Below, piece by piece: positions 1-30,056 of a DNA stretch of 30,056 nt; positions within the stretch are counted from its first letter, which is position 1, and each line of letters opens with the position of its first letter. The position numbers and the translations under genes are program-made. A model generated the notes under the pieces. That model was not told the DNA's origin. It made no database searches and saw nothing but the letters and a program-made list of their open reading frames with translations. Source of the DNA: a virus; IMG/VR virus record IMGVR_UViG_3300028025_001394, positions 1 through 30,056 of that record, one strand, 5' to 3'.

Positions 1-511
1 ACTCTGGTTGCTTCCATACTGGTACAAACTCTCCGTTTTCTGTTTGCTGATAAAGAACTGTTTCATTCTTCATCTTAGATCTAAGCTCTTGCTTAGTTGG
101 GACATTCTTTGCAGTTATAAGTCCATCTTTTCTAGGACGACCTCTATGTAATGAAGAAAGAAACTCTCTAACATCCATAATATCATCTTCTGATAGCAAG
201 TACTTTACTGGTTGTCTTTTCTCATCTAGTGTATAAGTCATCTTAGGCTTTTTAATTTGCCCTCGCTCAATATACTCTAGTATACGATTTCTATGTCTAT
301 TAAGAAGTCCTGCTGTTTCATTAATAGTATAAGCCTGCTGTAGGCTTCTTTTGGTATCGCTCCATAAGTAACCCACACGCTTGCCTTGATCATAGTTCCA
401 AGAGGTAATCATATCCGAAGCTCTATTAACATGGAGCTTCTTATGAAGTTCCCCGTTTAGGAAAAAGTACCGTAGGCTTTTGCTCTTTCGGCTTCCCTTT
501 TCATTAGCCAT
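1..511 (-). CDS. Helix-turn-helix DNA-binding protein, C-terminus beyond the window
   Basis: The reading frame is open from an ATG at 511 to the window edge (170 codons seen, 3' end missing). The start lies inside the zinc-ribbon gene, in another frame, with a GGGAG Shine-Dalgarno about 12 nt upstream. The protein begins MANEKGSRKS, then has a conserved-looking block (YFFLNGELHKKLHVNRASD, residues 15-33). Around residues 67-90 comes a MerR/excisionase-type helix-turn-helix (YTINETAGLLNRHRNRILEY). A basic GRPRKDG patch follows near residue 128, which resembles a minor-groove AT-hook. The likely role is sequence-specific DNA binding that regulates phage genes; the target is unknown. It is the third gene of the operon starting at 1445. 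I recall similar small HTH proteins in actinobacteriophages. A later ATG (residue 35) would drop the conserved block, so I prefer 511. Confidence 0.82.
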   Translation of the reverse strand, partial: MANEKGSRKSKSLRYFFLNGELHKKLHVNRASDMITSWNYDQGKRVGYLWSDTKRSLQQAYTINETAGLLNRHRNRILEYIERGQIKKPKMTYTLDEKRQPVKYLLSEDDIMDVREFLSSLHRGRPRKDGLITAKNVPTKQELRSKMKNETVLYQQTENGEFVPVWKQPE

Positions 512-648
512 GCTGCGAATCTGCTCCCTTGTTTGTGAAAAATCCATCTCTTTGCACATTTAATACAATATAGTTCTAGGTGGTCATATTGTGAGTAAAC
601 TCTGTCGATAAATATTCGACCACCGCCACATCGTTTACACGTCATCAT
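457..648 (-). CDS. Zinc-ribbon small protein
   Basis: This 63-residue protein has a four-cysteine zinc-ribbon signature: Cys4-x2-Cys7 near the N-terminus and Cys28-x2-Cys31 after a short beta-like stretch. The rest is basic and probably helical (residues 40-60). Two ATGs stand in tandem at the start. The first ATG overlaps the TGA of the metallophosphoesterase gene (ATGA), so translation is probably coupled, and an AAGG lies about 10 nt upstream. The 3' end overlaps the helix-turn-helix gene by 55 nt. The presumed role is zinc-stabilised binding of nucleic acid or protein. No specific function can be assigned, and such small ribbons are common in phage regulatory operons. Confidence 0.75.
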   Translation of the reverse strand: MMTCKRCGGGRIFIDRVYSQYDHLELYCIKCAKRWIFHKQGSRFAAWLMKREAERAKAYGTFS

Positions 649-1445
649 ACTTTAAATACCTTACCATCTACCACGCAAGAATAGTCTGGGGCAACATGGA
701 TCATCTGAATATGCGGATAATCATTTACAATATGTGCTATTGCAAAGCCCTTCTGCCAATCGTGATGCTGGGTATACTTCATTCCTGGACCCTTTTCGTC
801 ACACATGTGTCCAATTTCATAGCCACGCAAAGTTTCTCCATCACCATTGTTACGCAACTCGTAAGTAACTAAGTGTGAGGCAATTCTGTGTGAGTGTCCT
901 CGAATCAAGGAAACTTGTAGATCTTCCATGTCTTTTCTAACGGCACCTGTGGCTGATACTGAAAGCCCGTGATGTACGTGTATGTCACCGAATCTACGCT
1001 TAGGAAGTTCATTATAATATATATACTCATATCCCAAAGAGTCTAGCGACCATAGGGACTCAGGTGTTACGTCATTTGCGTAGTCTGGAAGCTTCTTGTC
1101 AACATAATCGAAGATACGAATATCGTGATTTCCTAGCGCAGAAAATAGCTGTGCGTCTGGAAGCATCTCTCTAGTCTTTGTATAAAAATCTCTTGCGCCT
1201 TTTGCTTCATGGCGCATCATTGGAACAATTAAGTCCTTACTATCATTTTTGTGGTGCTCTAAAAATTCTGCTGAACGGCCTTCTGTATATTTACTATAGC
1301 ATGCCTGATCATCCGTATCCCCAAGATAATCGACTACATCTGGCTTGAACCATTTCATTACTTTGAACCATAGCTCAATCATCTTATCATCTTGGTATGG
1401 AAACTGCTGGTCGGATGAAAGCATCCATTTTAAATCGTTGCTCAT
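645..1445 (-). CDS. Calcineurin-like metallophosphoesterase
   Basis: The 266-residue protein carries the metallophosphoesterase motifs in order: an N-terminal Asp12 in SDQQ, GDxxD (residues 42-46), GNHD (105-108), a His pair (158-159, HHG) and GHSH (183-186). These residues hold the two-metal centre in this family. In motif I the usual D-x-H is D-x-Q (Gln14), so one metal ligand is changed. Family members hydrolyse phosphomono- or diesters, including nucleotides and nucleic acids; the substrate here is unknown. Its length fits a stand-alone domain. The ATG at 1445 has an AAAGG Shine-Dalgarno. The gene is first in an operon driven by the promoter at 1471-1499 and is followed by an ATGA overlap. 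It is a cytoplasmic enzyme, not a structural protein. Confidence 0.88.
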   Translation of the reverse strand: MSNDLKWMLSSDQQFPYQDDKMIELWFKVMKWFKPDVVDYLGDTDDQACYSKYTEGRSAEFLEHHKNDSKDLIVPMMRHEAKGARDFYTKTREMLPDAQLFSALGNHDIRIFDYVDKKLPDYANDVTPESLWSLDSLGYEYIYYNELPKRRFGDIHVHHGLSVSATGAVRKDMEDLQVSLIRGHSHRIASHLVTYELRNNGDGETLRGYEIGHMCDEKGPGMKYTQHHDWQKGFAIAHIVNDYPHIQMIHVAPDYSCVVDGKVFKV

Positions 1446-1470
1446 TAAAAGCCTTTCTCGCTCTTATACA

Positions 1471-1499
1471 ATAATACTCTTGCCCTGACTATCTGTCAA
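1471..1499 (-). promoter_or_regulatory. Sigma70-type promoter of the metallophosphoesterase operon
   Basis: On the minus strand TTGACA (1499-1494) is followed by a 17-nt spacer and TATTAT (1476-1471). That is a perfect -35 box and a 5/6 -10 box at optimal spacing. Transcription would start near 1464, leaving a short leader that holds the AAAGG ribosome site before the ATG at 1445. The -35 box contains the TGA stop codon of the HNH gene. Confidence 0.85.
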
Positions 1500-1759
1500 G
1501 TGTTTTTATGTGCATATCTATGTTCTCTTTCTATACACGGAAAGAGATTGCTTATCAAGTTGTTTTCTGTATTGCCATCTATATGATGAACTGTTTCCCA
1601 AGCTTTGAGAACTCTACCTATAGATCTTTCTACAGACAGTCTATGTTCATAATACCACCCGCCATCAAATGACTTAGGATGTTCTGGTATCCAGATGACT
1701 ATATATTTATTTAGTTTTTTGTTCTTGCGGTTTGACCAATTTAAAATTGGCTCATACAT
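1496..1759 (-). CDS. HNH endonuclease (HNH_3-like)
   Basis: The 87-residue protein has an EHRL...GR motif (residues 38-49) followed by the HNH core: His58-His59 in VHHIDG, then Asn66/Asn67 and Asn71, and His80/His84 at the end. This is the arrangement of HNH_3 endonucleases found as free-standing homing or packaging-associated nucleases in phages. The small size and the position between a structural gene and a separate regulatory operon suggest an independently mobile gene, not a terminase partner, but that is inference. The ATG at 1759 is 3 nt beyond the previous stop. The nearest GAGG is about 16 nt upstream and lies in the loop of a small hairpin (1768-1782), so translation may be weak. 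The TGA sits inside the next promoter. Confidence 0.85.
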   Translation of the reverse strand: MYEPILNWSNRKNKKLNKYIVIWIPEHPKSFDGGWYYEHRLSVERSIGRVLKAWETVHHIDGNTENNLISNLFPCIEREHRYAHKNT

Positions 1760-1762
1760 ATA

Positions 1763-2365
1763 TTAGTAGGTAACCTCTACCTGTATGTGCGCTGTAAAGT
1801 ATAGTCTAAAGTATGGAGATGTATTGATCTGCTGAGGAGCATTTACTCCAGACTTATAGTCGGTATCCTTGTTAGGAGTATAGACTATTGAAGCTGGAAG
1901 TGATGCTTTGACTCCCGTCATTTTTGCACCAGATGCAGCATGTCTTGTATTTGGGTCGCCTTTTTTATGAAACATTAAACTATCACACTTAACAGTAAGT
2001 ATCTTGTAAGACTTTACTGGCTTATTTGTAACAGCTTCAATCATTGCTTGTGTCAAGATAAACGATTGTGACTGACCAGTTTTTCTAAAGTCAGCAGCCT
2101 TAGTTAAATTAATTGTAATTTCTTGTACTGAGCTTTGTGTTCCGCTAGCATTTGATCCATCTGGGTTTCCAGATGCTGGATTTGGAGATCCTGCGGTATT
2201 TCCTGTTGCCCCACTTACGGTAACGACTGGAGCTTCTACGGCTGGCAATCTATATATCTGAGCAATTTGAGACGCAAGGAAGTTTACATTCTGAATAAGC
2301 TTATTCAATACGTTAATATCGATTGGCTCTCCTGGCTCGAATGGCTTTAGATAGTTAATTGTCAA
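1763..2365 (-). CDS. Hypothetical protein, probably virion surface or tail accessory
   Basis: I do not recognise this 200-residue protein. Residues 1-45 look helical and start with a PFEPGEP segment. Residues 50-85 are a low-complexity Gly/Ser/Asn/Pro linker. Residues 85-200 look like a beta-rich domain (alternating hydrophobic residues, ending VEVTY), which is typical of phage structural proteins. The start is TTG at 2365, overlapping the TGA of the preceding gene (TTGA), with a good GGGGAG ribosome site about 10 nt upstream. It is the last structural-looking gene before the HNH endonuclease. A head decoration, tail-tip or fibre-associated role fits the context but is not shown. Confidence 0.65.
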   Translation of the reverse strand: MTINYLKPFEPGEPIDINVLNKLIQNVNFLASQIAQIYRLPAVEAPVVTVSGATGNTAGSPNPASGNPDGSNASGTQSSVQEITINLTKAADFRKTGQSQSFILTQAMIEAVTNKPVKSYKILTVKCDSLMFHKKGDPNTRHAASGAKMTGVKASLPASIVYTPNKDTDYKSGVNAPQQINTSPYFRLYFTAHIQVEVTY

Positions 2366-2787
2366 TTTATAGGCTCCCCATTTTTATGTAATTCGGCTTC
2401 TTTAGCACTAACCTCGATAGTATATCCAGGATCTATACCAAACTTGGTAAAGAAATCTGGCGTAGTTATATGCTGCTTTAAACCGTTTACCACTAAGTAT
2501 ATTTTACCATTTGACACGTCCTTGATCACACTACCGTCTCTAAAGGCTAGAATGCCCCCTAGGACGATCTTTGAGAGTGATTCTGGACTTCCATACCAAA
2601 CCTTAAATCCCCAGCTCTGTAGAGCCCTCTCAGATATAATCCTATACTTTTTATTATTCTTAATAAAATAAGTATTGACGCCATCAAAAACAGCAACACC
2701 ACTGGGGTACTGTGTAGGTACCAGTGGAGGCTTAATGGTTATATTACTTTGAGTCTGTGGTTTCTTTTTCCACATTGACTTTATCAT
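2362..2787 (-). CDS. Hypothetical protein with repeated beta motif
   Basis: I placed the start at ATG 2787 (MIKSMWKKK). The frame is open up to an ATG at 2856, but those extra 23 residues overlap the 53-residue coiled-coil gene and look like an out-of-frame translation of it; an ATG at 2775 is another option. The roughly 141-residue protein has a basic N-terminus with a Pro/Gln linker. It then has two related units near residues 40-65 and 85-125 (VFDGVNTYFI...KYRI and IYLVVNGLKQHI...FFTKFG). This unit resembles the short repeats of bacterial and phage surface proteins (pattern YLV-NGxKRHI). It sits among tail-tip and fibre genes, so a virion surface role is plausible. It overlaps the next gene by 4 nt. 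Confidence 0.62.
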   Translation of the reverse strand: MIKSMWKKKPQTQSNITIKPPLVPTQYPSGVAVFDGVNTYFIKNNKKYRIISERALQSWGFKVWYGSPESLSKIVLGGILAFRDGSVIKDVSNGKIYLVVNGLKQHITTPDFFTKFGIDPGYTIEVSAKEAELHKNGEPIN

Positions 2788-2905
2788 CTGATAGCCTAGT
2801 AATTTCTGCTCTAAGAAGAGCAACCTGAGTCTCATAATTTGATACGATCTCACCAATTCTTTGCTGCAGGGCTGTTACAACCAGCTCTAATGTATTTTGA
2901 GTCAT
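2744..2905 (-). CDS. Small coiled-coil protein (53 aa)
   Basis: A 53-residue reading frame begins at ATG 2905 with a clear AAAAGGAAA ribosome site and ends at TAA 2746-2744. The sequence MTQNTLELVVTALQQ continues as a nearly unbroken amphipathic helix with heptad-spaced Leu/Ile/Val (about residues 5-42) and an acidic tail. That pattern suggests an oligomeric coiled coil. Very similar tiny proteins occur among tail genes of actinobacteriophages as I recall them; their role is unknown. It is the first gene after the promoter at 2929-2957 and overlaps the next gene's 5' end by roughly 40 nt in another frame. Confidence 0.75.
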   Translation of the reverse strand: MTQNTLELVVTALQQRIGEIVSNYETQVALLRAEITRLSDDKVNVEKETTDSK

Positions 2906-2928
2906 TTGTTTCCTTTTCTCTCTAGATT

Positions 2929-2957
2929 AGTATATATGTTATTTATGGCTTTGTCTA
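2929..2957 (-). promoter_or_regulatory. Sigma70-type promoter inside the tail-fibre cluster
   Basis: On the minus strand TAGACA (2957-2952) lies 17 nt from TATACT (2934-2929); each box matches consensus at 5/6. The TAG of the -35 box is the stop codon of the 57-residue gene. It would start transcription of the coiled-coil gene at 2905 and the genes after it. Confidence 0.65.
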
Positions 2958-3128
2958 GCCTAAAGACTCATAGTAGGAGTCTGGCTTTGGGACATACTCT
3001 TCTCCACTATTCAGTGCGTCTGCGTGGTGCCTAGCCTTTAGTTTATACTTATAGGTTGCTAGGACGTTCCCAGCATCATCTATAACCGTATATTTTGATA
3101 GATCTTCGGTTCTTCCGATATCATGCAT
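2955..3128 (-). CDS. Small conserved-looking protein (57 aa)
   Basis: The frame starts at ATG 3128, overlapping the TGA of the fibre gene (ATGCATGA), and ends at TAG 2957-2955. The 57-residue product is charged and rich in Tyr/Asp/Lys, with a beta-hairpin-like first half (YTVIDDAGNVLATYKYK) and a helical stretch that follows. No domain is recognised. The tight overlap with the S74 fibre gene suggests coupled translation and perhaps a role in fibre assembly, which is a guess. An AAGG lies about 12 nt upstream of the start. Confidence 0.65.
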   Translation of the reverse strand: MHDIGRTEDLSKYTVIDDAGNVLATYKYKLKARHHADALNSGEEYVPKPDSYYESLG

Positions 3129-5994
3129 TATTGTTTACCTTTTCTTCTAGTTGTTCAACCTTTAATGATAAAAACTTAACAGCATTAAATAGATGAGGTA
3201 TTAAGTTTTCTCTATTTATTTCCATATAGATTGGACTACCGTCATCATCTACTTGATCTGGTATGCCGCTAACAATATCTGGATATTTAGGATAAAATTC
3301 TTTAGCCAAAAATCCAGTTATCTTTCTATTGCTATCAAGGTCCTCCAGGGAATGGAATTTATAAGTATTTATACTTTTAATATCTTCTAAGAAGCTATAG
3401 TCATTAAATACTTCAATATTCTTCTTAAGTCTTTCGTCTGACCCTGCCGCAAACGTTGGTGTAGTTGTTGTGCCACCTACGTTAATCTTTCCAACGTTAG
3501 TATACGTGCTTCCAGCCGCCCATGACTTCTGGAACTGAATTATAGATGTTGATGTTCCTAGCTCGGTGGTTAGATTAGCATTTGTTCCGTTATCTCTTCT
3601 TACATAAAGTGGACCTTGTGTATTTGAATTATTATATGCCTGGACAAGTGCGCCTTCGACAATGTAGGTTCTTGCCAAAAGGGAGGTTCTCCATGCACTG
3701 GCATACCATCCCTTGACAACCCAGTCACCTCCTGATGTTTGCTCAATCCTACTGTCTGCTTGAGATGGACTTGATGATGTAAAAAAGTTAATTGTTGAAG
3801 TGGATCCAGTTGACGCAAACATTGCTATATTTGATCCCTCTGATAGGGTTAAAGCATCGTCTCCATCTGTTCCAATATAAATCTTTCCAGTTCCACGAAT
3901 AACTGTTCCTCCAGAAGCAGAGGTAAGTGTATCGGTTCCAATAGTCCATCCGCCAATATTTCCAGTAGAGCCAGTAATTGTTCCCTTAAATTCCGCAGAA
4001 CCGTTTGAATTAATGGCAACTGTTTGTCCATTTGCATCATAAGCTTTTATTCCAGTAGAGTCTATATTAAGTCTTGCCCCAGTTGTTCCTGTATTGATAT
4101 TTAAATTATTAAGATTAATAGTTCCAGTATTAATAATACTACCAGAAATAGTTGTTGTATTAGTTCCGCCTAAGTGGTTCTTTACATCTCCAGAACTTAC
4201 TTTTCCTGCTAAGGCATCTGTTGTTGCAACATTCGACCCAGTTCCAACAACTGTAAGTGTGCCACTAATTGATACCGATCCATCTGCGCCTACAGAAAAA
4301 TTTGGACCCATGTAAAGTTGTCCATTTGAGTAAAGACCAACAGTGTTTCCAGCTGTATTTGTAGTTGTCAACGAGCTCTGGTTAATTGTCCAGCCACCAA
4401 TAGTTCCGCCTTGTGCTATCAGCTGACCAGTATTTGCATCAATTCTAACTAAAGCAGTTCCGCCAGTGGTTGCATTATATCCATATACTCCAAGGCTTCC
4501 TATCTCTACTCTTCCTCCAGAACCAGTTGCTTTAATAGCACCACCATTAAGAAGTAAGTCTCCTCCACTATTTAAAGTAACGTTTCCAGTAAATGTAGAA
4601 GCTTGAGTAACATTCAATGATCCTTTTACGGATAGAGTAGAACCATTCCAAGTTAGTTGATCTTTTAAGCTAAACTTTCCTAGAGCATCAAAGTAAAAGG
4701 GAGTATTGGCGTTATTGTATGTGCCAGTTCCATAATATATTGCGGGAGTTGTTGCAGTACCATCAATTGTAATTTTATTTGCACCAGCATCGTCTCCAAC
4801 AAAAAGCTTTCCTACGATACCTGTATTTGTCTTAAGTCTGTCTGCGTCTATTGTGTTTGTTATTAGCTTATCCCCAACAATTGTGGTTGCTGCAATAAGA
4901 TCTCCCACAATAGTGCCGTCTGTAATAGAAGTCTGTGCATTAATTTTTCCAGGAACTGCGGTTGTTGTTGTAGACCAGGCCCCAATGTTTCCAGAAGAAT
5001 CTATGGCACGAACACGAACATAATAAGTTGTTCCAGTTGTCAATCCAGTAAAGGATGCAACTGTGCCTGTAATAGTTCTATCTTGTGTTAGTGGAGAAAA
5101 AGTATTTGATGTTGAAAGCTGAAATTGATATGTTCCTCTTCCAAGGTCTACGTCAGACTCTGTGTTTCTGCTCCAGTAAGCTATGATGTTATTAAATCCA
5201 GCCACAGCAACTAGTCCTGTTGGTGCCGCTGGGCCAGTAGTATCTCCTGGTATTGTTGCAGAAACTGGAGTTAAAGGTATGTAGGCACTTGGATTACTTC
5301 CATCTGTTGCATTTACTTGAAAGTAGTATGTTAACCCAGACCTTAACCCATTAATTACTTTTGAGTTTTGCCCCTTTTGCAAAAAGTCATAGTTGTCTAA
5401 AGCAGAAGCATTGGTTCCGTATCTAATGTAGTGTCCAAGTAAATCTGCTGAGGATGAGGGCGTGAATGATACTGTAGCATATCCAGTTGCTCCACTTTTA
5501 TCTCCAGGATCATTTGCTGAAGTAACAGATAGGTTAGAAGGAACTGTTGGTGGCTCTGTGTCTATTCCTAATGAGGCTACTGATATTGAGTTTGATGCTA
5601 CTGAGAATGCAGATACATTTCCACTTCTGTCTACTCCTGTAAACTTAAAGGTAAATGGTCCTGTGACTCCATCTGGCGCAGAGTATGTAAACCCTCCATT
5701 AATTGTAGCAATGGATCCTACTTTAGTGTAGGCTCCTCCTGAAGAAACATAAACATCTACTCTGTTAAAATCAATTGGTGTTGCGTATAAAGTCTCTACC
5801 CATTTTACATACACCCCGCCCATAACGGATTCAACAACGGGCTTGGATGGAACTGGCGGAGGAACAATATCTCCAACTACTGTGTAGTTAAATGCTCCAG
5901 ACCATTCGCCGATTCTTCCATCGTTAGCCTTGGGCCTAAATCTAAAAGCCCAGGTTCCAGGAGTAAGTCCAGATATATTCTTTTTTACTGGCAT
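3121..5994 (-). CDS. Tail fibre with FN3 domains and C-terminal S74 chaperone
   Basis: This 957-residue fibre starts with a partial fibronectin type III segment (residues 1-40), then three FN3-like domains (about 41-140, 145-245, 250-346). Residues 350-845 are a Gly/Thr/Asn/Ser-rich triple-beta-type shaft with two related GGWTI units near 531 and 683. The C-terminus (852-957) is an intramolecular chaperone auto-processing domain (Peptidase_S74): the motif SDERLK gives the expected Ser852/Lys857 dyad. In this family the chaperone trimerises the fibre and then cleaves itself off just before the Ser, here releasing about 106 residues. The product should be the distal receptor-binding fibre. The ATG at 5994 overlaps the previous TAA by one base. 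The next gene overlaps its end by 8 nt. Confidence 0.88.
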   Translation of the reverse strand: MPVKKNISGLTPGTWAFRFRPKANDGRIGEWSGAFNYTVVGDIVPPPVPSKPVVESVMGGVYVKWVETLYATPIDFNRVDVYVSSGGAYTKVGSIATINGGFTYSAPDGVTGPFTFKFTGVDRSGNVSAFSVASNSISVASLGIDTEPPTVPSNLSVTSANDPGDKSGATGYATVSFTPSSSADLLGHYIRYGTNASALDNYDFLQKGQNSKVINGLRSGLTYYFQVNATDGSNPSAYIPLTPVSATIPGDTTGPAAPTGLVAVAGFNNIIAYWSRNTESDVDLGRGTYQFQLSTSNTFSPLTQDRTITGTVASFTGLTTGTTYYVRVRAIDSSGNIGAWSTTTTAVPGKINAQTSITDGTIVGDLIAATTIVGDKLITNTIDADRLKTNTGIVGKLFVGDDAGANKITIDGTATTPAIYYGTGTYNNANTPFYFDALGKFSLKDQLTWNGSTLSVKGSLNVTQASTFTGNVTLNSGGDLLLNGGAIKATGSGGRVEIGSLGVYGYNATTGGTALVRIDANTGQLIAQGGTIGGWTINQSSLTTTNTAGNTVGLYSNGQLYMGPNFSVGADGSVSISGTLTVVGTGSNVATTDALAGKVSSGDVKNHLGGTNTTTISGSIINTGTINLNNLNINTGTTGARLNIDSTGIKAYDANGQTVAINSNGSAEFKGTITGSTGNIGGWTIGTDTLTSASGGTVIRGTGKIYIGTDGDDALTLSEGSNIAMFASTGSTSTINFFTSSSPSQADSRIEQTSGGDWVVKGWYASAWRTSLLARTYIVEGALVQAYNNSNTQGPLYVRRDNGTNANLTTELGTSTSIIQFQKSWAAGSTYTNVGKINVGGTTTTPTFAAGSDERLKKNIEVFNDYSFLEDIKSINTYKFHSLEDLDSNRKITGFLAKEFYPKYPDIVSGIPDQVDDDGSPIYMEINRENLIPHLFNAVKFLSLKVEQLEEKVNNNA

Positions 5995-6950
5995 TAAATA
6001 TCAAATCCCAGTCTATACTCAATATCAAATGGGACTCCACCTTCAACTACAAGTGGTGTTGTTAAAATAGATCTACTTACAAGTATTGCTTTATCAACAC
6101 TTGAGTACTGATCAAATCTCATGGCGTCCATTGTTACTGTTGATGCAGAAGCTCCAGAAGAAACTGTAATAGTAAGTTCCTGGGTATTTTCAATATTTGG
6201 GTCGCCAACACGAGAAAGCTGGGCAACGTTTATCGTAACGATATTATAACCAAGAGCTATTGATGCTGCTGGAATGGTGTATTGGAAGTAGTTTAAACTA
6301 TCTACGGCCATCTTAACTCCAAGAGAGTTGGGTACTGAGCCAGATACATGGAATGCAATTTTTATTTTATCTGATGATATTAGGTATCCCAGTGGTGTTG
6401 CGTTATACCATGTTGACTGCTTTGTTGATGATGAAGGAACAATAAACTCTAGCCCTGAGTCACCGACTCTAAGTCTTGGCGTTCCCTCTAAATCATTACT
6501 GTGTACAGAAACTCCAGTAGATAGCTCCCATGGTTCATAGTCTGGGTCAAAGGAGGCAAATATTTCTGGGTTATCATTTATATCATTAAGAACTGACATG
6601 TTGACGCCTCCGACAGTTGACAATCCAGATTCATAAACTACACCTTTAAAAGTAGATGGAAGTGTTGTTCTAAAAACAATTTGTGTGGGAGTCTGTGTAT
6701 AGTCTACAGTTTTAAACTGGACTGGTGTTGGAAACATTTCAAACCCTACAAATTCATCTGTTGCTAGTGGGGTAGAAGATCCACAGCCTAATACTATTCT
6801 TGAGCCATACTCAGAATTTTGTCTAGATAAATAATTAATTATCTGCTCTTTGCCATTATTGGTAACAATGTTTGTTGAGCGAGCAACCTCAATTCCATCT
6901 TTATAGAAGATATATTCCCCTTTAAGAGATTTTAATGAATTCAACGTCAT
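5994..6950 (-). CDS. Minor tail protein
   Basis: The 318-residue protein starts at ATG 6950 with a strong AAAGGAG about 10 nt upstream, placed inside the preceding gene; the two genes overlap by 29 nt. The N-terminus (LKGEYIFYKDGIEVARSTNIVTNNG) resembles the start of phage tail appendage proteins that attach to the tail tip. The centre and C-terminus look beta-rich (residues 140-290, carbohydrate-binding-like strands such as FHVSGSVPN). No catalytic motif is seen. It lies between the tail hub and the S74 fibre and runs into the fibre gene by TAATG, so a baseplate or fibre-connector role fits. The assignment rests on context and composition. Confidence 0.68.
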   Translation of the reverse strand: MTLNSLKSLKGEYIFYKDGIEVARSTNIVTNNGKEQIINYLSRQNSEYGSRIVLGCGSSTPLATDEFVGFEMFPTPVQFKTVDYTQTPTQIVFRTTLPSTFKGVVYESGLSTVGGVNMSVLNDINDNPEIFASFDPDYEPWELSTGVSVHSNDLEGTPRLRVGDSGLEFIVPSSSTKQSTWYNATPLGYLISSDKIKIAFHVSGSVPNSLGVKMAVDSLNYFQYTIPAASIALGYNIVTINVAQLSRVGDPNIENTQELTITVSSGASASTVTMDAMRFDQYSSVDKAILVSRSILTTPLVVEGGVPFDIEYRLGFDI

Positions 6951-7308
6951 AGTCGTCAGCTCCTTTTACATCGTTTAGTGTTGCAGTAACATTTGCTAGA
7001 TATGTTCCATCTCCAGTAAATGAACCTTCTTGCTCGAATAACACTGAAGTTACGGAGCCAAGCTTTTCTTCCTCTTCGCTATCCTCATCCTCAAAGTCTC
7101 CGACCAAATTGGGATCATCGACAACAGAATCGACAGCATCTACTGTTAGTAGACCATCCTCAGTTCCCTGAGTTTGTATAGTTAAATATCCAAAAGGGTC
7201 TTTTTGGGATTTACCACCTACCAGATCGACATCTAGGTCATCTGGTGCAAATAGCTCCTCGTCGCTTTTTACGGTTCTATTGCCGTAATTTACCTTTTTG
7301 TTTGTCAT
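6922..7308 (-). CDS. Acidic small tail-cluster protein
   Basis: The 128-residue protein is strongly acidic. Residues 16-30 and 62-84 contain runs of Asp/Glu (EDEDSEEEE), and the last 35 residues look like a beta domain (GDGTYLANVTATLND). The ATG at 7308 overlaps the stop of the hub gene by 4 nt and has a CAGGAAG ribosome site. The 3' end overlaps the next gene by 29 nt. I recognise no family. The acidic linker followed by a compact C-terminus suggests an adaptor between hub and appendages, or an assembly factor, but this is inference. Confidence 0.6.
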   Translation of the reverse strand: MTNKKVNYGNRTVKSDEELFAPDDLDVDLVGGKSQKDPFGYLTIQTQGTEDGLLTVDAVDSVVDDPNLVGDFEDEDSEEEEKLGSVTSVLFEQEGSFTGDGTYLANVTATLNDVKGADDYDVEFIKIS

Positions 7309-10300
7309 ACTACTTCCTGCAGTCTAATGCTAGTGGATATACCATTGCTAAATGACTGGCTTATACTAGTAATTATAAACGAATGTGATGAATAAGACAA
7401 GCCTAGGTCTGGATAGGATATATCAACTGTGTCACCTAGCTGAACTAAGGGATTAGTAAATATCTCTATATCAAGGATAACTGGGTCATTTGTCTTGCCC
7501 GCCTTGACTATTGCAGAATTGGTCTTAATAAACTCAGCAATATCTTTAGCCTGAGATTCAGACTGAATCCATTCGCTATCTATCTCAAACTTGGAGTCGT
7601 CGCCGCTAGATTTTGATACAGTAGTTTTATACTCTTTTGGCTCAAACTTCTTTAGGGTATATCCAAGGAGCTTCGGGTACCCAGCCGCTGCTGTGCCAGG
7701 AAATGAACTTGAGATATCCAATGGCTCGTTTGTTTCATTAACTGCAGCAATTTTTGCTCTAAATGAATTTGACTCAAGTATCGTTGCTCCGTATTGAGAT
7801 ACCGATGCTCCTGCTGCAATCTTGATTGGAGATCCTGGAGGCTGAGTGTAATCAAATTCTTCAATTCTAATTTCTCTAATGTGTGGGTAGAATTCATAAT
7901 AGTCATAATCATTCTCTAGACTATTCTTACTAGGAACCCCTAGGCTTCCCGCTGCAATTACCTCAGTCATAAATCCTCTAATTGAGTCTGCAAAGAATGA
8001 GCCATCTTGAAGCGTGGACTCGTCATTTGCCCCCCATGCTGCAAACTTTGAAAAGAATGCGGTGCTATCTCCACGAACAAAACATCCGCCGATAGTGGTC
8101 TGTGCTAATGGAGTTTTGTCTTCAACCTGAAGGACTAGCTGTCCCATGAGATAAAGATCAATCCAGTTAGTCCCACCGCTCTTAATTCTCACAACCTGAA
8201 TGTCATAGTTTTGCTTCTCAACAAACGAAACGCTGTCTTTAAATATTGTGTCTGCGCCATCTCTTTTTGCACGTCCTACTGGAGCATCACAGGATCCTAA
8301 AACTTGCATAGTTCCATCTGGCTTTAACTTATAAATCATTATGCTTTTGTTAGCATCTGCCTTTTTGTATGAGAGTGTTGTTTCTTCTAGACCTAGTTCA
8401 ATAAAATATCCAGATTTAGTTGACTCGTTAAAGTCAAAAAATATGCCGCCGATACTATCTATGTCTCCAACCTTCTCTGTTGGCTGTTGCTTAACAAACA
8501 TCATATTGGCTTCGAATCTCTTATAGTTACTCTTTTTTAGATTAACTGACCCAATCTGAATATAGTTTCTTCTTTCTGCCTGCTTTAGTTTATCTAGGCT
8601 GCTAGCACCAGTATCATTATCAGTACTTAGCTTTAGTGCCCTATTGCCAATATCAAACTTTGGGCTTGATAGATTTTTAATTGCGGCTGGGTTTTTAATT
8701 GCAAATTGCTTTAAAGACCAATCACCATTATCAATAGATACTGGGCTATGGGCTTTTGCAGTAGTCATAAACTGGCCACGCTTAACCTTTGTAAGCTTAC
8801 CATTATGAATGATTGTTGAAATACCAGGATCTGAATTTACTAAAGACTGATACTCTTCTGTTGTAGATATATCTTTAAGCTCTTGTGAGCGTCCATCCTT
8901 ATAAGTTATTTTAAACTGAGTAGCACCATAATAAATAATTTCTCCATTTAGATAAAAGTATCCAGACATAAGCGGTAGTCCGTATAGCATTTTATAAATT
9001 GGCTCTTTGTTTTTTTCAAGAACTTGGTATAGTTCTGGTTTTTGAATATCAATTTCAGTGGCTGTTGCTGTTATGGCATACATAAGTGGTACTGCTCCAA
9101 GCACCCAGGACTTATCTGGCGCCCATAGTACTGTTGCATATGTAGAGCCTCTAAACATTATTGCCTCAGTACTCTTTCCAGTACTTGCAAGGTTATAGGA
9201 AGTTAGTATGTCGTTTTGAGTTTCAAACGATCTTCTAGAATACTTTACAGACAAAGATCCCACTCTAGGCTTTGCTGATTGACCGACATTAATAATATTT
9301 GGAACTAAAGTTCCATCTTGAGCATAAGTTAGCTTTTGCTCTACCGTTGCTGAATCTAAAACAGACTTTCTTGATTTGAATACGGGTCTACCGTACTCAT
9401 CAAAGTAAAGTACACACTGATGGGAGATACATAATTGTTGTAAAGCCTCCCAGAATGTCTCTTCCTTACTCATCCAGAATACTGGTATATTATCTTTATC
9501 ATCGGCATTTGCATCTAGGATAAGTTCATTTAGTCCAATCCCGTCAAAGGCCACACGCATCAATTTATTAATTGAATAGTTAAATCCAATCACCATATCA
9601 GGAGCCTGTGTCTGCTGAAGAACCTTTGCCATATCGTAGCAGTTAGCAGTAGCTGATTCGCTTGCTGAAATTGACCATGAGTCAACGTATCCAGTAAATT
9701 GTGGAATTTCTGTAGCATCAATTATTGAGAATATCTTTACACCAACACGCTTATCCATAAGCCCGTAGTATTTAGCATCAGTCTTCTCATAGCTGAAGTT
9801 ATTAAAAGTATTATCAAACATTATGTCTGCTGAATTAGAGCTAATAGTTCCTACTGGCAAAACCTCGTGGTCTTCGTACATTGTTTTCTGAATGTCCCAC
9901 GAAACAACGTCTTCTGTTATATTAACTTCTAGTCTAGGAGACATTTCAATTATTTCAAGTGGTGCATATCCTACGTTTACTGATCCAACAAAAACTTTGA
10001 TTCCTGTAATAGTCTGTGTGTTTTGACTTATGCTTGGGGCTGTATGCTTTGTTGTAGTCCAGGCTGTACCGTTATAATAAAGAACCAACCCTCCATTTGT
10101 GATTGGAGTCGTAGATGAAAATGCTTGAACCCAGGCTCCAGATACTCTTAAGAAAACCTTATAGTCTTGAGGGATTGTATGAAATGTTTCAAACTTAACA
10201 ACTACCTTGTTAACCTTTATATCTCTGTCATAGATAGCATAAACTGATTTATTTACAGTACTTCCTGATTGCCCTTTACGAATATGTGCCCAGTACTTAT

Positions 10301-10682
10301 AACCGTCATCCTTAGATGCAAAGTAGTTTCTTGAGGCTGCTGTCTGGCTATATGTAGTATTACCAGATGTTGAACCAGCAATTGCTTTTACAACTCCGCC
10401 GACTTTAGCATTATTATGAACAGCATACTCGCTTGGTCTGATTAGACTTACGATAGAGGTTAATGGATAAATTGATTCATAGTATTTGTTGTATACAGAT
10501 GAAGACTCAATTAGTTTAAGATCTGAGGTATCGTTATCCCACTCATAAAGCTTTGTATCATCAATACCCATCTCATTAATGCCAGCAGTCACATTGTAAT
10601 TCCATTCTAGAATAACCTTCTGTGATGGAGTTATATTATGTGTTGTGTCTAGCTTCGTCTTGATCGCTGGAAAATTTAACAT
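7305..10682 (-). CDS. Tail tip / hub minor tail protein with LamG-like insert
   Basis: This 1,125-residue protein is the largest tail gene after the tape measure. Residues 1-245 look like a beta-rich carbohydrate-binding-like region. Residues 250-450 resemble a phage tail hub (gp27/Tal-like), including FTGYVDSWSIS and a CYDMAKVL helix. Residues about 704-884 form a concanavalin/LamG-like sandwich (FEANMMFV, GIFFDF, GYFIELGLEE, YDIQVVRI). Residues 1040-1125 return to a hub-like beta domain that ends QLGDTVDISYP...SFIITSISQSF. It probably caps the tail and touches the cell surface. No peptidase or lysozyme motif is seen. The ATG at 10682 overlaps the Dit-like gene's stop (TAATG) and has a GAGGAGG site. 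Confidence 0.78.
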   Translation of the reverse strand: MLNFPAIKTKLDTTHNITPSQKVILEWNYNVTAGINEMGIDDTKLYEWDNDTSDLKLIESSSVYNKYYESIYPLTSIVSLIRPSEYAVHNNAKVGGVVKAIAGSTSGNTTYSQTAASRNYFASKDDGYKYWAHIRKGQSGSTVNKSVYAIYDRDIKVNKVVVKFETFHTIPQDYKVFLRVSGAWVQAFSSTTPITNGGLVLYYNGTAWTTTKHTAPSISQNTQTITGIKVFVGSVNVGYAPLEIIEMSPRLEVNITEDVVSWDIQKTMYEDHEVLPVGTISSNSADIMFDNTFNNFSYEKTDAKYYGLMDKRVGVKIFSIIDATEIPQFTGYVDSWSISASESATANCYDMAKVLQQTQAPDMVIGFNYSINKLMRVAFDGIGLNELILDANADDKDNIPVFWMSKEETFWEALQQLCISHQCVLYFDEYGRPVFKSRKSVLDSATVEQKLTYAQDGTLVPNIINVGQSAKPRVGSLSVKYSRRSFETQNDILTSYNLASTGKSTEAIMFRGSTYATVLWAPDKSWVLGAVPLMYAITATATEIDIQKPELYQVLEKNKEPIYKMLYGLPLMSGYFYLNGEIIYYGATQFKITYKDGRSQELKDISTTEEYQSLVNSDPGISTIIHNGKLTKVKRGQFMTTAKAHSPVSIDNGDWSLKQFAIKNPAAIKNLSSPKFDIGNRALKLSTDNDTGASSLDKLKQAERRNYIQIGSVNLKKSNYKRFEANMMFVKQQPTEKVGDIDSIGGIFFDFNESTKSGYFIELGLEETTLSYKKADANKSIMIYKLKPDGTMQVLGSCDAPVGRAKRDGADTIFKDSVSFVEKQNYDIQVVRIKSGGTNWIDLYLMGQLVLQVEDKTPLAQTTIGGCFVRGDSTAFFSKFAAWGANDESTLQDGSFFADSIRGFMTEVIAAGSLGVPSKNSLENDYDYYEFYPHIREIRIEEFDYTQPPGSPIKIAAGASVSQYGATILESNSFRAKIAAVNETNEPLDISSSFPGTAAAGYPKLLGYTLKKFEPKEYKTTVSKSSGDDSKFEIDSEWIQSESQAKDIAEFIKTNSAIVKAGKTNDPVILDIEIFTNPLVQLGDTVDISYPDLGLSYSSHSFIITSISQSFSNGISTSIRLQEVV

Positions 10683-11149
10683 TAAACCTCCTCTAGCGAG
10701 AGGTTCATATTCATTCTAAGATATGGTGTTGTGGCAGATGGATTTCTCTTTACGATATCAAATGAGCATGAAGCAAAATTTACTAAATATTCTTGATATG
10801 CTGTAGCAGCATCTGAGTCTATCTTCTGTGTTATCTTGATATAAAATGGCTGTGTAGTATCTAGGTAGAAGTCATATATCTGACTTGCTCCCCACCCGCC
10901 GTCAACAGTATAAGTAGACATATTAGGAAAATCATTCCAGGATAGGTCAAAGCTATGCTTTTGGGCTATTACATTTTTTCTCATCGTTCCGTTTGCAGTT
11001 CTTTGAGAGTTAGCAATTTCCTCTAGGTTTATGCCTAGAGGGGATCTATTATGATCTGAAATCTTGTTATAAGCTATTACGCCAGTAGCTGGGTCCTTAA
11101 CCCCAAAATAAACCAGTGAATCCTTTAGTCCATTAACTAGCCATGTCAT
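10682..11149 (-). CDS. Distal-tail-like (Dit) minor tail protein
   Basis: The 155-residue protein follows the tape measure gene directly, which is the usual position of the distal tail protein. It has alternating strands and aromatic residues (HSFDLSWNDFPNM, YDFYLDTTQPFYIKI) and a C-terminal MNMNLSLEEV strand, consistent with the Dit N-terminal beta fold that joins tail tube to hub. It is shorter than two-domain Dit proteins, so it may lack the galectin-like domain. Its ATG overlaps the tape measure TGA by 4 nt, and its stop overlaps the hub start by 1 nt. The call rests mainly on synteny and fold-like composition. Confidence 0.68.
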   Translation of the reverse strand: MTWLVNGLKDSLVYFGVKDPATGVIAYNKISDHNRSPLGINLEEIANSQRTANGTMRKNVIAQKHSFDLSWNDFPNMSTYTVDGGWGASQIYDFYLDTTQPFYIKITQKIDSDAATAYQEYLVNFASCSFDIVKRNPSATTPYLRMNMNLSLEEV

Positions 11150-14100
11150 ACTTTCATCACCCTATTATCTGTTGTTCGCTTCATTACTGCACCAAGCTTC
11201 TTCTCTATTGTAGCAATAATTTCATCTGAAGAACAGCCTGGTTCTGTAATATTTATAGCACCAATCGATACAGTAACACCATTCTCATTTCTTTCACCAG
11301 CTTCACGCATGTTCTCAAAAACTCTTGGGTCAACTTGTCTTCTATTAAGTCTTTCCATATTAGCAACCCCATAGTAGTTTACAGCTCTAGCACTTTGCAT
11401 AAACTCTCCCTTAGAAGCTCTTATATAATTGGAGTCTGAAGTTGCAGTTCCCATTCCACCCATTAAGCCACCCATATGATAGCCCTTAACAGATCCGCCC
11501 ATCCAAAGACCTTGTGCATTCTTTGATCTTATAAGGTCATTCTTCTTTAAGTCATATCTATATTTTTCTCCAAATATAGTTACATACTCGTTGTCCTCAA
11601 AAGGCTCTCCTCTTCCAGCAGCCGCAGCAATAATTGCTTTCTTTTGATCTCCGCCAAGTGCTGAAGCAACTCCGCCTTTTCCTTCTGCTATGAGTACGTC
11701 TGCAATTGTTCCAAGTTCTGTGATGTCTTTTGGATTTTTAGATGTTCCAGCTGGAGCATTCACTCCTGCTGCTAGCGCTGCTAGTTCTGCCTTTACTGAT
11801 GAGAATGTTCCCTTTAATGTTTCCATAGCCTTAGCAATTGCATCTGGGCTTAGCATCCCCTTAAACTTTGATTCAAAATTAGTATACTCTGGACTCTTAA
11901 TAAACTCGTCCATGCTCATACCAATCTTGCCGTTCTTCTTAAATCCCTCCATCATTGAGTTAATTGCATTATCAATATTTGTTTGAAGTTCCTTTGCCTT
12001 GTTAGCAGTATTCTTAACTGCACCAGAAGCTGAGTCTAGATTCTTAAGCTTATCTTGAAGAGCCTTCTTCTGATCATCTCTAGCAATTTCTTTTTCTGTC
12101 TTAGCCTTCTCCTCTAAGAATCTTGCAGACTCTGCTTGCATTTCTAGTTGTGCTCTAAGAGCACCTTCCATATCTCCAGAGCTTAATGCTCCAAGATAGT
12201 CTAGGGCAAGATTTCTACGCTTCTCCTCATACTTAAGTTGAAGTTCTTTAATCTTATTAATATTGCCTTCTTTTCTGGCAATCTCATCTAGTGCATCAAG
12301 TTGCGCCTGTATGGCCTTCTTTGCAGCTTCATTATTTGGAGCTGCGCTGCCACCTGCAAACATACTTTCTAGAGATGACTTTAGATCAGCCTTAGCTTTA
12401 TCCAAAGCCTGGTTAGCCTGATATAGCTCAAATGTTGCACGGATCTTCATTCCGTCAAAACCATTTACTTCTTCTAGGCTTGTTATAACTCCCTCAACAC
12501 GCATCTTTAAGGCTAACATTACGTCTGCAGAATCAACACCATTTGACTGAAGCTTGTCAAGAACCGTGTTTTCTGACTTTGATAGCCCCTTAATAGAAGC
12601 CTGAACTCCATTTACAACATCCTTTGTAATATTTCCAGCGGCTGATGCTTTTGACATAGAGTCTGCAAACGTAGCCATATCTTGGTTTGCTATAGCATTG
12701 CTTAGAATATCAACAGCCTGTGCTGTTTGAACAGTAGTTCCATAAAATAAATTACTGTCAGCAATTTGCTTTTGCTTTTCATCTAGCTCTGCATAAGCAG
12801 ATTCTAATTCTCTTACATACTTAATCTGCTCTTCTGTGTACTTATAGCTTTTAAGTTGTTCATCGCTATAAGCCGCCATGCTTTTTGCACCGCCTTCGGT
12901 TAAGCCAAATGACTCTGCCCTATCTGCAACACCTTGATATCTAGTTCCAGTAACAGTTCCTTCTGCAGCTCTCTTTAATGATGTAGCTGTAGCCTCAGAT
13001 GAAGTTTGTCCCTTATACTTATTCAATGTCATATTAAGATCTGTTGAAAATTCTTCTTTACCTGCTGCCTTTAGGATTGCAGCCATCATAACTCTAGCAG
13101 TTTCTTCTGGAACTCCAGACGCTAAGTATGAAAGATATTGGCTTTCAAAATCTTTCTTTACTACATCAAAACTATCTGCGCCCTTAGTCTTTTCTCTAAG
13201 AGCTCCAGTAGTTGTATTTGTTGAAGCTTCTAGTGCAGCCTTGGAAAGAATGTCAAGTGCTGACGCTGCTTCTGCTGACTTTCCAGTTAGCTGTGTTAAC
13301 TGTATGTCGCCAATAGTCTTAAGATTTATTCCCGCTGCTTTGGCATACTCTTTATCAATCTCATACTGTCTAGCAGTAAGAGATGCAATGTCTCTAAGTT
13401 TATCTAACGCCTTCCATAAGGCAGTTGCTGCTGGAATAATAGCTCCTAGAGCTGCACCAACTCCAGCTCCGATAGGTCCAAACATCATGCCCATAGATGC
13501 ACCCATCATTGCTCCGCCTGCAATATTACCAGCAGTATTTAGTGCTCCATTGCCACCTGTTGGCATCATTGAAGCGCCCATACCTAAGCCCATCATTGCC
13601 ATTGATGATCCCATTCCTGGCTTCATTAATCCCTTTATACCTTGCTTTGAAAAAGCACCCTTAACTCTAGAGAATCTTCCTCCACCAGTAACTGGTGGCC
13701 CATCAATACCTGAGTTTACTTCTGCGGCAAGCATGTCTATATCATTAGAAACATCTGCGGCTAGTCTCTTTTCTGCATTTCTTAAGTTGTCTACAGAAGC
13801 AGAAACATCTGCTGTTGCGGCAGCCATTTGGGCTTCGCCAGCTTGTGCTGCTTGTGATACTGAAGAAGACATTCTAAACAAACTCTTTTTTGTTTTATCT
13901 GCTATTGCGGAATCAATTAACTTTGTTGAAGCCTTTACTTCAGCTTTTGCAGCTGCAGAGATTCCAGCATCTACTCCATCTGTATTTATTGCTGTTAAAA
14001 TTTCATTTTTTGTTTGCTCTACAACTTGATCATACTCTACGCCAAGTTGGACACCGAACTGTCTAGCAGTTGCAATAGCTGCATCTGGTCCACCATTTTT

Positions 14101-16506
14101 CCAAGATTCCTGGATTGCCTTAGCAACCATCTTTCCATCTGCAACACTTTTACCATAAGCCTCTGAAATAACCTTCATGTTAGCTACATGCTGTGCTGAA
14201 TATTGTGCGTATTCTTCTGGAGTACTAAATAGACTCTTTATGTCTGCACCAGAAGTTCCAGATAGCGCTGCTTTTCTTACTGGAGTATTTGCTGCTTCTG
14301 CAATAATTTTTCTTAAATCTTGTTCGCTGGTTCCAGCTGGAGCAATTGTAGTAGGCATTGCTTCACCCATAGCTCTTTGTAATGCAGCGGCTGGACTACT
14401 TTGAGCAACATATGTTCCAAGTGTTCCTAAGTTTCCAACATCTTTGCTTGATATTCCAAGCTCTGTAGACATTCTCTTTCTTCCACCTTCGTTAACATAG
14501 TGTGAGAATTCTGATCCGCCTGGCATAAATCCGCCTCTTGACTGGAACATAGCTTGCGGTGCAAACTTTCCAGATCCACCAGCCATCGCTGCACCAGTTG
14601 CTGCTGTTTCCTGAACGGACATCAATTCAGTTATAGACCTAATAAGTCTATCAATTTCCATTCTTGCTACTTCTGTTGCTCTTGCTTGATCATAAAAACT
14701 ATTAGACATACTATCCGTAGATAACTTGCTTGCCATTACCTTTTCATTAAGAAGCTCAAACCCCTTGGTTCCAGTAAATAGTCTGCCCATGAATCCAGCA
14801 GCCTTTGTTAAGTATCCAAAGAAGTTTAAGAAAACACCAGATAACATAATAAGTGGACCCGCTAGTCCTACGACTACTCCAAGGATTGTCATTATGTTTT
14901 TAATTCCATCTGGCAATCTATTAAATCCATCAAGAAGCTTGTTGAGTACTCCTAGCACTCCAGAGAAGATTCCTAGGAATCCTTCACCGACTCCCGCCAT
15001 ATTTGCCTTAAATGATTCTAATTGACGTGCAAACTTTCCAGAAGCTGACTCTGTAAGAACACTTAATTCTCGGTCAGCAACATTAGCTAACTCTACAGTT
15101 GAAGCTTTCATAAGGTCCATAACCTGAAGGGTCTGGCTACCAGATGCCCCTAAGTTATCAAACAATGCTGACATACGTGCAAACTGGAACTTTCCAAATA
15201 GTTGCTCGATAGCCTTAGACTTTGAAAGTGGGTCAAGTTTTGATAAAGCTATCTGTAATGCCTGTACTGTTCCAACTAGGTCTCCTGCATTTTTATTAAC
15301 AAGTCCCTGGATATCAATTCCAAAATTATTCATAACTTCTGTTGTTTGCTTTGTTGGGTTAATGATAGAAGCTAGACCAGACTTAAGTGCGTTGGCTCCT
15401 TCTGATGCATTGATTCCACCTTCCTTCATAGCTGTAAGGAATAGCGCTAGGTCTTTTACATCTCCGCCCAATGACTTTACAACGGGACCTGCTTTAGGGA
15501 TAGCTATAACTAAATCTTCTAGGCTTGTTGAAGTTTGGTTTTCAACAGCGTTAAGGAAGTTAATAGACTCACCTAATTCTTGTGTTGAAAGATTAAATGC
15601 ATTTTGTAATGAAAGTGTTGCAGACATTGCAGCCTGTCTATCAACTTCACCAAGTACTGCAAGTCTTGTTGTTTCTGCAACTGACTTTAAAAGATCGTCT
15701 CCAGTTTTTCCTGTAGCAGCAATATCAGCAGCAAGGCCGATTGTGTCCTGCATAGGAGCACCAAGATCTGCTGCAAGAGTTCTAGCAAGCTCAGTTGTCT
15801 GTGCTCTGATAGCGGCTATCTCTCCAGATGTAGCCCCACCAATATCTCCATAAACCTTTGCAAGTCTTGTGAGTTGCTTATCTACTTCTTTAAATGCTGT
15901 AGCGGCTGATGCTGCAAACATTGTGAGTGGGACAGTAAGACCGACTGTAAGCTGACGACCAGCCCACTGTGTATTTTTACCTAAATTAATAAGTTCTGTG
16001 GAAACGCCTTGAATAGACTTTCCAATAATTTTAAATGTTTCAGACTTTAGAGCCTTCATTGTGGCTGGGTCTAAGCCGTCTAAACCAGTAGGCGTAGACA
16101 ATACATTTCTTGTTTGTCCTTGTGGCCCAACTGTAGTAGTAAGTACTGATCTTTGTAATCTAACCTGCTCTTCAGCAAGCTTTCGGATCATACCTCTTTG
16201 CCCCTTAACCTGAGTATTAAATTCTCTAAAGTAGTCCTTTAGCTTTAATCTACCTTGGTCTAGGTGCTTTCCAAATTCTCTTGTTTCGTTTGTTACGTCT
16301 ACGAATGAAGAAGACCACATACGACTGTTTTTCATTCCCTCAATAAATTGCTTATTAAGTATGTCTAATGAGCCAAATGATGAGGAACCCAGTCCTTGCA
16401 ACTGATTTTGTAGTACGCCAATTTCTGCATTAGCCCTTTTAATTTCACCGATTAAATCGGAAAAATTGGCATTAGCATTGAAACTAATTACTACTTGTTG
16501 CGCCAT
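11146..16506 (-). CDS. Tape measure protein
   Basis: At 1,786 residues this is the longest gene and it sits directly after the frameshifted chaperones, the standard tape measure position. Residues about 160-480 carry the PhageMin_Tail/TP901 core (GKNTQWAGRQLTVGLTVP, LAADIAATGKTGDDL, TAMKEGGI). Hydrophobic membrane-like segments lie at about 505-575, and a Gly/Met/Ala-rich hydrophobic stretch at about 955-1035. Long Ala/Lys/Glu helices (about 1400-1535) form coiled coil. A motif near 1660-1720 (GGSVKGYHMGG...SKGEFMQSARAV) is typical of tape measure C-termini. It sets tail length and probably helps DNA cross the membrane. The ATG follows the chaperone TAA by 3 nt and has no good Shine-Dalgarno. 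No peptidase or lysozyme domain was seen. Confidence 0.95.
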   Translation of the reverse strand: MAQQVVISFNANANFSDLIGEIKRANAEIGVLQNQLQGLGSSSFGSLDILNKQFIEGMKNSRMWSSSFVDVTNETREFGKHLDQGRLKLKDYFREFNTQVKGQRGMIRKLAEEQVRLQRSVLTTTVGPQGQTRNVLSTPTGLDGLDPATMKALKSETFKIIGKSIQGVSTELINLGKNTQWAGRQLTVGLTVPLTMFAASAATAFKEVDKQLTRLAKVYGDIGGATSGEIAAIRAQTTELARTLAADLGAPMQDTIGLAADIAATGKTGDDLLKSVAETTRLAVLGEVDRQAAMSATLSLQNAFNLSTQELGESINFLNAVENQTSTSLEDLVIAIPKAGPVVKSLGGDVKDLALFLTAMKEGGINASEGANALKSGLASIINPTKQTTEVMNNFGIDIQGLVNKNAGDLVGTVQALQIALSKLDPLSKSKAIEQLFGKFQFARMSALFDNLGASGSQTLQVMDLMKASTVELANVADRELSVLTESASGKFARQLESFKANMAGVGEGFLGIFSGVLGVLNKLLDGFNRLPDGIKNIMTILGVVVGLAGPLIMLSGVFLNFFGYLTKAAGFMGRLFTGTKGFELLNEKVMASKLSTDSMSNSFYDQARATEVARMEIDRLIRSITELMSVQETAATGAAMAGGSGKFAPQAMFQSRGGFMPGGSEFSHYVNEGGRKRMSTELGISSKDVGNLGTLGTYVAQSSPAAALQRAMGEAMPTTIAPAGTSEQDLRKIIAEAANTPVRKAALSGTSGADIKSLFSTPEEYAQYSAQHVANMKVISEAYGKSVADGKMVAKAIQESWKNGGPDAAIATARQFGVQLGVEYDQVVEQTKNEILTAINTDGVDAGISAAAKAEVKASTKLIDSAIADKTKKSLFRMSSSVSQAAQAGEAQMAAATADVSASVDNLRNAEKRLAADVSNDIDMLAAEVNSGIDGPPVTGGGRFSRVKGAFSKQGIKGLMKPGMGSSMAMMGLGMGASMMPTGGNGALNTAGNIAGGAMMGASMGMMFGPIGAGVGAALGAIIPAATALWKALDKLRDIASLTARQYEIDKEYAKAAGINLKTIGDIQLTQLTGKSAEAASALDILSKAALEASTNTTTGALREKTKGADSFDVVKKDFESQYLSYLASGVPEETARVMMAAILKAAGKEEFSTDLNMTLNKYKGQTSSEATATSLKRAAEGTVTGTRYQGVADRAESFGLTEGGAKSMAAYSDEQLKSYKYTEEQIKYVRELESAYAELDEKQKQIADSNLFYGTTVQTAQAVDILSNAIANQDMATFADSMSKASAAGNITKDVVNGVQASIKGLSKSENTVLDKLQSNGVDSADVMLALKMRVEGVITSLEEVNGFDGMKIRATFELYQANQALDKAKADLKSSLESMFAGGSAAPNNEAAKKAIQAQLDALDEIARKEGNINKIKELQLKYEEKRRNLALDYLGALSSGDMEGALRAQLEMQAESARFLEEKAKTEKEIARDDQKKALQDKLKNLDSASGAVKNTANKAKELQTNIDNAINSMMEGFKKNGKIGMSMDEFIKSPEYTNFESKFKGMLSPDAIAKAMETLKGTFSSVKAELAALAAGVNAPAGTSKNPKDITELGTIADVLIAEGKGGVASALGGDQKKAIIAAAAGRGEPFEDNEYVTIFGEKYRYDLKKNDLIRSKNAQGLWMGGSVKGYHMGGLMGGMGTATSDSNYIRASKGEFMQSARAVNYYGVANMERLNRRQVDPRVFENMREAGERNENGVTVSIGAINITEPGCSSDEIIATIEKKLGAVMKRTTDNRVMKV

Positions 16507-16509
16507 GTG

Positions 16510-17216
16510 TTAATTATCCCAGATTTCGTATCCCAGACCCATTCCAATACCGAAGCCTTCTTCTCTAGCTAGAGAACCTGTTAGGCCTGCAATATCGTTA
16601 GATTCTGGGTCGTCTCCGAGAGCTTCCCTTCTTACATCGTCAAACGATTTGGATTCCCCGTCACCATTTCCGTCAAGATCAACACCCTGAATAGCTGCAA
16701 GGAACTTTTTATCCTCGTAGTCTTTTCTGTTCATCTCTTCGACAGTGGCAATGAGCTCCGTCAACGATATATTTTCTTCTAGTTCTTGGTAACTTTTCCA
16801 AATACCTAAAAGAAAAACTTTTGCTTCTAAGGCAGCAAGATCAAGATCTTCCCAAGTCTGTGACGACTTAGTTTTATCGGTTAGTTCTCCCCAACCATCT
16901 TGCTCGCTGCCGCTATCAAATTTGGGTCACCAAGTTTGATTCCGCCGCAAACTTCCATGATCTTCCAAATAGTTGGAACATCAAGCGCACCTTCAAGTGC
17001 GTCTGGGTCTGATGCTAGCTCTGGCAAAGTACCTCTGAGGGCAATAGCGCTTGCCTTTAAAAATATATCAATTGCTTCGTCTTCGGTTTTAACGTTGTCA
17101 AGTCCTGCAACAACTCCCATAAATTCACGAAGTGCTTTAATTGGGAGCGGCTTTAATATAGCCTTATTCCCGTTTTGTAGTTCAATCTCTACGATATCGT
17201 ATAGCTTGGTAGCCAA
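16510..17216 (-). CDS. Tail assembly chaperone, long form made by -1 frameshift
   Basis: Both frames join if ribosomes slip -1 at C CCA AAT (16926-16920). The product has 99 residues from the first frame, then 136 from the second (about 235 in total), starting FDSGSEQDGWGEL and continuing TWEDLDLAALEAKVFLLG. That WEDLDLAALEAK block is the kind of sequence seen in the extension of actinophage chaperones, and it lies upstream of any start codon in that frame, which supports the fusion. The extension ends in an acidic/Gly tail (GIGMGLGYEIWDN). By analogy to lambda gpG/gpGT the long form brings tube subunits to the tape measure. It ends 3 nt before the tape measure ATG. Confidence 0.88.
16881..17216 (-). 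CDS. Tail assembly chaperone, short form
   Basis: The unshifted frame gives 111 residues from TTG 17216 to TAA. The start has AGGAGG at 7-nt spacing, which makes the TTG start credible. The protein begins IVEIELQNGNKAILKPLPIKALREF, a pattern found in tail assembly chaperones between tail tube and tape measure, and the rest is helical. Short form and frameshifted long form together correspond to gpG and gpGT of lambda and coat the tape measure before tube assembly. Transcription probably starts from the extended -10 promoter at 17244-17273. Confidence 0.9.
   Translation of the reverse strand: MATKLYDIVEIELQNGNKAILKPLPIKALREFMGVVAGLDNVKTEDEAIDIFLKASAIALRGTLPELASDPDALEGALDVPTIWKIMEVCGGIKLGDPNLIAAASKMVGEN
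16920..16926 (-). other. -1 ribosomal frameshift slippery heptamer
   Basis: On the minus strand the heptamer is CCCAAAT, read C CCA AAT in the chaperone frame; both tRNAs can re-pair with CCC and AAA after slipping back one base. The zero frame ends 37 nt downstream, while the -1 frame stays open for 136 codons to 16510. This is the canonical X XXY YYZ form. Confidence 0.88.
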
Positions 17217-17243
17217 TAGATGACCTCCTAAATAGTCCTTATT

Positions 17244-17273
17244 ATTATACCAATAAACAGGTTAAAAAGACAA
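17244..17273 (-). promoter_or_regulatory. Extended -10 promoter before the tail chaperones
   Basis: On the minus strand TATAAT (17249-17244) is preceded by TGG, giving a TGn extended -10. TTGTCT (17273-17268, 4/6) lies 18 nt upstream. The -35 box falls in the T-rich end of the terminator. It would restart transcription of chaperone, tape measure and tail genes after the tail tube terminator. Confidence 0.65.
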
Positions 17274-17293
17274 GGCCCCAGTTTCCTGGGGCC
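17262..17293 (-). terminator. Rho-independent terminator after the tail tube gene
   Basis: A perfect 8-bp GC-rich stem (GGCCCCAG/CTGGGGCC, 17274-17281 with 17286-17293) encloses a GAAA tetraloop on the minus strand and is followed by TTGTCTTTTT. It lies 27 nt past the tail tube stop. The inverted repeat is symmetric, but only the minus strand has the T-tract. Confidence 0.9.
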
Positions 17294-17319
17294 AAGGCTT
17301 TAATTAATCTAAAATTAAT

Positions 17320-17964
17320 TTAGTTCAGACGATCTACGATCTTGCCGTATGCATCTGAGTATGATGGATCTCCCAAGAGACGGAATGTCACTGGGAAAAG
17401 AGTAGCTTCATTACGCTTCAATGAGTGTGATGATGATTCTACTGAAAGAACACGACGTGCGTAGTAAATACGCTCACGGTCATTATTGCCTGTTGAAGTT
17501 CTAGGAGCGTTACCAACTGCTACTAGAGCACGTTCAGTAGGCTCTTCGTTCAAAGCACCGATACCAAGAAGAATTGACTCTTCTGCTGTATCTGCGCCAG
17601 AATATTGCTCTTGCTTTAGACCGAACACGATAAGAAGATTCTTAAGTGTTGCCTCGGTAAATGTTGTCTTGAGCATAACTCGCTGTGAAGACTTGAAGAG
17701 TTTTGCAACGTCGAGTTGCTGATCTACTTCTACCTCACCATAAGTTGGTTCGTACATAACTTCTAGACCATCGGATGTAAATCCTACGTTGTTCCACTTT
17801 GTGCTATCAAGAGCCTTTCCAGCTGCTGCGTTAGCTGCATCGTTGAAAGAACCTGTTGTTGTTACTGCGAATGGATCTGGAATTGTATAGCCAGCGACAG
17901 TAGAATCTGACTTTGTAAGAAAGATATTTGCTGCGCCGATAATAATATTACGGGTTGTTGCCAT
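17320..17964 (-). CDS. Major tail protein (tail tube)
   Basis: The 214-residue protein starts MATTRNIIIGAANIFL and has beta-rich stretches (LEVMYEPTYGEVEVDQQLD, RIYYARRVLSVESS, EATLFPVTFRLL), as in siphovirus tail tube proteins that form stacked hexameric rings. The size and the position just before the chaperone/tape measure pair agree. It has the strongest ribosome site in the window (AAAGGAGGAGGTG, about 10 nt before ATG), as expected for a protein made in hundreds of copies. A candidate promoter lies at 18023-18051 and a terminator follows the stop, so it may be its own high-output unit. Confidence 0.9.
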   Translation of the reverse strand: MATTRNIIIGAANIFLTKSDSTVAGYTIPDPFAVTTTGSFNDAANAAAGKALDSTKWNNVGFTSDGLEVMYEPTYGEVEVDQQLDVAKLFKSSQRVMLKTTFTEATLKNLLIVFGLKQEQYSGADTAEESILLGIGALNEEPTERALVAVGNAPRTSTGNNDRERIYYARRVLSVESSSHSLKRNEATLFPVTFRLLGDPSYSDAYGKIVDRLN

Positions 17965-18022
17965 TTTTTATTTTCACCTCCTCCTTTCGGATATTGGGGT
18001 TTGCGACATTTCCTCAAGATCA

Positions 18023-18051
18023 ATAATACTTGATTCGGGGTTATTACGCAA
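18023..18051 (-). promoter_or_regulatory. Candidate promoter for the tail tube gene
   Basis: On the minus strand TTGCGT (18051-18046) lies 17 nt from TATTAT (18028-18023). The -10 is 5/6 but the -35 only 3/6. The last base of the -35 box is the first base of the TAA of the preceding gene. Its position ahead of the very strong tail tube ribosome site supports it, but the match is moderate. Confidence 0.45.
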
Positions 18052-18574
18052 ATCTTCCCTCCGTATTTAAATCTCTAGAATAGGAATACATAATTGCTAT
18101 GTCTGCTTCTAGTCTCCCGTCCAGTTCCTCGGCTGGATTGGGAGAATTTGCCTCTGTTAGGGCAAAATAATGGTACCTAAATGGACTATTGGTATTTAGG
18201 GTTTTAACGTACTTGTTTAAGTCCTTTGCGCTATCATCAAATCTTCTGAATAGGTCAACCATCAAATTGGTGATGGTTAGAACCTTTGAGAATGAATTTG
18301 AGTAAATTTTAAATGTTAGTCTTTCTTCACAGATCATCCAGTCTGTTCCATATCCTACTGTATCAAGGTCATAGACGATGTAGGGTAAAGGATTTGCTCT
18401 ATTTAATACAAACTTGGTCTTAAATATGTCCTGCTCTTGAGTAGGCATAATTGGGATATAGTTCACATGATTGTCATCTCTATAGTCAGATGCGAGCATA
18501 ACTCCAGTATCTTGTAGCTCTTGCCAAAGCATCTTTCTAATCTCGTATACTGCACCTAATGCGTAATCAGCCAT
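18044..18574 (-). CDS. Tail terminator-like protein
   Basis: The 176-residue protein sits directly before the tail tube gene, where siphoviruses usually encode the tail terminator or tail completion protein. It opens with a helix (VYEIRKMLWQELQD), then has strands (PLPYIVYDLDTV, ERLTFKIYS) and a helical VLTITNLMVDLFRRFD segment, compatible with the mixed alpha/beta terminator fold. The ATG at 18574 overlaps the previous stop by 8 nt and has GGAG at 7-nt spacing. In the family the protein forms a hexameric ring that stops tube growth and docks with the head. Assignment is by synteny and secondary-structure pattern. Confidence 0.65.
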   Translation of the reverse strand: MADYALGAVYEIRKMLWQELQDTGVMLASDYRDDNHVNYIPIMPTQEQDIFKTKFVLNRANPLPYIVYDLDTVGYGTDWMICEERLTFKIYSNSFSKVLTITNLMVDLFRRFDDSAKDLNKYVKTLNTNSPFRYHYFALTEANSPNPAEELDGRLEADIAIMYSYSRDLNTEGRFA

Positions 18575-19316
18575 TTATTGCTCCATCCGCCTTGTACATT
18601 CTTGTAACCTGATTTATATGCTTTGCTGAATTACCCTTTGCCATCTTAATAAATGTTGAAGGTGTTGATCCATTTGCTACCGCCGCTGGCATGTCTAGTC
18701 CTGCAGCCTTCTGTGCCAGCTCTAAGCGCTTTAGAATGCCAGACTGTTGAATATCAATAAGGAATCTTGCTGAGGTCTGAAAACGGCGCAGATTTTTTGC
18801 ATAAGCACCTTTAACAAACTTTCCACCTGGGGATTTGATAACTACACTCTTTGATTTAGGGATAAATACTGGGTCTCCGTTTTTTGAATAAAAGAATAGG
18901 GCGCTAGCGTTCTTTGCTCTAATTGTTACTGGCTTTCCTTTTTCCATCACCTCTGCTTTAAAAGTAAACTTATGTCGTCTCTTTGTGCCTGGAGTTAATG
19001 GTACATATGTTCTTGACTGTCTAAAATCTGAATTGATAGCAATGACTCCTGGCTTATATGTAGATTCTATCTTCCATAGTCTTCCAGTAGGCTTTCCTAA
19101 TTGTCCCCACTCGTATACGTGATGCATTGATGCTGGGCTAAGTCTAGCTTCCTGATCTATGAAAGAAGATAAGGATCTCTTAGCTATGCTAGCAAAAGCC
19201 ATACCAATCTCATGATTGATCACTGCTTCTTTAGGAGCTTCTGCAACTCCTTGTATATAAGCCATAGAGTTATTAATTGCTGCAACCGCATTTGTTTTAA
19301 TTTTAATTGAGGGCAT
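18567..19316 (-). CDS. Neck / tail completion protein
   Basis: I prefer ATG 19316 (MPSIKIKTN; about 249 residues, AGAGGAG ribosome site upstream, 14-nt overlap). The ATG at 19355 adds 13 residues that overlap the previous gene and look like shadow coding. The protein is basic, with an N-terminal amphipathic stretch and a central Lys/Arg/Phe-rich region (RRHKFTFKAEV; VFIPKSKSVVIKSPG). The KSKSVVI...GGKFV block and helical C-terminus recall the minor-capsid/HK97 gp10-like tail completion proteins found at this position. It is larger than the usual 120-150 residues of gp10 proteins. Function by context. Confidence 0.6.
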   Translation of the reverse strand: MPSIKIKTNAVAAINNSMAYIQGVAEAPKEAVINHEIGMAFASIAKRSLSSFIDQEARLSPASMHHVYEWGQLGKPTGRLWKIESTYKPGVIAINSDFRQSRTYVPLTPGTKRRHKFTFKAEVMEKGKPVTIRAKNASALFFYSKNGDPVFIPKSKSVVIKSPGGKFVKGAYAKNLRRFQTSARFLIDIQQSGILKRLELAQKAAGLDMPAAVANGSTPSTFIKMAKGNSAKHINQVTRMYKADGAING

Positions 19317-19734
19317 TTTGAATATCGCTCCTCTGAATTGTTGTTTCATATTCAAGGATCTGGCCGAAACCGTCTATGATAGGTGTTGAGCCAACTATAT
19401 CAAATATCGTGGCTGGATTACCAGAGATTTCTGCTTCTTCCCATAGGATCTGATTATTCAAATCTCTTACATTGGTTATCTTAGCATTACGGGGAAGCTT
19501 TACAAGAGTCATTACTTTTAGGATCTCTTCAACCATATATCTAGAATCAACAGTCTTATCATTGGAAGGACTTCTAACTCCAGAAGAAATGATTGATTTT
19601 GCTAGGCATGGTAGTGTCTCTGTGTATATCCATTTTCTTTTTATCTCTCCGCTATTAGCGTCCTGAGAAGTCTGAACTCTATATACATCAAGGTTCATAG
19701 CATATTTAGCCTCGACTGAATATGAGCCAATCAT
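19303..19734 (-). CDS. Head closure / head-tail connector protein
   Basis: The 143-residue protein follows the adaptor gene and resembles head closure (stopper) proteins in size, position and pattern: MNLDVYRVQTSQDANSGE near the start, a Cys-containing strand, and a C-terminal beta region (EYETTIQRS). Stopper proteins bind under the portal/adaptor to retain DNA and dock the tail. The ATG at 19734 overlaps the preceding TAA by one base and has only a weak ribosome site, so re-initiation is likely. The family is not certain from sequence alone. Confidence 0.6.
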   Translation of the reverse strand: MIGSYSVEAKYAMNLDVYRVQTSQDANSGEIKRKWIYTETLPCLAKSIISSGVRSPSNDKTVDSRYMVEEILKVMTLVKLPRNAKITNVRDLNNQILWEEAEISGNPATIFDIVGSTPIIDGFGQILEYETTIQRSDIQNALN

Positions 19735-20663
19735 TAAATTACCGCCATATTTGTAGTTTTAAACTCGTCTAGGAGTTTATCTACGTAGAAATTACCTGTC
19801 CCTCTGAAAGCTAACTTTGAGAACTGCATATCTGTATCACCGAACGAGATACTATTAACATATCTAGCTCTCCAAATATTATCCTTGCCAAAATAATCTT
19901 TCATTAGCATAAGTGTGGCTGCCTGTACTTTTTCTGGAACAGACTTCCATCCAAAGACTCCAGTTACATCGTATCTGTATCCCCCATAAAAACTTCCATA
20001 TGATGGGTATACAATATCTTTTTTGCCACCCTCATTAATATCTTCATCGCTTACAATTCTAATTGAATGGCTTGTATCGGTGATATCTACATTAAAAGAA
20101 AATACATTTATGTTTGCTACCTTATCAATAACAATCTTATTATTCTCTGAAAGCTTTGTAAATGAGATAATCCTATCACCAAGATAAAGAATATCTGCGT
20201 CTTGCCCATAGGCAGATAGTGTCTTTTCATATCTACCAAACCGTACACCAGTATAATTTTCGATCATGAAGCGGGCAAATCTTTCAGCTTCCGCCATTTC
20301 GTGAAAAGCTTTATGATTATTATCGCCCTCTTCACGACCAAAATGAAGCTTTGTATAAGCCTCTGAAATTGAAATATATGGAGTTACTACATTGTAGTAA
20401 TCTACAGTAGTCATTGTATTTGCGCCTACTGAATAGGTCCATACAACTTTAATTAACTTATCGGTCATCACATAATTATCTAGTAATGAGAATCCATAGT
20501 GTCCCTCATCATCTAGTTCTGGCAAGCCAAATCCGCTAAATAGTTGAACGTCTGTTTCACCGTCGTAGATAATTACTACTGGGTTTGAATCAGCTGCTAC
20601 TAGTTCACCGTCTTTATATATGTCTAGATATATTTTTTGGGTGATCCCTGTGTATAACTCCAT
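19734..20663 (-). CDS. Head-tail adaptor with N-terminal Ig-like domain
   Basis: The 309-residue protein has two parts. Residues 1-90 look like a beta-sandwich (KIYLDIYKDGELV, VVIIYDGET, KVVWTYSV). Residues about 93-309 form the likely adaptor: SISEAYTKLHF, then a helix AFHEMAEAERFARFMIENYTG that resembles the helical start of HK97 gp6-type connectors, then strands and a C-terminal helix. Adaptors form a dodecameric ring below the portal. The Ig-like extension roughly doubles the usual length. ATG 20663 lies 8 nt after the previous stop. A short perfect hairpin (20674-20688) sits at the junction. Confidence 0.65.
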   Translation of the reverse strand: MELYTGITQKIYLDIYKDGELVAADSNPVVIIYDGETDVQLFSGFGLPELDDEGHYGFSLLDNYVMTDKLIKVVWTYSVGANTMTTVDYYNVVTPYISISEAYTKLHFGREEGDNNHKAFHEMAEAERFARFMIENYTGVRFGRYEKTLSAYGQDADILYLGDRIISFTKLSENNKIVIDKVANINVFSFNVDITDTSHSIRIVSDEDINEGGKKDIVYPSYGSFYGGYRYDVTGVFGWKSVPEKVQAATLMLMKDYFGKDNIWRARYVNSISFGDTDMQFSKLAFRGTGNFYVDKLLDEFKTTNMAVI

Positions 20664-20671
20664 TTATGCTC

Positions 20672-21064
20672 TTAGGAGTAAAACTCCTGAGCCTCCTTCG
20701 GCGTGGCAAGGCGAAAGCCCTGTTGAGTATCAAATATTTCTTGTGCCTTCTTCTCGGTCATCACAATAAATGGATTATCCTGAGTAAAAGTAAATTCATT
20801 AACATCGTATCTAGGGTTCATTCGTTCCATCTTTACTAGAACCTGGCCTACCCCTGGAGTCGCTGGAGCTGATTTTGTAACACGCTCATCGACTTCTACT
20901 TCAACCTTATCGGCCTCTGTAAATTTAGTATACATATCATAGCTAACACCCTCTTCGGCTAGAAGGGCGATTAAATCTGCTTTATTTTTAGCTGTTTCAT
21001 GCTCTACGGCAAAAGTCTCAGCTACCTTACGAAGCTCATCAAGCTTCAAACTACTAAAAGACAT
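20672..21064 (-). CDS. SAP/HeH-like small protein after the capsid gene
   Basis: Residues 1-42 (LKLDELRKVAETFAVEH...KADLIALLAEEGV) have the helix-extended loop-helix pattern of SAP, HeH or Rho-N domains, which are common in small phage proteins next to the capsid gene. An acidic linker follows, and residues 73-130 form a beta-rich C-terminus (VLVKMER...FIVMTEKKAQEIFD). The 130-residue protein starts at ATG 21064 with a GAGGAG site. It is preceded by a hairpin and an extended -10 promoter. Its role is unknown; a head accessory or DNA-contacting function is possible. Confidence 0.72.
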   Translation of the reverse strand: MSFSSLKLDELRKVAETFAVEHETAKNKADLIALLAEEGVSYDMYTKFTEADKVEVEVDERVTKSAPATPGVGQVLVKMERMNPRYDVNEFTFTQDNPFIVMTEKKAQEIFDTQQGFRLATPKEAQEFYS

Positions 21065-21091
21065 TATTTCTCCTCTCGTCTTTTCCTTCTA

Positions 21092-21100
21092 ATTATAGCA
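21092..21100 (-). promoter_or_regulatory. Extended -10 promoter after the capsid gene
   Basis: On the minus strand the sequence is TGC-TATAAT (21100-21092), a perfect -10 with TGn extension. I see no good -35 box; extended -10 promoters can work without one. It lies between the capsid hairpin and the 21064 gene. Confidence 0.5.
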
Positions 21101-21114
21101 CCAAACATGACTAA

Positions 21115-21138
21115 AGGGGAGCCCTTTCGGACCCCCCT
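21115..21138 (-). terminator. Hairpin after the capsid gene, weak terminator or processing site
   Basis: On the minus strand a 10-bp stem (AGGGGGGTCC with GGGCTCCCCT, two G-U pairs) closes a GAAA tetraloop 25 nt past the capsid stop. Only three T follow, so it may be a partial terminator or an mRNA-stabilising structure. Confidence 0.6.
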
Positions 21139-21163
21139 ATAGACTATTTAGTTGTGTGTGCTG

Positions 21164-22150
21164 TTATGCAGAAACTTTTACGTTCTTTACAACAACGAAT
21201 GCCTCTGGATTTTCGATTGCACAACCTGTTCTTACGAACATTGTGTACTCGATTGTATCCTTCTTAGGCTTGAATTCACGGTAGACCTGAATCTCACGCT
21301 TTACGCCAACAACTAGGTTGTTTGCAAATGTAAGATGGATGTCACCATGATGTCCTGTAGCACCTGAGTAATCGCCGTCCTTTGTCTCATCGATCAAAGG
21401 TACTTCAACTACTGGAATACCGAATGCGAATGGAATTACGCCTCCTGGAGCACCTGCTGGACCATTTGGGTTACCACGAAGAATTGAAGACGCAATGTCT
21501 TCAGGTGTTCCGCCGTTACCGATAGCTGTCAAGTTGTATAGGTAGTCCTGTACCAAGTTAGAACCAGTAAAGAACTTAAGTTCGTTACGGCGCTGCTTGT
21601 ACTTACGTGGCATTGCCTTGATTGCATTATTGAAAACTGCCTTTGAGATTACTGCACCGCCTGCGTTTACAACGTTTGCTGACTCGAGTGCTAGTGCACG
21701 GAATCCCTTAAACGCTGACATCAAACCAGTACCTGTACCAACGCCGTTGATCAAAAGATCTTCGATGTCGTTACCTGCCTGAGTTGCCATTAGGCGAGCA
21801 ATGTGATCCTCAAGATCAGCTCCTTCGATGTTGTCTTCAAGGGCTTCGCTTGAAAGTTCCCAGTCAAGACGTAGCTTCTTTGTTGTCAAAGAAATCTTTG
21901 TGAATGTGACTGCTGCATTAGCACCTGTTTGGGTTGCTTCTGTAGCTACTGTCATCAAACGTGTACCAACTCCAACCTTATCAATGTCTGCTGTGTTAGA
22001 ACGCATGCGAACTGTACGAGCTGCACGGGCAAGGATGGTAGCATCGAACATGTAATCGATGAATCGGTTAGCTTGGTCTGTGTTAAGAAGACCGCCATTT
22101 CCTGATCCAACGTTTGTAGTGTCTACTACTTTTTGTAGAATATCGCTCAT
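21164..22150 (-). CDS. Major capsid protein, HK97 fold
   Basis: The 328-residue protein has the pattern of short HK97-fold capsid proteins: an N-terminal arm (NTDQANRFIDYMFDATIL), an E-loop/strand region (KLRLDWELSSEALEDN), the spine helix (HIARLMATQAGNDIEDLLING), and a P-domain/A-loop segment (FGIPVVEVPLIDE) followed by VVGVKREIQVYREF. It lacks the roughly 100-residue N-terminal delta scaffold of HK97 itself, so scaffolding must come from elsewhere, probably the protease gene's C-terminal half. Ribosome site AAAGAGGTGA is strong. It forms the icosahedral shell. Position after portal and protease is canonical. Confidence 0.93.
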   Translation of the reverse strand: MSDILQKVVDTTNVGSGNGGLLNTDQANRFIDYMFDATILARAARTVRMRSNTADIDKVGVGTRLMTVATEATQTGANAAVTFTKISLTTKKLRLDWELSSEALEDNIEGADLEDHIARLMATQAGNDIEDLLINGVGTGTGLMSAFKGFRALALESANVVNAGGAVISKAVFNNAIKAMPRKYKQRRNELKFFTGSNLVQDYLYNLTAIGNGGTPEDIASSILRGNPNGPAGAPGGVIPFAFGIPVVEVPLIDETKDGDYSGATGHHGDIHLTFANNLVVGVKREIQVYREFKPKKDTIEYTMFVRTGCAIENPEAFVVVKNVKVSA

Positions 22151-22182
22151 TTTATTATTTCACCTCTTTCCTTTTTCTAGAA

Positions 22183-23505
22183 TTAGTAAATGTCACGGAC
22201 GCTGAGGAAATGCCCGCCCCACTTATTGTTTGTTTTTGTTATTTTAACATCTGACCCGTCCAGATCAGAAGACTTTTTGATTGCTGTTTCGCTCTCAACA
22301 CCATCTACACGCTTCTCAACTGATGAGATATGTGCCTTAATGTTATTAACGACCTCTGCGAGCTCGTTGTACTTTGTTGTAACTTCTGCAATCTTTGCAT
22401 CAACCTGAGTAGTAAGATTAGATACTGCCTCCGCTGTTGCTGTTTTTGTAATTTCCGCTGAGAAAAATGCCTTCATATCGTCAAACATCTTCGCAAAATC
22501 AGTTTCTTCAACTTCTACTTCTGCAACAGGTGCGCTTGCTTCTTCAGCTGGCGCTGCTGCTTCTTCTGTAGGTGTTGTTTCTTCTGCTGGTGCTGCTGGT
22601 GCTTCCTCTGCATCTGCAGACTTTGTAAGTTCAGCTTCAGTTACCTCTTCGACATTAGCTACTGCTTCTGTCGTTACTTCGTCCTGTGTTATTGTATTTT
22701 CTGCCACAGTAACACCTCCTTCGGTATTTGAATTATTTTGCTCAGACTTTTCAACGGCCTCAGACAAAACACCTCTCGATTGCTTGTAGGCATCAAGAAT
22801 TCTGTTAATTTCGTTTGACTTGTTTGTATCAGATGTTTCGACCCAACCAATGTTCTCAAGAACTCTGTCTGTCGTTGGTGACTTAAATTCTGATTCCTTT
22901 GAAAGGAAAACTTCATCTGATGATGAATCATAAAAAATGTTTTCTACTTGTACATCTGCTGCAATACCTGAAAATGTATTTCCGTCTGCAGTCTTCTGAA
23001 TTGAAAAAATATTTGAAAGCTGATTTGCTGGATTGTCTACTAGTGAAAGTTCTGTAAGATCATATTCCTTAATTACACGAATTGACTTATCTAGCTCAGA
23101 GTTAAATTGATTATCGGTCTTCTTTACATTCCCGCCGATTGAGAATCCTGAAAGAGTTCCATCAAGAACTTTCTCCCAAGTATCTTGTGCGCCCTTTGAA
23201 ACATATACATCTACAAATATTCCGCTGTGCTCTTTACCGCTCTTCTTATCAAAGAAAGTTTCCTTACGGAATGAGACCATCTTACCAACTGCAAGAGGTG
23301 TGTGCATTTCACGAATGTTTCCTCTAAAGTTTTCGAATGCTTTTGTTGATGCTTCTGCGGCTACAATATCACCGTGCTGATCAATATTATCTAGGGTAGC
23401 AAAGCCTGATACGAGTCTACGCTCTTTATCGACTTTAGCAATAGGCATCGATAGCTTGAGGCTATCCCCATCGCTGTACCAATTTGATTTGATTATTTCA
23501 GTCAT
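22183..23505 (-). CDS. Prohead protease fused to a scaffold-like domain
   Basis: The 440-residue protein has a herpesvirus-type prohead protease at residues 1-165 (SGFATLDNIDQHGD, His68 in MHTPLAVGK, Ser119/Ser122 in LSGFSIGG, TELSLVDNPAN at 151-161). The likely triad is His68, Ser122 and an acidic residue near 152-157. Residues 165-440 are not protease: an acidic linker, an Ala/Glu/Pro-rich segment (about 280-330), then a coiled coil (about 345-420). That part fits an internal scaffold removed after assembly. The protease matures the capsid by cutting scaffold and itself. ATG 23505 has no Shine-Dalgarno; a -10-like TAAAAT lies 6 nt before it. Confidence 0.88.
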   Translation of the reverse strand: MTEIIKSNWYSDGDSLKLSMPIAKVDKERRLVSGFATLDNIDQHGDIVAAEASTKAFENFRGNIREMHTPLAVGKMVSFRKETFFDKKSGKEHSGIFVDVYVSKGAQDTWEKVLDGTLSGFSIGGNVKKTDNQFNSELDKSIRVIKEYDLTELSLVDNPANQLSNIFSIQKTADGNTFSGIAADVQVENIFYDSSSDEVFLSKESEFKSPTTDRVLENIGWVETSDTNKSNEINRILDAYKQSRGVLSEAVEKSEQNNSNTEGGVTVAENTITQDEVTTEAVANVEEVTEAELTKSADAEEAPAAPAEETTPTEEAAAPAEEASAPVAEVEVEETDFAKMFDDMKAFFSAEITKTATAEAVSNLTTQVDAKIAEVTTKYNELAEVVNNIKAHISSVEKRVDGVESETAIKKSSDLDGSDVKITKTNNKWGGHFLSVRDIY

Positions 23506-23511
23506 AAGCTT

Positions 23512-23541
23512 ATTTTAGCAACGTTTTTGTATAAATACCAA
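23512..23541 (-). promoter_or_regulatory. Candidate leaderless promoter of the protease gene
   Basis: On the minus strand TTGGTA (23541-23536, 4/6) is 18 nt from TAAAAT (23517-23512, 5/6), and the ATG follows after 6 nt. The mRNA would start at or next to the start codon. No Shine-Dalgarno is present, which suits this reading. Confidence 0.45.
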
Positions 23542-23543
23542 AA

Positions 23544-25121
23544 TCAGGGCGTAACACGCCCTTCTCCTTGAGGATTTCTAGCATTTCCTGGTGAATCAAC
23601 TGCGTTACCTTGTCTTTCTTGATCACGCTGTCTGTTACGAGTTGCTTGTGCTGTTGCCTCAGAAGCTTGCTGTCCAGTAAGTTGAACGGGTTCATCCCCG
23701 CCAGATCTACCAGCCATGCCTAGTCTAGCACGAACTTCATTAGGAACAATGACCTTCATTCTCAAATATCTTTCATCGATCTTTGACTGAGTGTCTTCAT
23801 CTGTTAATGTTAATTCATTAAACTTTAATGTGAATGCATCTGTGAATTCAGCGATGATTCTATTAATCTTTTTTTCTAAATTCTTTTGTTCTGGTCTTGC
23901 AACCTGCTCTTTAAATGTCTTGTCTGCATCTTTAGCTGCTGCAAGAGAGACCCCTTCTGGTAGTCCCAGCTTTGAAATTGGAACTCTGTGTGAAATAAGA
24001 ATTTCGTCTCTATTCATTCTACGGTATTGATTAAATGATGAGTCTTGAACTCCTGATTCAACCGCTTCCATTTTGAACTCAACCTTATTACCATCTTCAT
24101 CTGCAGGTAGTGGAATATAAAGTGATCTATGATTCTTACCCTTAAGATTTGTTTGGAAAAATTCAAGCAACTTAGCTTCTGATGATCGGCTAAGTGTTGC
24201 ACCCTTTACAGTAATAATATATCTTGGGACCGCTTTGTTTTCAAAGTAGTCTAGGTTAAAGCGCTGTGCAAATTCATCTCCCGCTAATGCTGTCTTTGCA
24301 GGAATAATATCTGGTACGCCATAATAGCTATTGTTTGGCGTGTACTTCTTTAGATGAATTACTTCGTTTGGACGAGTATCATCTCCGATTGGATTTTCTG
24401 TTTCTGTGTCCTGGAAGTTTCTGAAGAATGTAATTCTGTTTCCAACGATCTGAACAAATCCATCACGCTGCTTACGAACACGCATTGTTGTTGCTGGAAT
24501 ATGTCCAATAAATCCAATTTGTCCATTTACCTTACGGCCAATTTCAAGGAAGCCATTACCTGTTGCCTCACGGTCTAGGAATGCTTTTGTTAATGTCTCT
24601 GTAAATGTGTCTTCTTCATTCATCAACTCTAGTTGATCCTGAAGTTCTTCCTTTAGGCTCTCAAGTCTTCTTCTGAATGCCGCCAGCTTCTTTTGGTCAT
24701 CTCCGTACTCTGACATCTTTTCTTTTGTCTTGCGGGTCTCAAGGAATTCGTATCCGAGCCCTACAATGTTTGAAGCCTTTGCATTACATGCTGCGAAGTG
24801 TGGGGAAGATACTTCGTAAATCTTTGCCAGGTAGTCTAGGTTGTATGGAGGGGTAACAACATCCATGATGTCGTATCCCATAAGGATTTCAGTTTCAACC
24901 TTTTTAGACTCAGCACCGTCTTGTCCTCTTTGGAACTTCTGGAGTAGTCTTGTATTCTTTCTCTTGAAGTTTGGTGAGAAGCCACGATACTTCGCAATCT
25001 CTTCTGCCTTTACGACAAATGGATCGTTTGTTGATTCTGACTCTTGTACTCCAAAGAATTCTCCAGAGATTCTTGCATGGATCTCTTTTGTGTTGTCTTC
25101 TTCATTAACTACATCTGACAT
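23544..25121 (-). CDS. Portal protein (PBSX/HK97-like)
   Basis: The 525-residue protein has the portal pattern: a mixed N-terminal region (residues 80-130, NLDYLAKIYEVSSPHFAACN), the stem/wing segment GNGFLEIGR, VIHLKKYTPNNSYYGVPDII near 252-271 (a hallmark of PBSX-type portals), the crown-proximal helix GDEFAQRFNLDYFENKAVPR, and RDEILISHRVPISKLG followed by long helices. The last 50 residues are polar and Gln/Arg-rich, probably disordered. Twelve copies form the DNA channel at one capsid vertex. The ATG overlaps the previous stop by one base. The length is normal for the family. Confidence 0.93.
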   Translation of the reverse strand: MSDVVNEEDNTKEIHARISGEFFGVQESESTNDPFVVKAEEIAKYRGFSPNFKRKNTRLLQKFQRGQDGAESKKVETEILMGYDIMDVVTPPYNLDYLAKIYEVSSPHFAACNAKASNIVGLGYEFLETRKTKEKMSEYGDDQKKLAAFRRRLESLKEELQDQLELMNEEDTFTETLTKAFLDREATGNGFLEIGRKVNGQIGFIGHIPATTMRVRKQRDGFVQIVGNRITFFRNFQDTETENPIGDDTRPNEVIHLKKYTPNNSYYGVPDIIPAKTALAGDEFAQRFNLDYFENKAVPRYIITVKGATLSRSSEAKLLEFFQTNLKGKNHRSLYIPLPADEDGNKVEFKMEAVESGVQDSSFNQYRRMNRDEILISHRVPISKLGLPEGVSLAAAKDADKTFKEQVARPEQKNLEKKINRIIAEFTDAFTLKFNELTLTDEDTQSKIDERYLRMKVIVPNEVRARLGMAGRSGGDEPVQLTGQQASEATAQATRNRQRDQERQGNAVDSPGNARNPQGEGRVTP

Positions 25122-25450
25122 TATTTAATCCCCGAATTTCTTAGAGCTTCTTTGTATTCACCAATGTCCAGAGGATCTGGTGTTAAGCCCCACTTTAGTC
25201 TTGCCTTCTGCTCTTCGTATTCCTCGTCATTAATCTTTCTCTGACCAGAAAGAAATACTGCGCTTCCAGTTTCAATTCCAAAACCTTTTACTACTTCAGT
25301 AATAGCGTCTACTTTAGTCTTGTCGCCTTTAAAGGCTGCTACGGATAAATAATTACCCTGATCGTCTCCTACCCAGCGTCCATCAGGCATCTGCCAGATA
25401 TATACACCTAGGGTTGTTTCTTCTAAAACTGAGGTTTTAATTGATTTCAT
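25121..25450 (-). CDS. Small pre-portal protein of unknown function
   Basis: Starting at ATG 25450 (MKSIKTSVLEETTLGVYIW) the product is 109 residues. An upstream in-frame ATG at 25489 adds a non-conserved-looking HYHKRWYHC-type stretch, so I reject it. The protein has a beta N-terminus with GVYIWQMPDGRWVGDDQGN and a helical C-terminus (NDEEYEEQKARLKWGL...PDPL). I recall proteins of this kind next to the portal in actinobacteriophages, but with no known function. No Shine-Dalgarno is visible. A -10-like TATCAT (25462-25457) lies 6 nt upstream of the ATG, which would fit a leaderless transcript. The stop overlaps the portal start. Confidence 0.72.
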   Translation of the reverse strand: MKSIKTSVLEETTLGVYIWQMPDGRWVGDDQGNYLSVAAFKGDKTKVDAITEVVKGFGIETGSAVFLSGQRKINDEEYEEQKARLKWGLTPDPLDIGEYKEALRNSGIK

Positions 25451-25510
25451 ATAGCAATGATACCATCTTTTATGATAATATGCCAGCATTTGTCGCTGTA
25501 GTGGTATAAA

Positions 25511-27955
25511 TTATGCTCTTTGCCAAGCAACTTTGTACGGGGTTAGGCCATAATCAATTACATTGAAGGAAACTTGTTCCAAAGCTAGGCTCTCTTGTGG
25601 GTATCCGACCAAGACTTCGTACTCTGTCTCAGCATCAAATGCGTCTAGAGTATATGCAGCCATGGCAAATAGTCCTAAAGTGATATCAGTTTGATTAGCC
25701 CCTGTGTCGTCTGACCCGATATAAATATCGTTAGCGGCATTTATTTTAGATCCAGATGTTAAAACTACATGGACCCAATCGTTTATCATTGCTTGATTAT
25801 CAAATGACTCTTTTCCATTTACGTACATCTTGGTAAAACCTGGATATTGCCAGGCTGTTCCGTCCCAATATAATGACTTTGTTCCAGACTTTAATATATA
25901 GCCATTTGTAGGCAGGGAACCATTGAGCTTAAATACTATTGATATTGATTTAGTTCCGTTAAATCCAGATGAGTCATAATTTCTAGACTGTGAAGGGATT
26001 TTAAGGTATGAATTTCCAGCAAGTCTTATTCCTGATTGATCAAGTCTGTCTAGCATCTCTAGGTCATCATCAAAGATTACGCAGTTGTCTGGGTTTACTA
26101 TGACTCCCGCCTCATTTGTGTTATCTGAAACAACTCTCTTCATTCCTTGGGTATATGCATATAGCCCTAGGTTTGAGACAATTGGAAGATCTTCTTCTGA
26201 GTCATTTGTAAATAAACTAACAGTAATGTTATATTCTGTAACCTGATTGCTAGGGTTATCTACCAGAGTAGGCATAGAAGCCATACGAGGCCATATGAGG
26301 CCATTGTTATAGGTAACTGATACATTCGGTGAGGATGTTGTGTAGAAGGCCAGAGAACCGCTGTAGTCGACTGCAGGCAGGGTTATTAATCCCTCAACCT
26401 TTCCATATTGTGACCACTTAAGATTATTGTTCATCTTTAAAATAAATGTTGATTCTTCATTATATAATCTATGTATAGTTAAAGGTTCATATTGAATTCC
26501 TGATTTAATTGCTACCCAAGTAATTGGGCATACGGCGTAAGAGTCATTTACCTTGCCGATATAGGCATTTGTAATTGTTTGCATATAATCAGTAGATGAG
26601 AAAACGCTTGAGCCATTTAGGTATACATTGAATGATCCTACTGTATTTTCTACAAGGATTTCATTCCATCCCGCCAATGGGCTAAATGTTGTTGCAGTCT
26701 GATTTCCATTTAGTGTAAATACTAGGTCATCCGAGCTATTTATTATTGCGCTAAAGCTTTGGCTTGATTGGAAATTATACAGAGACATCAGGGCTTTTTC
26801 TGGCGATGATGAGGTGTGGTAAAAACTCATAGATAAGGCTGTGCCTCGCTCAGATAGTCTTATCACATTAGATACATCTACATATGCCCCCGCACCAAGG
26901 GTCAAACCATTTCTAGCATCCGTGACAGACTGGGTTCCAGTGCCACCAGTAACCTCTGCATTTGATAGGTACCTCATAGTTAATTGATTGCTTGTATTTA
27001 CTAGAGAGTTTGTAAAGTTAAAATCTGTCCAGTTATTAATAAACTTATAAGCGATTAGACAGTCATTATTATTTGGGATATAAACTACCTGTGAGTTTGC
27101 ATTATAGTATCTATCCTTTAAAACAACTTTTCTGGATAGGCTAAGGTGGTCTATACTTCTTACGATATCAAAGTTATAGCTGTATAAGGCAATAGCGTCC
27201 ACGGTTATATCATAGTTATCAGAGCCATAAGTTTTCATTACCCCTGGATTCTGTGTAAACTGAAAGATTTCCGTAAGGGAAGACGATGACTTTGTTGATA
27301 TATTATTCCCATTGACGATCAGGGATATTCCGTTTGAGGAATAGTTTGCTACTACATGATATCTACGCTTCCAGTCTGGAACCTGATATGAAACATAGTA
27401 GTTTGTTAATGGGTCTGGTCTGAAGTAGATCTTATTTCTATAGACATAAATTCCATATGGTGCAAGTATCGTGGCATTTAATATTTCATCATATGTATCG
27501 AACGCTGCTAGAACTTGTGCATATGTCTGATAGTCATCAATTAGGTCCGTATAGGTTTGAATAGCAGAGCCCTGTGATGATTGAAGAAGTGCTTTATTTC
27601 CAAATAGCACTAGCTCGTCATCTACAGATATAGAGTCTTCATTTAATTTAAAGTACAACTCTATGCTAAATGATTGATTGCTTTTGCCTTTTGTCCAGAT
27701 ACTTCCATCTGTCCATGATTGTCCAGATCCCACCGCCCCTGGAAGGGGGTAGTAAATAGAAGCCGTTGCATCTGTTAGCCTTGTTCCATAAATACCGTTC
27801 GCTACTAATGGAATTGCTTTATTGAATATAGAGCCAGTGTATGCGCCATTATTCCCACTACCAGTAGCTTCTCTAGCAATACCTAGTGTAGTATCGTCAT
27901 CTAGCGGCCAAAATGATAGTGGGTTTTGAGACATTACTACTTCTCTATAGCCCAA
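25511..27955 (-). CDS. Large LamG-like (concanavalin-fold) virion protein
   Basis: The 814-residue protein opens with VVMSQNPLSFWPLDDDTTLG, the typical entry of LamG-like laminin/concanavalin lectin domains. Three such regions can be traced: about 88-255 (FSIELYFKL, RYHVVANYSSNGISLIVNG), 353-485 (LSMSFYHTS, FNVYLNGSSVF) and 638-765 (SISIVFKLN, VHVVLTSGS). Between them are beta-rich linkers. Such domains bind glycans, so it is probably a receptor-binding or decoration protein. The TTG start at 27955 has AGGGGG at good distance; an internal ATG (residue 8) is less likely. Its place before the portal is unusual for an adhesin. Confidence 0.75.
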   Translation of the reverse strand: MGYREVVMSQNPLSFWPLDDDTTLGIAREATGSGNNGAYTGSIFNKAIPLVANGIYGTRLTDATASIYYPLPGAVGSGQSWTDGSIWTKGKSNQSFSIELYFKLNEDSISVDDELVLFGNKALLQSSQGSAIQTYTDLIDDYQTYAQVLAAFDTYDEILNATILAPYGIYVYRNKIYFRPDPLTNYYVSYQVPDWKRRYHVVANYSSNGISLIVNGNNISTKSSSSLTEIFQFTQNPGVMKTYGSDNYDITVDAIALYSYNFDIVRSIDHLSLSRKVVLKDRYYNANSQVVYIPNNNDCLIAYKFINNWTDFNFTNSLVNTSNQLTMRYLSNAEVTGGTGTQSVTDARNGLTLGAGAYVDVSNVIRLSERGTALSMSFYHTSSSPEKALMSLYNFQSSQSFSAIINSSDDLVFTLNGNQTATTFSPLAGWNEILVENTVGSFNVYLNGSSVFSSTDYMQTITNAYIGKVNDSYAVCPITWVAIKSGIQYEPLTIHRLYNEESTFILKMNNNLKWSQYGKVEGLITLPAVDYSGSLAFYTTSSPNVSVTYNNGLIWPRMASMPTLVDNPSNQVTEYNITVSLFTNDSEEDLPIVSNLGLYAYTQGMKRVVSDNTNEAGVIVNPDNCVIFDDDLEMLDRLDQSGIRLAGNSYLKIPSQSRNYDSSGFNGTKSISIVFKLNGSLPTNGYILKSGTKSLYWDGTAWQYPGFTKMYVNGKESFDNQAMINDWVHVVLTSGSKINAANDIYIGSDDTGANQTDITLGLFAMAAYTLDAFDAETEYEVLVGYPQESLALEQVSFNVIDYGLTPYKVAWQRA

Positions 27956-27968
27956 TTTATCCCCCTAT

Positions 27969-28175
27969 TTATTCTGCGTTTACTGCTGCAATTGATGCAA
28001 TCTTGTCATCAATATGTGATTGAATAGACTCGATCTTTGCTGGGTCTGGTTCAGACTTAGCATTTTCTGCAACAATTTCCATTTCTAATGAATACATCTG
28101 GTATTCAAGATTACGAACCAAAGACAGCTTGATTGCAGACTTCTCGTCGTTACTTAGATTATTGTATGTTGGCAT
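27969..28175 (-). CDS. Small helical protein A of a paralogous pair
   Basis: The 68-residue protein is predicted to be two helices with a short linker (NEKSAI..LVRNLEYQMYSLEMEIVAEN, then PAKIESIQSHIDDKIASIAAV), suggesting a helical hairpin or coiled coil. AAGGAG lies about 7 nt before ATG 28175. It and the next gene upstream have the same length and layout and probably came from a duplication. Function unknown; trimerising tether for the neighbouring adhesins is one possibility. Confidence 0.7.
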   Translation of the reverse strand: MPTYNNLSNDEKSAIKLSLVRNLEYQMYSLEMEIVAENAKSEPDPAKIESIQSHIDDKIASIAAVNAE

Positions 28176-28185
28176 TTATTTCTCC

Positions 28186-28392
28186 TTATCCTAGTAGTGT
28201 TTTCTTTGATTCAAGCATCTGAATCTTTGCATTTAAATCCGCCAAAATATTTGTTAAATTGGCAACTTCATCTGCATTTAGATTGCTATTGATGCTATTG
28301 TATTCTAACTTAATCTCAGCATTATATTTTTCATAGGCCAGCTGCTTTAGGTGGCCATCTATAATCTGAATTTTTTCAGCATTACTTATCAT
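28186..28392 (-). CDS. Small helical protein B of a paralogous pair
   Basis: This 68-residue protein mirrors the next one: helix 1 (KIQIIDGHLKQLAYEKYNAEIKLE), linker (INSNLNADEV), helix 2 (LTNILADLNAKIQMLESKKT). A GAGAGGAT site precedes ATG 28392. Both proteins keep the same order of a Tyr-rich first helix, an acidic linker and a second helix with an Ile/Leu heptad pattern. Sequence identity between them is low, so relatedness is inferred from layout, length and adjacency. Function unknown. Confidence 0.7.
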   Translation of the reverse strand: MISNAEKIQIIDGHLKQLAYEKYNAEIKLEYNSINSNLNADEVANLTNILADLNAKIQMLESKKTLLG

Positions 28393-28406
28393 ATCATATC
28401 CTCTCG

Positions 28407-29954
28407 TTATACTCTAGCGGAGTAAGCTCCGTACTTTAATGAGTAATTTGTATCATATACTACCATTCTTGCCTGCAGGTATCTAGCTGATGTACTGTAT
28501 GGCAAATCTCTTGTTGTATATACTAAATAGCTCCATGTAAATCCATTAACATTAGGAGACGTTCTTTGTCCCGCATAATAGGCTGGCAAATCTGTCCACC
28601 CATAAGACCCACCAGTTTTAGTTGTATAAATTTCCCACTCCATCCATGCTGGCTCTGCAACAGATCCAGACCATGATACGTTATCCCATCCCCACTTCAT
28701 ACCTTGGCTTAATCCAGAAACAGAATATCGCTCAAAGTTAACGTATGGCGTTCCTATAGTTGGTGTAACATACGCAACTAATGTAGTTACGGATGTAGTT
28801 CCAGATCCCCCATATCCAGAATAAGCATTTCCATATGCCCTAACTGTAATATAGTAGGTACTACTTCCAGACAATCCAGTTACAGATCTTGAGGTGCTAG
28901 TAGTTGCTGTGCTTAATATATTTGTACCTCCGCTAAAAGTTCCTACATCAATTTGATATGAATCTGTATTAGAGGTTGGGGACCATGAAACAGTAAAGCT
29001 ACTTGATGTAACTGAGCTAGTTGTTGGAGACGGTGTTCCTGGTGGAGATGGGACCGTTGCTGAGCCAGTCGCTGTACCTGATTGTCTTGCAACAATTGAA
29101 CCATTTGCAGATGTTTGGTATGCTCCATTTCCATTATAAAGGGAAGTTACTGTAGCGTTAAGAGTTCCGTATTGATTTACTATATCCACAAATGTATCTG
29201 TGGTGTTTACTGATCCAAATGAGTGTTGAACAAGGTAGCCCGTAGCTCCAGGAACCGCATTCCAAGATATACGTGCACTAGTTGAATTATTTACTGCACT
29301 AACATAAACCGTTACTGATCCTGGAGAAGCACTGCTAGAAGATGTGCTAGTTGAAACTGGTGATGAACTTGCTGGAGCCCCATTACTTGAAGAAACAGAA
29401 TAATACGAAACTGGTGATGAAGCACCCCAAGATGCACTCCAAGAATTAGCTGCGGCTGAGACAGAAACATATGAAGGTTGGCTAGGAGTAGCAGTATTAT
29501 CTGTTATAGTTAATCCAGTTGGGGCGGCTGGGAAAACAAATACTCCACCTGTTGCTACTGCTGGAGTTGATCCACGAGCATTGATTGCAGTTACATTACA
29601 AGTAACTGTTGTACCTAAATCGGATGCTGTTAAATAATATAAATTTGATGTGGCCCCAGAAATTGGTGCGCTATTTCGAGTCCATTGATAAGAGTAAGAG
29701 CTTGGTGCATATGCTGGATCTGTGTTAACAGTTCCAGTATTTACTGAAAGACCATTTCCAGGAACTGGCTGAGCAGTAGATACATATGAAATACTTGGGG
29801 TTATTGTAAATAAAGGACTTTCTGGATAATTAATAATCCAAGATGATCCATTAAATATCCAAGATTTAGTTGCATTGGACCAGGCAGCTCCATTATAAAC
29901 TCTTAAGGCTTTTGCTTGATTCCAGGTGCTATTATCATATACTCTTAGTCCCAT
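28407..29954 (-). CDS. Ig/FN3-domain surface protein with N-terminal W repeats
   Basis: The 515-residue protein starts with three short tandem units near residues 3-42 (LRVYDNSTWNQAK, LRVYNGAAWSNAT, WIFNGSSWII). A beta-sandwich of Ig type follows (about 45-140: YSYQWTRNSAPISG...VTCNVTAIN), then Ser/Thr-rich FN3-like regions (about 150-300), a clear FN3 domain (about 303-390: SFTVSWSPTSNTDSYQIDV...YYITVRAYG), and a C-terminal domain rich in Trp/Tyr (390-515). These are typical of phage surface or fibre proteins that contact the cell envelope. The ATG 29954 has AGGA about 9 nt upstream. It is co-transcribed with the small paralogs and the LamG protein. Confidence 0.75.
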   Translation of the reverse strand: MGLRVYDNSTWNQAKALRVYNGAAWSNATKSWIFNGSSWIINYPESPLFTITPSISYVSTAQPVPGNGLSVNTGTVNTDPAYAPSSYSYQWTRNSAPISGATSNLYYLTASDLGTTVTCNVTAINARGSTPAVATGGVFVFPAAPTGLTITDNTATPSQPSYVSVSAAANSWSASWGASSPVSYYSVSSSNGAPASSSPVSTSTSSSSASPGSVTVYVSAVNNSTSARISWNAVPGATGYLVQHSFGSVNTTDTFVDIVNQYGTLNATVTSLYNGNGAYQTSANGSIVARQSGTATGSATVPSPPGTPSPTTSSVTSSSFTVSWSPTSNTDSYQIDVGTFSGGTNILSTATTSTSRSVTGLSGSSTYYITVRAYGNAYSGYGGSGTTSVTTLVAYVTPTIGTPYVNFERYSVSGLSQGMKWGWDNVSWSGSVAEPAWMEWEIYTTKTGGSYGWTDLPAYYAGQRTSPNVNGFTWSYLVYTTRDLPYSTSARYLQARMVVYDTNYSLKYGAYSARV

Positions 29955-29963
29955 AGTATTATC

Positions 29964-30056
29964 CTAGTACTGGATGTAAATATCGCCCGCTGCAGTTGCT
30001 GTAGGAAAAGCTCCAGAATTATTATAAAAGATTTTGTTTGCAGTAGACGTATTTGT
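29964..30056 (-). CDS. C-terminus of an unknown gene entering from the right edge
   Basis: The last 30 codons of a minus-strand gene are visible, ending TAG at 29966-29964, 9 nt before the next ATG. The residues (ANKIFYNNSGAFPTATAAG, then DIYIQY) are polar with a beta-like end, compatible with another surface or fibre protein. The rest lies outside the window, so no function can be given. Confidence 0.6.
   Translation of the reverse strand, partial: TNTSTANKIFYNNSGAFPTATAAGDIYIQY

Follow-up and report, generated by a model that had tools for sequence, protein, structure and literature searches.

A LamG-domain protein encoded shortly before the portal of Stanwilliamsviridae-like phages diverges together with the tail tip

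Pre-portal proteins of the Stanwilliamsviridae

The closest described counterparts of the protein discussed here are the pre-portal proteins of the Stanwilliamsviridae (Annadreamy gp22, BillNye gp213, TunaTartare gp21 and others), which contain LamG domains and occupy the same slot of the genome. They differ from one another in architecture, as the BillNye protein ends in an additional LamG stretch and the TunaTartare protein is extended at its N-terminus. In all 13 Streptomyces phage genomes opened for this analysis the slot is filled, on the same strand, by a homologue of the protein described below, and in each of them the product is called a “hypothetical protein”. Two records carry other labels: the slot gene of Moab bears the note “lysin A, L-Ala-D-Glu peptidase domain”, and the TunaTartare slot protein of 967 aa appears in BFVD as a minor tail protein. 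The open-licence literature on Stanwilliamsviridae, Streptomyces phages and LamG yielded no published function of the slot protein and nothing that treats phage head fibres and laminin G together; in an excerpt of PMC9127768 a LamG gene is placed under host adhesion.

Here, we describe the corresponding locus of a virus known from an IMG/VR record (IMGVR_UViG_3300028025_001394). The whole stretch of 30,056 nucleotides that was analysed is referred to as the window.

Gene order and phage lineage

In the order of transcription, all on the minus strand, the window encodes an Ig/FN3 protein (29954-28407, 515 aa, fn3 E 8.6e-7), two small proteins of 68 aa each named hel1 (28392-28186) and hel2 (28175-27969), the LamG protein (27955-25511, 814 aa, TTG start), a single small gene of the family phrog_9394 (25489-25121, E 1.3e-35) and the portal (25121-23544; phrog_12 E 2e-56, Phage_portal E 3.5e-31), with which the head block starts. 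The downstream head and tail genes lie on the same strand. Open reading frames, Pfam and PHROGs thus bear out the sequence-only reading in placing a LamG protein, an Ig/FN3 protein and two small proteins upstream of the portal. It was equally right that this module lies far from the tail-tip and fibre genes, which are found at 10682-3121, about 15 kb from LamG. The start codon of LamG is ATG, TTG or GTG in relatives. The phrog_9394 gene, with 122 aa if read from 25489, probably starts at 25450, since the resulting form of 109 aa is found in most relatives.

The gaps among the first four genes measure only 10-14 bases, and purine-rich stretches resembling ribosome binding sites (judged by eye) precede the FN3 gene, both small genes, LamG and the portal. 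Terminator-like sites show no excess over chance (4 found, 4.0 expected), which together with the small gaps would fit a single transcript. As the record ends at 30056, 102 bases beyond the start of the FN3 gene, the gene group is cut by the record end.

The portal is about 60-61% identical to those of Stanwilliamsviridae Streptomyces phages (among the best 20 of 291 records). The order of homologous genes, read from the LamG slot as far as the metallophosphoesterase, agrees with that in Annadreamy, which differs by an extra gene between portal and protease. A terminase match is found in five of eight relatives, each time 38-47 kb away from the portal along the record, so the pre-portal place is not the usual packaging position. 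WhiB scores above its cut-off in five of the eight relatives searched, Annadreamy included; according to an excerpt of PMC6802176 whiB is restricted to the actinobacterial phylum. Actinobacterial hosts are indicated by this distribution, and the hosts are probably freshwater actinobacteria. A search of genome contigs for the host gave 65 stretches that fit a pattern, one of which encodes a relative and lies on a contig of a cyanobacterial MAG; this single stretch was rejected as a basis for a host call.

A core gene in a fixed slot

The slot upstream of phrog_9394 was inspected in the best 80 of 468 portal loci from IMG/VR. It is visible in 65 of them (39 complete) and invariably holds a homologous gene, which in each case matches another representative of the slot (E up to 1e-3); in the other 15 loci phrog_9394 is either the first gene on the contig (8) or uncalled (7). 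After merging of 46 complete slot genes and the window into 21 groups (duplicate contigs L033, L034, L035 and L042 included), the 21 representatives fall into a single BLAST cluster (E below 1e-4). Profiles of the groups connect three types with each other, that of the window, that of Streptomyces and one of 550 aa, and a 1100-aa type via L082, while several pairs of groups show no profile match to each other. The window-type profile matches two of three Streptomyces-type representatives (E 4.2e-25 and 1.5e-16) and the Streptomyces profile three of seven window-type representatives (1.6e-29 to 1.8e-17). L004, which represents the group of the window itself, shows no match to the Streptomyces profile and is matched by the 550-aa profile only (5.2e-10). 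The window protein itself finds a Streptomyces phage slot protein by tblastn at E 3e-7, and the identity to the Stanwilliamsviridae proteins is about 22-25%.

Within the Streptomyces phages the gene is as widespread as the portal as far as the numbers go: the Annadreamy slot protein matches 127 phage records, all of Streptomyces phages, and the portal an equal number of them, the two lists being compared by count alone. Its sequence is the most variable of 20 genes in the 13 Streptomyces genomes, with a mean identity of 61.7% (portal 88.2%, major capsid protein 92.2%).

LamG belongs to the core genes of the Stanwilliamsviridae-like lineage and always stands directly before phrog_9394 and the portal; its recent acquisition is therefore rejected. 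The proposal of a recently acquired module holds for the FN3/small-protein cassette, which has been swapped between close relatives (see below), and fails for LamG. The G+C content at 26-30 kb (38-39%) lies inside the 38-41% of the window; the GC skew differs there. The sequence-only reading was to be given up if the module proved universal in relatives with some other known function. Half of this applies: LamG is present in every checkable relative, but no function is known for it there.

Domains and fold of the LamG protein

Laminin_G_3 is found in the window protein with 29.1 bits (curated cut-off 27.6) and in 15 of the 21 slot representatives at E up to 0.01. An AlphaFold2 model based on 18 sequences (mean pLDDT 73, pTM 0.54; 61-73 over five models) is predicted to comprise three ConA-like jelly rolls, which the strand list places at residues of about 1-290, 305-495 and 620-785, together with a beta sandwich (500-610) and a disordered C-terminal stretch (785-814). 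In the PDB its closest folds belong to ConA-like domains, with about 200 residues aligned at Z 18-19 and rmsd 2.5-4.2. The nearest chains are receptor-binding parts of clostridial neurotoxins and their partner proteins, a likeness taken as the shared jelly roll, without functional meaning. Among the seven best BFVD neighbours five are Streptomyces phage proteins, four of them exactly as long as slot genes in the opened genomes. A sequence search of the PDB with the slot profile gave one entry, an S-layer domain-containing protein (E 9e-4). Divergence is spread along the protein and is lowest around residues 300-480.

The predicted ConA-like/LamG fold and the fast divergence support an adhesin-like protein. 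For the module as a whole the adhesin-like character that had been read from the letters was upheld, with ConA-like/LamG and FN3 folds, fast divergence and modular exchange. In neither LamG nor the pre-portal FN3 protein did we find an S74 domain. As S74 or a similar chaperone is absent from many fibres, this says little about their nature.

A ConA-like fold is also compatible with an enzyme, and LamG could act as a cell-wall-directed lysis helper or an enzyme of the ConA-like glucanase fold instead of a virion adhesin. The Pfam family is named for lectins and glucanases, the slot gene of Streptomyces phages follows an endolysin or LysM-type gene, and the lysin note of the Moab record points the same way. 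However, no catalytic domain was found in the slot proteins of Annadreamy, BillNye or the window, and an ExDxxE-type pattern, which we take to be a GH16-like motif, occurs in only 4 of 21 representatives and is absent from the window type. As LamG is moreover coupled to the tail-tip genes (see below), we regard a role in lysis as very unlikely.

The FN3 cassette and the fibre island

The FN3 proteins of relatives show a clear pattern of one conserved and one variable end: their first approximately 250 residues are homologous (39-42% identity in distant types), the remainder is type-specific and the total length ranges from 309 to 678 aa. In the window protein we read residues of about 46-145 as the Ig-like part, and a PDB sequence search matched three FN3 domains. 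Two small ORFs of 62-73 aa follow the FN3 gene in all 15 contigs with an FN3 match (the window, L004-L006, L009-L014, L016, L022, L024, L026 and L040). No such pair precedes LamG in L020, L023, L030 and L031, which have a complete pre-LamG gene without FN3 match. In L007, L008 and L027 hel2 is present and the upstream gene is cut or unmatched, and the genome G001 has a distant hel2-like ORF elsewhere. The type of hel1 changes along with that of FN3.

That the small proteins are helical, as had been suggested, agrees with the AlphaFold2 model of hel1, a two-helix hairpin (helices 4-34 and 40-67, mean pLDDT 94.8), and with hel2 being its distant paralogue (4 of 1000 shuffles reach the score). 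They match no named family in PHROGs, Pfam, phage records or BFVD: among 50,697 phage records there is no match at E up to 1, the best PHROGs hit is E 0.032 for one of them with none for the other, and the hairpin model gives no BFVD match at E up to 0.001, its neighbours being generic hairpins alone (best E 0.049).

The contig L005 is 93-100% identical to the window in LamG and only 66-90% in hel1, hel2 and the 3' portion of FN3, and its small genes are 93-100% identical to those of L010. This pattern indicates a swap of the cassette with a border at the start of LamG. To judge from these alignments, the FN3 protein and the small proteins constitute an exchangeable accessory fibre cassette, in which the small proteins are most likely assembly or docking partners of the FN3 fibre. 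In the 13 opened Streptomyces genomes the cassette was not seen before the slot, which is preceded there by the lysis-type gene mentioned above.

Relatives with longer upstream sequence reveal further fibre-like genes before FN3 or LamG. They encode HTHxG-repeat proteins, small proteins about 100-130 aa long, a He_PIG Ig domain and proteins that match Gly_rich_2 (E 3e-20 and 4e-10), and in the longest stretches examined (G001, G002 and G005) this island extends over about 18-21 kb. In the freshwater members, whose island also encodes a tryptophan halogenase and 2OG oxygenases, LamG ends the fibre/adhesin island, whereas the Streptomyces members have LamG without an island. The adhesin module of the window is the 3' end of such an island, the rest of which has been cut off. 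Since the tail cluster owns a separate fibre of 957 aa with fn3 and Peptidase_S74 (5994-3121, minus strand), adhesion-type genes are located on both sides of the head genes.

Coupled divergence of LamG and the tail tip

Covariation was followed gene by gene as identity to the window, restricted to genomes in which both module ends are present. In sets of 5-7 genomes the correlation of LamG with the tail-tip genes of 1125, 318, 128 and 200 aa reaches r of about 0.96-0.99, and that with the adjacent portal 0.44-0.60; partial correlations with the tail-tip genes, given the head genes, are 0.97-0.99. The partners are, all on the minus strand, the minor tail protein of 1125 aa (phrog_10359, 10682-7305, r 0.96-0.98), the 128-aa protein (7308-6922, r 0.94-0.98), the 318-aa tail protein (phrog_9983, 6950-5994, r 0.98) and a 200-aa protein of no known family (2365-1763, r 0.99), while the S74 tail fibre reaches r 0.79-0.89. 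Adaptor and tape measure are also high (0.82 and 0.83, respectively, within 0.78-0.83 for the larger sets; partial r 0.73 and 0.90). Portal, protease and capsid genes do not vary along with LamG; the portal has p 0.025 over six genomes because near-identical genomes drive all genes. With one genome for each of the four independent LamG types on which the coupling rests, r is -0.22 for the portal and 0.94-0.99 for the tail-tip genes, with permutation p values of 0.17 (1125 aa), 0.125 (318 aa) and 0.08 (128 and 200 aa). Over these genomes the divergence of LamG follows the tail-tip genes about 15 kb away and not the adjacent portal.

The borders of exchange can be seen in single comparisons. G001 (locus L020) is 88-100% identical to the window from phrog_9394 through an 84-aa gene (the adaptor, with 73%, being the exception), but 55-59% in LamG, 59-60% in the 1125-aa and 55-57% in the 318-aa tail protein, 49-52% in the 128-aa and 42-47% in the 200-aa protein. 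G002 and G003 show the reverse pattern, with 78-79% in the portal and 72-74% in the protease against 87% in the 1125-aa protein, 86% in the 318-aa protein and 78-79% in LamG; their capsid protein (96-97%) is an exception. A sixth contig, 24352c, is mostly 93-98% identical to G002 in the head genes, 88% in LamG and 84% in the visible part of the 1125-aa gene. On the DNA level the identity to L020 amounts to 53-80% per 60-base bin over the last approximately 900 bases of LamG and to 75-95% over the next approximately 900 bases from the gap to phrog_9394, so that a step is located at 25440-25500 between both genes. The tape measure is 93-97% identical to that of L020 up to residue 600 and 21-83% beyond it; since the middle of this gene also varies in the other comparisons, this border is less clean. 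From these steps it follows that the shared block begins at phrog_9394 and extends over the first third of the tape measure, with LamG outside.

The coupling might have arisen by chance, through two independent recombinations in few lineages, in which case LamG would be a fast-evolving core gene of unassigned structural role. The small number of independent types with the permutation values given above and the tape measure middle, variable in every comparison, are in line with it. So are the 13 Streptomyces genomes, where most genes show a correlation with the slot (0.90 for the portal, 0.96 for the minor tail protein); given the head genes, minor tail protein and head-tail adaptor have equal partial correlations (0.72 each), so the coupling in this set is unspecific, and its pattern is tree-like. 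The reciprocal pattern, in which G001 shares the head alone and G002 and G003 have tail tip and LamG above the head, speaks against chance, as does the fit of the sixth contig, and we consider this explanation rather unlikely.

A second question is where LamG would be mounted. The same data weigh on the idea that it is a lectin fibre of head or neck, near the portal vertex or on the capsid, that makes the first reversible contact with the host. Its fixed place beside phrog_9394 and the portal in 65 of 65 visible slots would suit such a protein, and so would the same place in Streptomyces phages that have no fibre island; the coupling to the tail tip could come from both binding the same host surface, and attachment-aiding head fibres exist, for example in phage 7-7-1 (as given in an excerpt of PMC12796354). 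LamG varies, however, independently of portal, protease and capsid genes and lies outside the shared head block. A head fibre might be expected, though weakly, to be exchanged together with the capsid genes, and LamG varies with the tail tip instead. The decoration of the head by LamG that had been proposed found no backing, as nothing found here ties LamG to the capsid and its divergence follows the tail tip; we judge a location on the head doubtful. The probabilities attached to these readings overlap and need not add up to one.

Proposed role of LamG

With moderate confidence we propose that LamG is a lectin-type virion adhesin that works with the tail tip in host specificity. The LamG and FN3 proteins would be made with the late genes and then join the particle, where the several concanavalin-A-like lectin domains of LamG would bind the host surface, probably cell-wall glycans. 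LamG would be matched to those proteins of the tail tip which initiate the delivery of DNA, and both together would set host specificity, whereas the small proteins may aid assembly or docking of the FN3 fibre. For its location we infer an edge of the tail side over head or neck. Besides the limits of the coupling given above, it weighs against the proposal that a position fixed next to the portal may indicate a protein of neck or head, and that the LamG fold itself shows no function.

A more speculative version, which we hold to be improbable, is that LamG represents a second, vertex- or neck-mounted adhesin obliged to match the tail tip. Host change would then proceed by a joint swap of two distant blocks with the head kept, and the enzymes of the island may chemically modify amino acids of the fibres.

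If the proposed role is true, the “hypothetical protein” of 13 of 13 Streptomyces genomes and of 127 homologous records becomes a probable host-recognition protein. Adhesion genes would be worth seeking in front of the head genes and not solely downstream of the tape measure. Where a head block is shared, coupled divergence on its two sides would offer a simple sign by which adhesins of uncultured phages can be assigned to their tail tips.

Comparison with known systems

The S74 tail fibre of the window has FN3 domains like the pre-portal FN3 protein, but the latter and LamG differ from it in that no S74 was found in them and that they are encoded before the head genes. The small fibre chaperone gp57A of phage T4 is helical and encoded near the fibres; hel1 and hel2 resemble it in being small, helical and located near fibre genes, though no sequence link was found. 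Head fibres such as gp8.5 of phi29 and those of phage 7-7-1 have, like LamG, been proposed to serve adhesion; those of phi29 are characterized by repeating helix-turn-helix motifs according to a title cited in PMC12796354. LamG differs from head fibres in lacking covariation with capsid genes. LamG/ConA-like proteins of other phages, including Synechococcus phage S-SKS1 and the “putative adhesin” of Pseudomonas phage PaBG, have the same fold, but match LamG only in part (TM-score about 0.2 or less). LamG is a known kind of protein at an unusual position that is fixed throughout the family.

Head-region genes

In nine of 13 Streptomyces phage relatives (L129-L141), the stretch from the gp28 homologue to the head-tail adaptor holds two or three additional genes. 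They include a gene of 884 aa in BillNye and Circinus and one of 692 aa in Patelgo, where the adjoining gene is annotated as 'tail fiber'. No such genes occur at this site in Annadreamy, Blueeyedbeauty, Kenrey or Gilson. We consider these additional genes better candidates for a head-attached fibre. The major capsid protein (window 21164-22150) shows 91-98% identity among relatives, while portal and protease of the same relatives are often only 72-81% identical.

Variable genes of the window

The 200-aa protein encoded at window 1763-2365 has no match in PHROGs or Pfam and covaries with the LamG and tail-tip genes (r 0.99); it is possibly a further part of host recognition. In the FN3 gene a patch (window 29456-29157) exhibits 75-86% identity between the window and the related locus L004 in 100-base bins, and is flanked by bins of 94-100% identity.

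Annadreamy terminase and a contig from a cyanobacterial MAG

The terminase match of Annadreamy (NC_048719.1:61496-63967) spans seven in-frame stop codons, which suggests an intervening sequence. The 110-kb contig L127, with a portal of 59% identity, is found in a cyanobacterial MAG and is perhaps a misbinned phage.

Putative modifying enzymes near fibre genes

Upstream of the LamG-type gene that precedes the portal, the distant locus L066 carries a run of seven genes (1332-6157) of 191-246 aa each. Scanning four of them identified a pair of 2OG-Fe(II) oxygenases (E 3.4e-14 and 2.7e-7) and a DUF6065 protein (E 9.7e-31), and the fourth gave no match. A 419-aa protein with Phe/Pro-rich repeats adjoins this run, and the oxygenases could possibly hydroxylate a Pro-rich fibre. 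Runs of similar-sized genes, judged from size only, occur also in several other distant loci.

In two relatives a tryptophan halogenase gene lies inside the island of fibre-like genes, namely at L101:2620-4206 in G002 (PF04820, E 1.7e-103) and at L099:1591-3183 in G001 (assigned by eye). Because it sits among fibre genes, this location suggests that the encoded halogenase takes part in fibre modification. In cyanophages, according to PMC2984593, the halogenase gene prnA is already known.
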